This document shows, in pieces, positions 1 through 64,000 of a DNA stretch of 64,000 bases. The stretch is from Prochlorococcus marinus str. MIT 9201 (GTDB taxonomy: Bacteria > Cyanobacteriota > Cyanobacteriia > PCC-6307 > Cyanobiaceae). The notes beneath the pieces were generated by a model, which saw only the letters and a list, made by a program, of their open reading frames with translations, ran no database searches and was not told the origin of the DNA. Both the position numbers and the translations under genes were made by a program. The stretch spans positions 124,001 through 188,000 of the forward strand of contig NZ_JNAL01000018.1 of assembly GCF_000759955.1 (NCBI RefSeq). Reading direction: 5' to 3'. Within the stretch, counting starts at the first letter, position 1. The number at the start of each line of letters is the position of its first letter.

Positions 1-1255
1 TAAAAAAATCATTCTTTAAGGGAAGATTTAAATTTTTAAACATTAATTTTATTTCCTTTTCAATTTTTCTTTTATCTGAAATTTTTTGAATAAAAAATAT
101 ATCTTCCAAAATATTTTTAATTTTCATTTTCGGGTTCAAACTTGAAAAAGGATCTTGAAAAATAATTTGCATATTTTTATGTTTTTTAAAAGATTTATTT
201 TTTTTCAATGCATGCTTTGTATCATAAATTTTTATTTCACCACCTCTTACTTTTAAAAGTCCAATTAAAGCCCTACATAATGTACTTTTACCGCTACCTG
301 AAGAACCAACTATTCCAAGAGTCTCATTTTTATATAATTTGAAACTAACTTCATTTAAAGCCTTATTCCATTTATTCGTAAACATTGAAGAATTTAATTT
401 ATACCAGTGTCTTAAATTATTTACCTCTAGAATGACCTCATCTCGAACATTATTTTTAGTATTTGGTTCTAATACTATTTTTGAGGCATTTACTAACTTT
501 TTACCAATATCTGATTTTGGTGATTGAAAAATATCTAATATATTTCCTTTTTCGACGATCAATCCTTTTTCAATTATTGCAACTTTTTTACACCACTTTG
601 CTGCAAGATTAATATCGTGACTAATTAAAATTAAAGTAGTATCGAATTCATTACATAACTGAATTATTTCTTGCATAATTTCAAAACTTGTTCTGGTATC
701 TAAGCTTGTTGTAGGTTCATCAGCTATCAATAATTTAGGTTTTAAAGCAAGAGCCATTGCTATACAAACTCTCTGTCTCATTCCACCGCTAAATTGATGA
801 GGGTAAGAATCCAGTCTGCTTTCTTCAATTCCTACTTTTTGAAAAACTTCTTTTACTAATTTTTTAATAAGTACAGATGATTTAGTTTGATCATGAGTTT
901 TAAATAATTCATATAAGTGATCCCCAACTCTCATCAGTGGATTAAGTTTTTTTATGGAATCTTGATAGATAAATCCAAAATTTTTTCTTCTAAATAATTG
1001 TGCTTCTTCGTTATTTATGTTCCTAGGATCTATACAGGAAATTGATAGATACCCTTTAGAAGTTGCATTTTCAGGCAATATATTTACTAATGTTTTTGCA
1101 AAAGTAGTCTTTCCGCATCCAGAGGGGCCTATTATGGCCAAGTGATCGCCTCTATCTATTTCAAGATTAAAATTTTTGATGATAGGTTGCTCTTTTAAAC
1201 CATATTTCACAGTAAGATTTTTAACTTCAAGAATTTTTTCTTTATTTATTTCCAT
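1..1255 (-). CDS. Double-domain ABC transporter ATPase, oligopeptide/dipeptide type (partial)
   Basis: Reading leftwards from an ATG at 1255, the frame stays open to the window edge, so the C-terminus is missing. The first ABC domain has a Walker A (GPSGCGKT, near residue 40), a signature HQFSGGMRQR and a Walker B LLIADEPTTS. A second domain begins near residue 300 with Walker A GSSGSGKST and a Q-loop IIFQDPFSSLNP; its signature and Walker B lie outside the window. Two fused nucleotide-binding domains of DppD/DppF type power uptake of peptides or similar solutes through partner permeases not seen here. The substrate cannot be read from the ATPase. It is divergent from the (p)ppGpp gene, with about 55 bases between them. 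Confidence 0.85.
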   Translation of the reverse strand, partial: MEINKEKILEVKNLTVKYGLKEQPIIKNFNLEIDRGDHLAIIGPSGCGKTTFAKTLVNILPENATSKGYLSISCIDPRNINNEEAQLFRRKNFGFIYQDSIKKLNPLMRVGDHLYELFKTHDQTKSSVLIKKLVKEVFQKVGIEESRLDSYPHQFSGGMRQRVCIAMALALKPKLLIADEPTTSLDTRTSFEIMQEIIQLCNEFDTTLILISHDINLAAKWCKKVAIIEKGLIVEKGNILDIFQSPKSDIGKKLVNASKIVLEPNTKNNVRDEVILEVNNLRHWYKLNSSMFTNKWNKALNEVSFKLYKNETLGIVGSSGSGKSTLCRALIGLLKVRGGEIKIYDTKHALKKNKSFKKHKNMQIIFQDPFSSLNPKMKIKNILEDIFFIQKISDKRKIEKEIKLMFKNLNLPLKNDFF

Positions 1256-1310
1256 GATTTTATAGCAAATTTTTCAAGACCTAAATAAAATACATCTAAA
1301 GCAATATAAA

Positions 1311-3620
1311 ATGTCTGAGGCAGCTGCAAATTCAAAAGAAAAAAAAGAAATTGAAGTTTCCAAAATTATTTTGCCTGAAAATAAAAAATATGAAAGTGAA
1401 TCTTTGGATTATCAAATAAATATTCCCAATTGGCTTCTTAAAGATATTAATAATTTTGAAAAATCAATTAAACAAAATGATGATGATCAAAACCTTGTAG
1501 TAAAGGCTTTTAAACTTGCTTATAAAGCACATGATGGACAATTCCGAGCGAGTGGCGACCCATACATTATCCACCCAGTTGCTGTAGCAAACCTCCTCAA
1601 AGAAATAGGTGCTAGTTCATCTGTTATTGCTGCAGGACTTTTACATGATGTTGTTGAAGATACTGGCATTGAATTATCCGAAATAGAAACAAATTTTGGA
1701 TTAGAAGTAAAAATACTTGTAGAAGGTGTAACAAAATTAGGAGGGATTCACTTTAACAACAGGACTGAAGCACAAGCTGAAAATCTTAGGAAAATGTTTT
1801 TGGCTATGGCAAGCGATATAAGAGTTGTTTTAGTAAAACTTGCAGATCGACTTCATAACATGAGAACAATTGAATGGTTAAATGATGAAAGAAAACAAAG
1901 AATAGCAAGAGAGACAAGAGAGATTTATGCACCGTTAGCTAATCGACTAGGAATTAATAGATTTAAATGGGAATTAGAAGATTTAGCTTTTAAATTCTTG
2001 GAGCCTAAAGAATATCAAGATCTTAAAGATCAAATTGCTGTTAAAAGAAGTGATAGAGAAAAAAGATTAAAAGTAACTTTGAATCTTATGAAAGAAAACT
2101 TAGTCTCAGCGGGTTTAAAAAACTTTGAAATTACTGGCAGACCAAAACATCTTTATGGCATCTGGAGCAAAATGGAAAGACAGCAAAAGCAGTTTCACGA
2201 AATTTATGATGTTGCTGCTCTAAGAATTATTGTGGATAATTCAGATAGTTGTTATCGAGCATTAGCGGTTGTACATGATACCTTCAAACCTATTCCAGGA
2301 AGATTTAAAGACTATATAGGATTACCAAAACCCAATGGATATCAGTCTCTACATACTTCAGTAATTGGAAGACATCGACCTATTGAAGTTCAAATTAGAA
2401 CTACTTCCATGCATCAAATTGCTGAATATGGAATCGCCGCTCATTGGCAATATAAAGAGGGAGGTTCTCCTGCTAAAAGCAACGCCGAAAGATTTAATTG
2501 GTTAAGACAACTAGTTGAATGGCAACAAGAAGGTAATGAAGGGGATCATAATGATTATTTGGCTTCAATTAAAGAAGATTTATTTGATGAAGAAGTTTTT
2601 GTTATCACTCCAAAAGGAGATGTTGTGGGATTACGAAAAGGATCTACCGCAATAGATTTCGCCTACAGAATTCATTCTGAAGTTGGAAATCACTGTAATG
2701 GAATAAGAATTAATGAAAAGCTTTCTCCATTATCTACAGCACTCCAAAATGGTGATTTCATAGAAATTTTGACAAATAATAATGCCACTCCAAGCTTAGA
2801 TTGGCTGAACTTTGTAGTTACGCCAACTGCTAAAAATAGAATCCGCCAATGGTATAAGAAAAGCCATCGGGATGAAACAATTAAAAGAGGTAGGGATTTA
2901 CTCGAAAAAGAAGTAGGTCGAAATGGTTTTGAAACATTACTTTCTAGTGATGCCATGAAGAAAGTTGCAAATCGATGCAATTTAAAAACCACTGAAGACC
3001 TGCTTGCATCACTTGGTTTTGGAGGGTTAACATTACATCAAGTATTAAACAGACTAAGAGAAGAAATAAAATTACAGACAGAAGATATTAAAAATGATTC
3101 TAATTCTGAAATAGCAAAATCTCTTAAAAGTAATAGTAATTTATCCACTAATAAATCTCATACGACGACTAAATCACCGATTTCCGGGATAGAAGGTCTT
3201 GATTACAGAATAGGTAAATGCTGTGCCCCACTTCCAGGCGAGGAGATTATCGGAACTGTATCGCTCGGCAATCACGGCATAACAATACATAGGGCTGATT
3301 GTGAAAATGTAATTCCAATTCCCATAGAGAGAAGATTACCTGTTGGTTGGAATCAAGATAATAAAACTGGCGATAATAAGTTTCCAATTCAGCTAAGAAT
3401 AGAAGTAATTGATAGAGTTGGAGTCCTTAAGGATATTCTTATGCGGTTATCTGATAAAGGCATAAACGTTAGCGATGCAAATGTTAAGACTGCTTATGGT
3501 AAACCAGCTATTATCAATCTCTGCGTAGGTCTAGAAAGTTATAATCAACTTCACAAAACAATTGACCAAATTAAATCAATGGCAGATGTTTTAGATATTG
3601 CAAGAGTTGGACAAATTTAG
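1311..3620 (+). CDS. spoT: Bifunctional (p)ppGpp synthetase/hydrolase (RelA/SpoT family)
   Basis: At 769 residues this is a full-length long RSH protein that makes and degrades the stringent-response alarmone ppGpp. An HD hydrolase domain comes first, with the intact metal motif HDVVEDT at about 112-118. The synthetase domain follows (EIYDVAALRIIVD, then PKPNGYQSLHT). A TGS domain lies near 435-495 and a C-terminal ACT domain after about 690. Because the HD motif is intact, both activities are expected. The first 45 residues or so are low-complexity and charged. No second RSH gene is visible here, so this is probably the only long one, which is usual in cyanobacteria (inference). Confidence 0.93.
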   Translation: MSEAAANSKEKKEIEVSKIILPENKKYESESLDYQINIPNWLLKDINNFEKSIKQNDDDQNLVVKAFKLAYKAHDGQFRASGDPYIIHPVAVANLLKEIGASSSVIAAGLLHDVVEDTGIELSEIETNFGLEVKILVEGVTKLGGIHFNNRTEAQAENLRKMFLAMASDIRVVLVKLADRLHNMRTIEWLNDERKQRIARETREIYAPLANRLGINRFKWELEDLAFKFLEPKEYQDLKDQIAVKRSDREKRLKVTLNLMKENLVSAGLKNFEITGRPKHLYGIWSKMERQQKQFHEIYDVAALRIIVDNSDSCYRALAVVHDTFKPIPGRFKDYIGLPKPNGYQSLHTSVIGRHRPIEVQIRTTSMHQIAEYGIAAHWQYKEGGSPAKSNAERFNWLRQLVEWQQEGNEGDHNDYLASIKEDLFDEEVFVITPKGDVVGLRKGSTAIDFAYRIHSEVGNHCNGIRINEKLSPLSTALQNGDFIEILTNNNATPSLDWLNFVVTPTAKNRIRQWYKKSHRDETIKRGRDLLEKEVGRNGFETLLSSDAMKKVANRCNLKTTEDLLASLGFGGLTLHQVLNRLREEIKLQTEDIKNDSNSEIAKSLKSNSNLSTNKSHTTTKSPISGIEGLDYRIGKCCAPLPGEEIIGTVSLGNHGITIHRADCENVIPIPIERRLPVGWNQDNKTGDNKFPIQLRIEVIDRVGVLKDILMRLSDKGINVSDANVKTAYGKPAIINLCVGLESYNQLHKTIDQIKSMADVLDIARVGQI

Positions 3621-3638
3621 TTTTAAAATGAGACCAAT

Positions 3639-4082
3639 CTATCTTTTAATATTTATCTTGTAGATAAAGAAAACAATACTGCCGCAAAACAAAGCTAATA
3701 AAAAGCCAACACAAGATGAGCCTAAAAGTAATTTTAAGGAAAAAATTCTTCCTTGCTTCCATAAGTCATCAATCACCAAACTTTTTTCAATAATTTTATT
3801 AGAAGAAGTATTTAACAAAATCGAACCAACTTTATAGTTAAAATAATAAAGTGGGATATAAGTAAAAGGATTACTTATCCAAGTTCCAATTGCAGCTAGA
3901 ACAATATTTCCCTTGGCTAGTTTTGCAAAAAATACCCCTATTAAAGTCTGAAAACCAAAAAAAGGAAAGCAGCCGCTAAATACACCTATAGCTATACCTT
4001 TAGCATTAAAGAAAGGACTTCCATTCTGATTCCTAAATAATGATAGAATTTTCTTATAGGAAATACCTCTTTTAGATCTCAT
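3639..4082 (-). CDS. DUF2062 membrane protein
   Basis: This is a 147-residue protein with several hydrophobic segments. The stretch GVFSGCFPFFGFQTLIGVFFAKL followed by an NP-rich loop (WISNPFTYIPLYYFNY) is the typical pattern of DUF2062 inner-membrane proteins. Their function is unknown. It lies tail-to-tail with the (p)ppGpp gene and head-to-head with mnmE, with only about 65 bases on the mnmE side. No catalytic residues are evident. Family assignment rests on the sequence pattern and length. Confidence 0.75.
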   Translation of the reverse strand: MRSKRGISYKKILSLFRNQNGSPFFNAKGIAIGVFSGCFPFFGFQTLIGVFFAKLAKGNIVLAAIGTWISNPFTYIPLYYFNYKVGSILLNTSSNKIIEKSLVIDDLWKQGRIFSLKLLLGSSCVGFLLALFCGSIVFFIYKINIKR

Positions 4083-4149
4083 TCAGAAAGAAAAAATTCA
4101 AAATTAAATTCTTGATAATCTTACTTAATTATCTATTACAAAGCGAGAG

Positions 4150-5532
4150 ATGGATTCGATAGTTACTACAGACGATACTATAGCCGCAATTGCTTCAGCT
4201 ATAAGTATAGGGAAAGGAGGAGTTGCGATAATAAGAGTCTCAGGTAAAGACTCAATAAATTCTTGCAAAAAGATTGTTCAAACTAAATCAAAATATGCAT
4301 GGGAATCACATAGAGTTTTTCACGGTTTTATTCATGAAAATGCACAAAATAAATTTATAGATGAGGTCTTAATTTTAGTGATGAAATCACCAAATAGCTT
4401 TACAGGAGAGGATGTTGTTGAACTACATTGCCATGGAGGAACTATCTTAGTAAATAAAGTTCTCAAGATATTATTAGCAATTAATTCTAGAGTTAGACTT
4501 GCAAATCCAGGAGAATTTAGTCAAAGAGCTTTTCTAAATGGGAAAATAGATCTTACTCAAGCCGAGTCAATTAATCAATTAATTAACGCAAGCAATATCA
4601 GATCAGCAGAGTTAGCTTTTAGCGGGGTTCAAGGAGAAATAAAGAAAAAAATTGATGATGTTAAAAATGACCTTATAAATCAACTTTGTGAGATAGAAGC
4701 GAGAGTTGATTTTGAAGAGGACTTCACAGATTTTGATTACAGTAAATATCTAAAAAACATCAAAAAAGTGAAAGAAAAAATAGAGTTACTTATAGAAAAT
4801 TCAAAAAGAACTTCATATATTCATAATGGGATCTCCATTGCGCTTATAGGGAAAACAAATGTTGGTAAAAGTTCTTTACTAAATTTGCTTGCAAAAAAAG
4901 AGAAGGCAATAGTAACTAATATTCCTGGAACGACAAGAGATGTTATTGAAGTGAATTTAACTATTAATGACATCCCAATGAAAATAATTGATACTGCTGG
5001 CATAAGAAAAACTGATGAACAAATTGAAAGTATTGGAATTAAAAAAAGTTTTGGAAAAATTAAAGAGTCAGATTTTATAATTTATATTTATAGTCTTGAA
5101 GAAGGATTTAATGAAGAAGATAAAAAAATAATAAAAGAAATCCCCAAAGAAAAATTAATTACAATTGTGGGTAATAAAAAAGATTTAATTGATTCTAAAA
5201 ATATTAAATCAAATGAGTTAAAAAATACAATTCTTATGAGCATTAAGAATAATGATGGCGAAAGATTATTAATCAACACAATCATAAAAAAATGTGGATT
5301 AAAACAGTTAGAAAATATCAATATATTTTTAAACGAAAGACATCTAACGAATTTGTCCGCTTGCCTATGTAATTTAAATGATACTGATGCAATAGTTAAA
5401 AATAGATTGCCATTCGATTTGTTATCAATAGAACTTAGAGATGGTATTCAAAACTTATCTAAAATAACTGGTCAAGAATTAACAGAAGAGCTTCTAGATA
5501 ATATTTTTTCTAAGTTTTGTATTGGTAAATAA
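4150..5532 (+). CDS. mnmE: tRNA modification GTPase MnmE (TrmE)
   Basis: With MnmG, MnmE installs the 5-carboxymethylaminomethyl-type modification on wobble uridine of certain tRNAs. The 460 residues match the family length. The N-terminal tetrahydrofolate-binding domain is followed by a helical domain into which the G domain is inserted: P-loop GKTNVGKSS at about 234-242, DTAG at 281-284 and NKKD further on. The protein ends in FCIGK, the conserved C-terminal CxGK motif carrying the catalytic cysteine. All key motifs are intact. The partner mnmG is not in this window. Confidence 0.96.
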
Positions 5533-5607
5533 ATTTGAGTTAAATTACATAGTGATTTATAGTTGGTTCTCTAACTTCAATTGAATCATTAATTATTTTT
5601 TAATTTA

Positions 5608-6474
5608 GTGGATCTGCATACTCTAACAATAAGTAAGATCATTGATAATTGGATCGATGAAGATATAGGTAGGGGAGATCTAACAAGTCCCTCAATTACA
5701 GAAGATAATGGAAATGCATATTGGATTGCAAAAGAGGAGGGTATATTTTGTGGGGTTGAAATTTTAAGAGAAATTTTTAAAAAAATTGATTTAAAAATAA
5801 GTCCAAAATTTAATATCTCTGATGGAGATAAATTTGTTAAAGATCAGAAACTCTTAGAAATATATGGACCTTCAAAAAGTTTACTCGCTAGTGAAAGGAT
5901 CAGCTTGAATATAGCAATGCATTTATCTGGAATATCAACATATACAAGGAATCTTGTTGATAAGTTAGAAGGCACAAATATAAAATTAGCAGATACTAGA
6001 AAAACGACTCCTGGCTTAAGAATATTTGAAAAATATGCATTCAAATGCGGAGGTGGAGTGAATCATAGAATGGGATTGTACGACGCGGCTATGATAAAAG
6101 AAAATCATATTGCATGGACAGATAATCTTAATAATGCAGTACAAAAAATTCGCCTAAATTCGCCTTTTACAACTCATATCATAATTGAAGCTGAGAATAT
6201 CGAACAGGCAAAAGAAGCAGTATTAGCTGGGGCGGACAGTATCTTATTAGATGAACTTAGTCCTGAAACAATCAAAAAAAACGTTCAAGAATTAAGAGAT
6301 TTATCAATTAATAGCTTAAAAAAAGAAGTCAATAAAAATTTGATAATAGAAGTTTCTGGAATAAAACCTGAAGAAATTAGTAAATATCTAATAAAAGGTA
6401 TTGATTTGATTTCAACAAGTTCTTCAATTACCAAAAGTGATTGGATTGATTTAAGTATGCGTTATATTAATTAA
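5608..6474 (+). CDS. nadC: Nicotinate-nucleotide pyrophosphorylase (quinolinate phosphoribosyltransferase)
   Basis: NadC converts quinolinate and PRPP to nicotinate mononucleotide in de novo NAD synthesis. The 288 residues are the normal length. Conserved blocks include DIGRGDLTS near the N-terminus, LADTRKTTPGLR with the following KYAFKCGGGVNHR, and MIKENHI. Translation starts at a GTG. It is followed closely by argS on the same strand. NAD kinase (nadK) lies further along at 33074. Confidence 0.95.
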   Translation: MDLHTLTISKIIDNWIDEDIGRGDLTSPSITEDNGNAYWIAKEEGIFCGVEILREIFKKIDLKISPKFNISDGDKFVKDQKLLEIYGPSKSLLASERISLNIAMHLSGISTYTRNLVDKLEGTNIKLADTRKTTPGLRIFEKYAFKCGGGVNHRMGLYDAAMIKENHIAWTDNLNNAVQKIRLNSPFTTHIIIEAENIEQAKEAVLAGADSILLDELSPETIKKNVQELRDLSINSLKKEVNKNLIIEVSGIKPEEISKYLIKGIDLISTSSSITKSDWIDLSMRYIN

Positions 6475-6501
6475 TCATACAGATAAATAATTGAATAAAT
6501 A

Positions 6502-8316
6502 ATGCTAATCATTTTTAAAGAATTAACAAATAGCTTTGAACAATCTCTTTTAGATAGTCTTAAAAAAAATCAAAAAGAAAGAGAGTTCGAAATTCTTAGA
6601 AAAAATTTAATTACACAATCATCAAAAGAGGAATTTGGTGATTATCAATGTAATGTTTGTTTAAGTTTATCTAAAATATATAAAAAGAATCCAAGAGATA
6701 TTTCTAATGATTTTATTAACCTTTTAAATAAAAATACAAACATATCAAAATTATGTAAGAATTTAGAAATAGCTGGACCTGGATTTATAAATATAAAATT
6801 AAAAGATGAAGTTCTAATAAATGAAATCAAATCAAATATTCAATGCCCAAGAGCTGGAGTACCTCAAATTAAAAAAGATTTAGATAGTGGCTTATCAAAT
6901 AAAGTCATTGTAGATTTTTCTAGTCCTAATATTGCTAAAGAAATGCATGTAGGGCATTTAAGATCAACAATAATAGGAGATTCAATATCCAGAATTTTCG
7001 AGTTAAGAGGTTATCAAGTATTAAGACTTAATCATGTCGGCGATTGGGGAACGCAATTTGGAATGCTTATTACTCAGCTCAAAGATTTATATTTAAATGA
7101 TTTAGAAGAGATAGGAAACATCAAGATAAGTGATTTAGTTGAATTTTATAAAGAATCAAAAAAAAGATTTGATAATGAATCTGAATTCCAAAAAAGATCT
7201 AGAGAGGAAGTAGTTAAGTTACAAAGTGGAGATATTAAATCAATTAAAGCTTGGAAATTATTATGTGATCAATCTAGAAAAGAATTTGAAGAAATCTATA
7301 AAAATTTGAAAATAAAAATAAAAGAAAGAGGTGAATCTTTTTATAATCCCTTCTTAAAATCAGTTATTGAGGATTTGAACTTTAAAAAAATATTGGTAGA
7401 AGATCAAGGAGCAAAATGTGTATTTTTAGATGGGATGACTAATAAAGAAGGCAAGCCTTTACCGCTAATTATTCAAAAAAAAGATGGAGGTTTCAACTAT
7501 GCCACCACAGATCTTGCTGCTATAAGATACAGATTCAATAAACCTCCTAATGGGGATGATGCTTCGAGAATTATTTATGTAACTGATCATGGACAAGCAA
7601 ATCATTTTGCTGGAGTTTTTCAAGTTGCAAAAAAAGCAAAATGGATCCCAGACAATTGTCAAGTAGACCATGTCCCTTTTGGTTTAGTTCAAGGAATTGA
7701 TGGCAAAAAACTAAAGACAAGGGAAGGTGAGACAATACGTTTAAAAGATTTATTAAAAGAAGCAGTTAAAAGAGCAAAAGAAGATTTATTGAAAAGATTA
7801 GCAGATGAAAATCGTTATGAGACAGATGATTTTATTACAAATACTTCAAGAATTATTGGAATAGGAGCTGTTAAGTATGCAGATTTAAGCCAAAATAGGA
7901 TTACTAATTATCAATTTAGTTTTGATAAAATGCTTTCCCTAAATGGCAACACGGCTCCTTATTTACTATATACACTTGTAAGAATTGCAGGTATTAAAAG
8001 AAAAAATAATTTTGTTTATGACTCTAAAGATTTTCAATATATAAATTATGAACATAAATCTGAGTGGAAACTTATCAGAAAATTACTTAAGTTCGATGAA
8101 GTCATAATATCTATTGAAAAAGACTTAATGCCTAATAGATTATGCAATTATTTGTTTGAGCTATGCCAGACTTTTAATAGATTCTATGATCAAGTGTCAA
8201 TACTCAAAGAAGAAAAATATATAAAAATTTCTAGACTAAATTTATGTGATCTAACTGCAAAAACACTAAAATTAAGCTTAGAGCTTCTAGGAATTGAAAC
8301 ATTAGAAAGAATGTAA
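6502..8316 (+). CDS. argS: Arginyl-tRNA synthetase
   Basis: This class I synthetase charges tRNA-Arg. Its 604 residues include an N-terminal Add-1 domain ([14 protein letters not shown]), the HIGH-like motif HVGHLRS after the [14 protein letters not shown] block, and a C-terminal DALR anticodon-binding domain with the block [19 protein letters not shown]. As in many ArgRS enzymes, no canonical KMSKS is obvious; [22 protein letters not shown] occupies that position. The TAA stop shares its final base with the ATG of the downstream aminotransferase gene, so the two are probably translationally coupled. Confidence 0.95.
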
Positions 8317-9425
8317 TGAATGATTTTGATCAATTAAATAATCTTTTCCCAAAACCAAGAGAAGAAATAATAAATATGCAGTCTTACTCTGCACCTTTAG
8401 AAAATAGAAGAAATTTACTCCGCTTAGACTTTAATGAAAATACTTTAGGTCCAAGTCCTCAAGTTTTAGAAGCATTACAAGCGATAAAATTAGATGAGAT
8501 TTCAATTTATCCAGAATATAATTTTTTAAAAAAATTTTTATGTGATAAATACCTTGATTCAAGAAAATTTGATATTGATGAAATAGGAATTTTCAATGGA
8601 GCAGATGCAGCAATAAATGCAATTTTCAATTGCTTTGGAGAAAAAAATCAAATATTTCTAACCACAAATCCAACTTTTGGTTACTATTCTCCTTGTGCAG
8701 AAATGCGAGGAATGAAGAAAATAAGTTGTTCTTATATTGGAGAGAATTTTCTATTCCCAATCGAAAAATTTAGGGAAAAAATAATAAAACATAATCCAAA
8801 ATTAATATTTATTTGTAATCCAAATAATCCAACAGGTACGGTTTTAAGCTCTAAAGAAATAATTAATCTAGCTCAAATAAAACACGATTCATTAGTAGTT
8901 GTTGATGAACTATATGAAAAATTTAGTGGAGATAGTTTACTTGAATCAATAGATTTTGAAAAGAATAATAATATAATAATAATCCAATCTCTTTCAAAAA
9001 CTGCAGGTTTAGCTGGTTTAAGAATAGGATTTACTTTTGGCAATAAAAGTTTAATTCAGTACATAAATAAAGTAACTGGACCATATGATGTAAATAGCTT
9101 TGCTATAACAGCAACATTAGCAGCACTTAAAGACAAATCATATATTAATAATTATGTTTTAGAAGTAAAAAAAGCGAGGGAATGGATTTTTAATAAATTC
9201 AAATCAACAGAAATCAGAACCCACTTTAGTGGAGGTAATTATTTCTTAATTTGGCCAAAAAAAGAACCTAAAATCTTAATACAAAAGATGAGAGAAAAAG
9301 GTATTCTTATTAGAAGTATGGAAAATAAAAAAGATATTGGAAAGTCAATAAGGGTTAGTATTGGAACTAAAGAACAAATGATTTTTTTCTGGGACAATTA
9401 CAAGATTTTAGATTTAATAAATTAA
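8316..9425 (+). CDS. hisC: Histidinol-phosphate aminotransferase family protein
   Basis: This 369-residue fold-type I PLP aminotransferase most resembles HisC, which transaminates imidazole-acetol phosphate in histidine synthesis. It shows LDFNENTLGPSP near residue 35, CNPNNPTGT, VVDELYEKF and the Schiff-base lysine region SLSKTAGLAGLRIGF. It overlaps the argS stop by one base and meets the convergent metallo-hydrolase gene with a 4-base overlap. CobC-like or aromatic aminotransferases share these motifs, so substrate specificity is less certain than family. Confidence 0.82.
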   Translation: MNDFDQLNNLFPKPREEIINMQSYSAPLENRRNLLRLDFNENTLGPSPQVLEALQAIKLDEISIYPEYNFLKKFLCDKYLDSRKFDIDEIGIFNGADAAINAIFNCFGEKNQIFLTTNPTFGYYSPCAEMRGMKKISCSYIGENFLFPIEKFREKIIKHNPKLIFICNPNNPTGTVLSSKEIINLAQIKHDSLVVVDELYEKFSGDSLLESIDFEKNNNIIIIQSLSKTAGLAGLRIGFTFGNKSLIQYINKVTGPYDVNSFAITATLAALKDKSYINNYVLEVKKAREWIFNKFKSTEIRTHFSGGNYFLIWPKKEPKILIQKMREKGILIRSMENKKDIGKSIRVSIGTKEQMIFFWDNYKILDLIN

Positions 9426-10147
9426 TTACTGAAAATATAAATTGTATTTTGATCGATTGTTTTAGGTTTTATTTGAAAATCTTTTCCAACATATTTCACT
9501 TTAAAATCATTCATATTTTCGATAAACAAATCAGCATTTGAGAAATCACATTCTTTATTAGTTTGTTGGCCACGTTCAAAGTGAACAGGAATAACTACAT
9601 TAGGTTTTAAGATCTTAACTATTCTTGAAGCTTCTTTTCCATCATAAGATTTTATTCCTCCTCCAATTGAAATAAATAAGATATCTGGGCGAGACAAAAT
9701 TATTTGACTATTAATATCAATATCACCAGCAGCTCCTCCCATATGAACAATTTTTAGATCATTTTGCTCCCAACTCCAAACAGTTGCCATCCCAAACCTT
9801 CTTCCATCTACTCTGTCATGTGGTACAGAAATTCCATTTAATAAAATATCCTCAAATTGATAGATTCCTGGCTCAACAAACATTAATTGATCATTAGGGT
9901 TATATCCTTCATCTGGAAGCCTAGAACTAGCCAAGATAAAATCTATATTGACTTCTTTTGGCTCCTTTAAATTACTTGCACAACCTATTGCTTTAAAGGG
10001 ATTTATGAGAATTGATTTTTCTGCACTATTAATTAAAAAACTACTATGCCCCAAACTTTTTATTACTAAATTCCTTGCCAATAATGAAGTTGGCAAAAAA
10101 GAGCTAAGTAATATTAAGAAGAAAATGTTTTTAATTTGAGAAATCAT
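9422..10147 (-). CDS. Exported metallo-beta-lactamase-fold hydrolase (UlaG-like)
   Basis: The 241 residues begin with a hydrophobic N-terminal segment (about residues 6-24, ending SLLARN) that looks like a signal peptide. The remainder resembles the MBL superfamily branch represented by UlaG and YfnE-type proteins: GHSSFLI, HDRVDGRRFG, IVHMGGAAGDID and PVHFERG carry likely metal-binding His and Asp residues. The canonical HxHxDH is not seen in full. A periplasmic or thylakoid-lumen location is inferred from the leader. Substrate unknown. Confidence 0.7.
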   Translation of the reverse strand: MISQIKNIFFLILLSSFLPTSLLARNLVIKSLGHSSFLINSAEKSILINPFKAIGCASNLKEPKEVNIDFILASSRLPDEGYNPNDQLMFVEPGIYQFEDILLNGISVPHDRVDGRRFGMATVWSWEQNDLKIVHMGGAAGDIDINSQIILSRPDILFISIGGGIKSYDGKEASRIVKILKPNVVIPVHFERGQQTNKECDFSNADLFIENMNDFKVKYVGKDFQIKPKTIDQNTIYIFSN

Positions 10148-10167
10148 AATGTTAACTTTTTTGTATT

Positions 10168-10764
10168 TTACTTTTGTTCAGCCATTTTTAGAAAATTACT
10201 AATTAATTTATGACCAAATTGTGTCAATACACTTTCAGGATGGAACTGTACCCCATGTAAGTGTTTATATTCTTTGTGAGAGATAGCCATGATAGTTGAG
10301 TCTTCTAAAGTTGCAGTTATCTCGAAACAAGATGGCAAAGAACTTGAATCAACTATAAGACTATGATATCTAGTGGCTACAAATGGAGTCTCAATATCTT
10401 TAAACAATCCTTTTTGATTATGAAATATTTTGGATGTCTTACCATGCATAAGTTCTTTCCCAACTACAACCTTACCTCCAAAAGCTTGGGCCAAAGCTTG
10501 ATGACCTAAACAAACTCCCAATGTCGGAATATTTTTAGATAATTTTTTTAGTATTGGCAGACAAATTCCAGATTGATCTGGATTACCAGGACCTGGAGAC
10601 AATAGGATGCCGCTAGGATTTAGTTTGATAATTTCTTCTAAAGTAATTTCATCATTTCTTTTAACTATTAATTCTTTAGTTATTTCATGCTCGACTGTAA
10701 GTTCTCCTAAATATTGAACAAGGTTATAAGTAAAACTATCGTAATTATCAATAACAAGAAACAT
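10168..10764 (-). CDS. trpG: Anthranilate/para-aminobenzoate synthase glutamine amidotransferase subunit
   Basis: This is a class I glutamine amidotransferase of 198 residues that supplies ammonia to TrpE (tryptophan pathway) or PabB (folate pathway). The catalytic triad is present: Cys in GVCLGHQALAQAFGG, and His/Glu in HGVQFHPESVLTQ. The N-terminus DNYDSFTYNLVQYLGEL is diagnostic of TrpG/PabA. It is shared between the two pathways in many bacteria. It sits 20 bases upstream of the MBL-fold gene and downstream of dgkA on the same strand, so the minus-strand run from prfB to here may be one operon. Confidence 0.93.
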   Translation of the reverse strand: MFLVIDNYDSFTYNLVQYLGELTVEHEITKELIVKRNDEITLEEIIKLNPSGILLSPGPGNPDQSGICLPILKKLSKNIPTLGVCLGHQALAQAFGGKVVVGKELMHGKTSKIFHNQKGLFKDIETPFVATRYHSLIVDSSSLPSCFEITATLEDSTIMAISHKEYKHLHGVQFHPESVLTQFGHKLISNFLKMAEQK

Positions 10765-10776
10765 ATTTATATAGAT

Positions 10777-11187
10777 TTAAAATAAGAACTTTATTCTAGG
10801 AACAAAGATATATAAAGCAATAATAACAGAATTAATGGAAGCTAATAATACTGCTCCTGCAGAAGTATCTTTTGAAATTTTAGCTAAACTACTAAATTCT
10901 TTTTTCACTACTAAATCAACTATTGATTCAATAGATGTATTTAATATTTCTAGTATTAAAACAGACATAATTGTGGCGATCAAAATTACATAATTACTTA
11001 GACTAATTTTTAGTAAAAAACCAATAATTAAACTTGAAACTGCAAAAATTAATTGAATTTTAAAATTTCTTGAAGTTTTTAATACGTAACTAATTCCGCT
11101 TAAAGCGTACTTAAAACTTATTAATACATTGGTAGAAGTTTTGTATGATTCTTTTCGATTTCCTAAAAAGTTAATTTTTTTTTCCAT
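10777..11187 (-). CDS. dgkA: Diacylglycerol/undecaprenol kinase (DgkA family)
   Basis: This is a 136-residue small integral-membrane lipid kinase. The diagnostic block EILNTSIESIVDLV lies in the middle, followed by the alanine-rich DTSAGAVLLASINSVI segment; both are strongly conserved in DgkA and UdpK. Three transmembrane helices are apparent. An N-terminal extension of about 20 polar residues precedes the family core. It lies between ybeY and trpG in the same direction with gaps under 15 bases. In E. coli-type enzymes the substrate is diacylglycerol; in Gram-positive relatives it is undecaprenol, and this cannot be decided here. Confidence 0.9.
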   Translation of the reverse strand: MEKKINFLGNRKESYKTSTNVLISFKYALSGISYVLKTSRNFKIQLIFAVSSLIIGFLLKISLSNYVILIATIMSVLILEILNTSIESIVDLVVKKEFSSLAKISKDTSAGAVLLASINSVIIALYIFVPRIKFLF

Positions 11188-11193
11188 AGATTT

Positions 11194-11733
11194 TTAATCT
11201 AATCTGGTAATTAAATATTCCTGAAAATTTAACATATTTTCTAAATCAAAATCATTATTATGTTCCCATCCCAAAAGATGTAAAAATCCATGACTAGCCA
11301 ACCAGAGCATCTCTTTATAGATTGAATTTTTATATTCATAAGATTGCTCAAGTGCCATCTCTAATGATATAAATATATCTCCTAACTCTATGTGATCTAA
11401 AGTATTTAGAGATTCATCAGAATTGATTGGAAAAGATAGAACGTCAGTTGGACCATTTTTTTGCATCCACTTCTTATTCATAGAAGCAATTTCTTGATTA
11501 GATATTATCTGTAAACCTAATGAAAATGATTTTTTTTCAAAAATAAAATTTGGCAATTTATAATCATCTTTTTTTAATATCATATTTATCCAAGATAAAA
11601 AAACTTTCTCCCAAAAAATAGATTCAAAAATAAGTTTAGTTTTAGTATCTTTTAAATTGTTTGAAAATTGAGAAAAATCATTACATTCAAAAACCAAATC
11701 TAAATTTATTTCAGAAATAATTTTTTCTTTCAT
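11194..11733 (-). CDS. ybeY: Endoribonuclease YbeY (16S rRNA maturation)
   Basis: YbeY is a zinc-dependent endoribonuclease needed for 16S rRNA 3' end processing and ribosome quality control. The metal site [12 protein letters not shown] is intact and lies near the C-terminus. The preceding block [11 protein letters not shown] and PTDVLSFP are also typical. The 179 residues are slightly longer than many homologues because of a variable N-terminus. It is followed within 7 bases by dgkA, as in several other bacterial genomes. Confidence 0.94.
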
Positions 11734-11739
11734 AAATTC

Positions 11740-11922
11740 TCAGACAGGAATATTAGGTTTACCTATTGTAGCCACAAGTATTAATATCCCAATTAAAACA
11801 ATTAGGGTTATTGAAAAATGAGAAATACTTTTCGAACCCTTCCTTACCATATTTCTCATAGCAAGCTTAATAAAGCTTGGAGGAGCAACTTTTTTTTCTA
11901 AATTTTCGTTTTTATTTTCCAT
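11740..11922 (-). CDS. Small single-helix membrane protein, DUF3285 family
   Basis: This is a 60-residue protein: a charged N-terminus, PPSFIKLAMRNMVRKG, and one C-terminal transmembrane helix (about residues 38-54). The pattern matches DUF3285, a family known only from cyanobacteria, of unknown function. It lies between prfB and ybeY on the same strand with spacing of 3 and 6 bases, so it is very likely co-transcribed with them. Confidence 0.8.
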   Translation of the reverse strand: MENKNENLEKKVAPPSFIKLAMRNMVRKGSKSISHFSITLIVLIGILILVATIGKPNIPV

Positions 11923-11925
11923 TAG

Positions 11926-13048
11926 TTATTCAATAGATTCGTTAGCAGAAATATTCATGCGTAATAATTCATGAATAAATGGTTCAAGTCCACCATCTAA
12001 AACACTATCTAAGTCGTTGGTCTCTTTCATAGTCCTAAGATCTTTTACCATTTGATAGGGATGGAAAACATAATTTCTTATTTGATTGCCCCATGCAGCT
12101 TCGACAATATCACCTTTAATATCAGCAACTTCTGCAGCTCTTTGTTCTTTAGCAATCACAAGTAGTTTAGACTTGAGAAGTAACATAGCTTTTTCTTTAT
12201 TTTGTAATTGAGATCTTTCTTGAGTGCATCTTACTGAAATCCCTGAAGGCAAATGAACAATTCTTACTGCTGTTTCTACTTTATTAACATTTTGTCCTCC
12301 AGCTCCACCAGATCTACTCGTTGTAATTTCTAAATCTTTTTCAGGTATATCAAGTGAAATATTATCATCTAATTTTGGCATAACCTCTACCCCTGCAAAG
12401 CTGGTTTGTCTTTTGCCATTAGCATTGAAAGGAGAAATTCTTACTAATCTATGAGTTCCTTTTTCATGTTGCAGATAACCATATGCATACTTTCCATCAA
12501 TTTCAAACGTTACACTTTTAATACCTGCTTCTTCTCCTTGAGATAATTCATTGATGATGAAGCTCATTTGATTATTATCGGCCCATCTTGAATACATTCT
12601 TAATAATATCTCTACCCAATCCTGAGCATCTGTTCCACCCGCACCTGCGTTAATAGAAATTACTGCTCCTTCTTTATCATATTCACCACTTAACAATCTT
12701 TCAAATTCCCATTTATCTAAATTCTCTCTTAATTGATTTAAGCCCTGCTGGGATTCCAAAATCATTTCCTCTTCAGGTTCTAAAGAATAAAGTTCGAGAG
12801 AGGCATTAGCATCAGAAATAAAAGTTTTCCATTTATCTAACAATTCGAGTTGTGCTTTGACATCATCTAGGATTAGCATTTGTTTTTTCGCTTCTCCTTG
12901 ATTCTCCCAAAATTCAGGCTGAGCAGAAATCTGCTCTAACTCTCTCATTTTCGCTTTTAATCTAGGAACGTCAAAGACAATCCTGAGCATTACCCAGGCG
13001 CTCTGTTAGTTCAGAAAGATCTTTTTTGAAATCTGTAATATCTATCAA
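11926..13048 (-). CDS. prfB: Peptide chain release factor 2, expressed by programmed +1 frameshift
   Basis: RF2 terminates translation at UGA and UAA. The main frame (11926 to about 12972) has the codon-recognition block for RF2 and the GGQ peptidyl-hydrolysis motif within [13 protein letters not shown]. Upstream, a 25-codon frame starting at TTG 13048-13046 encodes [18 protein letters not shown] and ends at an in-frame TGA (12973-12971). The site reads CTT TGA C at 12976-12970, the classical RF2 autoregulatory slip site, with a Shine-Dalgarno-like CAGGA just upstream. The full protein is about 373 residues. An ATG at 12990 in the main frame would give a wrong N-terminus and should not be used. 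Confidence 0.95.
12970..12976 (-). promoter_or_regulatory. prfB: Programmed +1 ribosomal frameshift site of prfB
   Basis: Read on the minus strand, the heptamer is CTT TGA C. Slow decoding of the in-frame TGA when RF2 is scarce allows slippage from CTT to TTT, restoring the main frame (GAC GTT CCT). This makes RF2 control its own synthesis. A purine-rich CAGGA lies about four bases before the slip codon and may act as the stimulating Shine-Dalgarno element. Confidence 0.93.
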
Positions 13049-13124
13049 AATAGAATTTAATCGTTATTTATAATCTAACAAGCACTTTTGTTTAATAGTA
13101 TAAACTAAGTATTATTTTAAAACA

Positions 13125-13379
13125 ATGTCCAAAGTTGAAATTTATACTTGGCAATATTGCCCATTCTGTATTCGAGCAAAATCACTACTCAAGAAAAAAA
13201 ATATAAACTTTACAGAATATAAAATAGATGGAGACGATGATGCCAGAGCATTGATGATTGAAAGAGCTGATGGTAGAAGAACATTACCACAAATATTTAT
13301 AGATAATGAGGGTATTGGAGGCTGCGATGATCTCTATATATTAGAAAATGAAAATAAATTAGACACATTATTAAGCTAG
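13125..13379 (+). CDS. grxC: Glutaredoxin 3
   Basis: This is an 84-residue dithiol glutaredoxin with active site CPFC at residues 12-15 and the later TLPQIFID (cis-proline) and GGCDD glutathione-binding motifs. It reduces disulfides and glutathionylated proteins with glutathione. The next gene, 5 bases on, is glutathione synthetase, a direct functional link. Start and length fit the family exactly. Confidence 0.96.
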
Positions 13380-13384
13380 ATTTT

Positions 13385-14308
13385 ATGAAATTTTTATTCG
13401 TAATAGATCCAATAAAGAATATAAATCCCTTAAAAGATTCAACTGCTGCTTTAATGCAAGCATCATCAAAAAAAAATATTGAAATCTGGAGTTGCACTCC
13501 TCAAGACCTTGAAGCTAGAGGCGATGAAGTATGGGCATCTTCCGTAAAAATTGAAGTAAATCCGTGGATTTCTCTCAAAGATAATGATTGCGTACCTCTC
13601 GCCGAATTTAATTGCATTTGGATGAGAAAAGATCCTCCTGTAAATGAGGCTTATTTATATGCAACCCATCTTTTAGAAGTTGCCGAAAGAAAAGGAGTCA
13701 AAGTGATCAACAAACCCTCATCGTTAAGAGCATGGAATGAAAAGCTAGGTGCTTTGAGATACAGCCACTTAATGGCACCTACAATAGTTGCAAGTAAGGT
13801 AAAAGATCTTATTAATTTTGCAAATATAAATAATGAAGTAGTCATAAAACCTCTTGGAGGGAAAGGTGGTCAAGGTGTTATAAGGATAAATAAAAATTCT
13901 CCAGGCATTAAATCAATCATTGAATTAATCACTTCTCAAGAAGAATTACCCGTTATGATGCAAAAATTTATTCCTGAAGTCGTAGAGGGTGATAAAAGAA
14001 TAATTATCGTAAACGGTGAAGCAATTGGATCAATAAATAGAATTCCTCAAGGAGGAGATTTTAGGAGTAATTTAGCGATGGGAGGAAAGGCTGAGCCAAC
14101 ATTATTAACAGAAAAAGAAAAAAGTATCTGCTCAGAATTATCTCAACACTTCAAAGATGAGGGTTTATTTTTTGTAGGTATTGATGTCATAAATGGAATG
14201 CTTAGCGAGATTAATGTAACTAGTCCAACAGGTTTAAGAGAAATAGAAAATTTATCCAACAAGAGTGTTTCAGAGGAAGTTATTGAAAAATTACTGGAAA
14301 TTGTCTAA
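13385..14308 (+). CDS. gshB: Glutathione synthetase
   Basis: GshB is an ATP-grasp ligase that joins gamma-glutamylcysteine and glycine. The 307 residues include [22 protein letters not shown]-type sequence, [11 protein letters not shown] (glycine-rich ATP loop), [14 protein letters not shown] and the C-terminal [14 protein letters not shown]. All are family hallmarks. It follows grxC closely and overlaps the convergent menF gene by 18 bases at its 3' end. Confidence 0.95.
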
Positions 14309-15712
14309 GATTTTAGCGAAAAATATTTGTTTTACTATAGATTCAAATTTTAATTTAATCTCATCTATTTCTTTCTCTAAAACGGAGCCTGAAACTATAC
14401 CTGAACCCGCAGTAAATTCAATATTTTCTTCAATATACCTAGCTCCTCTTATTGCTAAAAGAAATGAAGCATTTCCTGATGCATCAACCCAACCCATTGG
14501 AGAAGCATAATTCCCTCTAGGAAAAGACTCAAGAGTGTTTATCCAATCCAATGCTGCATTTTTTGGGTATCCACAAACAGCCGGAGATGGATGTAAGTTT
14601 TTAAGTAATTCAAAAGGACATATATTTTCAACTTTAGAGAAAATTAGTGTCTGCAAATGAGAAATATCTCCAAATGAATTTACCTTTATATCACTTTTTT
14701 TAAAGCTTGTTATTTTTGAAACTTCTAGACATTCAATCAAATACTGTATTACGTAATTATGTTCTTTTAAGTCCTTTGTACTATTAAGGAGTTTCTTAAA
14801 ATTTGAATTAGTAGAGATAGTACCAGCAAGAGCCTCCAAAGTTAAATTAGGTTTAGTAAAAGAAAATAATTTTTCTGGAGATGCTCCAAATAAAATATCC
14901 TTACTATTCCTTTTCCAAACGTATCTGCATGTATTTGGTTGATTCTTTTTTAATCTTTTTAAAATTTCTACTAAATCTAATTTATTTTTAAGTTTTATTT
15001 TAATCCTATTTGCTAAAACTATCTTTTCGAGGATACCTTTCTCTACTAATTGAATTCCTCTATTTACTACTTTTTTCAAATTTATATTAGAAGTTTCTAA
15101 GGAGTACAAGAAGTCATTAATAATAGATAAATCAGAACTAGTTTTCAAGCCAGATGATCTTATTAATTCTGAGCCAGAATTAATTACTTGATTTCTAATT
15201 GTCCATATTTCTTCAATTAATGTTCTTAATGATGATTTACCTTCAACATGACCATTGATTCTTAACCAGCAATTCTTATCACTTTTAATAATTAATATTT
15301 TTGGTAAGACGGCTTCCAAACTAGGGATATCTGAAGATAAATTTTTATTATTCAGATTTTCAGAAAAAGAAAATAAATAAATTATTTTTGAAAGTGCGGA
15401 ATTATTTGATTCACTTGTTAAGTTAATTAAATTTTTAAAATTCTCAGAATTAAACTCTTTTGCAACCTCAAATCTTTTTGGACCATCCAAAGTGACATAT
15501 TTACATTTCTCGAAAGCAATATATGAAAGGCCATCAGATTCCTCCCAAAATGAAGAAAACTGATATTTATCTATAAATAATTCATATACTTTTAATAAAT
15601 CAATACAAGGAATCTCAACACAAATACTTACTAATCCAGTATTTTCTACTTTCTTATCGAAAGAAGAAAATACATCTTTCAAAAAATCTGTTAAGTTTAA
15701 ATCATTTTTCAT
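14291..15712 (-). CDS. menF: Isochorismate synthase (phylloquinone pathway)
   Basis: MenF converts chorismate to isochorismate, the first committed step to phylloquinone, the photosystem I A1 cofactor. The 473-residue protein carries the chorismate-binding domain in its C-terminal half: [29 protein letters not shown] and the final [20 protein letters not shown]. The N-terminal 200 residues are divergent. It is transcribed away from menA-menC-menE, which start about 100 bases beyond its 5' end. Salicylate or anthranilate synthases share the domain, but context supports MenF. Confidence 0.9.
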
Positions 15713-15813
15713 TACTTATTGAAAATAACTAAAAATCATGCAATAAAGTAAAAAATGTAACTCAATTTATAAACTACATTTAATAATGATTGATTTTTAT
15801 GTGTTAATTAAAA

Positions 15814-16731
15814 ATGGAAGTAAATAAAAAAAAATTATGGAAACAAGCAATAAAATGGCCTCTTTATTCTGTTGCCATACTTCCAGTTTTAATAACAGGG
15901 GCTTATTTACTCAATCAATATGAAAAGATAAAAATTAATAATTTGATTGCATTTACTTTAGCTGCAATTTTGATATTACTTTGGGAAAATCTAACTAATG
16001 ATTTGTTCGACGCAGAAACAGGAATCGATGAATTTAAATTCCATTCAATTGTAAATATTGTAAAAAATAAAAAAATAATTTCATTTATTGCATATACATC
16101 TTTAATTGTTGGACTATTAATAATTGCAATTATTTCAGTATCAACAAGTATAAACATTTTTATTTTGGTGGCAGCGTGCTGCTTCTTAGGATATTTATAT
16201 CAAGGACCGCCTTTTAGATTTGGATATCAAGGTTTAGGAGAACCACTATGCTGGCTTGCATTTGGACCTTTTGCTTACTCTGCAGTCTTAATTGCGTTAA
16301 ATCCATCTAATATTTACTTCGAAGATATTCCCTGGAAAGTTTCTTTATTACTAGGTTCAGGACCTTCCTTGGCAACAACTCTTGTATTATTTTGTTCTCA
16401 TTTTCATCAAATTTCTGAAGATAAAAAGCATGGAAAAAATTCACCTTTAGTTCGCTTAGGGGCAAAAAAAGGTTCTCAATTTGTGCCTTGGATAATATTT
16501 GCAATATACATTTTTCAACTTTTCACTATAGTTACTGGATTTATTCCAGTTTTTTGTATCTTTTATTTGATTAGTTTTCCTCAAGCAATAAGACTTATAA
16601 ATTTATTAAGATCTTCATATAAAAAACCTTCTGCAATAAAAAATTGCAAATTCATCGCAATAAAATTTCAAACTCTTAATGGAGTTGGCTTAATCACAGG
16701 ATTAATATTTAATTACTTGCTTAATAAATGA
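15814..16731 (+). CDS. menA: 1,4-dihydroxy-2-naphthoate phytyltransferase
   Basis: MenA attaches the phytyl chain to DHNA in phylloquinone synthesis. This 305-residue UbiA-type prenyltransferase has several transmembrane helices and the aspartate motif NDLFDAETGID at about 62-72, which binds the prenyl diphosphate through Mg. The second motif is near HFHQISEDKKHGK. It starts a three-gene run with menC (4-base overlap) and menE. A membrane (thylakoid or plasma) location is expected. Confidence 0.92.
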   Translation: MEVNKKKLWKQAIKWPLYSVAILPVLITGAYLLNQYEKIKINNLIAFTLAAILILLWENLTNDLFDAETGIDEFKFHSIVNIVKNKKIISFIAYTSLIVGLLIIAIISVSTSINIFILVAACCFLGYLYQGPPFRFGYQGLGEPLCWLAFGPFAYSAVLIALNPSNIYFEDIPWKVSLLLGSGPSLATTLVLFCSHFHQISEDKKHGKNSPLVRLGAKKGSQFVPWIIFAIYIFQLFTIVTGFIPVFCIFYLISFPQAIRLINLLRSSYKKPSAIKNCKFIAIKFQTLNGVGLITGLIFNYLLNK

Positions 16732-17693
16732 ACTTAATATTTCACAAAAAATCTTACAGATTTAATTTAAACGCCGAAGTAAAAAATTCTAAAACCACTT
16801 ACCTTAAAAAATCGGGCTGGATAATTAAATTAATAAGAAATGATGAAAAAATTGGGTTTGGAGAAGTTTCACCGCTCAACAAAGAAGACTTAAAAAAGTG
16901 CGCGCAACAACTAGATATGATTCCTGAGTATGTAGAAGTATTTAATTTATCTCAGCAAATAAAAATTTTTCACCCATGCATTCAATCTGCAATAAATTCT
17001 GCATTAGCTGAGATAAATGGAAAAATAATTTTTAAAGAAAACTATAACTTTGATGAAATTGATAAAACAGTCATACTATTAAATCCTGAAAATGTAATTT
17101 CAGATCTAAATAAAATTAAAAAAAGACAATCTAATATTGAAAAATCAGTAACCATAAAGTGGAAAGTAGCGTTAAAAAATAACCATGAGGAAGAAGCAAG
17201 TTTAGAAGAAATTTTAAGCGAAATAGGCAATGATATTAAATTAAGAATAGATGCTAATGGTTCTTGGGGAAGAGAGATAGCTAATAGATGGGCTGATATT
17301 TTGAAGGATAACAAAAATATAGACTGGTTAGAACAACCTCTCAGTGTTGATGATATTGATGGACTGACAGAACTCAATAAAAAAATCCCTATAGCCTTAG
17401 ACGAATCACTTATAAAATTTCCAAATTTGATTGATGAGTGGAAAGGTTGGCAAATTCGCAGGCCTTCTCAAGAAAATAATCCAGTTAAGCTTTTAAGAGA
17501 ATTAGAAAATAAAAAAGGTTTAATATCTATAAGTACCTCATTTGAAACTGGTATAGGGAAGAGATGGCTTTATCATTTATCATCTCTACAATTACAAGGA
17601 CCAACTCCAAAAGTTCCTGGTTTAGCAATGAATAAATTCCCTAATTCGTTTCTATTTTTAAATAAACCAAAACTGATATGGGATCTACTATGA
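16728..17693 (+). CDS. menC: o-Succinylbenzoate synthase
   Basis: MenC dehydrates SHCHC to o-succinylbenzoate. This 321-residue enolase-superfamily protein shows an N-terminal capping domain and a barrel with LRIDANGSWG, DWLEQPLSVDD and the catalytic-loop block ALDESL; TIKWKVAL occupies the usual lysine-motif position. It overlaps menA by 4 bases and menE at the other end, consistent with one operon. Confidence 0.9.
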   Translation: MNLIFHKKSYRFNLNAEVKNSKTTYLKKSGWIIKLIRNDEKIGFGEVSPLNKEDLKKCAQQLDMIPEYVEVFNLSQQIKIFHPCIQSAINSALAEINGKIIFKENYNFDEIDKTVILLNPENVISDLNKIKKRQSNIEKSVTIKWKVALKNNHEEEASLEEILSEIGNDIKLRIDANGSWGREIANRWADILKDNKNIDWLEQPLSVDDIDGLTELNKKIPIALDESLIKFPNLIDEWKGWQIRRPSQENNPVKLLRELENKKGLISISTSFETGIGKRWLYHLSSLQLQGPTPKVPGLAMNKFPNSFLFLNKPKLIWDLL

Positions 17694-18892
17694 AAAATAA
17701 AATTCATACTATTGAAGTTGAAAATAACGAACCTCAATCTGTAGAGAAAATTATTGAAAAAATAAAAGAGAATAAAATTATTTATATAAAAAACAAATTT
17801 TATGAAGACAAAGATATATTAGATTCAATTACTGAAAATGGGCCAGCAATTATCTTAAATAGTAGTGGGAGTTCTGGAAAACCGAGACAATGTTTCCACC
17901 ATTTAGATAATCTTAAATTATCTGCAGCTACATCAGGTCAATGGCTAATAAATCAAGGATTTGAATTGCAAAACTGCTTAATTTTAAATACTTTACCTCT
18001 GAACCATATAAGTGGATTGATGCCTATTTTTAGAAGTCAAATTTGGGGCTGTGATTGTATTAATGTTTCTCCGAAATTGATAAAAAAAACTCGAGAACTT
18101 TTACTTTTTACAATTAAATCAAAAAAAAACAAAAAACACTTGATTACTTCTTTAGTACCTACCCAATTACAAAGACTTCTATCACAAAAAGATGGAATTA
18201 GTTGGCTAAAAATTTTTGATTTAATTTGGGTAGGTGGAGCATCAATTTCAGAGGAAACTGCAGAAAAATGTATACAAGAAAAAATAAAATTAGCACCTTG
18301 TTACGGCTCAACTGAGACAGCAGCAATGGTTACGAGTTTAAAACCAACAGAATTCTTAATGGGTTTTAAAAATGTTGGAGAAATACTACCTGATACAAAA
18401 ATAAGAATTAATGCAAAAGGATTAATCGAGATAAAATCAGCCAGAATTGGAATCGAAATAATAACCTCTTCAAAAATTGAAAATTTCAAAAATAAAAATG
18501 GGTGGTGGCAAACCGGTGATTTAGGTGAAATTAATCAAATCAATAATTCTTTATATTTAAATTTTCTTGGCAGAAGTGATAAAGCTTTTAATTCAGGAGG
18601 AGAAATCGTTTTTCCAGAGGTAATTGAATCGCGATTGAATGATTTCATTATCAAAGAAAATATCCCAATTAATAAATTTAATATTTCAAAAGTATCCGAC
18701 AAATTATGGGGAAATAAGATTAAAATAATTGTTGAATTTAGAGAACTTACAAATCATAAAAATATTGAGAATTCATTAAATTTATTAAAAAAATTTTCTC
18801 AAAGGTGGCCTAAACATGAAAAACCTGAAAAATGGATTGTAAAAAACAAAAATTCCAGTGTAGAAAAAATAAACTATAAATTTAAAAAATAA
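17690..18892 (+). CDS. menE: o-Succinylbenzoate-CoA ligase
   Basis: MenE activates o-succinylbenzoate with ATP and CoA. The adenylate-forming family motifs are present: SSGSSGKPRQ (P-loop), NTLPLNHISGLMP, GSTETAAMVTSL and TGDLGEI. I place the start at the ATG at 17690, which overlaps the menC stop as ATGA; an in-frame ATG at 17678 would add four residues. The protein is about 400 residues, a little short for the family because the C-terminal subdomain is compact. Confidence 0.88.
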   Translation: MKNKIHTIEVENNEPQSVEKIIEKIKENKIIYIKNKFYEDKDILDSITENGPAIILNSSGSSGKPRQCFHHLDNLKLSAATSGQWLINQGFELQNCLILNTLPLNHISGLMPIFRSQIWGCDCINVSPKLIKKTRELLLFTIKSKKNKKHLITSLVPTQLQRLLSQKDGISWLKIFDLIWVGGASISEETAEKCIQEKIKLAPCYGSTETAAMVTSLKPTEFLMGFKNVGEILPDTKIRINAKGLIEIKSARIGIEIITSSKIENFKNKNGWWQTGDLGEINQINNSLYLNFLGRSDKAFNSGGEIVFPEVIESRLNDFIIKENIPINKFNISKVSDKLWGNKIKIIVEFRELTNHKNIENSLNLLKKFSQRWPKHEKPEKWIVKNKNSSVEKINYKFKK

Positions 18893-18895
18893 TAA

Positions 18896-19348
<453 letters not shown>

Positions 19349-19356
19349 TTAAAGAA

Positions 19357-20544
19357 CTATCTATCAACAGATCCCATAATGACATCTATTGAGCCAAGGA
19401 TTGCCATAATATCGGCGATTTTGGCGCCTTTAAGAATATGAGGCAATATTTGAAGGTTATTTAAATCAGCTGCTCTGATTTTAAATCTCCATGGAGTAAC
19501 TTCATTATTCCCTTGAATAAATACACCTATTTCTCCTTTACCGGACTCTAATCTTGTATACAATTCTCCGTTGGGAATTTTAAAAGTTGGAGCAACCTTC
19601 TTAGCTACATATTGATAGTCAATACCAAATATTTCACTCTTCTTATCTTCAGTCGCCATTCTTTGAGCTTCTAAATTTTCTGTTGGACCTCCTGGAATCA
19701 TTTTGCAGGCTTGACGAATGATATTAAGTGATTGTCTCATCTCTTCAACTCTTACTCGATATCTCGCGTAACAATCTCCTTCTTTTTCTGAAGCAATCTG
19801 CCAATCAAAGTCGTCATAACATTCATAACTATCTACTTTTCTTAAATCCCAGGAAACTCCAGAAGCTCTTAGCATTGGGCCAGACAAGGACCAATTAATT
19901 GCCTGTTCTCTTTGTATTGTTCCGAGACCTTCAATTCTTTTTCTAAAAATTGGATTATTTGTGATTAATTTTTCATATTCATCTATCTTGGGACCGAACC
20001 AATCGCAAAAATCTATACATTTTTCTAACCATCCATATGGGAGATCACATGCGACTCCACCTATCCTAAAAAAATTATTATTTATTAGCCTTTGTCCAGT
20101 AGCAGCTTCCCAAAGATCATAAATCATTTCTCTTTCTCTAAAAATGTAGAAAAATGGAGTTTGAGCCCCTACGTCTGCTAAAAAGGGACCAAGCCATAAA
20201 AGATGATTAGCAATACGATTAAGTTCCAGCATTAGAACTCTGATGTAACTAGCTCTTTTAGGAACAGGAATATTAGCTAATCTTTCAGGAGCATTTACTA
20301 CAATAGCTTCATAAAACATTCCTGCTGCATAATCCATTCTGCTTACATAAGGGACATACATTACATTTGTCCTATTTTCAGCTATCTTTTCCATTCCCCT
20401 ATGTAAATATCCAATTACTGGCTCGCAATCAATGACATTCTCGCCGTCAAGAGTTACAACTAACCTTAAAACCCCATGCATTGAGGGATGATGAGGGCCA
20501 AAATTGACCACCATTGGTTCTGTTCTAGTCTCTAGCTGAGCCAT
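19357..20544 (-). CDS. ndhH: NDH-1 subunit H (49 kDa type)
   Basis: NdhH is the peripheral-arm subunit of the thylakoid NAD(P)H dehydrogenase-like complex, homologous to NuoD, next to the quinone site. The 395 residues include [35 protein letters not shown], the conserved [11 protein letters not shown] and a C-terminal [12 protein letters not shown]. Length and ends fit cyanobacterial NdhH. Other subunits are at 30299-33064, 38096-41844 and 44263. Confidence 0.96.
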
Positions 20545-20582
20545 TCAAAATTTAACTTCTAAATAAATCTTAGTCGAAAGTT

Positions 20583-21485
20583 ATGCAAACTGACCTATCT
20601 GATTCATCTTTTTTCAATCATAAATCAGTTATGACAGATGAGATTATGACCTCATTAGAGCATTACCCATTAATACATGACAACCAACTTAAAGGAATAG
20701 ACGCAACTTTAGGCGGAGGCGGGCACTCTTATCATTTATTGAGAAAATATTCGGATTTAAATATAATTGGCCTTGATCAAGATCCATTCGCAAGAAAATC
20801 AGCATCAAAAAAACTTGATGAATTTAAAAATAGGATTGAAATAAAGGCTTCAAATTTTGCAGATTTTGTACCAAAAGAAAAAGTTTCGTTTGTGATTGCA
20901 GATCTTGGAGTAAATAGTAACCAAATTGATAACCCTGAAAGAGGATTTAGTTTCCAAAAAGATGGTCCACTTGATATGCGCATGAATCCTTTGCTTGAGG
21001 TTGATGCAGAGAAATTAATTGAGGCTTTAAATGAAAAAGATCTTGCAAACCTAATTTATAAATATGGAGATGAAAGATTATCAAGAAAGATTGCTAGGAA
21101 AATAAAAATGGATTTAAAGGAAAATGGTAAATATTCTGGGACAAAAGAGTTAGCTTATTCTATTGCCGGCTGCTTCCCACCAAAACAAAGATATAAAAAA
21201 ATACACCCAGCAACAAGAACCTTTCAAGCACTAAGAATTGCCGTTAATAAAGAAATTGAAGTACTAGAAAAATTTTTGCAAGTTGTCCCTGAATGGCTAC
21301 TGCCGGGCGGCATTATTTCTATTATTAGTTTTCATTCACTGGAGGATAGGTTAGTTAAAAATTCTTTTAAGAATGATCAAAGACTAAAAAACCTTACAAA
21401 AAAGCCAATAACGCCTTCCGAAAAAGAAGTCGAACTTAATAAAAGAGCTAGAAGTGGAAAATTAAGAATTGCTCAATTAAATTAA
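20583..21485 (+). CDS. rsmH: 16S rRNA (cytosine-1402-N4)-methyltransferase
   Basis: RsmH (MraW) methylates C1402 in the ribosomal decoding centre. The 300 residues start with the HKSVMTDEIM block, followed by the SAM motif DATLGGGGHS, DLGVNSNQIDNPERGFSF, and the C-terminal IISFHSLEDRLVK. All diagnostic motifs are present. Here it stands outside a cell-division cluster, which is common in picocyanobacteria. It is divergent from ndhH with about 40 bases between. Confidence 0.95.
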   Translation: MQTDLSDSSFFNHKSVMTDEIMTSLEHYPLIHDNQLKGIDATLGGGGHSYHLLRKYSDLNIIGLDQDPFARKSASKKLDEFKNRIEIKASNFADFVPKEKVSFVIADLGVNSNQIDNPERGFSFQKDGPLDMRMNPLLEVDAEKLIEALNEKDLANLIYKYGDERLSRKIARKIKMDLKENGKYSGTKELAYSIAGCFPPKQRYKKIHPATRTFQALRIAVNKEIEVLEKFLQVVPEWLLPGGIISIISFHSLEDRLVKNSFKNDQRLKNLTKKPITPSEKEVELNKRARSGKLRIAQLN

Positions 21486-21500
21486 AGTTCCTATAATTTT

Positions 21501-22646
21501 TTATCGTAATGATTTGATCGTATTTGTAAGAATATGAATTGCTTGTTTTATATCATTTGAATTAGTGCTTAATCCAATACTTAACCTTATTGAAGATTCT
21601 GCTTCTTTAAAAGATCTACCTAAGGCTAGTAAAACATGAGATGGTTCCCCATTACTGCATGCAGATCCACTAGAACAAATTATTTTAGATTTTAAAAGTT
21701 TATGAAACTTTGCTCCGTTCAAATCCAATATAGTCAAATTCAAATTATGAGGTAATCTTTTTTCTATGGAGCCATTAATTAATAAACCAGAATTATTTTC
21801 TAACAAACCCTCTAAAAGGGTATTTCTATGCAAAAGTAATTTTTCAGCATTATTTTTTTGATTAAAAACTGCTATTTCTATTGCTTTAGCGAAGCCAACT
21901 ACTAAAGGAAGAGGTAATGTACCAGACCTGAAACCATATTCCTGACCTCCTCCAACAATTAAAGGCTCAAGAATAATTTCCTCATCAATTAAAAGAAGTC
22001 CTATCCCTTTAGGACCATATATTTTGTGAGAACTTATCGTTATCATATTTACATCTGACAAAAGATTGTCTAACTCGATATAACCTAAACATTGTGCGAA
22101 ATCAGAGTGAAAGGTTATTCCTCTCGATTTACATATCTTTGAAATATTCTCTATAGGCTGAATAACGCCTATTTCGTTATTTGCCAGCATAACACTTACC
22201 ATAAATGTATCTTCTCTTATATTTTTTTTGAATAGTTCTTCTGAAATTAAGCCATCTTTATCAGGATTAATTTCTGTAATAATAAATCCCTCTTTTTTAA
22301 GTTGTTTAAGGGGCTCTAAAACAGCTTTATGCTCCGTTCTTAAGGTAATAATATGTCCATAATTTCCTGTTTTTTTTTGGTAATTTCTAGCAAAACCTAA
22401 TAAGGCTAAGTTATTAGATTCTGTTGCCCCACTTGTAAAAATAACTTTTTTATTTTTAAGATATAAATTTTGTTCTATTTTTTCTCTTGAGGATTCCAAA
22501 ATAGCGCTTGCGTTAATACCCGCCAAATTAGACTTACTTGCAGGATTAGAAAAAATCTCACTCCAAAAGGGTTTCATAGAATCAACAACATCTTTAGAGC
22601 AAGGAGTCGAAGATTGATAATCTAGTAGTATGGGAGTTGATTGCAT
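21501..22646 (-). CDS. Cysteine desulfurase (IscS/NifS-like)
   Basis: This is a 381-residue PLP enzyme that removes sulfur from cysteine for Fe-S clusters or thiolation. It shows TSGATESNNLALLG, the PLP lysine block ISSHKIYGPKG and the active-site cysteine loop in ICSSGSACSNGEPSHVL near the C-terminus. The extended cysteine loop places it with the IscS/NifS group rather than SufS. A separate SufS may exist elsewhere. It is convergent with rsmH and divergent from the next response regulator. Confidence 0.87.
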   Translation of the reverse strand: MQSTPILLDYQSSTPCSKDVVDSMKPFWSEIFSNPASKSNLAGINASAILESSREKIEQNLYLKNKKVIFTSGATESNNLALLGFARNYQKKTGNYGHIITLRTEHKAVLEPLKQLKKEGFIITEINPDKDGLISEELFKKNIREDTFMVSVMLANNEIGVIQPIENISKICKSRGITFHSDFAQCLGYIELDNLLSDVNMITISSHKIYGPKGIGLLLIDEEIILEPLIVGGGQEYGFRSGTLPLPLVVGFAKAIEIAVFNQKNNAEKLLLHRNTLLEGLLENNSGLLINGSIEKRLPHNLNLTILDLNGAKFHKLLKSKIICSSGSACSNGEPSHVLLALGRSFKEAESSIRLSIGLSTNSNDIKQAIHILTNTIKSLR

Positions 22647-22705
22647 TATATTTAGTATATAAAATTCTCTTAAGTACTAGAAAATCAAATTTAAGAATTT
22701 AAAAA

Positions 22706-23434
22706 ATGAAAGAAATTAATCAAATAAATAATGAACCGGAAAGAAAATCAAGAATTTTATTAGTTGATGATGAGCCTGGTTTAAGAACAGCTGTTAAAAC
22801 ATTTCTAGAAGATGAAGGCTTTGAAATATTTATTGCAGTTGATGGAGAGGATGGTTGGGAAAAAGCTCAAACAGTTTTTCCCGATTTGATTATTAGCGAT
22901 ATTATGATGCCCAGAGCTAACGGTTATGCTTTATTAGAAAAAATTAGAGAGGATGAAAAATTAGGAGGAACTCCAGTTATTTTTCTAACTGCAAAAGGAA
23001 TGACCCTAGACAGAACAGAAGGTTATCTTGCAGGAGTTGATGATTATATCTCCAAACCTTTCGACCCTGATGAATTAGCTGCGAGAGTTAAAAATGTAAT
23101 CAACAGACAAGAACGATTACTGAAAGAAGCAGCACGATTCGCAGATATTGATGTAAGCAAAATGGCAAGGCAAATTACTGAAATAAAATCTATGCTCACA
23201 GACCAAAATCCGACTGATTCAGAAAATAAAATAAATATCCCTAGTTTTACTCCTAGAGAAGCAAGTGTACTTCAACTAGTAGCAGAAGGTCTGATGAACA
23301 AGGAAATTGCAAGACAGCTTGAAACTTCTATTAGAAATGTTGAAAAATATGTAAGTAGGCTTTTTATCAAGACAGGGACATCGAGCCGAACCGAATTAGT
23401 CCGTTATGCACTTGAAAATCAATTAGTAAAATAA
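22706..23434 (+). CDS. NarL/LuxR-type response regulator (Ycf29/Rre1-like)
   Basis: The 242 residues consist of a receiver domain (acidic pair DD at 21-22, phospho-acceptor Asp about 65 in ISDIMMPR, Lys in ISKPFDPDEL) and a LuxR-type helix-turn-helix from about 178 (TPREASVLQLVAEGLMNKEIARQL). The sequence recalls the cyanobacterial/plastid Ycf29 and Synechocystis Rre1 proteins, stress-related regulators; that assignment is from memory of the family and not tested. No histidine kinase gene is adjacent. Confidence 0.8.
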   Translation: MKEINQINNEPERKSRILLVDDEPGLRTAVKTFLEDEGFEIFIAVDGEDGWEKAQTVFPDLIISDIMMPRANGYALLEKIREDEKLGGTPVIFLTAKGMTLDRTEGYLAGVDDYISKPFDPDELAARVKNVINRQERLLKEAARFADIDVSKMARQITEIKSMLTDQNPTDSENKINIPSFTPREASVLQLVAEGLMNKEIARQLETSIRNVEKYVSRLFIKTGTSSRTELVRYALENQLVK

Positions 23435-23435
23435 A

Positions 23436-24137
23436 TTATTTAATTTTTTCGAATTCAATTAGTTTTGAAAAATAAAAAGGCGCTTGATTTAATTTATTTT
23501 TAACCACCTTAAATCCTCTTGCTTTTGCGGCATTAATAATGCCATTTTCTTTTAATGTATAGGCCCTTGTTGTTTTACTTGGCCCAGGAAATAATTTCCC
23601 AATATTTTTTAAAACAGCAAGAATTGGAGTATATGGAGCAAAGCTGACGATAAGTTTTTCTTTACTTAAATCACATAGATGTTGGACCATTTCTTCTGCA
23701 ACTGGTTGGGGATAATGAATAAACACATCCAAACAAACTACAACATCAAATAAACCTTTTAATTTTTCCAAGTCACACACTTCATATTTGATTTTTCCTT
23801 GGTTCAAACCTAATTCATTAATTCGTTTCTTTGTTTCTTTAATCATTTCAGAAGAAATATCGCTTACCTGTAATTTTTTTATACCTAGTCTAAGTAATGG
23901 TATGGATAGACTTCCAACACCGCATCCTGCATCACAATAACTTTTTTTTGTTAGTTCAGGATAATTTTTTATGTATGAGACTACATCATCTACAGTTTTT
24001 TGATGTCCTTTCCTAATATTTTTCTGAACTGTGTTAATTTCTTCAGATTTGCTATAAATTTTATTCCATCTCTCAAAGCCAGTGCCATTAAAATACTCCC
24101 TAACTTCACTTTTTTCGATAATCTTATTTGACGTCAT
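23436..24137 (-). CDS. chlM: Magnesium-protoporphyrin IX methyltransferase
   Basis: ChlM transfers a methyl group from SAM to Mg-protoporphyrin IX in chlorophyll synthesis. The 233 residues start with REYFNGTGFERWNKIYS, a ChlM hallmark, followed by SAM-binding DAGCGVGSLSIPL and later VCLDVFIHYPQ. The C-terminal block TTRAYTLKENG is also typical. It is convergent with the response regulator (one-base gap) and divergent from purE. Confidence 0.94.
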   Translation of the reverse strand: MTSNKIIEKSEVREYFNGTGFERWNKIYSKSEEINTVQKNIRKGHQKTVDDVVSYIKNYPELTKKSYCDAGCGVGSLSIPLLRLGIKKLQVSDISSEMIKETKKRINELGLNQGKIKYEVCDLEKLKGLFDVVVCLDVFIHYPQPVAEEMVQHLCDLSKEKLIVSFAPYTPILAVLKNIGKLFPGPSKTTRAYTLKENGIINAAKARGFKVVKNKLNQAPFYFSKLIEFEKIK

Positions 24138-24226
24138 AATATTCTATGAAAATTTATTCTTTTTATATTAACTAACTGGCGCCAAATTAATTGCACGCCA
24201 TTATGGGAAAGAATTGATTTGTTATT

Positions 24227-24763
24227 TTGTCAGAATTGAATCCTAAAGATATTTATAAAATCGCTGTCGCAATGGGTAGTGATTCAGATCTAAAAGCATT
24301 GAAACCTGCTGTAGATATTTTAAGAGAATTTGGAATAAAATCTGAAGTTTGTATACTTTCTGCCCATCGAACACCTAGTGAAATGATGGAATATGCAAAA
24401 AATGCAGAATCAGAAAACATAAAAGTAATAATTGCCGGTGCTGGTGGTGCTGCTCATCTTCCAGGTATGTTGGCATCACTAACTTGCATTCCTGTCATTG
24501 GGGTACCAGTAGAAAGTAAGACACTTAAGGGGATTGACTCACTTCTATCAATAGTTCAAATGCCCGCTGGAATACCAGTAGCAACAGTTGCAATTAATGG
24601 AGGTCAAAATGCTGGATTATTAGCAATAGAGATGATCAGTTTATTTGATGAATCCATAAAGGAAAAGTTAAAAAAATTCAGAGAAAATCTCCATAAACAG
24701 GTAAGAACTAAAAATAGTAAGTTATCAACTATTGGAGTTGACAATTATCTTCAAAATAAATGA
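24227..24763 (+). CDS. purE: N5-carboxyaminoimidazole ribonucleotide mutase
   Basis: PurE moves the carboxyl group of N5-CAIR to give CAIR in purine synthesis. This 178-residue protein has [20 protein letters not shown] and the [13 protein letters not shown] block that lines the active site. The likely start is a TTG at 24227, since no ATG lies upstream in frame near the conserved N-terminus; an internal ATG would remove the beta-strand before GSDSD. It is divergent from chlM with about 90 bases between them. Confidence 0.94.
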
Positions 24764-24778
24764 ACTAATATTTTTCAA

Positions 24779-25417
24779 TTAGCCCTTTTTAAGAAAGTTT
24801 TCTTTTTTGAGGAAGTTAATAACTATTTCAACTGAATCATTTAAATCCAAAGAACCTGTATCAACTACAATTTCTGGATTATGAGGTGCTTCATATGGAC
24901 TAGAAATCCCTGTAAAATTATTAATTTCTCCCAAACGAGCTTTCTTATAAAGACCTTTAGTATCCCTATTTTCGCAAACCTTGATATCTGCAGCGCAATA
25001 AACTTCAATAAAATCTTTAGATCCAATAATTTTTCTCACCTTATCTCTATCGCTAAGAAATGGTGAAACGAATGCTGTAATAGTTATTATCCCAGCATTC
25101 ATAAATAAATTCGCAACTTCTCCAATCCTTCTTATATTTTCTTCTCTATCTTCATCCGAAAACCCAAGATCTTTGCATAAACCGTGTCTAATATTGTCTC
25201 CATCCAGCACATAAGTTGAAAAACCATCTAAGTGTAAAACTTCATTTAAAGCGTTGGCCAAAGTACTCTTCCCAGAGCCTGATAAACCTGTAAACCAGAT
25301 AACCATTCCTTTATGACCTCTCATTTTCTCTAATTTTTCTCTATTAATAGTTAAATTGTGCCACTTTATATTGGTTGACTTTGTATGCTCTTGTTCTTTC
25401 ATTTTTTGATTCATCAA
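24779..25417 (-). CDS. cysC: Adenylylsulfate kinase
   Basis: CysC phosphorylates APS to PAPS for sulfate assimilation or sulfation. The 212 residues show the P-loop GLSGSGKST, LDGDNIRHGLCKDLGFS and FVSPFLSDRDKVR, with no ATP sulfurylase domain fused. The first 30 residues are polar and variable. The start could be either of the two adjacent methionines. It is convergent with purE and follows the SUI1-like gene on the same strand. Confidence 0.94.
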   Translation of the reverse strand: MMNQKMKEQEHTKSTNIKWHNLTINREKLEKMRGHKGMVIWFTGLSGSGKSTLANALNEVLHLDGFSTYVLDGDNIRHGLCKDLGFSDEDREENIRRIGEVANLFMNAGIITITAFVSPFLSDRDKVRKIIGSKDFIEVYCAADIKVCENRDTKGLYKKARLGEINNFTGISSPYEAPHNPEIVVDTGSLDLNDSVEIVINFLKKENFLKKG

Positions 25418-25444
25418 AATTAAAAACCTATCCTAACCCTTGTT

Positions 25445-25756
25445 TCATAAATTATGAAATCCCTCTTTACGAAGAAACTCAATTGATTTCAATACCATAT
25501 CACCTTGTAACTGAATATTACTATCAATTAATGTTCCTCCAGTTCCACAAAAAACTTTAATTTTTTTTAGCAATTCTTTTAATAACATTTCATCCTCAGT
25601 TCCTAAACCTTTTATTAAAGTTATCGTTTTGCCCTTTTTACCTTTTTTTTGTTTTGAAATATTTATTTTTGAGCTTTTATTAAAATTATCCACCTTAGAT
25701 GTTTCTTCAGATTTTTTTTCTTGATTATCAAATTCGATCCAATTCTTTTTTCCCAT
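25445..25756 (-). CDS. SUI1/eIF1-like translation factor (YciH family)
   Basis: This 103-residue protein has an N-terminal low-complexity lysine-rich part (to about residue 40) and a SUI1 domain: KGKTITLIKGLG, VFCGTGGTLIDSNIQLQGD. Bacterial YciH proteins resemble eukaryotic initiation factor eIF1 and may influence start-site fidelity; their role is not settled. It is divergent from trpB with about 50 bases between, and just upstream of cysC. Confidence 0.88.
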   Translation of the reverse strand: MGKKNWIEFDNQEKKSEETSKVDNFNKSSKINISKQKKGKKGKTITLIKGLGTEDEMLLKELLKKIKVFCGTGGTLIDSNIQLQGDMVLKSIEFLRKEGFHNL

Positions 25757-25804
25757 TATTTTTAATATAATCTATAGTTAGTTAATACTTATTCTATAGA
25801 AAAA

Positions 25805-27049
25805 GTGGTAAGTACATTTTCTCGCCAAGATCAAAACTATAATAACGATGATTTAAATCTACCTTCCAAAGATGGAAGGTTTGGAAAGTATGGTGGTCAA
25901 TATGTTCCTGAAACGCTAATGCCTGCTCTTTTTGAGCTTGAAACAGCCGCATCAAATGCATGGAAAGATAAACTTTTTGTAAACGAATTAAATCATCTAC
26001 TTAAGACTTATGTAGGAAGAGAAACACCACTTTATGAAGCCAAAAGACTTACTGAACATTACAAAACTAAACAAGCAACTCCAAAAATATGGCTTAAAAG
26101 AGAAGATTTAAACCATACTGGCGCTCACAAAATTAATAATGCCCTTGGACAAGCTTTATTAGCAATAAGGATGGGCAAAAAAAGAATTATTGCAGAAACT
26201 GGAGCAGGTCAGCATGGAGTTGCTACGGCTACTGTTTGTGCGAGATTTGGCTTGAAATGTATTATCTATATGGGTGCTGAGGACATAAAAAGACAATCCC
26301 TTAACGTCTTCAGAATGAAACTTCTAGGAGCTGAAGTTAAAGTTGTAAATTCAGGCACTGCAACACTTAAGGATGCTACTAGTGAAGCCATTAGAGATTG
26401 GGTTTCTAATGTCGAAACCACTCACTACATTTTAGGATCTGTTGCAGGCCCACACCCTTTCCCAAAGATTGTGAGAGATTTTCATGCAGTTATAGGAGAA
26501 GAAACTAAAAAACAATGCATTGAATCGTTTGGATCATTACCCGATATTTTACTTGCTTGTGTAGGAGGGGGGTCAAATGCAATGGGCCTTTTCCACCCTT
26601 TCGTTAAAAATACATCTGTAAGACTTATTGGTGTTGAAGCAGCAGGAAGCGGAGTTGATACTGACAAACATGCTGCAACCATTACCAAAGGATCAGTAGG
26701 AATTTTGCATGGATCAATGAGTCTTCTTCTACAAGATAATAATGGTCAAGTACAAGAAGCGCACTCAATAAGTGCAGGTTTAGATTACCCAGGCGTAGGA
26801 CCTGAACATAGCCATTTAAAAGATATAGGTAGAGCAGAATATGGATCAGTAACAGATCAAGAAGCTTTAGATGCTTTGAAACTTGTTAGTGAACTTGAAG
26901 GAATTATACCAGCACTTGAAACTTCACACGCCTTTGCTTGGCTAGATAAACTATGCCCTACTCTTGAAAAAGATACTCATATAGTCATTAATTGCTCTGG
27001 GAGAGGGGACAAAGATGTTAATACTGTTGCATCTTCATTAGATATTTAA
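25805..27049 (+). CDS. trpB: Tryptophan synthase beta chain
   Basis: TrpB condenses indole and serine using PLP. The 414 residues include [19 protein letters not shown], the PLP lysine block [25 protein letters not shown] and [10 protein letters not shown]. The start is a GTG at 25805; about 20 residues precede the family core. trpA is not adjacent, so the trp genes are scattered, as is usual in cyanobacteria. The rhodanese gene converges on it with no spacer. Confidence 0.97.
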
Positions 27050-27400
27050 TTAATACCTAGGAATTGATGGGTCAATATATCTACTCCATCCATCAATACC
27101 CTCCTCCAAATTCCATATTTCGCTCACAATATTATTATCTAAGCACCACTGGCAAAAATTATAACTTCTTATTCCTGCATGACAGGTAACAACAATTTCC
27201 CTATCTTTTAAGCCATTAAATATTTCTTTAACATATTCAGATGTGACTTTACTAACTGGCACATGTAAGAATTCTTTTGAGAAGCAAGCTATTTCAAGCT
27301 CTGAATGTTCCCTTACATCAATCAATACTGGATCTTCTCTCTCAGAATCAAACCAATCATTAAGAACAGAAGCATTTATAGATTTTGGATAATTTCCCAA
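27050..27400 (-). CDS. Rhodanese-like single-domain protein
   Basis: This 116-residue protein is one rhodanese domain. The active-site loop VTCHAGIRSY places the catalytic cysteine near residue 73, and VLIDVREHSELEIACF is the typical CH2A-like motif. It may transfer sulfur to a nucleophile or sense thiol state. The loop is a six-residue one, as in thiosulfate-type sulfurtransferases. Nothing nearby fixes the partner. Confidence 0.85.
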   Translation of the reverse strand: MGNYPKSINASVLNDWFDSEREDPVLIDVREHSELEIACFSKEFLHVPVSKVTSEYVKEIFNGLKDREIVVTCHAGIRSYNFCQWCLDNNIVSEIWNLEEGIDGWSRYIDPSIPRY

Positions 27401-27489
27401 TTGAGAGAATAAATTATGTGTTATTTACAATTTAATAAATTAAGTTGCAGTGGGAAATTTATTGTTAAAAATAAAAATAAACATTGATA

Positions 27490-28950
27490 ATGAAACTTAG
27501 AATATTAGCAATAATACTATTAGTATCTTTATTAATTTTTGTTGGTTTTAAAAAAGTTTCTGCAAATAAAAATAAGAAGCAAAATACAAATATTGAGCAA
27601 CTAAATATCTTAAAATATATACCTGAAAACAATAAATTATTATTTATTTCAAATTTGGAAAGTTTCAATTTTGTAAACAATAATGAAAAATATAACAATC
27701 CAAAAAATCATGATAACTTTGTTTTAATAAAGGATTCTATATTAGATTACTTAGGTATAGATCTAGGCAACAATACATTTGAAGATATTTATAATAATGA
27801 ACTTATAGTCTCAACTTTTGAGAATGATAAAAAGCTTAAAGATGATATATTGATAGTTTTTAAAATTAAGCCAGAAAAGACAATAGATGATTTATTAAAT
27901 TTACCTAATAAAATTGATCAGGTTGATGAGATAGTTTCAATTAATAGAGAAAATAAAATAAATTTTCTTAACTTTATATATCAGACTAAAGATAATTATA
28001 TAGTTGCTGCATCAGATAAAAAATTAATCAAAAATAGTATTACCTCTAGTGATAATTTTAAGAAAAAAAAATTTCAATATGAGGGAGAACTTTTTGGACT
28101 AAAAAACGAAAAAAATATTTTAATCACAAATAAATTTAGGGAAAGTAAGTTTTTTAATAAAGAAATATTTACTGAGAATAATGAGGATTTTATAGCTACA
28201 ACATTTGACTTAAAAAATAATCATTTAATTTTAAAATCATATTTACTAAATAATAAAAAAAATATTGATATTCTTACTTACGATAAGCTATTAAATAAAG
28301 AGAATCAGAATGAAGATAATCATGAAGTTTCAATTTTTTGTGATCTAAGAAATTTTGAGAAATATCTAAAACCTTTAATCAATGATTATGAACTCAGTTT
28401 TTTTGAAGATTTTAATCAAAATCTCAATCAAGACATCTTAATTCTCAATTCAAAAAAAGATTGGCTTATTACATTTGAAAAAAATACTGAAGATCAATTT
28501 AATTTAAGTGCTTTTAAAAAACTAAAAGATTTCAACAAATATACTTTGAAACAAAATGAAGATATTTACTCAATTTATTCCAAAGATATTCTTGAAGAAA
28601 AAGACGATTTGATAAAAGAATTAACTTATGAAAATATCTATTCAATAGAATCGGGAGATTTACAAATCATAAGTAATCATTTAATTAATGGTAAAAAACT
28701 AGAAACAATCTCGAAGAAATTTTTTAACCTTAAAAGTAATAAAGATAAATCAACTTTTCTTTATGCAAAAGTTGATATCAAAGATAGAAATTCCAATAAA
28801 GTTGAATATTTTTCTGAGTTGGAAGATCTTAATTTTCTTATTAAAAATACTTTAAAAATATCAAATGAACAATCTCTAGAAATCATAAGACAATCTATTC
28901 CTGAAAAAAATCCAATTCTTTATACAGAAACAAATTTAAAAATCCTTTAA
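27490..28950 (+). CDS. DUF3352-like protein with N-terminal membrane anchor
   Basis: This protein of about 486 residues has one hydrophobic segment at its start (MKLRILAIILLVSLLIFVG), followed by a long, hydrophilic region rich in Lys, Asn, Asp and Glu. I take the ATG at 27490; a TTG two codons earlier is also in frame. The layout resembles DUF3352 proteins of cyanobacteria, which are exported or anchored and of unknown function. It stands alone, between the rhodanese and citrate synthase genes. Family assignment is tentative. Confidence 0.6.
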   Translation: MKLRILAIILLVSLLIFVGFKKVSANKNKKQNTNIEQLNILKYIPENNKLLFISNLESFNFVNNNEKYNNPKNHDNFVLIKDSILDYLGIDLGNNTFEDIYNNELIVSTFENDKKLKDDILIVFKIKPEKTIDDLLNLPNKIDQVDEIVSINRENKINFLNFIYQTKDNYIVAASDKKLIKNSITSSDNFKKKKFQYEGELFGLKNEKNILITNKFRESKFFNKEIFTENNEDFIATTFDLKNNHLILKSYLLNNKKNIDILTYDKLLNKENQNEDNHEVSIFCDLRNFEKYLKPLINDYELSFFEDFNQNLNQDILILNSKKDWLITFEKNTEDQFNLSAFKKLKDFNKYTLKQNEDIYSIYSKDILEEKDDLIKELTYENIYSIESGDLQIISNHLINGKKLETISKKFFNLKSNKDKSTFLYAKVDIKDRNSNKVEYFSELEDLNFLIKNTLKISNEQSLEIIRQSIPEKNPILYTETNLKIL

Positions 28951-29074
28951 CAAAGTTATTCAAATAAGCGTCAAACACGATCAATTTAAATTTTCTTGAA
29001 GTTAGTAACTTGTGGTTAATTAAAAATTATTTGACTATCTTTAATCTATAAGTATTTGATATTGAATTAAGAAA

Positions 29075-30220
29075 TTGGTTAACAACAAAATAATTTTAAA
29101 ACCAGGATTAGAGGGCGTCCCAGTTACTAATTCTTCTATCTGTGATATTGACGGTAACAAAGGTAAATTATTATATAGAGGTTACTCCATCGAAGAACTA
29201 TCAAAAAAAAGCAGTTTTTTAGAAACTGCTTATTTATTGATTTGGGGTGAATTGCCAACAGCTATTCAACTTAGAGATTTCGAACAAGAAGTTCAGATGC
29301 ATCGAAGGTTAAGTTTTAGAGTCAGAGATATGATGAAATGTTTCCCTGCGACAGGTCATCCTATGGATGCTCTGCAATCTAGTGCGGCTTCTTTGGGGCT
29401 CTTTTATTCACGTAGAGCAATAGATGATCCTAATTACATCTACAACGCAGTGATAAGACTAATAGCAAAAATACCCACAATGATTGCTGCGTTTCAGCTT
29501 ATTAGAAAAGGACAAGACCCAATTCAACCTAGAGATGATTTAACTTACTCATCAAATTTTCTTTACATGCTGACTGAAAAAGAACAAGATCCTATAGCTG
29601 CAAAAGTTTTTGATAGGTGTTTAATCCTACATGCCGAACATAGTTTAAATGCCAGTACATTTAGCGCAAGAGTGACTGCAAGTACTCTTACAGACCCATA
29701 TGCTGTCATCGCCTCTGCGGTAGGAACCCTTGCAGGCCCACTGCATGGAGGAGCAAATGAGGATGTGATTGCAATGTTAGAAGAGATTAAAATCCCAGAA
29801 AATGCTGGGTCTTTTTTAGATAATGCAATAAAAAATAAAAGTAAGATAATGGGCTTCGGTCACAGAGAATATAAAGTCAAAGATCCAAGAGCAATAATTC
29901 TTCAAAAACTGGCAGAAGAGCTTTTTATTAGATTTGGAGCAGATGAAATGTATGAAGTTGCCAAATCACTTGAGGCAGAAGCCATACCAAGACTTGGACC
30001 TAAGGGTATATTCCCTAACGTGGACTTTTATTCTGGTCTTGTTTATAGAAAACTTGGTATTCCTCGTGATTTATTTACTCCAATTTTTGCCATATCTAGA
30101 GTGGCTGGTTGGTTAGCTCATTGGAGAGAGCAACTTGGAGCAAATAGAATTTTCAGACCATCGCAAATCTATACAGGTTCAGAACCAAGAGATTGGATTA
30201 GCCTAGAAAATAGAGAATAA
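29075..30220 (+). CDS. gltA: Citrate synthase
   Basis: This enzyme condenses oxaloacetate and acetyl-CoA; in picocyanobacteria it feeds 2-oxoglutarate and glutamate production. The 381 residues carry the catalytic histidines and aspartate in HAEHSLNASTFSARV, GPLHGGANE and MGFGHREYKVKDPRA. It starts at a TTG at 29075. The stretch of about 120 bases before it has no detectable gene. The next gene, ndhA, is about 80 bases on. Confidence 0.95.
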   Translation: MVNNKIILKPGLEGVPVTNSSICDIDGNKGKLLYRGYSIEELSKKSSFLETAYLLIWGELPTAIQLRDFEQEVQMHRRLSFRVRDMMKCFPATGHPMDALQSSAASLGLFYSRRAIDDPNYIYNAVIRLIAKIPTMIAAFQLIRKGQDPIQPRDDLTYSSNFLYMLTEKEQDPIAAKVFDRCLILHAEHSLNASTFSARVTASTLTDPYAVIASAVGTLAGPLHGGANEDVIAMLEEIKIPENAGSFLDNAIKNKSKIMGFGHREYKVKDPRAIILQKLAEELFIRFGADEMYEVAKSLEAEAIPRLGPKGIFPNVDFYSGLVYRKLGIPRDLFTPIFAISRVAGWLAHWREQLGANRIFRPSQIYTGSEPRDWISLENRE

Positions 30221-30298
30221 TATTTGCAGCTTTTCAAAAAAAAAACGCACATATTGTTTGTGAAGAGTTAATCTATTAAGTAAATAACAAAAAAAATT

Positions 30299-31417
30299 TT
30301 GGAATACGGATTAGATCTCGAATATAGCTTTAATGAATTCTTAAAAGGTTTTGGCCTCTCCAGTGAAATCGCTCATATAATTTGGCTCCCTCTACCTATG
30401 CTTTTGGTTTTGGTAGCGGCAGTTGTTGGCGTTTTAGTAACAGTTTGGCTTGAAAGAAAAATATCTGCTGCTGCTCAACAAAGAATAGGGCCTGAATATG
30501 CAGGAGCGCTTGGCGTCCTCCAACCAATTGCAGATGGTCTTAAGCTGCTTGTCAAAGAGGATATTATTCCTGCGAAAGCGGATGGAATTCTTTTCACTGC
30601 AGGACCTATATTAGTTCTTGTGCCAGTGATTCTCTCATGGCTAATTGTCCCTTTTGGACAAAACCTTTTAATAAGTAATGTTGGTATTGGAATTTTCCTA
30701 TGGATCGCTTTAAGTAGTATCCAGCCAATTGGACTTCTTATGAGCGGATATGCATCAAATAATAAGTATTCATTATTAGGAGGTTTAAGAGCTGCAGCTC
30801 AATCAATAAGTTATGAAATACCCTTAGCTTTATCTGTCCTGGCTATTGTACTAATGACGAATTCCCTTAGTACTATTGATATTGTTAACCAGCAAAGTGG
30901 TGCTGGAATACTAAGCTGGAATATATGGAGACAACCAGTTGGTTTTATAGTCTTTTGGATTTGTGCACTAGCAGAATGTGAGAGACTTCCATTTGACTTA
31001 CCGGAAGCTGAAGAAGAATTAGTTGCAGGATATCAAACTGAATATGCTGGCATGAAATTCGCACTGTTCTACCTTGGTAGTTACATTAATTTAATTCTTT
31101 CAGCATTATTAGTATCAATCCTTTATTTAGGAGGATGGGGTTTTCCTATTCCAGTTGAATTAATAGCTAAGTTTCTCAATTTACCAATTAATGCACCCTT
31201 GATTCAGGTCTTCACTGCATCAATAGGCATTGTAATGACTGTTTTAAAAGCATATCTTTTAGTTTTCATTGCAATTTTATTACGTTGGACAACTCCTAGA
31301 GTAAGAATAGATCAACTTTTAGATCTAGGATGGAAGTTTCTCCTTCCAATTTCTCTTGCTAATCTTTTGATAACTGCAGGATTAAAACTTGCTTTTCCGC
31401 AATTCTTTGGTGGTTAA
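30299..31417 (+). CDS. ndhA: NDH-1 subunit A (membrane arm, NuoH type)
   Basis: NdhA links the membrane and peripheral arms and forms part of the plastoquinone pocket. This 372-residue protein has eight or so transmembrane helices and the conserved [42 protein letters not shown] and [14 protein letters not shown] blocks. It starts at a TTG at 30299. It heads the run ndhA-ndhI-ndhG-ndhE. A perfect hairpin overlaps its stop codon. Confidence 0.96.
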
Positions 31418-31441
31418 ATTTAAGTAAAAATACTTAAATTT
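31416..31441. other. Perfect AT-rich hairpin between ndhA and ndhI
   Basis: Two 11-base arms (AAATTTAAGTA at 31416-31426 and its complement at 31431-31441) enclose an AAAA loop. The left arm begins inside the ndhA stop codon. The 68-base gap is unusually long for this run. The hairpin lacks GC pairs and a clean following T-run, so a strong terminator is unlikely; mRNA stabilisation, partial attenuation or an RNase boundary are possible. Confidence 0.55.
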
Positions 31442-31485
31442 AAAATTATTCCACTAAAATAAAATAACTAAGTAAATTCTTCAAA

Positions 31486-32112
31486 ATGAACAATTTCCTT
31501 CAACAAATAAACAGCTATATCAAGGAAGCATTTAATGCTGGCAAATATTTATACAATGGTATATCTGTAACTTTTGATCATCTTCGAAGAAGACCAGTTA
31601 CTGTTCAATATCCATATGAAAAATTAATACCCTCTGAAAGATATAGAGGAAGAATACATTATGAATTCGATAAATGTATTGCTTGTGAAGTTTGTGTGAG
31701 AGTATGCCCCATAAATTTACCAGTAGTAGATTGGGTAATGAATAAAGAAACCAAAAAAAAGGAACTTAGAAATTATTCAATTGATTTTGGAGTTTGTATA
31801 TTTTGCGGAAATTGTGTTGAATACTGCCCAACTAATTGTCTATCAATGACCGAAGAATATGAATTAGCTACTTTCGACAGACACAATTTAAACTTCGATA
31901 ATGTTGCACTAGGTAGACTACCTACAAACGTGACGACAGATCCATCAGTTAAAACTCTAAGAGAACTTGCCTATCTCCCCAAAGGTATCATGGACCCTCA
32001 TGAAATCCCAGCTTCAGATTCTAGAGTTGGTAAATTACCTGAGGAAGTTTATGATTGGATGAGGCCTGAATCTAACGAAAATAATGATAAAGTTACTAAT
32101 CCAACTAATTAA
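31486..32112 (+). CDS. ndhI: NDH-1 subunit I (two 4Fe-4S clusters)
   Basis: NdhI carries the electron path to plastoquinone in the NDH-1 peripheral arm. The 208 residues have two ferredoxin-type motifs: [12 protein letters not shown] with cysteines at 64, 67, 70, 74 and [12 protein letters not shown] with cysteines at 104, 107, 110, 114. The N-terminal [21 protein letters not shown] is also typical. The C-terminal tail is polar and variable. Confidence 0.96.
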
Positions 32113-32125
32113 TTCCTATTAATTT

Positions 32126-32725
32126 ATGTCCATCGCAATAACGACTCAATTTATTTGTTTTACAGTTCTAACTTTAGTTGTCATTATTGGAGCGCTCGGT
32201 GTTGTATTGCTCGAAAGTATTGTTTATTCAGCCTTTCTGCTCGGGGGAGTTTTCATGAGTGTGGCAGGATTATATCTTCTTTTAAATGCAAGTTTTGTTG
32301 CTGCAGCACAAGTTTTAGTTTACGTAGGTGCAGTTAATGTATTAATAATTTTTGCAATAATGCTAGTGAATAAAAAAGAAGATTTAAAACCTATAGGTGA
32401 CATTAAATCGAGAAGAATCATATCAACATCGATATGTTTAACCCTACTAAGCCTTCTAATAAGAGTTGACTTGACCAATGTATGGAGCTTATCAAGTCCT
32501 CAAAACTCTATTGGTGAAGAATCAACTATTAGGATTGGTGAGCATCTATTTAGTGATTATTTACTCCCATTTGAAGTAGCTTCAGTTTTACTCTTAATGG
32601 CAATGATTGGGGCTATTGTTTTAGCTAGAAGAGATGTATTAAGTAAAGATATTTCGACAGGACTCCCTGTTGATCAAGAGTTAATTGAAAAATCATCAGA
32701 ACCATTACTTACAAATAAAAATTAA
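32126..32725 (+). CDS. ndhG: NDH-1 subunit G (NuoJ type)
   Basis: This 199-residue membrane-arm subunit has five hydrophobic helices and the conserved stretch FVAAAQVLVYVGAVNVLIIFAIMLVN. It lies 13 bases after ndhI and 18 before ndhE. The C-terminal tail after about residue 170 is polar. Together with ndhE it forms part of the proton-translocating interface region of NDH-1. Confidence 0.95.
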   Translation: MSIAITTQFICFTVLTLVVIIGALGVVLLESIVYSAFLLGGVFMSVAGLYLLLNASFVAAAQVLVYVGAVNVLIIFAIMLVNKKEDLKPIGDIKSRRIISTSICLTLLSLLIRVDLTNVWSLSSPQNSIGEESTIRIGEHLFSDYLLPFEVASVLLLMAMIGAIVLARRDVLSKDISTGLPVDQELIEKSSEPLLTNKN

Positions 32726-32743
32726 CCTTTAGAATTTCTTATT

Positions 32744-33064
32744 ATGAATTTAGAATCAATTCCTCTTCAAGCTTTTTTGATAGTATCTTCGGCACTATTT
32801 TGCATTGGTATTTGGGGGTTATTAAATAGCAGAAATGCAGTTAGAGTTCTTATGAGCATTGAATTAATGCTCAATGCGGTAAATATAAACTTGATGGCGT
32901 TTTCTTCCTATATTGATAATAATTTAATTCAGGGACAAGTTTTTGCGATTTTTGTGATTACTGTTGCTGCAGCAGAAGCAGCCGTTGGACTAGCTATATT
33001 ATTATCTCTTTACAGAAATAGAGTGACCGTAGATATGGAAAGTTTTAATTTATTAAAATGGTAA
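32744..33064 (+). CDS. ndhE: NDH-1 subunit E (NuoK type)
   Basis: This small membrane subunit of 106 residues has three transmembrane helices. The diagnostic block is [20 protein letters not shown] with the conserved membrane glutamate, followed by [18 protein letters not shown]. It closes the ndh run; nadK starts 9 bases later on the same strand, so the cluster may continue. Confidence 0.96.
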
Positions 33065-33073
33065 AAGCATTAA

Positions 33074-33985
33074 ATGAAACTTTCATTAGTGCTAATTGTA
33101 TATCGTTCAGATAGTTCTTTAGCTCTAGAGGCTTCAAAATTCTGTGAAGAAGTTCTTAAAGCTAAAAACATTAAATCAAACAGGATTGAAAGTGATTTTC
33201 ATGAAGATGAAATTGAAAAATATCTTTGTAGTTCAGAATCACAACCAGACATTGGAATAGTACTTGGTGGGGATGGAACCTTCCTGAAATGTGCAAATGC
33301 ATTAGCTGATTATGATATTCCTTTATTAAGCATAAATATTGGTGGCAATTTAGGGTTTTTGACTCAAGAGAAAGATTTTTTATTTGACAAATCTTTTATT
33401 GAAATCCTTGTAAACGAAGAATATATAATTGATTTTCGTAATAGATTAAATTGTACTGTTTGTACTAGTGGAACAAGTCCAGAGAAAAAAATTATAAAAA
33501 GCTATGACGCTTTAAATGATTTTTATTTTAAATCTGTTGAAGAAGATATTTCTCCCACCAACCAAATACAAATTAAAATAGATTATGAGAAGGTGAATGA
33601 ATATAAAGGGGATGGACTAATTATATCTACATCTACTGGCTCAACTGCATACTCAATGGCTGCAGGTGGTCCAATAGTTCACCCTAGTGTAGATGCAATG
33701 ATAATTAACCCTATATGCCCAATGAGTTTAGCAAGTAGACCGATCGTTATTCCTAATACAAGTAAGGTAATCATTAAACCAGTCAAAAAAAGTAAAGGCG
33801 AAATTAAATTATGGAAAGACGGTGCAAAATGTATGACCATTAAGGAAAACTATTATTGTGAGATCAAAAAAGCGCAATCACCCTGCAAAATAATAAGGTT
33901 TAAAAAGAGTACTAGCTATTACAATACTTTAATAAAGAAACTAGATTGGAAAGGAGATTTATCACTTAAAAATCCAAAAAATTAA
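33074..33985 (+). CDS. nadK: NAD kinase
   Basis: NadK phosphorylates NAD to NADP. The 303 residues show the active-site motif GGDGTFLK at about 65-72, [12 protein letters not shown], and [22 protein letters not shown]. Cyanobacteria often have two NAD kinases; this is one of them. It directly follows ndhE and immediately precedes the CYTH gene (stop and start are adjacent), suggesting a shared transcript. Confidence 0.95.
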
Positions 33986-34453
33986 ATGGCCCTTGAAATA
34001 GAAAGACGTTTTCTTATAAAAAATGATAATTGGAAAAAATTCATTACTAACAAAATTTTTATTGAACAAGGATACTTATCAAAAACTATAGATGATTGGA
34101 TTATTAGGATAAGGTTTACCGGCAAAGATTTTAAAATTACATTAAAAAAACATATCGAAAGCTTTACAAACTTTGAATTTGAATACTCCATCCCACAAAA
34201 AGATGGAAAAATAATAATGTCAAATCTTTCAAATACAATTAAAAAAGAAAGATTTTTTTTAGAAATTGAAAAAAAGTCTTGGATTATAGATTGCTTTAAA
34301 GAAAATAATTATCCACTTGAAATTGCCGAAATTGAATTATCCAGTGAAGATGAAGATTTAAGTCTCCCATCATTCATATCAAAAGAAATAACTGGAATGA
34401 AACATTATTCTAATTTCAGCCTTGCTAACAAACCTTTTTCAGAGTGGAAGTAA
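33986..34453 (+). CDS. CYTH-domain protein (triphosphate tunnel metalloenzyme)
   Basis: This 155-residue protein begins with the signature EIERRFLI, the ExExK-like motif of CYTH proteins, and continues with acidic and basic strands (RIRFTGKDFKITLKKH, FEFEYSIP, LEIAEIELSSEDED) that form the tunnel. Bacterial members are often inorganic triphosphatases. It starts directly at the nadK stop. Substrate not provable from sequence. Confidence 0.85.
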   Translation: MALEIERRFLIKNDNWKKFITNKIFIEQGYLSKTIDDWIIRIRFTGKDFKITLKKHIESFTNFEFEYSIPQKDGKIIMSNLSNTIKKERFFLEIEKKSWIIDCFKENNYPLEIAEIELSSEDEDLSLPSFISKEITGMKHYSNFSLANKPFSEWK

Positions 34454-34545
34454 AAGTATTAGACATATCTCAAAAATAACTAGTCAAAAGAACCACTAAT
34501 CCTTTATATTTTCTTTATATTTTGGTAATAGATTTTTTTCTTCAA

Positions 34546-34731
34546 ATGTATGGTCTTTACGACAAGGAAGGAATATTGAGATTCGTTGATTCAGACAAAG
34601 ATGCTTGCATAGCATATGCTGAACTCTTCGAATTAAATGCAACTAATTATTGTTTAATGGATTTAGCTAACGATACAAAAAAAGTAACAGTTTCTAATCT
34701 TGATCAGACTCTGGAAGGGAGCAACAATTAA
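34546..34731 (+). CDS. Small conserved-looking hypothetical protein
   Basis: I place the start at ATG 34546, giving 61 residues beginning MYGLYDKEGILRFVDSD; an upstream in-frame TTG at 34522 would add eight residues of hydrophobic sequence. The protein is acidic and probably cytosolic, with no transmembrane segment. Its 3' end overlaps that of pedR on the other strand by 38 bases. I do not recognise a family with certainty. Codon pattern and clean N-terminus suggest a real gene. Confidence 0.65.
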   Translation: MYGLYDKEGILRFVDSDKDACIAYAELFELNATNYCLMDLANDTKKVTVSNLDQTLEGSNN

Positions 34732-34972
34732 ATCCATCTCTACAAATTTTTCCATTATCCATTGCCCAATTTAATAGTGCTACTCTATTTTTTGAACCTG
34801 TTTTTGTAAACATATTACTTACATGATTATCGACAGTTCTTTTACTGATAGTAAGTTTTACTGCAATTTCTTGATTTGTGAGCCCATCAGCTACTAGATC
34901 AATGATTTCCATCTCTCTTGCTGAGAGACCCATCATATCAATGTTGTTTACTTCTTCATCAACCATTTGCAT
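34694..34972 (-). CDS. pedR: Small LuxR-type regulator, PedR-like
   Basis: The 92 residues consist mostly of one LuxR/GerE helix-turn-helix (LSAREMEIIDLVADGLTNQEIAVKLTISKRTVDNHVS, residues about 16-53). There is no receiver domain. The size and sequence recall PedR (Ssl0564) of Synechocystis, a redox-responsive regulator tied to photosynthetic electron transport and thioredoxin. Two cysteines near the C-terminus (GFNCCSL) are notable. The 3' end overlaps the small plus-strand gene. Confidence 0.8.
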   Translation of the reverse strand: MQMVDEEVNNIDMMGLSAREMEIIDLVADGLTNQEIAVKLTISKRTVDNHVSNMFTKTGSKNRVALLNWAMDNGKICRDGFNCCSLPESDQD

Positions 34973-35049
34973 TTAAACAGTTCCTTTTTTATATTAATTA
35001 AGTTTAGCAGTCCCAATACACTTGTTAACCAAGTAGGAAACAAACGCAA

Positions 35050-35940
35050 TTGAAATCAAAACTTCAGCAGACTTTAGAAAAGAAGTCCAAAGTAATAACA
35101 GCAGAGTTAATGCCGCCAAGAGGTGGAGACCCCTTAAGATCTCTTAAGATAGCACAACTTTTGAAAGAGAAGGTACATGCTGTTAACATAACCGACGGAA
35201 GTAGGGCTGTAATGAGAATGTGCAGCTTGGCAATGTCCAAACTACTACTGGAAAATGGATTAGAACCAGTGATGCAAATATCTTGCAGAGATCGTAATAA
35301 AATTGCTTTACAATCAGACATTCTCGGGGCAAATGCTTTAGGAATAAGAAACATTTTATGCATAACCGGTGATTCTGTAAAAGCAGGGGATCAACAAAAC
35401 GCTAAGGCAGTTCACGAGTTTGAGTCAGTTAAATTACTTCAACAAATTCAAGCCTTCAATAATGGTATTGATCCTACTTTTGGAGAACTTTCTGATGAAA
35501 AAACATATATATTTTCAGGAGCTGCAGCTGATCCAAATTGCAGAAATAAAAGAAGTTTAGAGAATAGAATTAGAAAGAAAAAAGAAGCTGGAGCTGGATT
35601 TATACAAACTCAAATGGTTATGGAAAAAGAAAATTTGATAGAGTTTTGTGAAAAAATTAGCAATCCTCTTGAAATTCCTGTTATAGCAGGCGTATTCCTA
35701 TTAAAGTCTTACAAAAACGCTCTCTTTATAAACAAATACGTTCCAGGAGCAAACATCCCTGAAAAAATCTTAAATCGTCTTAAAGATGCTAAAGACCCAT
35801 TACAAGAAGGTATAAAAATTGCAGCTGAACAAGCTCATGATTTTATTAATATCGCAAATGGTGTTCATCTAATGGCCGTAAAAGCAGAGCATTTGATTCC
35901 TGAAATTATTGAAAAAGCTGGTCTTAGTCTGGAATATTAA
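35050..35940 (+). CDS. metF: Methylenetetrahydrofolate reductase
   Basis: MetF reduces 5,10-methylene-THF to 5-methyl-THF for methionine synthesis. This 296-residue FAD-binding TIM-barrel protein has ITAELMPPRGGDP near its start, VNITDGSRAVMRMCSL, NILCITGDS and the later PVIAGVFLL. It starts at a TTG (35050), with the conserved N-terminus beginning shortly after. Its end overlaps the convergent nucleotidyltransferase gene by 17 bases. Confidence 0.93.
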   Translation: MKSKLQQTLEKKSKVITAELMPPRGGDPLRSLKIAQLLKEKVHAVNITDGSRAVMRMCSLAMSKLLLENGLEPVMQISCRDRNKIALQSDILGANALGIRNILCITGDSVKAGDQQNAKAVHEFESVKLLQQIQAFNNGIDPTFGELSDEKTYIFSGAAADPNCRNKRSLENRIRKKKEAGAGFIQTQMVMEKENLIEFCEKISNPLEIPVIAGVFLLKSYKNALFINKYVPGANIPEKILNRLKDAKDPLQEGIKIAAEQAHDFINIANGVHLMAVKAEHLIPEIIEKAGLSLEY

Positions 35941-37102
35941 TCAAATCAGTACCTAATAATTCTGCCATAGCTTTTTGCTGAGGCGATGGCTCAGTCAAAT
36001 CAGATCTTCTTGAATCTGCTATTAACCAATCTAGAGATGCATCTTGCAAATCAAAATGATCTCCATTTTTGCCAACACAATATTTACCAAAAACTAACTT
36101 ATCCATAAGTCTTACACCTTTACCGATTTTTGAATAATCAAAAATAATTGAGTTATCTATAGTTGCTCCCTCGCAAATGCAACAACTTGGTCCAATCATG
36201 GAAGGTCCAATAATAGTTGCTCCATCCTCTATCCTAGTCATGCCTCCTATGTAAACCGGCCCGGTAATATTAACCTTTTCCCAGTTAGCCGCTACATTCA
36301 AACCGGTATATACTCCTGGTTTTATTTCTTTACCTGGTATTTGCACTTGTCTTACCTTACCTTGCAATACATTTCTAATAGCACTCCAATAATCAGGAAC
36401 TTTTCCAATATCTACCCATTCAAAATCCATTGGTAATGCAAAAAATGGTAACTCCATTTCAACAAGTTTCGGGAAAAGATCAGCTCCAATATCAAATTTC
36501 TCTGCTGAAGGTATGTAATTAAAAATTTCGGGCTCGAAAAGATAAATTCCTGTATTTATAGAGTCACTTAAAGCTTGATCAACTGTTGGCTTTTCCTGAA
36601 AAGCCTTTATTCGACCATTCTCATCAGAAACAACGACACCGTAACTTGATACTTGATCTCTAGTTACCTTCTTTGTTATTAAGCTCGCTATAGCCCCTTT
36701 CTGCTTATGTTTCTTAACAGCTTGAGTTAAATCTAAATCAACTAAAGCATCACCACATAAAACAACAAAAGTTTCATCAAAGAAATTTTGAAAATCTTGA
36801 ATTTTTTTTAATCCTCCTGCTGAACCTAAAGCGTCCCCTATTAATTCCCCATCTTCAATTCTTCCTTCAAAACTATATGCTATTTCCACGCCAAATCTTT
36901 GCCCATCCCTAAAATAATTTTCAATTTCTTCAGCCAGATGAGAAACATTTACCATTATTTCCTTAAAGTTATGTTCTCTTAAAAGTTCCAAGAGAAACTC
37001 CATAACAGGTTTTTGCAAAATCGGGATCATCGGTTTCGGAATAACATGAGTAATAGGCTGCACACGTGTGCCTTTACCTGCCGCAAGTATCATTGCCTTC
37101 AT
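35924..37102 (-). CDS. Sugar-1-phosphate nucleotidyltransferase (mannose-1-P guanylyltransferase-like)
   Basis: This 392-residue protein has an N-terminal nucleotidyltransferase domain: AAGKGTRVQPITHVIPKPMIPI at residues 7-28, the metal site VVLCGDALVDLDL, and INTGIYLFEPEI. A C-terminal left-handed beta-helix (hexapeptide pattern around GPVYIGGMTRIEDGATIIGP) follows. It likely makes GDP-mannose or a glucose nucleotide for surface polysaccharides; cyanobacterial homologues are often labelled mannose-1-phosphate guanyltransferase. Confidence 0.82.
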   Translation of the reverse strand: MKAMILAAGKGTRVQPITHVIPKPMIPILQKPVMEFLLELLREHNFKEIMVNVSHLAEEIENYFRDGQRFGVEIAYSFEGRIEDGELIGDALGSAGGLKKIQDFQNFFDETFVVLCGDALVDLDLTQAVKKHKQKGAIASLITKKVTRDQVSSYGVVVSDENGRIKAFQEKPTVDQALSDSINTGIYLFEPEIFNYIPSAEKFDIGADLFPKLVEMELPFFALPMDFEWVDIGKVPDYWSAIRNVLQGKVRQVQIPGKEIKPGVYTGLNVAANWEKVNITGPVYIGGMTRIEDGATIIGPSMIGPSCCICEGATIDNSIIFDYSKIGKGVRLMDKLVFGKYCVGKNGDHFDLQDASLDWLIADSRRSDLTEPSPQQKAMAELLGTDLINIPD

Positions 37103-37149
37103 AAATTCAAAACCATTTTTTAAAATTATACGTTACTACTAATAAGCTC

Positions 37150-37971
37150 CTATGCAGCAGATGAAGAGGTATTACTTACCTCAAGATTTTCTATAGGCAA
37201 TTGAGCTAAACCTCCATCAGGAATTATTCTTTTAATTTGAATTGGGCCGTATAAAGAATGAATTTGTTTGATTTCAATTTTGTTTTCAGATGATAAAAAT
37301 AACAATGCCCAAAAAACTCCCAGACGATCTTTATCTAAATCATTTTTTACGACTGTTTGCCATTGCTTAACTAGATATTCAAAATCTGTCCACTGTAATG
37401 CTTTTTCCCACCCATCAATAAATTTACCTAAGGCTTGAGTCGTTTCCGGAAGTTTCTCACGATGTGCTAGAGATTTAACTTGAGAAATCAAAGCCTTATC
37501 AGAATATTTTTTATTTCTTTTTCTCTTCATGAGCAAAAGATCTTGAGTTTCAATAATTTCAGCGATAGATTCTAATTGACTCACCAATTCTCCTAAGGTT
37601 GTTGTACGCTGAAGAATAGGTTGTGCTATCGATCTTCTCCGTAGATATTTTTCAGGATATTTTGGAATATCAAATTCTTGATCAATCCAATCTTGATCAT
37701 CCAAATCGAAATTATCTTCAAAGTCTGAAGAGTTTTCTTTAAAAATGTCAGATTCTAAAACTTGAGCCTTTAAATTAACTAATACGGAAGCGGCAAAAAA
37801 TGCTTCGCTTGTCTCAGATAAATCCTTATGATAAGAACTTTTAAGATTTGATTTGCTTCCGAAAGATTGTGAATATTGCTCTAAAAAACTATCAATTACA
37901 CTTATTACATCAATATCCCATGGATCAAGATCACCTTTACCCGCGGCGTCTTGAAGAAACTTAATCAACAA
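37150..37971 (-). CDS. scpA: Segregation and condensation protein A
   Basis: ScpA is the kleisin partner of SMC and ScpB in chromosome condensation. Recognisable blocks are LLIKFLQDAAGKGDLDPWDIDVI at the N-terminus, FFAASVLVNLKAQVLESD, and a C-terminal winged-helix-like region (LGVFWALLFLSSENKIEI). I use the TTG at 37971; no ATG or GTG is in frame back to the stop at 38037-38035. The conserved-looking residues GPRL just upstream of that TTG suggest a start at an ATT or other rare codon instead. Confidence 0.8.
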   Translation of the reverse strand: MLIKFLQDAAGKGDLDPWDIDVISVIDSFLEQYSQSFGSKSNLKSSYHKDLSETSEAFFAASVLVNLKAQVLESDIFKENSSDFEDNFDLDDQDWIDQEFDIPKYPEKYLRRRSIAQPILQRTTTLGELVSQLESIAEIIETQDLLLMKRKRNKKYSDKALISQVKSLAHREKLPETTQALGKFIDGWEKALQWTDFEYLVKQWQTVVKNDLDKDRLGVFWALLFLSSENKIEIKQIHSLYGPIQIKRIIPDGGLAQLPIENLEVSNTSSSAA

Positions 37972-38095
37972 TCTAGGCCCTAATTGTTGTCCATGAATAG
38001 GGTTGTAGTTATATATTTTTAAAATTGGTAATAACTATTCATAAGATATACCCTTAATTATTTAATGCCAAACAATATTGCATTAATTTTTAAAA

Positions 38096-39736
38096 TTATA
38101 TAGTTGGGGCTTTTAGGATCTCATTAGTTTTAGCTCCTGAGAAAATATTTGTTTTCACAGCATTTTTAACTGCAGTTAAATCTCGATCAACCAAATTATT
38201 AATAGATGCAATGTAACTTTCAGTTACTAGTCTTGGGTACAAACCTATTCCAATAATCGGTAAAAGTAAACACGCAATAATATAAACTTCCCTTGGCTCT
38301 GCATCTATAAGTTTTCGTTCTTCGATTAATTTAGGATTTTCTTTACCAAAGAAAATTTCTCGTAACATTGACAGAAGATAAATAGGAGTAAGTATTACAC
38401 CGATAGCAGCTAAAGAAGCCATGACCACCCTAAACGGAAGTGTATACACTTCATCAGTAACAAATCCTGTAAATACCATCAATTCGGAAACAAATCCACT
38501 CATACCAGGCAAAGCCAAGGATGCCAGGGAGCAAGCAGTCCATAGGGCAAACATGATTCTCATTTTTTGTCCTACACCACTCATTTCATCAAGCTTAAGA
38601 GTCTTTGTTCTGTCATAGGTAGCACCAACAAGAAAAAATAAACTTGCTCCGATTAATCCATGACTAACCATTTGAAGCATAGCTCCGCTTGTTCCAAGGC
38701 TACTAAAACTTCCTATTCCAATAAGAACAAAACCCATATGGCTTATAGAACTATATGCAATTTTTCTTTTAAGATTTCTTTGAGCAAAAGAAGTTAATGC
38801 AGCATAAATTATATTGACTACCCCTAGAACTATCAATAATGGGGCAAATTGAGCATGAGCTATTGGTAATAATTGTGCATTAAATCTTAAAAGAGCATAT
38901 CCTCCCATCTTTAATAAAATTCCTGCCAGAAGCATATGAACAGGAGCCGTAGCCTCTCCATGAGCATCTGGAAGCCAAGTATGAAGAGGTACTATTGGTA
39001 GTTTCACTCCAAATGCAATTAAAAGCCCTACGTAACATAATATTTGGAATTTTTGACTAAAATCTTGAGCTGCCAAGTGAGAAAACTCAAAGTTAGGAAT
39101 TTCTGTACCGTAGAAACCCATTGCTAAGGCTGCTAGAAGTATGAAGATAGAACTGCCAGCTGTATAAATAATGAATTTTGTTGCTGCATATTGTCGATTT
39201 TTGCCACCCCATATAGCCAGTAATAAATAAACGGGAATTAACTCAAGTTCCCAAGTGAGAAAGAATAAAAGCATATCTTGAACTGCAAATACAGCTATTT
39301 GACCGCCATCCATCACCAATATCAAAAAGAAAAATAACTTTGATTTGAACTTTACAGGCCATGCAGCTAGAACTGCTAAAGCAGTTATAAAACTAGTTAA
39401 TAATATTAAAGGCATTGACATGCCATCAGCACCAACAGACCAGGTCAGTCCTAAATCAGGAAGCCAACTAATATTTTCTTTAAGTTGAACATTTTCATTA
39501 TTAATATCAAAGCCATTAATATATGAACCTACAGTTATTAAAAAAGTTATTAATGCAATTGATAATGCAAACCATCTAACCTCCTTTCCATCTCCTTTAT
39601 CTGGGAAAAAAGGTATCACAAATGCACTACCAATTGGGAATAAAATTGAAGCAGATAGCCAAGGGAAATTAGACAATCCAGCTCCCAAAGTTCCCAACAT
39701 TTGTGTCGCAAAATGTGTATAAAAATAAGTACTCAA
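38096..39736 (-). CDS. ndhD: NDH-1 subunit D (NdhD1 type)
   Basis: This 546-residue antiporter-like subunit of the NDH-1 membrane arm has about 14 transmembrane helices. It contains [22 protein letters not shown] with the conserved glutamate, [31 protein letters not shown], and [12 protein letters not shown]. Length and sequence agree with the respiratory/cyclic NdhD1 and not with the CO2-uptake forms. It lies downstream of ndhF on the same strand, about 90 bases apart. Confidence 0.95.
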
Positions 39737-39822
39737 TTTAAGTAAGAAATTTATCTTAAATAAAGTCTAGAAATTTTCTGCATTTTTTCACCCCAATGGA
39801 CAGTGAAGACACACAATTGTAA

Positions 39823-41844
39823 TTAAGATACTTGAGGAGATTGAAAACCAAATATAGCAACTAGTAGAATTACACCTCCAAAAACAATAAGTGCATAAAA
39901 TTGAGCCCTTCCAGTCTCAAAATATTTTAGGCCTTCTCCACTACCTAAGGTTACAAGTCCAGTAAGATTTACTACGCCATCAACAACCTTAGAATCAACC
40001 TCTAATACTTCTTTAGCAAGTTTTCTACTACCCTTAACAAAAAGTTTTTCATTAATATCATCTAGATACCATTTATTGGATAAAAATCGATTAATGCTAG
40101 GAAACTTTTCGGCAAATAAAACAGACAAATTAATTTTTTTCACAAAATATGCCTGATAAGCAATAATGATTCCAGCTGATGCAATAACAACTGACGCTAT
40201 CGCTAAAGGTAAAAATTCTTTTAATTCAAAAGCTTTTGCAGCAATATCTGCCTCTTCAGGATCAAGTAAATTCGCAATTTTACTATCCCATGGGAGTCCC
40301 ATAAAACCAATGATGATAGAGGGAACCGCTAGAAATACCAAAGGAAATGTCATTGACCAGGGGGACTCGTGAATAGAGCCATGTTCTTCATGCTCTTCTT
40401 CATTTTCTTCATCTAGATTTAATTTAGAAGCAATTAAAAGCTCTTTTTGCAATTCTTTATTCTCCCCTCTAAAATCTCCTTCAAATGTTAAAAAGTAAAG
40501 CCTAAACATATAAAAAGCAGTCATACCAGCAGTTAAAAGTCCTACAAACCAAAAAGCCGGAAAAGAGATAAATGCGTTGCCGAGTATCTCGTCTTTACTC
40601 CAAAAACCTGCTAATGGGGGAATACCACTTATTGCTATACAACCTATTAAGAAAGTAGCAGATGTATATGGCATTTTTTTTCTTAAACCACCCATTAATC
40701 TCATATCTTGAGCCAGTACAGGTTGATGCCCTACTACTTCCTCCATCGCATGTATTACAGAACCAGATCCCAAAAATAGCATTGCTTTAAAGCAAGCATG
40801 AGTAACCAAATGAAAAATTCCTGCTACTGGAGCTCCACATCCCATAGCAAGCATCATATAACCGAGCTGAGAAACAGTACTGTATGCTAGACCCTTTTTT
40901 AAATCCATTTGGGTCAAGGCTATAGAGGCACCTAAAAAACAAGTAATGGTTCCAACTAAAGCAATAATGAACTGAATGGAGGGGAATATTGAATACAAAG
41001 GTTGTAACCTAGCAACTAGAAATATTCCTGCTGCAACCATAGTAGCTGCATGTATAAGTGCAGAAATCGGCGTCGGGCCCTCCATCGCATCAGGTAACCA
41101 CACGTGAAGAGGGAACTGCGCAGATTTTGCCATTGGTCCTAAAAAAACTAAAAAACAGAGGAGTAAGGCAGCCCAGATAGGTATTGTATTATCAGATACT
41201 GATTGCGAAATTCCTTTAGCTATTTCATTAAAATCAAAACTATTCGTTGCCCAAAATAGTCCAAGAATGCCTAATAATAGTCCAAAGTCTCCTACTCTAT
41301 TAACAACAAATGCTTTTTGTGCAGCGTGGGCAGCACCATCTCTGTCATACCAAAAACCAACCAATAAGTAAGAACACATTCCAACTAATTCCCAAAATAC
41401 ATAAATTTCTAATAGATTTGGGCTAACTATTAATCCCATCATTGAACTGCTGAATAAAGCTAAATATGTAAAAAATCTGACATAACCCTTATCATGTGCC
41501 ATATAACCATGAGAGTAAATCATTACAAGCAGGGTTATTGTAGTTACTAAAGCAAGCATTACGCTGCCCAAAGGATCAAGGACAAAGCCCATTGGAATGG
41601 TAAAATCACCAGCATTAGCCCACACAAACAATTTTTCTACTGATTGATAACCATTAACTTGTTCAAACAGAGCTTTGTAACTAATTACCGCAGATACGCC
41701 AACGAAAGAAATCAAACCTACAGAAACAATTTCTCTTGAGTTATTAATTTTCTTATTAATACTTATTAATCCTAAACCAGAAAGCACTGCTCCAATAAGA
41801 GGGAAAACAGGAATTAACCAGGCAATTTCTGAGGCTTGAGGCAT
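39823..41844 (-). CDS. ndhF: NDH-1 subunit F (NdhF1 type)
   Basis: This 673-residue antiporter-like subunit has the full helical core and the long amphipathic tail near its C-terminus. Marks include IYVFWELVGMCSYLLVGFWYDRDGAAHAAQKAFVVNR, LPDAMEGPTPISALIHAATMVAAGIFLVAR and LGYMMLAMGCG. A glutamate/histidine-rich loop (EENEEEHEEHGSIHE) lies around residues 482-497. It is separated by the Z-ISO gene from the LysR regulator rbcR. Confidence 0.95.
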   Translation of the reverse strand: MPQASEIAWLIPVFPLIGAVLSGLGLISINKKINNSREIVSVGLISFVGVSAVISYKALFEQVNGYQSVEKLFVWANAGDFTIPMGFVLDPLGSVMLALVTTITLLVMIYSHGYMAHDKGYVRFFTYLALFSSSMMGLIVSPNLLEIYVFWELVGMCSYLLVGFWYDRDGAAHAAQKAFVVNRVGDFGLLLGILGLFWATNSFDFNEIAKGISQSVSDNTIPIWAALLLCFLVFLGPMAKSAQFPLHVWLPDAMEGPTPISALIHAATMVAAGIFLVARLQPLYSIFPSIQFIIALVGTITCFLGASIALTQMDLKKGLAYSTVSQLGYMMLAMGCGAPVAGIFHLVTHACFKAMLFLGSGSVIHAMEEVVGHQPVLAQDMRLMGGLRKKMPYTSATFLIGCIAISGIPPLAGFWSKDEILGNAFISFPAFWFVGLLTAGMTAFYMFRLYFLTFEGDFRGENKELQKELLIASKLNLDEENEEEHEEHGSIHESPWSMTFPLVFLAVPSIIIGFMGLPWDSKIANLLDPEEADIAAKAFELKEFLPLAIASVVIASAGIIIAYQAYFVKKINLSVLFAEKFPSINRFLSNKWYLDDINEKLFVKGSRKLAKEVLEVDSKVVDGVVNLTGLVTLGSGEGLKYFETGRAQFYALIVFGGVILLVAIFGFQSPQVS

Positions 41845-41877
41845 GTTTTGAAGAATTTATATTTTGATTTTAAACTG

Positions 41878-42606
41878 TCAATTGAAAAATTCCGACAAAA
41901 ATGATGAATTAAATGTTTTAACAGCAATATTTATATATTGATGTGACCACCAAAGCACACCTATTGCAATCAAAATACCAAGTTGAGATAACCTAAAAAA
42001 TTCTGAAATTTTAAATTCTTGCCTTCCTTCAATTATTGCCATAAAGGGCGTTATGGAAGTAATTTTTTTAAACTTTTCAAATTCATCTCCAAATCTATTT
42101 GATAATCTCTTATCCCCATGCCAAATTGCAAAAATGTGATGCAAAATTAAGCCAATAGAAGTAATTAATGTGAATGAGGTACCAATCCATAAAGTATGGG
42201 CAAAACACCAAATTATCTGGCCAAATGCTTGTGGATGTCTTGTGATTCTCATTATCCCAGTTCCATAAATTCGCACTTTAGGTTTTAAAACCGAGGGAAT
42301 CTCAAGCAGATTGTAAGTGGCTGGATATAAAAATAAAAAACTTATTGCAGTCAAAGACCAAACTATTACAAAAACGAAACTATTCCCCTGTAAATTCCAT
42401 AATCTTATTCCGTCATATCTATGTGCCAAAAAATAACTAATCAAAATAATTGCAGATGGCAGACTTAAAAAGACAAAACATAACCGCCATAATCTTGGCC
42501 CCATAATTGATTCTGCTTTCATTCTTAAAGCAGCTCCACCACTATGGATTACTGCAAAAATAAAAATTAACAATAAGATTATTAAGGAAGTTTTATGAGT
42601 CTCCAT
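41878..42606 (-). CDS. 15-cis-zeta-carotene isomerase (Z-ISO, NnrU family)
   Basis: This 242-residue integral membrane protein has about six helices. It belongs to the NnrU superfamily, but its details fit plant and cyanobacterial Z-ISO: HSGGAALR near the N-terminus, HRYDGIRLWNLQG, the central GIMRITRHPQAFGQIIWCFAHTLWIG with conserved histidines that may bind heme, and FMAIIEGRQE. Z-ISO isomerises the 15-cis bond of zeta-carotene between phytoene desaturase and zeta-carotene desaturase. crtP and crtB lie 2-4 kb away, which supports this. Databases may call it NnrU. Confidence 0.8.
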   Translation of the reverse strand: METHKTSLIILLLIFIFAVIHSGGAALRMKAESIMGPRLWRLCFVFLSLPSAIILISYFLAHRYDGIRLWNLQGNSFVFVIVWSLTAISFLFLYPATYNLLEIPSVLKPKVRIYGTGIMRITRHPQAFGQIIWCFAHTLWIGTSFTLITSIGLILHHIFAIWHGDKRLSNRFGDEFEKFKKITSITPFMAIIEGRQEFKISEFFRLSQLGILIAIGVLWWSHQYINIAVKTFNSSFLSEFFN

Positions 42607-42688
42607 GAATATAGATTATTAAAAAAATTGAGTTCTTAACAAGAATACTTATAAGTATTAGAATTATAAATAATAGTTGGCACAATAG

Positions 42689-43633
42689 ATGCCCGAATTA
42701 CCATTTACTCTCGACCAATTAAGAATATTAAAAGCTATAGCAGCTCAAGGAAGTTTTAAAAAAGCTGCAGATCTTTTGTATGTAACTCAACCTGCCGTGA
42801 GTTTACAAATACAAAACCTTGAAAAACAACTTGAAATTACAATTTTTGATAGAGGTGGTAGAAAGGCTCTTTTAACTGAAGCAGGAAGACTACTTCTTGA
42901 ATATTGTGAAAGAATCTTAAATCAATGTGACGAAGCTTGTAAGGCTATCGAAGACTTAAATAGTTTAAAAGGTGGAACTCTTGTAATTGGAGCGAGTCAA
43001 ACAACAGGAACTTATTTAATGCCAAGGATGATAGGACTATTCAGACAAAAATATCCTGATGTATCTGTACAACTTCAAGTTCATAGCACAAGAAGAACTG
43101 GATGGAGTGTTGCGAACGGACAAATTGACCTAGCAATTATTGGAGGACAATTACCTAGTGATTTAGAAAATTTGCTACAGGTAATTCCATACGCTACAGA
43201 TGAATTAGCACTTGTTTTACCAGCTAAACATCAACTCTCAAACAAAAAAGAGCTTTTAAAAGAAGACTTATACAAACTAAATTTCGTAACATTAGATTCT
43301 CAATCTACTACAAGAAAAGTTGTTGACAAACTTCTCAAAGATTCTGGACTTGAAATTCAAAGATTAAAAATTGAGATGGAACTTAACTCTCTTGAAGCAA
43401 TCAAGAATGCAGTTCAATCTGGTTTAGGAGCCTCGTTTTTACCTGTTGTTTCAATTGAAAGAGAATTAGCGGCTGGAACAATTCATAAAGCATTCGTCGC
43501 TGACTTAGAGGTTAAAAGAGAACTTAAATTAATAACTAATCCATCACGATACACTTCAAGAGCTTCAGAAGTATTTAAAAAAAATATCCTGCCTCAATTC
43601 GCAAGTTTAATAAGCCCATTAAGGGAGATATAA
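42689..43633 (+). CDS. rbcR: LysR-type regulator RbcR (NdhR/CmpR group)
   Basis: The 314 residues comprise an N-terminal winged HTH ([38 protein letters not shown], about 7-45) and a type 2 periplasmic-binding-like effector domain. In cyanobacteria such regulators control carbon fixation, inorganic carbon uptake and ndhF-related genes, responding to metabolites such as 2-phosphoglycolate or RuBP. It stands divergent from the Z-ISO and ndhF genes, a placement conserved in many cyanobacteria (from general knowledge). Confidence 0.9.
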
Positions 43634-43639
43634 ATTAAA

Positions 43640-44266
43640 TTAAAACTGAATTGCTTCTTTGTTAATACCTACTCCCCCATCTTCAGCTTGTCCATCTCCT
43701 TTTATTATGAATTTATTTTCATTTACATCAGTCTGATAAACGCATTTAACTATTGGCTTATCTCTTATAGAACCAATATAAGCAAAAGTATTCATTCTTT
43801 GCTTGCATTCTCTTACGTCTTCATTGCTAATAGCTCCCTGTTTTTGCAAAACCGTCCAATTCTCTCTCCTAATCACACAACCTGGCTGAAGAGCTGGTTG
43901 CGTTACAAAACTCGTAGATGGATTCAGAGTTGTATACATTTCAACGTCAATTACAAAAGCACTGGCACCCCATTGTCTGCAAAATTCAGGATCTGGAACA
44001 GCCATATCTAATTGTTGTTGACTAGCAATATTTCCCTGTCCTCCATCAGTTGTACTGGTAATAGCACTCCCAATACCAACGCCTAAAATTAAAACCCCCG
44101 CCAGGACAGCAATAGTTCCTGTACTGAAGTTGATCTTTGGCTCAGAAGAAGCAGCAGGTAATCTGCTATTTCTTTTACCGTAGGAATCCACATCTCTAGG
44201 GTTTGAAGAGTAATAATTTCTATCTGAGCCTCTTCTAGGCCTTCTATTTGAGGGTGTTCTATTCAC
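43640..44266 (-). CDS. DUF3172 protein with one membrane helix
   Basis: This 208-residue protein has an Arg/Asn/Ser-rich N-terminus to about residue 46, one transmembrane helix (about 50-68: [19 protein letters not shown]) and a globular C-terminal domain with five cysteines. The arrangement and sequence match DUF3172, a cyanobacterial/plastid family of unknown function. It starts at a GTG overlapping the ndhM stop (GTGA), which argues for translational coupling with an NDH-1 gene. Confidence 0.82.
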
Positions 44267-44610
44267 AGCACTTCATTAGTTTTTGGCAAACCCATTGAAT
44301 AATTCATTACTCTACTATTAGGGTTATAACTCAATTGTCCTTTTTGAAGCAAAAATTTAATTAAACCTTCTAATTCCGATCCTATCTTCCGAAGTTCATA
44401 ATCATCTAAATCCTTTCCTGCTCTCTCATTGACTAGTTCTTTAAATTTAACATTTATTTTGGCCAAAGAATCTTCGCTCCAAATAAATTCGTTATCAGGA
44501 TCTAAATCAAGAGTCAGTTTGTTGGGGTGGAATTGTAATTCTTGATCAACTACTTCAGCTGTAAAAATTCTTACATGTCGAGTGGTTGATTTTAAAAGCA
44601 TTTTTTCCAT
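44263..44610 (-). CDS. ndhM: NDH-1 subunit M
   Basis: NdhM is an oxygenic-photosynthesis-specific subunit of the NDH-1 hydrophilic arm. The 115 residues include [12 protein letters not shown] near the start, [13 protein letters not shown] and [38 protein letters not shown], which is the characteristic C-terminal block. It is divergent from crtP with about 90 bases between. Confidence 0.93.
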
Positions 44611-44658
44611 AATTTTGCAAAATAATCAACGAAAAAAACTAATATGTTCTAACTTTAA

Positions 44659-46098
<1,440 letters not shown>

Positions 46099-46136
46099 TA
46101 ACATTTATAAACATTCCTAAATTCAGCTAAAACTTT

Positions 46137-47045
46137 TTGAAAAATTCAATCGCTCAACTTGATCAAGCATATGAAATATGCCGTAAGGAAACTCAAAAAT
46201 GGGCTAAAACCTTTTATTTGGGAACTTTGCTTTTACCACTAGAAAAGAGAAAAGCTATTTGGGCTATTTATGTATGGTGTAGAAGAACAGATGAAATAAT
46301 GGATAGCCAAGAAGCTTCAACTAAATCACCAGATGAGCTCTCAGACAATTTAGATGAATGGGAAGAAAATACAAAGAGTGTCTTTAAAGGTAATGTTAAA
46401 TCTGAATTAGATGCAGTTTTATTGGATACCATCGAAAAATATCCACAAAGTATTCAACCCTACCTAGATATGATAAGTGGACAGAGGATGGACCTTAATA
46501 AATTTAGATACAAAGATTTTAATGAACTAAAACTTTATTGTTACAGAGTCGCTGGAACTGTTGGTTTAATGACTCAGAATGTCATGGGAATTGATAGCGC
46601 TTATACATCAGCTCCTTGGAGTTCTAAACCTGACCCCTCTGAAGCAGCTATAGCTCTTGGAATTGCAAATCAGTTAACAAACATACTTAGAGATGTCGGA
46701 GAAGATAGACAGAGGGGAAGAATTTATATCCCACAAGAGGACATTGAGAAATTTAATTATTCTGAAGAAGAACTTTTGAAAGGCGAAATTAATGTCCAGT
46801 GGAAAGCTCTGATGAACTTTCAATTAACAAGAGCACGCGACTGGTTCCAAAAGTCTGAAGATGGAATTAAATGGTTATCTTCTGACGCAAGGTGGCCAGT
46901 TTGGACGTCCTTACGTCTCTATAGAGGCATATTAGATTCTATTGAAAGGTTAGATTATGATGTTTTTAATAACAGAGCTTTCGTAAAGAATTCCGTAAAA
47001 GCTTTTGAGATACCAATATCTTTTTTAATTTCAAGAATTAAATGA
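46137..47045 (+). CDS. crtB: Phytoene synthase
   Basis: CrtB condenses two geranylgeranyl diphosphates to phytoene, the entry to carotenoids. The 302 residues carry both aspartate-rich motifs: RRTDEIMD (about 48-55) and ILRDVGEDRQRGRIYIP (about 181-197). It starts at a TTG at 46137. With crtP and the nearby Z-ISO it forms a loose carotenoid cluster; zeta-carotene desaturase and CrtH are not in the window. Confidence 0.95.
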   Translation: MKNSIAQLDQAYEICRKETQKWAKTFYLGTLLLPLEKRKAIWAIYVWCRRTDEIMDSQEASTKSPDELSDNLDEWEENTKSVFKGNVKSELDAVLLDTIEKYPQSIQPYLDMISGQRMDLNKFRYKDFNELKLYCYRVAGTVGLMTQNVMGIDSAYTSAPWSSKPDPSEAAIALGIANQLTNILRDVGEDRQRGRIYIPQEDIEKFNYSEEELLKGEINVQWKALMNFQLTRARDWFQKSEDGIKWLSSDARWPVWTSLRLYRGILDSIERLDYDVFNNRAFVKNSVKAFEIPISFLISRIK

Positions 47046-47465
47046 TTATGCAGGCGCCTTTTGGTTAGCCAACAAATCTTTTAATTTTGATAGTTCTCCA
47101 GCCCATCTTGGATCAGGTGCCTCAAGATTAGGAGCATCGCTGTGTACAATTTTCTTAAAGTCTTTTCTCTTCTTATTCTTATTTAAGTTTCCACTATTTC
47201 GTTTATTTGCAGAAGAGTCTTTCTTTTCTGATAACTCTACTCTTAATTTAGAACCATTAAATTCAAAACCATTTAATTTTTGAATTAATAAATTAGCATT
47301 CTCTTCATTATTTGTTGTTGCGAAACCAAATCCTCTACATTCCTTAGTTTCCTTATCTAATACTGCTTTAAATCTAATCGAATCAGAAACTGATTTTAAA
47401 ATGGTATCAAATTCTTTTGGATTAAATCCTTGTGGTAAGTTGCCAATGTAAATGCGAATACTCAT
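47046..47465 (-). CDS. RNA-binding protein with one RRM
   Basis: The 139 residues have one RNA recognition motif: RNP2-type IYIGNLPQGF at the start and RNP1-type RGFGFATTNNEE around residues 44-55. A basic, Asn/Lys-rich linker (KRNSGNLNKNKKRKDFKK) and a Pro/Ala-containing tail follow. Cyanobacterial Rbp proteins of this type act in mRNA localisation and cold response. It abuts the crtB stop without a gap. Confidence 0.9.
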   Translation of the reverse strand: MSIRIYIGNLPQGFNPKEFDTILKSVSDSIRFKAVLDKETKECRGFGFATTNNEENANLLIQKLNGFEFNGSKLRVELSEKKDSSANKRNSGNLNKNKKRKDFKKIVHSDAPNLEAPDPRWAGELSKLKDLLANQKAPA

Positions 47466-47523
47466 AAATTTTTAAAAATGATTTTGAAGTCTGAACTTCT
47501 AAACAAAACTAAGCTATGTGTAT

Positions 47524-48729
47524 TTAATCACATTTTGGTGCATTTTGTTCAATCCATTGCTTAGCTTTATAAATAGCTTCATCAAAATTATTCAATCTTT
47601 GAAATGCAAGCTCCTTTGAGAGATACTCTAAAAGGTCTCCTAGGAAAGGCCCATCGTCAATTTTTAAATTTTTTTTAATTACATCACCATTTAGTAAATT
47701 TGAAGGATGAAATAATTTGTCTTCCTTGTTACGCCATCTTTTTAGCCAATCTAAGTGCAAATTTTGAGGTATGAAAAAAATAAAAGATGGAAGAAACATT
47801 TCTAGTTCTTTATGTAATTTAAATCTATCTAATTCATTAAGCTGAGAGATATTTTTGTTCTTCAAAAAAAAATGCCATTTTCGCAGTAACTTTGTTTGTG
47901 CAATTTCCACTTTACTAAATTTAAATTTTTCAAGAGTTGCTTCATCTAAAATTTGAGAAATAAAAAATAATGGTAAAAATTTCTTTTTTTCTTTCTGATT
48001 AAGTTCTGCATAATTAATTTTCTCTAAATCCAAAAAAAAAGATTCATCATATAAATTATCAATACAAAATATATTAATTTCTTTTATCAGCATAATCGCA
48101 TTAAGAGCATTTACTCCATTTACTATTTTCTTTATTTCATAATTAATCCTCTCTTTGGCAACAAGAAATAATTTCCCTTTGTTTTTTTTAATAAAAGTAA
48201 TCAAATTAAGATCAATTTTAAAATCTAATTCTGAAACAAATCGAAAACATCTTAATATTCGTAAAGGATCATTCAGTAAATTCATTTCAGAATGCATTCT
48301 AAGTACAGAAAGCTTTAGGTCTGTAAGGCCATTTAATGGATCAAACAAACACTTCTTATCAAATAAAAAAGCAATTGAATTAATCGAAAAGTCCCTAGAA
48401 CTTAAATCTCCTTCAATCGTAGTTGAAACCTGATTAGCAATATCAATGTAAATATGATTAAAAATAATTCTAATTACTTCCCTTTTTTTATCTAAAATTA
48501 TAAATTTTGATCCAACATTTGCTCCTATCTTTTTCCCAATTTCAATTGCATTGAAAGGTACCACAATATCAACATCTACCTGTTCAGTTTCTCTTCCTAA
48601 AATAATATCCCTTATATAACCACCAACCAAATACGATCCTTTAGGTAAAAAACCTAAAATAGAATTCAAATTATGAAATTTTATACTTCTTTCTAATTCT
48701 TTAATTATTAGTGTATGATCAGTATACAT
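47524..48729 (-). CDS. tRNA nucleotidyltransferase / poly(A) polymerase family
   Basis: This class II nucleotidyltransferase has 401 residues: GSYLVGGYIRDIILGR at about 31-46, the catalytic aspartates in VDVDIVV, RDFSINSIAF, and a C-terminal RNA-binding part (RILRCFRFVSELDF). It may add CCA or only A residues to tRNA 3' ends, or polyadenylate RNA. The tRNA-Asn gene in this window does not encode CCA, so a CCA-adding enzyme is needed. It is divergent from ycf34. Confidence 0.88.
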   Translation of the reverse strand: MYTDHTLIIKELERSIKFHNLNSILGFLPKGSYLVGGYIRDIILGRETEQVDVDIVVPFNAIEIGKKIGANVGSKFIILDKKREVIRIIFNHIYIDIANQVSTTIEGDLSSRDFSINSIAFLFDKKCLFDPLNGLTDLKLSVLRMHSEMNLLNDPLRILRCFRFVSELDFKIDLNLITFIKKNKGKLFLVAKERINYEIKKIVNGVNALNAIMLIKEINIFCIDNLYDESFFLDLEKINYAELNQKEKKKFLPLFFISQILDEATLEKFKFSKVEIAQTKLLRKWHFFLKNKNISQLNELDRFKLHKELEMFLPSFIFFIPQNLHLDWLKRWRNKEDKLFHPSNLLNGDVIKKNLKIDDGPFLGDLLEYLSKELAFQRLNNFDEAIYKAKQWIEQNAPKCD

Positions 48730-48759
48730 ATCCTTTATTTTTAAAGTTAATTATTGATT

Positions 48760-49011
48760 ATGTGCATTTGCATTAATTGTAAATGGGTTGATAGATGTAT
48801 TACATATCATGATGTTGAAAATAATCATGGTGTTAATAATATTTGCGATGTGCCTAATTTTAAGGCACTAAAACCATACATACATGTATCAATAGTAAAA
48901 GATAATAACGGCGATTACAAAACAGATTGGGATGTTCAATCTTGCGGAAGTTTTATTGAAGAATATGGTAAGTGGTCTAAAATCAATCCAGGTTTAGAAT
49001 TACCTGTTTAA
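48760..49011 (+). CDS. ycf34: Ycf34 iron-sulfur protein
   Basis: I choose ATG 48760, giving the N-terminus MCICINCKWVDRC that matches Ycf34; a TTG two codons earlier is in frame. The four cysteines at 2, 4, 7 and 13, with a further one near the C-terminus, fit the reported Fe-S binding of this cyanobacterial and plastid protein, which affects photosynthetic electron transport. Length 83 residues. Only about 30 bases separate it from the divergent nucleotidyltransferase gene. Confidence 0.9.
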   Translation: MCICINCKWVDRCITYHDVENNHGVNNICDVPNFKALKPYIHVSIVKDNNGDYKTDWDVQSCGSFIEEYGKWSKINPGLELPV

Positions 49012-49020
49012 GGGTAATAT

Positions 49021-49674
49021 ATGACTCATAATCTAAAAGGAATACAAAACTACCATACCTTAGTAATACATAGTACAGACAATTCTTTTGGCTTTGGATA
49101 TAGAAAAAATAACAACATTGATTCTGATAAATTTTTTATAAAACAATTTGATAATGACTTGTGCAACAACTTGATTGTTGAATTAAACAAATTCATTTCA
49201 AAAAAAAATTTACAAAAAGTAAACAAGATATCCGTCAGTATAGGGCCAGCAAATTTTAATGCTTCAAGACTTATTGTAGTTTTAGCTAGAACTATCTCAC
49301 AACAAATAAATTGCCCTCTAGACAGTTTTAGTGCATTTCAAATAATGGCAAAAAGGATTGCATCAAAAAATAATGTTAATGCAAACAGAAAATCATTCTG
49401 GATTTACAAAAGATTAAAAAGAAAGGGTTTTATTGCAGGTAAATATGAGATTTGCAATATCGAAGGAAACAATGCAAACCTAGTCATTCGAGAAACAATT
49501 TTACCAAAAGTTATTAAAGAATTAAAAAGTAAAGAACTTTTTTTTGAGGCTGATTATAAGGATGAAGAAGATTTAATAGAATTATTAGATTTATCAAATA
49601 AAAATTTATTAAATGCAAATGTTGATTCATGGCAAAAAGTTCTGCCACTTTACCCTATTTCTCCAATTAACTAA
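49021..49674 (+). CDS. tsaB: TsaB-like protein (tRNA threonylcarbamoyladenosine synthesis)
   Basis: This 217-residue protein resembles the TsaB branch of the ASKHA fold: an N-terminal strand LVIHSTDNSFGFGY, the conserved VSIGPANFNASRLIVVLARTISQQINCPL (in place of the usual GPGSFTGLRIG), and a divergent C-terminus. TsaB scaffolds TsaD and TsaE for t6A formation at position 37 of ANN-decoding tRNAs. The GPANFNASR variation is notable but seems to be a lineage feature. It follows ycf34 by about 9 bases. Confidence 0.8.
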   Translation: MTHNLKGIQNYHTLVIHSTDNSFGFGYRKNNNIDSDKFFIKQFDNDLCNNLIVELNKFISKKNLQKVNKISVSIGPANFNASRLIVVLARTISQQINCPLDSFSAFQIMAKRIASKNNVNANRKSFWIYKRLKRKGFIAGKYEICNIEGNNANLVIRETILPKVIKELKSKELFFEADYKDEEDLIELLDLSNKNLLNANVDSWQKVLPLYPISPIN

Positions 49675-49678
49675 GTAT

Positions 49679-50299
49679 TCACCCAATCAAATTATTAATA
49701 TTCTCTTGAAGTTCCTTTGTTAAAGAATTTAAATCATCTTTTAATGAGCTTTGTGGCGGTTGAATAGGTTTTCCAACTTTAATAATTATTTTTGAAAAGA
49801 AAGGTATAAAAAATTTAAATCTTATAAGTTTGTGTGAATTAACTATTGCAACAGGCAATAATAATTTTTGATTTTTAAATGCTAATAAAGCAGCACCTTG
49901 CTTTGGCTTATTAACTCTCCCATTTTTTTGACGGGTGCCATCAATAAAAATTCCAATGCAATTATTATTTGATAATTTATTACATGCAGTTTTAATTGTA
50001 TTTTTATCAACAATTCCTCTCTTAACAGGATAAGCTCCACAAGCCTTTATAACGAAGCCAAGAAAAGGTATTTGAAAAAGTTCTGCCTTTGCCATAAAAG
50101 ATATATTGCGTCCAAGAGCATGTCCTAATAAAGGGGGATCTAGTAAAGAACCATGATTAGAAACCATTATAAAACAATCTTTTTGGGGAATATTTTCTCT
50201 GCCTATTAAATGCCCTTTAAAAACAAATCTATAAATAGGTAGTACAAAAAATTTGCTAACTAATTGATATATTAATTTTTGAAAAAAATTATTTTTCAT
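49679..50299 (-). CDS. plsC: 1-Acyl-sn-glycerol-3-phosphate acyltransferase
   Basis: PlsC adds the second acyl chain to make phosphatidate. The 206 residues have the acyltransferase motifs NHGSLLD (His about 49, Asp about 54) and FIDGTRQ in place of the more usual EGTR. The N-terminal hydrophobic stretch anchors it at the membrane. It is the last gene of the minus-strand run plsX-fabH-fabD-plsC, with a 5-base gap to fabD. Confidence 0.9.
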   Translation of the reverse strand: MKNNFFQKLIYQLVSKFFVLPIYRFVFKGHLIGRENIPQKDCFIMVSNHGSLLDPPLLGHALGRNISFMAKAELFQIPFLGFVIKACGAYPVKRGIVDKNTIKTACNKLSNNNCIGIFIDGTRQKNGRVNKPKQGAALLAFKNQKLLLPVAIVNSHKLIRFKFFIPFFSKIIIKVGKPIQPPQSSLKDDLNSLTKELQENINNLIG

Positions 50300-50304
50300 A
50301 ATAA

Positions 50305-51201
50305 TTAATAGGTTATTTGATCAGCAGATGAAACTTGAGAAATTTTTACATTCTTAAGATGTCTTTTTCCTAAACCGCTAAGTACATTAGAAGGGCCAAT
50401 TTCTACAATATGAAGATCACTATCTTTTGCCATTAAATCCATTGTTTCGCGCCACCTTACCCCATTACACATTTGTTTTTCAAGTCTAATTTTAAGCTCA
50501 TTTGGATCACTACAAAGTGAAGGTTCATAGTTACTTATGACTGGAAAAGAAGGATTTTTAAACTTAATTTGTTTTAAATACTCAGAGAATTGTGTTGAAG
50601 GCTCATCCATAAATGGTGAGTGAAATGCACCCGAAACATTTAATTTCAGGAATCTTTTACAAGAAATTTGATTCGATATATTATCTAACCCTTCATTAGA
50701 ACCTGATAAGACAACTTGAGAGGAACTATTATCATTCGCAATTACAATATCATCAATTTTTTGTACTAATAATTCAAGTTGATCCCTATCAAAACCAATT
50801 ACTGCTGCCATAGATCCTTTCCCAGCATGTACCATTAATTGAGATCTTACTTTTATAAGTGATACACAATCTTCAAATGAAAAAACATCAGCACAATAAA
50901 GTGCAGTGATTTCTCCAAGACTATGACCAGCAACATAGGTAGGCTTAAAACCATTATCTTTGAGTGCGTCCAGTAAAATCGATTCAACTAAAAAAAGACA
51001 AATTTGTGTATTGCTTGTATTGTTTAAATCACTAAGAGGATTTTCTGGTTCAGAGTTTAACTCACAAATTTCAAATAAATTTCTCTCAAATACCTCAGAA
51101 GCATAACTAAACCTCTCCTTTGTATTAGGTAAATTTTCAACTTGTTTTGCCATCCCAATTTTTTGCGAACCCTGTCCAGGGAATACCCATGCAACTGTCA
51201 T
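50305..51201 (-). CDS. fabD: Malonyl-CoA:ACP transacylase
   Basis: FabD transfers malonyl from CoA to acyl carrier protein. The 298 residues have VFPGQGSQ at the start and the active-site GHSLGE with Ser about 94; the partner His lies in SGAFHSPFM. All required residues are visible. It lies 18 bases after fabH on the same strand, in the fatty-acid/phospholipid operon. Confidence 0.95.
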   Translation of the reverse strand: MTVAWVFPGQGSQKIGMAKQVENLPNTKERFSYASEVFERNLFEICELNSEPENPLSDLNNTSNTQICLFLVESILLDALKDNGFKPTYVAGHSLGEITALYCADVFSFEDCVSLIKVRSQLMVHAGKGSMAAVIGFDRDQLELLVQKIDDIVIANDNSSSQVVLSGSNEGLDNISNQISCKRFLKLNVSGAFHSPFMDEPSTQFSEYLKQIKFKNPSFPVISNYEPSLCSDPNELKIRLEKQMCNGVRWRETMDLMAKDSDLHIVEIGPSNVLSGLGKRHLKNVKISQVSSADQITY

Positions 51202-51219
51202 AATGCTCCTATTTTGTTT

Positions 51220-52227
51220 TTAACCCCATTTAATGAGGGCAGCACCCCAACTTAACCCAGCACCGAAACCACTGGTGGCAATAATATCATTTTGTTTAAT
51301 TTTATTGTTTTTAATCGCCTCGTCGATCATTAGAGGAATTGTTCCTGCTGAAGTATTTCCATATTTTTCTAAGTTGCTAAGAATTTTTTCTCTTGGAATT
51401 TTTAACTTATCTCCTACAGAATCTAATATTCTTTGATTGGCTTGATGCAATACAAGCCAATCAACTCTTTCAGAACTATAGTTCGTTTCTTTCAACAACT
51501 TCTTAAGAATTATGGGAACTTCTTTAACAGCAAATTTATAAACCTCCTGACCATTCATCTGTATTGGAGAAAAACCGCCTCTTAAAAAATCAATATTATC
51601 AATTATTGAATCCCTATCATTTTTGAATGGAAGATTAAGAAAAGAACCCCTCTCACCATCAGTTCTCATATTAAAACCTATGAAATTATCAAATTCATTT
51701 GTAGCTTCAATTGCTAATGCGCCCGCACCATCTCCGAAAAGTATACAGCTCCTTCTATCATTCCAATCAACAAAGCTTGATAATTGATCTGCACCGATAA
51801 CAACAGCTCGTTTAAAATTTCCTCCCTTTAAAAATTGTGAGGCTGTTATTAAGGCAAATAAGAAACCACTACATGCCGCAGTTAAATCGAAAGCTACAGC
51901 ATTGGAGGCACCCAATTTAGCTTGAATGGAAGGCGCCGAACCAAATAAATCATGAGGAGTAGAAGTAGCTAAAACAATTAAATCAATTGTATTAACATCC
52001 CAATTAGCCTTTTCAATCGCATTTAGTGCAGCCTTGTAACCCATATCAGTCACATTATCTCCTAAGCTAGAAATTCTTCTCTCAGAAATGCCAGTTCTAG
52101 ATTTTATCCACTCATCACTCGTATCTACCTTTTTACTGATTTTTTGATTAGTTAGTATTTGATCAGGCACATAACTTCCACTTCCTTTAAATGAGACTCC
52201 AATCTGATTAAACTTTTTTTCTTCCAA
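51220..52227 (-). CDS. fabH: Beta-ketoacyl-ACP synthase III
   Basis: FabH starts fatty-acid synthesis from acetyl-CoA and malonyl-ACP. The 335 residues include the nucleophile Cys about 119 in DLTAACSGFLF, the His in LHQANQRI and Asn in YGNTSAGT, i.e. the complete Cys-His-Asn triad. Its order between plsX and fabD is the classical bacterial arrangement. Confidence 0.96.
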   Translation of the reverse strand: MEEKKFNQIGVSFKGSGSYVPDQILTNQKISKKVDTSDEWIKSRTGISERRISSLGDNVTDMGYKAALNAIEKANWDVNTIDLIVLATSTPHDLFGSAPSIQAKLGASNAVAFDLTAACSGFLFALITASQFLKGGNFKRAVVIGADQLSSFVDWNDRRSCILFGDGAGALAIEATNEFDNFIGFNMRTDGERGSFLNLPFKNDRDSIIDNIDFLRGGFSPIQMNGQEVYKFAVKEVPIILKKLLKETNYSSERVDWLVLHQANQRILDSVGDKLKIPREKILSNLEKYGNTSAGTIPLMIDEAIKNNKIKQNDIIATSGFGAGLSWGAALIKWG

Positions 52228-52279
52228 AAGAGTTTTTAGTTACTTATATAAGTCAAACATAAATTTGACGCAATATGTT

Positions 52280-53698
52280 TTAGGAATTTAAAACTTGAAG
52301 CTTTTGAAGTTGATTTAAATTTTCCATAACGTTATGATTCACTGCAGAATGAGCCAATCGAAGAGCACTAACGACCGATAAAGACTTACTGCTGCCATGA
52401 CCTATCACACAAATACCATTTACCCCAAGCAATAAGGCACCGCCATGTTCGGCATGATCTAACCTTTTCTTTATTCTTAAGAGATTACTTTTTAAAAAAG
52501 CCGAACCAACTTTTCCTCGCCTTCCTCTTGGAAGCTCAGATCTCAAAATATCCAATAAAACCCCTCCTACAGATTCAAGAAATTTTAATAATATATTACC
52601 GGTAAAACCATCACAGACGACTACATCAAAACTACCTGATAATACATCTCGACCTTCACAATTACCTCCGAAGTCAAAACTTTTTTCATTAGATAGTAGT
52701 TTAAATGTTTTAAGAGATAATTCATTACCTTTGCATTCTTCTTCTCCGATATTTAAAAGACCAATTCTTGGTTTTTTTACTTGCAAGACATCTTTGGCAT
52801 AAATATTACCTAGAAGAGCAAACTGATGAAGATAGGAAGGTTTGCAATCAGTATTTGCACCAACATCTAAAACTAATACAGGACGAGTTTGATCCCTTGT
52901 CGGAAATAATGCACCTATGGCGGGTCTATCAATCCCTTTCAATCTTCCAATTCTAAATATGGCAGAAGCCATCATTGCTCCCGAATTACCCGCTGAGTAA
53001 ACAGCTTGTGCTTTATTATTCCTTACTAAATCCATTGCAACATTTATGCTTGCATTTTTCCTTTTTCTGACTGCAGTAGCTTCTTCGTTCATCCCTATAG
53101 GATCTCCACTATCAATTAACTCAAGACGATTATTTTCTATTTCTTTTTCAAGTAATTCTCCTAAACCATTTTTTTCTGCTGCAATTCTTACTTTTTCAAG
53201 GTTGCCAACAAATTTTATGTTGATAGGAAATCTGCTAATCGCTTCAAGGCATCCTTCCAGGATTGGGCCGGGAGCATAATCTCCACCCATACCATCAACT
53301 GCAATCCAAATTCTATTAGATTGTGAATCAACTTCTTTATCTAGAATATTATCGTTATTTTGTAATCTTTTTAAAGGGTCAAAAACTAAAGGCTGTAATG
53401 TATTTTTAGCTATTGAACTAGCATTTGAAACAACACTACTAGCAGTATTCACAACAGATTCGGCGCTTGAAACTACATTACCCGCCACATTACCAGCAAC
53501 ATTACTAGCAACATTACTAGCTGTGCTCACAACAGCCCCAGCGCCAGAAACTACATTTCCTGCCACATTACTAGCTGTTATCGCAGAACTAGCAGCAGTA
53601 TCTACTATTGAAGTTACAGCCGAATTTCTTTTATACCAAATAACTAATCTTCTGATAGCCCTGGGCTTATTAATTTTTTGTAGACTCTCTTTGCCCAT
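52280..53698 (-). CDS. plsX: Phosphate acyltransferase PlsX with long heptad-repeat N-terminal extension
   Basis: PlsX makes acyl-phosphate from acyl-ACP for glycerolipid synthesis. The catalytic core starts near residue 128 (RIWIAVDGMGGDYAPGPILEG) and is of ordinary length (about 345 residues). Before it lie about 127 extra residues: a basic patch (KPRAIRRLVIWYKRN, 11-25), then residues about 32-98 made nearly only of V, A, S, N, G, T, with a seven-residue rhythm VVSxAxx. This could form an uncharged amphipathic helix at the membrane (inference). The coding DNA contains 12-base tandem units. The gene heads plsX-fabH-fabD-plsC. Confidence 0.93.
   Translation of the reverse strand: MGKESLQKINKPRAIRRLVIWYKRNSAVTSIVDTAASSAITASNVAGNVVSGAGAVVSTASNVASNVAGNVAGNVVSSAESVVNTASSVVSNASSIAKNTLQPLVFDPLKRLQNNDNILDKEVDSQSNRIWIAVDGMGGDYAPGPILEGCLEAISRFPINIKFVGNLEKVRIAAEKNGLGELLEKEIENNRLELIDSGDPIGMNEEATAVRKRKNASINVAMDLVRNNKAQAVYSAGNSGAMMASAIFRIGRLKGIDRPAIGALFPTRDQTRPVLVLDVGANTDCKPSYLHQFALLGNIYAKDVLQVKKPRIGLLNIGEEECKGNELSLKTFKLLSNEKSFDFGGNCEGRDVLSGSFDVVVCDGFTGNILLKFLESVGGVLLDILRSELPRGRRGKVGSAFLKSNLLRIKKRLDHAEHGGALLLGVNGICVIGHGSSKSLSVVSALRLAHSAVNHNVMENLNQLQKLQVLNS
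53475..53576 (-). repeat. plsX: 12-base tandem repeats in the plsX 5' coding region
   Basis: On the plus strand, four units of ACATTA followed by variants CCCGCC, CCAGCA, CTAGCA, CTAGCT run head-to-tail from 53475 to 53522. Two more (ACATTTCCTGCC, ACATTACTAGCT) lie at 53553-53576. A wider imperfect copy of about 32 bases repeats at a 78-base offset (53463 and 53541). All spacings are multiples of three, so the frame is kept. The array codes for the NVAG/NVAS motif of the PlsX extension. Confidence 0.85.
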
Positions 53699-54445
53699 TT
53701 ATTTGCCGTCAAAAGGAGCAATATCCACAATCCTTTGAAAAAGATATCCTGTACCTCTTGCTGTTAGTATCAATTCAGGATTTGCTGGATCAGCCTCCAG
53801 TTTTGATCTTAATCTTGATATATGAACATCGACTACTCTTGTATCTACATGTCTCTCAGGCGTATATCCCCAAACCTCTTTTAAAATCTCTCCTCTACTA
53901 AATGGCTCTCCTGACCTGCTTACCAAAAGCTCTAAAAGACTAAATTCCATACCAGTTAACCTAATTCTCTCATCGCTTTTAAAAACTTGTCTACGATTTG
54001 TATCAATTTTTATATCAGTTACCAAAATCAATCCTGAATTAGGCATTCCAGGAATTTGATCTTTGTCAATTCTTCTTAAAACGCATCTAATTCTAGCTTC
54101 TAATTCCTTAGGACTAAATGGTTTCACAACATAATCATCAGCCCCTAATTCTAAACCTGTTATCCTGTCTGCAACATCTCCTAATGCAGTTAACATAACA
54201 ATTGGAACATCAGAATCTTTCCTTAATTCTTGACAAACTCCATAGCCATCTAACTTTGGCATCATAACGTCGAGCACGACTAAATCAGGCTCATAATCTT
54301 TAAATAACTTTAGTGCTTCTTTACCATCACTTGCAGTTACAACTTTGTAGCCAATCATGGAGAGGCGCGTCTCCAGAATTCTTCTAATACTTGCCTCATC
54401 ATCTGCGACAAGAATTGTTTCTTTAGTTTGACTAGATAGAGCCAT
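53699..54445 (-). CDS. rpaB: OmpR-family response regulator RpaB (Ycf27)
   Basis: RpaB is the essential cyanobacterial regulator of light-stress and photosystem genes and usually binds HLR1 promoter elements. The 248 residues contain a receiver (DD 15-16, phospho-Asp about 59 in VVLDVMMPKLDGYG, VKPFSPKELEARI) and a C-terminal winged helix ([32 protein letters not shown], then HVDTRVVDVHISRLRSKLE). It is followed without a gap by plsX on the same strand and divergent from radA by about 107 bases. Confidence 0.93.
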   Translation of the reverse strand: MALSSQTKETILVADDEASIRRILETRLSMIGYKVVTASDGKEALKLFKDYEPDLVVLDVMMPKLDGYGVCQELRKDSDVPIVMLTALGDVADRITGLELGADDYVVKPFSPKELEARIRCVLRRIDKDQIPGMPNSGLILVTDIKIDTNRRQVFKSDERIRLTGMEFSLLELLVSRSGEPFSRGEILKEVWGYTPERHVDTRVVDVHISRLRSKLEADPANPELILTARGTGYLFQRIVDIAPFDGK

Positions 54446-54552
54446 TTGTTTCTATTAGCTAATCAGTAAGAGAATTAATTATTATCCTAATCTAACTTGT
54501 AGAGGGGCAATATCCCAAACATTATAGTTCTTTTACTTCATTCAAAAACTAA

Positions 54553-55905
54553 ATGTCTAGCAAATTGTCGACTTTTATTTGTCAAAATTGCGGAACTGAA
54601 ACTTCTCAGTACTTCGGGAAATGCCTTAATTGCAACTCATGGAATTCCATTGTTGAAGAAATTAAAAGCAAGAGATCTAAATTTCAAGATATTAAAAATA
54701 ATAAGAAATCTATACCGTTTAATGAAATTTCATCAAAAAAAATATCAAGATTTACAAGTGGTTTTACGGAATTTGATCGGGTTCTTGGAGGTGGAATAGT
54801 ACCTGGGTCTGTTGTTTTACTTGGAGGAGAACCTGGCATAGGTAAAAGCACAATAATTCTTCAATCAGCAGGAAAAATATCTCTCAATGAGAAAGTTTTA
54901 TATATAACCGCAGAAGAATCTTTAGAACAAGTAAAAATTAGATGGGAAAGATTAAAACAAAACAGTATCGATTTAAAAATTTTTGCAGAAACCAATTTAT
55001 CCATAATTATTGAAGAGATCAAACGTGTAAATCCAAATTTCGCAATTATTGATAGTATTCAAGCCATACATAATCATGAGATGGAAAGTTCTCCAGGATC
55101 AGTTTCTCAAGTTAGAGCATGTTCATCTGAATTACAAAATCTTGCCAAAGACAATAATATCGCGCTTCTAATAATTGGTCATGTAACCAAAGATGGAGCT
55201 TTAGCTGGTCCTAAAACTCTAGAACATTTAGTTGATACAGTAATAAACTTTGAAGGAGATAATATTTCCTCACACAGATTATTAAGAAGTATAAAAAATA
55301 GATTTGGATCGACTTTTGAAATTGGAATTTTTGAAATGCTTGAAGAGGGTTTAAAAGAGATAAAAAATCCGAGTTCAATTTTTACAAATAAAGAAAATAT
55401 TTCAGGTGTAACAACTACGATTACAAATGAAGGCAGTCGACCATTAGCAGTTGATATACAAGCGCTGGTAAATAAAACTTTCTACAGCAACCCAAGACGA
55501 ACTACAACTGGAATTAACATTAATAGATTACATCAAATTTTAGCTGTTATTGAAAAACACGTAGGGATAAAATTATCTGAATTTGATTGTTATATAGCTA
55601 CTGGTGGGGGTTTTGAGATTAACGATCCGTCATCTGATTTAGCTGTAGCAATATCAATTTTATCAAGTTTGAAAAATATTCCTCCTTTGACCAGTAGCTC
55701 ATTTATTGGGGAATTGGGTCTGAGCGGTCAGGTTAGAAAATCGAATAACCTTAGAACAAAGATAGAAGAGGCTGTAAGACTAGGGATCAAAAATATCATA
55801 GTGCCAAAATTAGAGGAGGAACTGAATAATAATTTTCAGAATTTAATAAATATCAAAGAGATTTCAAATATTAGAGAAGCATTTGACTATTCTTTATCAG
55901 AGTAA
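54553..55905 (+). CDS. radA: DNA repair protein RadA
   Basis: RadA is a RecA-related branch-migration helicase. The 450 residues have an N-terminal zinc finger CQNCGTETSQYFGKCLNC, Walker A GEPGIGKST at about 92-100, the RadA signature KNRFGS near 246, and a C-terminal Lon-protease-like domain (FIGELGLSGQVR). All hallmarks are intact. It is convergent with ycf3. Confidence 0.95.
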   Translation: MSSKLSTFICQNCGTETSQYFGKCLNCNSWNSIVEEIKSKRSKFQDIKNNKKSIPFNEISSKKISRFTSGFTEFDRVLGGGIVPGSVVLLGGEPGIGKSTIILQSAGKISLNEKVLYITAEESLEQVKIRWERLKQNSIDLKIFAETNLSIIIEEIKRVNPNFAIIDSIQAIHNHEMESSPGSVSQVRACSSELQNLAKDNNIALLIIGHVTKDGALAGPKTLEHLVDTVINFEGDNISSHRLLRSIKNRFGSTFEIGIFEMLEEGLKEIKNPSSIFTNKENISGVTTTITNEGSRPLAVDIQALVNKTFYSNPRRTTTGININRLHQILAVIEKHVGIKLSEFDCYIATGGGFEINDPSSDLAVAISILSSLKNIPPLTSSSFIGELGLSGQVRKSNNLRTKIEEAVRLGIKNIIVPKLEEELNNNFQNLINIKEISNIREAFDYSLSE

Positions 55906-55910
55906 AAATA

Positions 55911-56432
55911 TTAGAGATACATATCAATTGAACTTCTTCCTGAGTTTTTCAACCAATTCTCAATATCTAGATAACCACCTGGATATAGTCTCACTGCTTT
56001 AGACCAGACTTCAGCAGCTTTATCGAACCAAATATCTCTCTGATCTAAATCACCATTCTGTTCAGCAAATCTTCCTCTTTTTTCATAAATTAAACCTATA
56101 TTTTTAAGGCATGATGGCTGTTTGGGATTTTCTACTAATGCTTTTTCATAAGTTTCAATTGACAAATCTTCCTCACCGTTACTCATATATATAATTGCCA
56201 TATTTTTTAATGTCTCACCCCTATCAATTTTATTTTCTTCAAGAAGTAAACTCTCTTTGTAATACTCTAATGCTTCCGAATAATCCCCATTATTTTGTGC
56301 AGCTAGGCCATCTCTATAATAGATATATGCCTTTTTTTCTTTCTCTGCAATAGGCATTATTTTTACTATAGATTCAGCAATTACAGTAAAAGCTTTATCA
56401 ATAAAATTGTCTCTGTTTTGATTACTAGGCAC
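55911..56432 (-). CDS. ycf3: Photosystem I assembly protein Ycf3
   Basis: Ycf3 is a thylakoid-associated TPR protein needed to assemble photosystem I. The 173 residues show the N-terminal [27 protein letters not shown]-like block, three TPR repeats ([24 protein letters not shown] onward), and the C-terminal [19 protein letters not shown]. The length is standard for the family. The gene is divergent from the copper ATPase. Confidence 0.95.
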
Positions 56433-56554
56433 TGCTCTAAATCTAATAAAATTAATATAGTAATTTAAAAAATAACTATTTAAAAAGTCTATAACATTTA
56501 TTATTATAGTTAAAAATGAGATTAAGCATTAATTTGCTTCTATCGTGAAAAAAT

Positions 56555-58849
56555 ATGGAAAGCATTCAATTAAGCATTAAAGGAATGAAGTGCGGAGGTT
56601 GTGTTAGCACCGTTGAAAAAATTTTGAATAATTCCGATGGTATTGAAAATGTTTCTGTTAACTTACTTACTGAAAGTGCCTATTTTGAAATCACTCAGAA
56701 ACATTTCAAAATAGAAACAGTTCTCGAAAATTTAAAAGAGAATGGTTTCCCTTCAAAAATTTATATAAACGATTTTTCAAAAAAAATTAATAAAGCAGAA
56801 TTAGAAAAAAAAAAGAAGTGGAATAACCAATGGAAAAAACTAACATTCGCCCTATTACTTTTATTATTTTCAGTTTTGGGTCATCTAGCAGAGGGAAGAT
56901 ATATAAATTTTCCAATATTAGGTAATATTTTTTTTCACGCTTCATTAGCAACATTAGCTCTATTACTTCCTGGCAGAGGAATAATTATTAATGGGTTTAA
57001 ATCATTTATAAAGAACCGTCCGGATATGGATTCTTTAGTAGCTCTTGGAGTAACTAGCGCCTATACAACTAGTCTTCTATCCTTAATATTCCCTACCACT
57101 GGTTTTCCTTGTTTTTTTAATGAACCAGTTATGTTGTTAGGCTTTATTCTAATTGGGCGTTTCTTAGAAGAAAGAGCAAAATACCAAACTGGTTCATCAA
57201 TTGGAGAGTTGTTAGATCTTCAACCTGAAATGGCAAATATCTACACAGAAGATAATCAAATAAAGTCAATAAGAGTAAATACTTTAAAACCCGATCAAGA
57301 GATTCAAGTTTTGGCAGGAGACAGAGTACCTGCTGATTGCATTGTTACGCAAGGAAATTCATATGTTGATGTTTCTCATATTACGGGAGAATCGAAACCT
57401 ATCGAAGTAAAAAAAGGCGAAAATCTATCAAGTGGATCTTTAAATCTTAATTCAACTCTTAGACTTAAAGTCCAAAAGGTTGGAGGAGATTCTTCTCTTG
57501 CAAAACTAGTAAGTCTTATTGAATCTGTAAACGCGAGCAAACCTCCTATTCAGAGAATTGCCGATGAAATTGCAGGAAAATTCACTTACTTTGTTCTTAT
57601 CTTTGCTACTTTAACCTTCTTCTTTTGGTGGAAGGGGGCAAGAAACATTTGGCCTGATTTATTAAGTCAAAATAATCAATTCATAACTCACTCAAGCCAC
57701 ACACTTCATAGTTCGCTTGGTAGTAATGCAGAAAATTTTCTAAGTTTAGCAATTCAACTGTCAATTGCTGTTTTAGTAATAGCTTGTCCTTGTGCATTAG
57801 GTTTAGCTACTCCAACTGTAATTACAGTCGCATCAGGTAAAGCAGCAAAAAAAGGGATTTTATTTAAAGGCGGGGACAAAATAGAAATGGCTTCAAAAAT
57901 TAATCACATTATTTTTGATAAGACAGGTACATTAACAAAAGGTAAGCCTTTTATTGTTGATTATAAAAATAATAATGATCATTCATTTCTATTACAAATA
58001 GCTGCCAGTCTAGAAAAAGAAAGCAGACATCCAATCGCAGATGCCTTAATTCGAGAGGCAAAAAAACAAAATTTAAGCTTATTTAGAATAAAAAAAATTT
58101 TCACCCATTCAGGTAGAGGTATTTCTGGAGAACTTGATTCAATTGATGGACTTATAAATATTGGAAATATTGAATGGCTACTAAGCAAAGGAATAATTAT
58201 TGATAGTAATGCACAAAAAGTCATTGAAAATGAAGAGACAAAAACGAACACTATCATTGGAGTAAGTATCAAAGATAAATTTTTAGGCTTTATCTTGTTA
58301 GGAGATTTACTCAGGGACGATTCAATTAAAACGGTTCAAAATTTAAGAGAAAAAAATTTTAAAATTAATATATTAAGTGGCGATAGAAAACAAACAGTTT
58401 TAGCTTTAGCAAAAAAAATTGGTTGTAAAGAATCAGAAGTCAAATGGGGTCTGCTTCCTCAAATGAAACTAAAGATTATAGAAAGTTTAAAAATAAATAA
58501 TAAAGTGGCAATGATTGGCGATGGTATAAATGATGTTCCAGCCTTGGCATCCTCAGACTTAGGAATTGCAGTTGGTTCAGGAACTCAAATAGCCAAGGCA
58601 AATGCAGATGTAGTATTGATGGGAGATCAACTAAATGGATTACCCTACGCCCTTAATCTTGCAAAAAAAACTATACGAAAAATAAAACAAAATCTAACAT
58701 GGGCTTTTGGTTACAACCTACTAGCTATACCTATAGCCGCCGGCATTTTATTTCCTAAATACGGTATTCTTCTTACTCCCTCAATAGCAGCATTATTGAT
58801 GGCTACTAGCTCCATTACTGTTGTAATTAATGCTTTATCTTTGGAATAA
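56555..58849 (+). CDS. Copper-translocating P-type ATPase
   Basis: This 764-residue P1B-type ATPase begins with a heavy-metal-associated domain (GMKCGGCVS, cysteines at 13 and 16). The TGES actuator motif is near 276, the ion-binding CPC (IACPCALGLATPT) near 410, the phosphorylation site DKTGT near 455, an SRHP version of the HP motif near 490, and GDGIND near 653. The CPC motif and CxxC domain indicate Cu(I). Cyanobacteria use such pumps (CtaA or PacS) to supply plastocyanin and cytochrome oxidase or to export copper; which role applies is not decided. Confidence 0.9.
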   Translation: MESIQLSIKGMKCGGCVSTVEKILNNSDGIENVSVNLLTESAYFEITQKHFKIETVLENLKENGFPSKIYINDFSKKINKAELEKKKKWNNQWKKLTFALLLLLFSVLGHLAEGRYINFPILGNIFFHASLATLALLLPGRGIIINGFKSFIKNRPDMDSLVALGVTSAYTTSLLSLIFPTTGFPCFFNEPVMLLGFILIGRFLEERAKYQTGSSIGELLDLQPEMANIYTEDNQIKSIRVNTLKPDQEIQVLAGDRVPADCIVTQGNSYVDVSHITGESKPIEVKKGENLSSGSLNLNSTLRLKVQKVGGDSSLAKLVSLIESVNASKPPIQRIADEIAGKFTYFVLIFATLTFFFWWKGARNIWPDLLSQNNQFITHSSHTLHSSLGSNAENFLSLAIQLSIAVLVIACPCALGLATPTVITVASGKAAKKGILFKGGDKIEMASKINHIIFDKTGTLTKGKPFIVDYKNNNDHSFLLQIAASLEKESRHPIADALIREAKKQNLSLFRIKKIFTHSGRGISGELDSIDGLINIGNIEWLLSKGIIIDSNAQKVIENEETKTNTIIGVSIKDKFLGFILLGDLLRDDSIKTVQNLREKNFKINILSGDRKQTVLALAKKIGCKESEVKWGLLPQMKLKIIESLKINNKVAMIGDGINDVPALASSDLGIAVGSGTQIAKANADVVLMGDQLNGLPYALNLAKKTIRKIKQNLTWAFGYNLLAIPIAAGILFPKYGILLTPSIAALLMATSSITVVINALSLE

Positions 58850-59488
58850 ATGAAAGGAAAATTTATCGTTATTGAGGGTATTGATGGATGTGGAAAGACT
58901 ACTCAGATAGAAGAACTATCTAAATGGCTGCCTAATAGTGGTCTACTAAAGAAAGGGTCTAAATTAATCACAACAAGAGAGCCGGGAGGGAGTAATTTAG
59001 GAAAAAGACTTAGAGGACTGATTCTTGATAATAATGAAAATAACAAGCCCTCATCACTTGCGGAATTATTGCTTTATTCAGCAGATAGAGCTGAACACGT
59101 TTCCAAAATTATTTCACCTGCTTTAAATAATAATGATTGGGTTATAAGTGATAGATTTTCCGATTCCACCCTGGCTTATCAAGGTTATGGAAGAAATATA
59201 AATTTAGAAATAATTAAAAATATTGAATCTATTGTATGTCAAGGAGAATCTCCTGATTTAACTTTCTTCTTAGAAATTTCTCCAGAAGAAAGTTTATTCC
59301 GAAGAAAAAATGAAATTCCTGATAGAATAGAATCAGAAGGAATTAAATTTTTACAGAAAGTAAATGAAGGCTTCAAAATAATAGCCAAAGAAAAAAAATG
59401 GACTGTCATATCTGCCTCACAAAATATTAAAACTATTTCTAATCAAATTAAAGAGAATATACTGAACAATTTTTCTAATAAAAAATGA
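58850..59488 (+). CDS. tmk: Thymidylate kinase
   Basis: Tmk phosphorylates dTMP to dTDP. The 212 residues show the P-loop [36 protein letters not shown] and [15 protein letters not shown]. It starts directly at the stop of the copper ATPase and overlaps the start of holB by 4 bases (ATGA), the usual tmk-holB pairing in bacteria. Confidence 0.96.
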
Positions 59489-60453
59489 TTGAGGTTAAAA
59501 AAAATAATTTTTTATTTAATGAAGAAGTCAATACCTTTCTGAGCAAAATAATTAAAAACAAATCTTTTGCTAATGGTTACATATTTTATGGTGCTGAAGG
59601 AGTAGGGAAAAAGCAAACTGCTCTTCAATTTATAAAAGATATTTTCAAACAATCTTCACAAAGCGAGAATGTTGAAGAGAAAATTACCAAAAATAACCAT
59701 CCTGATTTTCTAATTATCGAACCTGAATCTCTTTTAGCAGCTAAAAATTCAAGAAGTTCCGATCTTGAAAAAACAATTAAAAGTGGATCTGAGATTATTA
59801 AGATTGCTCAAATACGTAATATCAAAACTTTTCTTGGCCAGAAATCAATAAACTCAGAAAAAAAAATTGTTTTAATTATTGATGCACACCTCCTAAACGA
59901 GGCAGCCTCAAACTGCCTTTTAAAAACCTTAGAAGAACCTAGCAATGGCATTTTTATTTTACTAACTTCTAAACTAAATCTTCTCTTAGATACGATTATT
60001 TCAAGATGTCAAATTGTCAGATTTAGATCCTTTTCTAGTAAACAAATAGAGTCTATTTTTAACGATTATTTAGATACTTCTAAATTAAAAATTAATACGA
60101 AATTAAAATTCGAAGATTTAATAAACTCTGCAAATGGATCTCCAAATCAATTATTGAAAAATATTGAAATTTGGAATGATTTTTCAGATGAAATTATAAG
60201 TAAATTAAATTCTCCAATAAAAAATAGTCTGGAAATATTAGAAATATCTAAATTAATATCTGAAAAATTAGAAATTTATCAACAGATTTTTTTAGTCAAT
60301 TTAATTCAAACTATTTGGTGGAGAAAAACCAAAAACATCATTCTAGTTAAAAGACTTGAAAATTTAAAATATCTTTTAAAAAAAAATATTCAACCAAAGT
60401 TAGCATGGGAAACAACCTTTCTAAAAATTTCAATAGAAAATATAAGAGATTAA
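59485..60453 (+). CDS. holB: DNA polymerase III delta' subunit
   Basis: HolB is part of the clamp loader. The 322 residues have the P-loop-like [14 protein letters not shown], a middle AAA+ block ([21 protein letters not shown]) and the sensor SRCQIVRF. The C-terminal collar domain is divergent and Lys/Ile/Asn-rich. It follows tmk with overlapping codons and overlaps the convergent rpaA gene by 4 bases. Confidence 0.93.
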
Positions 60454-61232
60454 TCTAAGGCAGAATTTATCAAATCAGGATTTTTTGCTTGAATAAACTC
60501 TTGCCTTGCAGTTTCAACTTGAGAACCAATTGGTAATTCAAGGCAATATCCTGCACCATATACAGTTTTTATATATATAGGCTTACGTGGATCAGGCTCT
60601 AATTTAGTGCGTAAGTGTCTAATGTGAACTCTTATTGTTTCTATATCATCATCAGGTTCATATCCCCATACTTCTTTGAGAATTAATGATGGAGAAACAG
60701 TTTGACCATGTCTCTGCAAAAGACAGTGAAGCAATTCAAATTCAAGGTGAGTTAATCTTACAGGAGATTCAAACCAAATAGCTTCAAACCTTTCAGGAAC
60801 AAGAGTTAAAGGGCCATAGTTTAATATTTCTTGCTGGTTACTTGAATTCAATTGTGCTCTGTTGGTCCTTCTCAATAATGCTTTTATGCGTACATGCAAT
60901 TCTTCTAGATCGAATGGTTTAGTAATGTAATCATCTGCTCCAGAATTAAACCCAGTGACCTTATCTTTGAGACCACCTAATGCGGTTATCATCAAAATAG
61001 GAATATTTGATGTTCTTTCATCTCTTCTAAGTCGCTGGCATAAAGTTAATCCATCAACACTTGGCAGCATTAAGTCCAAGAGTATTAAATCTGGTGAATA
61101 TTGAAGAGCTAATGCTTGTCCTTTAATGCCATCTTCAGCTTTTTGGACATCGAAACCAGAATGTTCGAGATGTCTCGCCACCAAATCACGCATATCACGG
61201 TCGTCTTCTATTAGAAGGATTGAAATTTTCAT
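60450..61232 (-). CDS. rpaA: OmpR-family response regulator RpaA (circadian output)
   Basis: RpaA relays KaiC/SasA timing to the transcriptome in cyanobacteria. The 260 residues have a receiver with DD 10-11, phospho-Asp 53 in [11 protein letters not shown], and the winged helix [59 protein letters not shown]-like region with the following [10 protein letters not shown], characteristic of RpaA. It is on the minus strand; its 5' side faces a 402-base gene-free stretch. Confidence 0.93.
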
Positions 61233-61634
61233 ATTGATAGACTATTAAGTAAAGATTAAGTTTTGATAATATGATTCTCTCAAGAATTTATAAAGATTGC
61301 TGAATTAATGTAAACAATTTTATCATATAGATTTATCAATTAACTAAGTTATAGCAATGGATTAGAAAGAAATTGCAAATTTTAAAAAAGTTTAAATTTC
61401 ACAATTTCTTTCGATTCTATTTACTTTTTCTTAATAATCAGAGGGGAATTAGGAAAAATAGTGATTAAATTTGAAAAATATTTAATTCAAATTTTCATTT
61501 TTAAAGCATCTAAAAATAGAATTAAATTGTGATCCTATGTTGTCAAAGAGGAATTAACATAGTTCAGATTTTTTCATTTCTCCTAAATGTTTAAACTAAT
61601 AATTTTGACTATATTAAAAAAAATTTAAGTATCT
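61233..61634. other. Gene-free stretch of 402 bases between rpaA and a hypothetical gene
   Basis: No open frame of note occurs here on either strand. It is extremely AT-rich and must contain the promoters for rpaA (leftwards) and for the gene at 61635 (rightwards). One weak hairpin is visible: CTATGTT at 61535-61541 pairs with AACATAG at 61556-61562 around a 14-base loop, followed six bases later by a short T-run. A TTGACT at about 61605 precedes the downstream gene. I see no convincing NtcA or HLR1-type site. Confidence 0.5.
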
Positions 61635-61994
61635 ATGAAAAAGAAGTCTATTATCTATTCTGATTTATCAAAAAAACAACTAGAAAAACTCAAAGAGCTA
61701 TACATTCAAAAAAAAATTGAATCGATGAGTCATCAAGACCTTAAGCAATATGTACTAGAAATTATTTCTCATCAGATAAACGATACTATTGGAAAAGAAG
61801 AGGAAATGGAAGCATGGGGAGAAATGTCAGATTTTTTTGCAGATCAATTTGAAATAATTATCCTAGAAATACAAACACAATACATTGACGATAAAAACGT
61901 ACGTGAAACAGAAATAGATTCGCAAAAACAAAGAATAGAATTACTCGAAAGAAATAATACAGATCAAGAGAAAAAGGATATGTGGGATGACTAG
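61635..61994 (+). CDS. Hypothetical acidic helical protein
   Basis: The 119 residues are rich in Glu, Lys, Gln and Ile, without cysteines or membrane segments, and are likely to be largely helical (for example SKKQLEKLKELYIQKKIES and QKQRIELLERNN). I do not recognise a family. The start ATG at 61635 follows an AT-rich leader without an obvious ribosome-binding site, as is common in this genome. It is divergent from rpaA across about 400 bases. Codon use looks like the neighbours', so I take it as real. Confidence 0.7.
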   Translation: MKKKSIIYSDLSKKQLEKLKELYIQKKIESMSHQDLKQYVLEIISHQINDTIGKEEEMEAWGEMSDFFADQFEIIILEIQTQYIDDKNVRETEIDSQKQRIELLERNNTDQEKKDMWDD

Positions 61995-62101
61995 AATTTA
62001 CTGAATTGTGTAATTTAAAAGGTACAAACAAAAATATATCTTAATTTTATAGAACGAAAATCAATTAAATAATAAATTTTTTATGTGAGGAATAATTTAA
62101 T

Positions 62102-62120
62102 TGTTCTAATTACTGTTCTT
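62102..62120 (+). repeat. 19-base motif, copy 1 (TGTTCT pair)
   Basis: The sequence TGTTCTAATTACTGTTCTT has two TGTTCT half-units whose starts are exactly 12 bases apart. A near-identical copy lies 78 bases downstream. Such direct half-site pairs can be regulator-binding sites, but the factor is unknown. Confidence 0.55.
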
Positions 62121-62179
62121 AAAACAAGCAATTCTTAATTTAGTTTTTAAAATATAGTTCAATTTATATCTGTCATTAA

Positions 62180-62198
62180 TGTTCTATATACTGTTCTT
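62180..62198 (+). repeat. 19-base motif, copy 2 (TGTTCT pair)
   Basis: TGTTCTATATACTGTTCTT differs from copy 1 at two bases in the spacer only; both TGTTCT units and their 12-base spacing are kept. It lies about 24 bases before the UUCG-loop hairpin. Confidence 0.55.
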
Positions 62199-62221
62199 GT
62201 TAATGTATTAAAAATACTTGG

Positions 62222-62239
62222 GGTTATCTTCGGATAACC
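62222..62239 (+). terminator. Hairpin with UUCG loop, probable terminator
   Basis: GGTTATC at 62222-62228 and GATAACC at 62233-62239 enclose a TTCG tetraloop, an especially stable loop. ACTTTTTG follows on the plus strand, and an AT-rich tract (CCAAGTATTTTT) on the minus strand. It may end transcripts in either direction; the gene at 61635 is the nearest plus-strand candidate, 230 bases upstream. Confidence 0.6.
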
Positions 62240-62270
62240 ACTTTTTGATAAGAAAAGGGGTCATAAAATA

Positions 62271-62290
62271 GTCACCTTCATTAAGGTGAC
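62271..62290. other. Perfect 8-bp hairpin
   Basis: GTCACCTT at 62271-62278 pairs with AAGGTGAC at 62283-62290 around a CATT loop. No immediate T-run follows on the plus strand; TATTTTATG follows on the minus strand. It is one of several stems packed into 62.2-62.6 kb and may be part of a longer structured RNA. Confidence 0.5.
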
Positions 62291-62315
62291 CTTGGACAAC
62301 TTTTTAAAATGTAAA

Positions 62316-62328
62316 AACTCCCCGGGCG
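62316..62328 (-). repeat. Partial duplication of the tRNA-Asn 3' end (att-like)
   Basis: The 13 bases AACTCCCCGGGCG are identical to 63268-63280, which cover the last 11 bases of tRNA-Asn and 2 bases beyond. The match is GC-rich inside AT-rich DNA, so chance is unlikely. It is in the same orientation as the tRNA, 952 bases from it on its 3' side, the layout left by site-specific integration into a tRNA gene. No integrase is present. Confidence 0.65.
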
Positions 62329-62423
62329 AAAGATAGGCAGATCTCTCATAACCTTTTATAGACATTCATAGTCGATCAAATAATTTATATCTCATAGAAA
62401 AAACACTTAAAAACTAAAATTTT

Positions 62424-62444
62424 GATTCCTGAAGTTGCCTAAAA
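62424..62444 (-). repeat. 21-base repeat, copy 1
   Basis: This segment matches 63086-63106 at 19 of 21 positions; the core GAAGTTGCCTAAAA (plus strand, 62431-62444) is identical. On the minus strand it begins at the end of the T-tract of a terminator hairpin (62452-62475), as its sister copy lies just past another. Confidence 0.6.
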
Positions 62445-62451
62445 ATAAAAT

Positions 62452-62526
62452 AAGAGGGCATTTGTTTGCCCTCTTCGAGTCGTATGCACCTCGCTGTCCA
62501 CAAAGTCGATGAAGTGCTTTTGACTC
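62452..62526 (-). ncRNA. Candidate structured RNA with terminator (minus strand)
   Basis: Read on the minus strand, an outer stem GAGTC/GACTC (62526-62522 with 62481-62477), a 4x4 internal loop and an inner stem GCACTTC/GAGGTGC (62517-62511 with 62492-62486) form one hairpin. It is followed by a terminator stem AAGAGGGC/GCCCTCTT (62475-62452) and the T-rich tail ATTTTATTTTT. The inner stem includes a G-U pair on the minus strand that becomes an A-C clash on the plus strand, which favours minus-strand RNA. The 5' end is unknown and may lie near 62640. Confidence 0.5.
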
Positions 62527-62592
62527 CTGAATTATTTCTACTCCTACTGAATAGAAAATGATAGTCGTGACAACCACAAAGCACTAATACTC

Positions 62593-62606
62593 GGGTAGAA
62601 ATACCC
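62593..62606. other. Short hairpin with GAAA tetraloop
   Basis: GGGTA at 62593-62597 and TACCC at 62602-62606 enclose GAAA, a GNRA loop on the plus strand. It lies between the candidate minus-strand RNA and the promoter region of the 49-residue gene. It could belong to either transcript. Confidence 0.4.
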
Positions 62607-62613
62607 TATGAAT

Positions 62614-62640
62614 TTGAAGTAAAAAAGAGGACAATATAAG
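62614..62640 (+). promoter_or_regulatory. Possible promoter of the 49-residue gene
   Basis: TTGAAG at 62614-62619 and TATAAG at 62635-62640 are 15 bases apart and precede the AGGAGG ribosome site by ten bases, giving a very short leader. The spacing is on the short side for a sigma-70 promoter, so this is a tentative call. Confidence 0.35.
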
Positions 62641-62659
62641 TGTAGATACAGGAGGTCTT

Positions 62660-62809
62660 ATGAAAATCATTACTCCTTTCACTATTCTCAATCAAAACTT
62701 CCATGAAATGGATTTGATTAGAGATGCAATGAAGAGTAAAAGATTAGCAACTGAAAGATTGCATGAAGATTATAGAAAAATGTACAAAAATCATCAATTT
62801 GCCTATTGA
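62660..62809 (+). CDS. 49-residue hypothetical protein with strong ribosome-binding site
   Basis: An AGGAGG at 62650-62655, four bases before the ATG, is one of the clearest Shine-Dalgarno sites I noticed in this window. The product starts MKIITPFTILNQNFHEMD and continues as a basic, probably helical sequence (IRDAMKSKRLATERLHEDYR, then KMYKNHQFAY). There is no signal peptide, membrane helix or known motif. The stop lies within a hairpin (62801-62817) that probably ends its transcript. It is convergent with the 65-residue gene. Function unknown. Confidence 0.65.
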   Translation: MKIITPFTILNQNFHEMDLIRDAMKSKRLATERLHEDYRKMYKNHQFAY

Positions 62810-62817
62810 AAATAGGC
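62801..62817 (+). terminator. Hairpin overlapping the stop of the 49-residue gene
   Basis: GCCTATT at 62801-62807 pairs with AATAGGC at 62811-62817 around GAA; the TGA stop is 62807-62809. The following ATTCTATT is only moderately T-rich, so it may be a weak or processing-type terminator. It also separates two convergent small genes by about 11 bases. Confidence 0.5.
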
Positions 62818-62820
62818 ATT

Positions 62821-63018
62821 CTATTCACATTGCTTATTGTTCAATCTGTTGAACATACATTTGCTGTTCATGACCATTCCTTTGTAGTCGGGAAGATTTA
62901 GTTCTTTCAACCAAATAGAAATTTCCTGAGCAGCATCAGACTTTTTAGGCATATAAAAAATTACCTCTTTAGAAGGTTTTATTACTAGATAAGGAGGTAT
63001 CTTGACTGAAATTTTCAT
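62821..63018 (-). CDS. 65-residue hypothetical protein
   Basis: The frame from ATG 63018 codes for MKISVKIPPYLVIKPSKEV followed by a basic part and two cysteines near the end (SKCMFNRL, KQCE). No motif or membrane segment is seen. Upstream on its strand there is no clear ribosome site, but an AT-rich TATATT and an inverted repeat TTTTGC/GCAAAA (63044-63057) lie within 40 bases. It is convergent with the 49-residue gene and inside the interval bounded by the tRNA-derived repeats. Real but unproven. Confidence 0.5.
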   Translation of the reverse strand: MKISVKIPPYLVIKPSKEVIFYMPKKSDAAQEISIWLKELNLPDYKGMVMNSKCMFNRLNNKQCE

Positions 63019-63043
63019 AATTCAAATATATCTAATTGTTTGT

Positions 63044-63057
63044 TTTTGCAAGCAAAA
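63044..63057. promoter_or_regulatory. Inverted repeat upstream of the 65-residue gene
   Basis: TTTTGC at 63044-63049 and GCAAAA at 63052-63057 are separated by two bases. On the minus strand TTGCAA within it could serve as a -35 box, with TATATT 15 bases further on. It may be an operator over a promoter; evidence is positional only. Confidence 0.35.
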
Positions 63058-63085
63058 TATCTTGGACGTATAACCGAAAAGGATG

Positions 63086-63106
63086 GAGTCCAGAAGTTGC
63101 CTAAAA
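63086..63106 (-). repeat. 21-base repeat, copy 2
   Basis: Near-identical to 62424-62444 (two differences in 21), with the invariant core GAAGTTGCCTAAAA at 63093-63106. On the minus strand it lies about 33 bases past the stem-loop at 63139-63180. Confidence 0.6.
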
Positions 63107-63138
63107 CACATTTTTTAAAAGGCTACAACACATAAAAA

Positions 63139-63180
63139 ACACATTTTCACCCAAAAACCTGAACTACTATGAAAATGTGT
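63139..63180 (-). terminator. Long-stem terminator-like hairpin
   Basis: On the minus strand ACACATTTTCA (63180-63170) pairs with TGAAAATGTGT (63149-63139) across a 20-base loop, followed by a T-run (TTTTTTATG). The plus strand has no T-run after the stem, so function, if any, is on the minus strand. It is the second such signal after tRNA-Asn. Confidence 0.55.
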
Positions 63181-63222
63181 GATTCATGAGATATGACAAA
63201 AAGACCAGTTATGCCAATAAAA

Positions 63223-63241
63223 AAGACCCTTTTGGGGTCTT
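63223..63241 (-). terminator. Terminator of tRNA-Asn
   Basis: On the minus strand AAGACCC/GGGTCTT (63241-63235 with 63229-63223) encloses a short loop and runs into TTTTTTATT. It lies about 30 bases after the tRNA 3' end. This is a textbook intrinsic terminator. Confidence 0.8.
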
Positions 63242-63269
63242 ATGGTCATCTAATGATCTTGTAATTGAA

Positions 63270-63341
<72 letters not shown>

Positions 63342-63390
63342 ATATAAAATGAATTTAGCTCTTTAAAGTGCCTTATGACAAGTACAAGAA

Positions 63391-64000
63391 TTAATTATAT
63401 TTAAATTCTGATGGTTTTTGCCAGATAGATAAAGAACCATTTTTCAACTCTGCCACTGCATCAGCATAAGTTAATTCTTCATAACGATGAGTGATCCACA
63501 AAGCAGATAAAGGTTTACTTTTGTCACTTGTGAGATTTTTAATAGTTTGCAAAACTTTTAATTGGCTGGTTTGATCAAGTAAAGCTGTAGGCTCATCCAA
63601 AAGAATAAAATTTCTATTACTAATAAGAGCACATGCAATAGTTAAGCGTTGTTTTTGTCCACCGCTTAAAGTATGAACTGGTCTTTTTTCAAAACCAGTC
63701 ATTCCTACTTGATCAAGCACATATTCAATTTTTTTATTAATTTCATTTTGACTAATATTTTGATTAAGATTTATCAGAAGTTCAGTCCTGCAATTTGGCA
63801 TCAATATTTGATGGTCAGGGTTTTGAAATACCATGCCAATATTAGCTTTTGAATTAACAAATCCATTTTTGGGTTTAATTATTCCATTAATTAATTTTAA
63901 AAAAGTACTTTTTCCGCTACCGTTTTTACCTATTACCATCCAAAATCCAGGTTTTTTTATTGAGAAATTACATTTAAAAATTAAATCTTCTTTTCCCCCC
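63391..64000 (-). CDS. ECF/CbiO-type ABC transporter ATPase (partial, 5' end beyond the window)
   Basis: The frame stays open to the right edge, so the true N-terminus is not included; an internal ATG at 63939 is part of the motif FWMVIGKNGSGKST and not a start. Walker A is followed by the Q-loop GMVFQNPDHQIL, signature TLSGGQKQRLTIACAL and Walker B FILLDEPTALLD, then the switch histidine in ITHRYEEL. This pattern fits energy-coupling-factor ATPases for cobalt, nickel or vitamins. Its partners and substrate are outside the window. Confidence 0.88.
   Translation of the reverse strand, partial: GGKEDLIFKCNFSIKKPGFWMVIGKNGSGKSTFLKLINGIIKPKNGFVNSKANIGMVFQNPDHQILMPNCRTELLINLNQNISQNEINKKIEYVLDQVGMTGFEKRPVHTLSGGQKQRLTIACALISNRNFILLDEPTALLDQTSQLKVLQTIKNLTSDKSKPLSALWITHRYEELTYADAVAELKNGSLSIWQKPSEFKYN

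Follow-up and report, generated by a model that had tools for sequence, protein, structure and literature searches.

A 952-bp integrase-less unit beside tRNA-Asn in Prochlorococcus, probably mobilized in trans

The 952-bp segment next to tRNA-Asn in the window, the whole 64,000-nucleotide stretch of Prochlorococcus marinus str. MIT 9201 DNA analysed here, is probably an integrated, non-autonomous mobile unit that lacks an integrase and was moved in trans; we give this reading a probability of about 0.7. The layout of its ends, a core followed by tandem 11-bp repeats, is that of integrase-bearing elements of the genus. The first-pass annotation had proposed a decayed or minimal integrated element without an integrase. 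Our analysis supports that proposal and refines it: this copy looks partly decayed, with half of its right arm lost, yet minimal units may move. The features are collected in Table 1.

Table 1. Features of the unit and its surroundings, in window coordinates
Feature	Position	Strand	Basis
Response-regulator-like gene ("rpaA" in the first-pass annotation), landmark outside the unit	60450-61232	-	ORF list, site comparison
DUF7326 gene, landmark adjoining the site, outside the unit	61635-61994	+	Pfam, 3.5e-19
Ancestral tRNA flank, same as the sequence that adjoins the tRNA in empty sites	61998-62315		Site comparison
Distal core, copy of the tRNA 3' end	62316-62328		13-mer search; sequence beyond is the empty-site flank
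Right (distal) arm, single recognisable copy AAGTGTTTTTT; outer copy of L081/L147 unrecognisable here	62398-62408	-	Comparison
21-base repeat copy, distal side; likeness to G095 and G260 stops nearby	62424-62444		Repeat search, comparison
Multicopy module, p49 plus conserved ~220 bp beside it	62440-62805		Genus search, alignment
Terminator-like hairpin, end of multicopy module	62452-62475	-	By eye; kept in module alignment
p49, 49-aa ORF	62660-62809	+	ORF list
p65, 65-aa ORF	62821-63018	-	ORF list
21-base repeat copy, tRNA side of cargo	63086-63106		Repeat search
Third arm half-repeat copy ATGTGTTTT	63103-63111	-	Sequence comparison
Left (tRNA-proximal) arm, tandem 11-bp repeat ATGTGTTTTTT ATGTGTTGTAG	63123-63144	-	Sequence comparison
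Terminator-like hairpin and T-run, unit-borne, just downstream of the tRNA	63219-63242	-	By eye
Proximal core, tRNA 3' end plus one base	63268-63280		ARAGORN and 13-mer search
tRNA-Asn (GTT), intact target gene	63269-63342	-	ARAGORN; Rfam RF00005

The 13-mer AACTCCCCGGGCG occurs at both ends of the segment in the same orientation, as the first-pass annotation had reported. These two are its only matches in the window, and a search tolerating two mismatches adds none (shuffled sequence predicts 0.06). They are also its only two matches in the whole 1.67-Mb genome, both at the tRNA-Asn locus, with none for the reversed control; the 13-mer is thus not a sequence that is frequent away from tRNA genes. 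Twelve of the 13 bases of the proximal copy belong to the tRNA, given where ARAGORN places the gene. As in tRNA-integrated elements, the segment lies between direct repeats of the tRNA 3' end, and the tRNA is intact. In an Rfam scan, the tRNA alone reached the gathering score, and no other RNA family was found. The internal 21-base repeat noticed earlier is also present, its two copies being 90% identical, and neither the ORF list nor a scan with a trained model detected an integrase ORF in the segment. Could the distal core be a chance copy of the tRNA end, with no insertion at all? It is only 13 bases long. However, the 13-mer is unique to the locus, relatives have empty sites, and the same arrangement recurs in many strains, which leaves chance a negligible probability.

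We compared the window with 80 tRNA-Asn-end neighbourhoods, one per genome of the genus, giving 81 sites (in L105, the contig begins inside an array and the tRNA is out of view). Fifteen of the 81 are empty, with the window's distal flank directly after the tRNA end; this and the other proportions among sites are not population frequencies because the 80 sites were picked from the matches listed and are biased to genomes with at least two core copies. In the empty sites, this flank (tttataaattccaaaaagttatccaaagtcaccc...) reaches the DUF7326 gene within 0.55-0.72 kb, and then the response-regulator-like gene. The same flank starts exactly at the distal core copy in 16 of the 81 sites, the window included. 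Together, these two sets of sites identify the segment as an inserted unit. Another 30 sites have a second exact core and a detected flank with a different start, 16 lack an exact second core and are occupied or rearranged, and four (L119, L120, L127 and L131) were left unclassified. Among the best six matches listed for the window's flank, five are empty sites with 77-81% identity over 713-753 aligned bases, and one has 71% over 156. The suggestion that strains lacking the segment would have a single clean tRNA end is therefore borne out; collinearity of the segment does not extend to all relatives, and larger elements do lie between the same repeats elsewhere. Across the genus, an 11-mer core was found in 216 of 266 genomes, with at least two copies in 66 (counted from the tabulated matches), and the reversed control gave one match in each of 12 genomes. 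Extra core copies among the matches listed are mostly on the contig and strand of the tRNA, and some are on other contigs or strands (e.g. G057, G090 and G146).

Exact cores delimit 56 units at this site, with lengths between 169 bp and 14.6 kb. Three of them (L083_u1, L085_u1 and L134_u1) have a detected tyrosine recombinase, towards the right end, and 19 others have an AlpA-type excisionase-like gene without a recombinase. Integrase-less units are the commonest kind in this biased sample, in which the counts are not independent since units are related to one another. Units also stand in tandem: the longest array seen has four after tRNA-Asn (L138, in G160), and different arm families occur within one array. 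In most of the units printed, a terminator-like hairpin and T-run follows the core, as judged by eye; hence each insertion seemingly gives the tRNA a new terminator. Even the ten units shorter than 300 bp have repeats, with a tandem repeat of 11 or 12 bp period detected in nine and a looser one visible by eye in L141_u1. Larger units of the family have this repeat close to each end: positions 1-104 of L092_u1 match the start of L098_u1 (92%) and positions 79-180 match its end (100%), and the two matches overlap in the repeat.

The ends were analysed in the 45 units that reach 600 bp or more. In 37 of these, the best tandem repeat of the right end (11-12 bp) begins at -107 to -100, a fixed distance from the distal core. 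Near-perfect repeats, defined as 9 or 10 of 10, were found at 35 of the 45 right ends and 26 of the 45 left ends, compared with six of 180 interior windows. In 25 of the 45 units, the right arm is matched better by the unit's own left end than by any unrelated one; in eight, a few unrelated left ends (2.6-18.4%) do as well as the unit's own; and in 12, at least half of unrelated left ends equal it, such that the match between left and right is at chance level. For the window unit the match is weak, 11.9% of unrelated left ends doing as well. Its arm family is clearer in L081 and L147, the latter being a complete unit with both arms of this family, a core with one mismatch and different cargo. 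That units have matched ends and mostly lack a mobilising enzyme suggests that the enzymes of other elements move them.

Which integrases could be involved? The scan for tyrosine recombinases used a regular expression and was repeated with a model trained on seven sequences. The L083_u1 enzyme has matches at E 1e-10 in 24 of the 266 genomes, some of them fragments, and none at that threshold in the window's own genome. Among 20 integrase loci, a tandem 11/12-bp repeat upstream of the integrase was taken as an arm in 18, as judged by eye from a list whose threshold may pass chance repeats; L194 has none and L202 only an AT-rich one. Five of these loci have a tRNA-Asn-type core, exact in L188, L190 and L193 and with one mismatch in L189 and L207, and in all five the core starts 91-93 nt after the repeat, as it does in integrase-less units. 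Most of the other loci have a different core, which by eye resembles a tRNA-Ser end. Some arms are themselves common to both kinds of unit: ATGTTGGGAAT, for example, occurs in the integrase-less L133_u1 and in the integrase loci L085_u1 and L190. The ATGTGTTGG-type arm is not shared with integrase units.

For the window's own arms, the exact pattern occurs in six of the 266 genomes. No integrase with these exact arms was found, and the six genomes share no member with the 24 that have the L083_u1 family. Two candidate partners were rejected: G127:C29, which shares only cargo with L081, and a gene of 404 aa that partially matches a recombinase and lies close to tRNA-Ser(TGA) in the window's own genome, on the 5' side of that tRNA. 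A tandem repeat of the 11/12-bp type, resembling a left arm, lies ~100 bp from the 3' end of the same tRNA in this genome (L152, 7219-7431). The 404-aa gene, on the opposite side of the tRNA from this repeat, also occurs in G160, G095 and G019. In G104, an integrase locus beside tRNA-Ser(CGA) (L203) has a 12-bp repeat, TACATGTGTTTT, that is loosely like the window's arms and is a possible lead to a partner. In G022, a C-terminal fragment of an L083-type integrase lies 3.0-3.2 kb from the tRNA (L118), in what is apparently a decayed element.

The AlpA-like ORFs are 60-70 aa long and lie at the right end of the 19 integrase-less units that have them. One was put to Pfam and matched HTH_17 (8.9e-12) and Phage_AlpA (1.1e-8). 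A relative is found directly before int in L083_u1 and L085_u1; the trained-model scan found none in the window unit. Pairwise comparison of 18 AlpA-like sequences (152 pairs) gave a median dN/dS of 0.24, although divergence is large in many of the pairs and some of the branches may be older than the loss of the integrase. An alternative explanation for the tandem repeats is that they are sites of the AlpA-like protein (an excisionase site or operator) or of another regulator, and are not integrase arms; this would leave the insertion reading unchanged. The right repeat does lie directly before the start of the AlpA-like ORF (in L098_u1, the ORF spans 2503-2700 and the repeat begins at ~2702). 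However, left ends have the repeat too, as do units that lack an AlpA-like gene, and we consider this explanation somewhat unlikely.

Do units without an integrase move? An integrase-less unit of ~1 kb is present in four genomes (L074, L077, L101 and L123) with 91.6-98.6% identity, compared with 74-90% for the flank upstream of the tRNA. The boundaries of this unit fall at the cores. Beyond the distal core, the neighbouring sequences are unrelated (0.56-0.60 for the right-hand 100 bp); on the tRNA side, three copies begin at the tRNA itself and the L077 copy is behind another unit. The three copies that are exact units have no detected integrase or AlpA-like gene; the core of the L123 copy has one mismatch. 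Judged from these comparisons, the unit appears to have moved as a whole, and hence "minimal" need not mean "dead".

Units could instead have been spread by homologous recombination of chromosomal neighbourhoods, with no site-specific recombination. Several pairs are no more alike than their flanks (0.876 vs 0.917 for L072/L142; 0.82 vs 0.893 for L094/L103), and movement is therefore indicated for some families only. The window unit is 92% identical to its counterpart in G095 over positions 1-838, with the flank at 76.5%; 92% identical to that in G260 over 1-854, with the flank also at 90.5%; and 93% identical to that in G030 over 131-963, with the flank at 88.6%. The window and G030 differ in the left 130 bp. 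In G095 and G260, likeness to the window unit stops close to the distal 21-base repeat and the far end differs from there; this exchange at a repeat suggests homologous exchange inside units. As an account of how whole units spread, homologous recombination is nonetheless very improbable: the cores are where the breaks fall, and the copies of the four-genome unit have unrelated sequences past the distal core.

A more serious alternative is that the window unit is only a decayed remnant, in which an integrase-bearing element was nearly all deleted. Integrase-less units would then be immobile, and their likeness would reflect common descent. The lost half of the right arm and the lack of an integrase or AlpA-like gene in the window unit fit this explanation, as do the units shorter than 300 bp, which look like deletions between two repeats, and the decayed integrase fragment in G022. 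However, decay alone does not readily account for an integrase-less unit that four genomes share from core to core, above the identity of their flanks and in different neighbourhoods, nor for AlpA-like genes that stay open with a low dN/dS. We regard the remnant explanation as unlikely.

We therefore favour movement of the unit in trans. We propose that the tyrosine recombinase of a larger element would recognise both the tRNA-end core and the repeats, the latter serving as arm-type sites, and would join a circular form of the unit to the tRNA, leaving the tRNA whole. The arm-type repeats may be bound by the integrase or by the AlpA-like protein. Entry of more units at the same core would yield tandem arrays. 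The window unit itself is now probably stuck: it has no detected integrase or AlpA-like gene, its right arm is half lost, and no L083_u1-family integrase was found in its genome.

How do these units relate to known systems? Tycheposons, which Hackl et al. are said to have described in 2023, are reportedly tRNA-integrating elements of Prochlorococcus. They resemble the units at this site in genus, in having a tRNA target, in the tyrosine recombinase of the full elements and in variable cargo. In the available text of one account, tycheposons are 4-200 kbp long, carry a recombinase and are described for seven tRNAs (PMC10872708), in contrast to the 0.95-kb window unit without one. A tyrosine recombinase inside the element, typical of tycheposons, is absent from the window unit and present in three of the 56 units at the site. 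Additive flexible genomic islands, or tRNA gene cassettes, with partial tRNA repeats are described in the accessible parts of papers on Ca. Actinomarinales (PMC7771536) and Methylophilaceae (PMC10872708); the latter cassettes range from 330 bp to 42 kb and are mostly of unknown function. The window unit shares with these cassettes the variable cargo beside a tRNA and the partial tRNA repeat. It is the paired arm repeats and the integrase-less excisionase-like genes that set the units here apart, as these have no mention for additive cassettes in the same parts of the two papers (PMC7771536, PMC10872708).

Cis-mobilizable elements (CIMEs) have lost their integration genes, keep both att sites and form tandem accretions, according to the available text of PMC5704250. 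The window unit likewise keeps both att sites and has no integration genes, and units at its site also stand in tandem. However, CIMEs are there presented as decay products of ICEs or IMEs (PMC5704250), whereas we propose movement in trans and liken the window unit to them by its att sites and its missing integration genes. In the literature searched, in which subscription journals were thinly covered, neither paired arm repeats in tRNA cassettes that lack an integrase nor solo excisionase-like genes were found described. While tRNA cassettes and CIMEs are known, the matched-end, integrase-poor form looks like a new variety. Integron gene cassettes and MITEs are small units that rely on a recombinase encoded elsewhere. 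Units here differ from both in having a tRNA-end core and two-sided repeats, and attC or transposase-type inverted ends were not noted.

A broader proposal, for which we put the odds at about even, is that the tRNA cassettes of Prochlorococcus are mostly non-autonomous. Each would have a core, its own terminator, a family-specific pair of arms serving as a barcode and, often, a solo excisionase-like gene; rare integrases would move them in trans, shuttling defence genes and small genes in an integron-like manner. This bears on the open question of how small gene sets are reshuffled in streamlined ocean bacteria. If the matched end repeats are recombinase barcodes, the pairing of integrases with cassettes would be predictable from sequence, including for units shorter than 300 bp that would escape gene-based finders. 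The solo excisionase-like genes suggest that a unit may govern its own release with a borrowed recombinase.

Some cargo proteins of sister units look defence-related. Seven, chosen for their size and appearance, were searched with PADLOC, and each matched a model for restriction-modification, a nuclease or candidate defence; the matches comprise methyltransferases, a methyl-directed restriction enzyme, a type IIG-like protein, a helicase-type protein and nuclease-like candidates. From these seven picked proteins, turnover of phage defence may take place at the site. A restriction-like protein of ~1000-1100 aa is common to the first unit of L077, L086, the first unit of L138 and L099, and is reversed in L077. 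Dispersal of units by viruses was considered and rejected on the basis of two viral scans: 11 core-pattern matches in viral contigs show no likeness to the units, p49 has no viral match, and phage records gave none.

The cargo of the window unit was described in the first-pass annotation as only two tiny unrecognised genes. Both ORFs, p49 and p65, are present, in an ORF list that also gives other, overlapping ORFs. The description needs correcting, as p65 has relatives in 37 of the 266 genus genomes and the segment has a match in 225 of the 266. Neither protein falls convincingly into a family: no Pfam match was found for p49 and only one below the cut-off for p65; matches to PHROGs are weak for both and of unknown function. 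Seven relatives of p65 have at least 70% identity; four genomes have theirs at tRNA-Asn and three beside tRNA-Phe(GAA). The same cargo is thus found at two tRNAs, the latter three relatives being 160-300 bp from the tRNA-Phe(GAA) 3' end (L174, L175 and L176). Matches listed for the whole segment fall mostly in p49 and its ~220-bp neighbour, which together form a module present at many other places in the genus and at least twice in the window's own genome. The ~220 bp are conserved, with a mean identity of 84% over 25 aligned copies. An RNA gene is not supported here, since none of 35 predicted pairs is changed on both sides and no Rfam family matches. Contig C13 of the window's own genome (L153), probably a genomic island, repeats the p49 module together with pieces of the cargo of several units.
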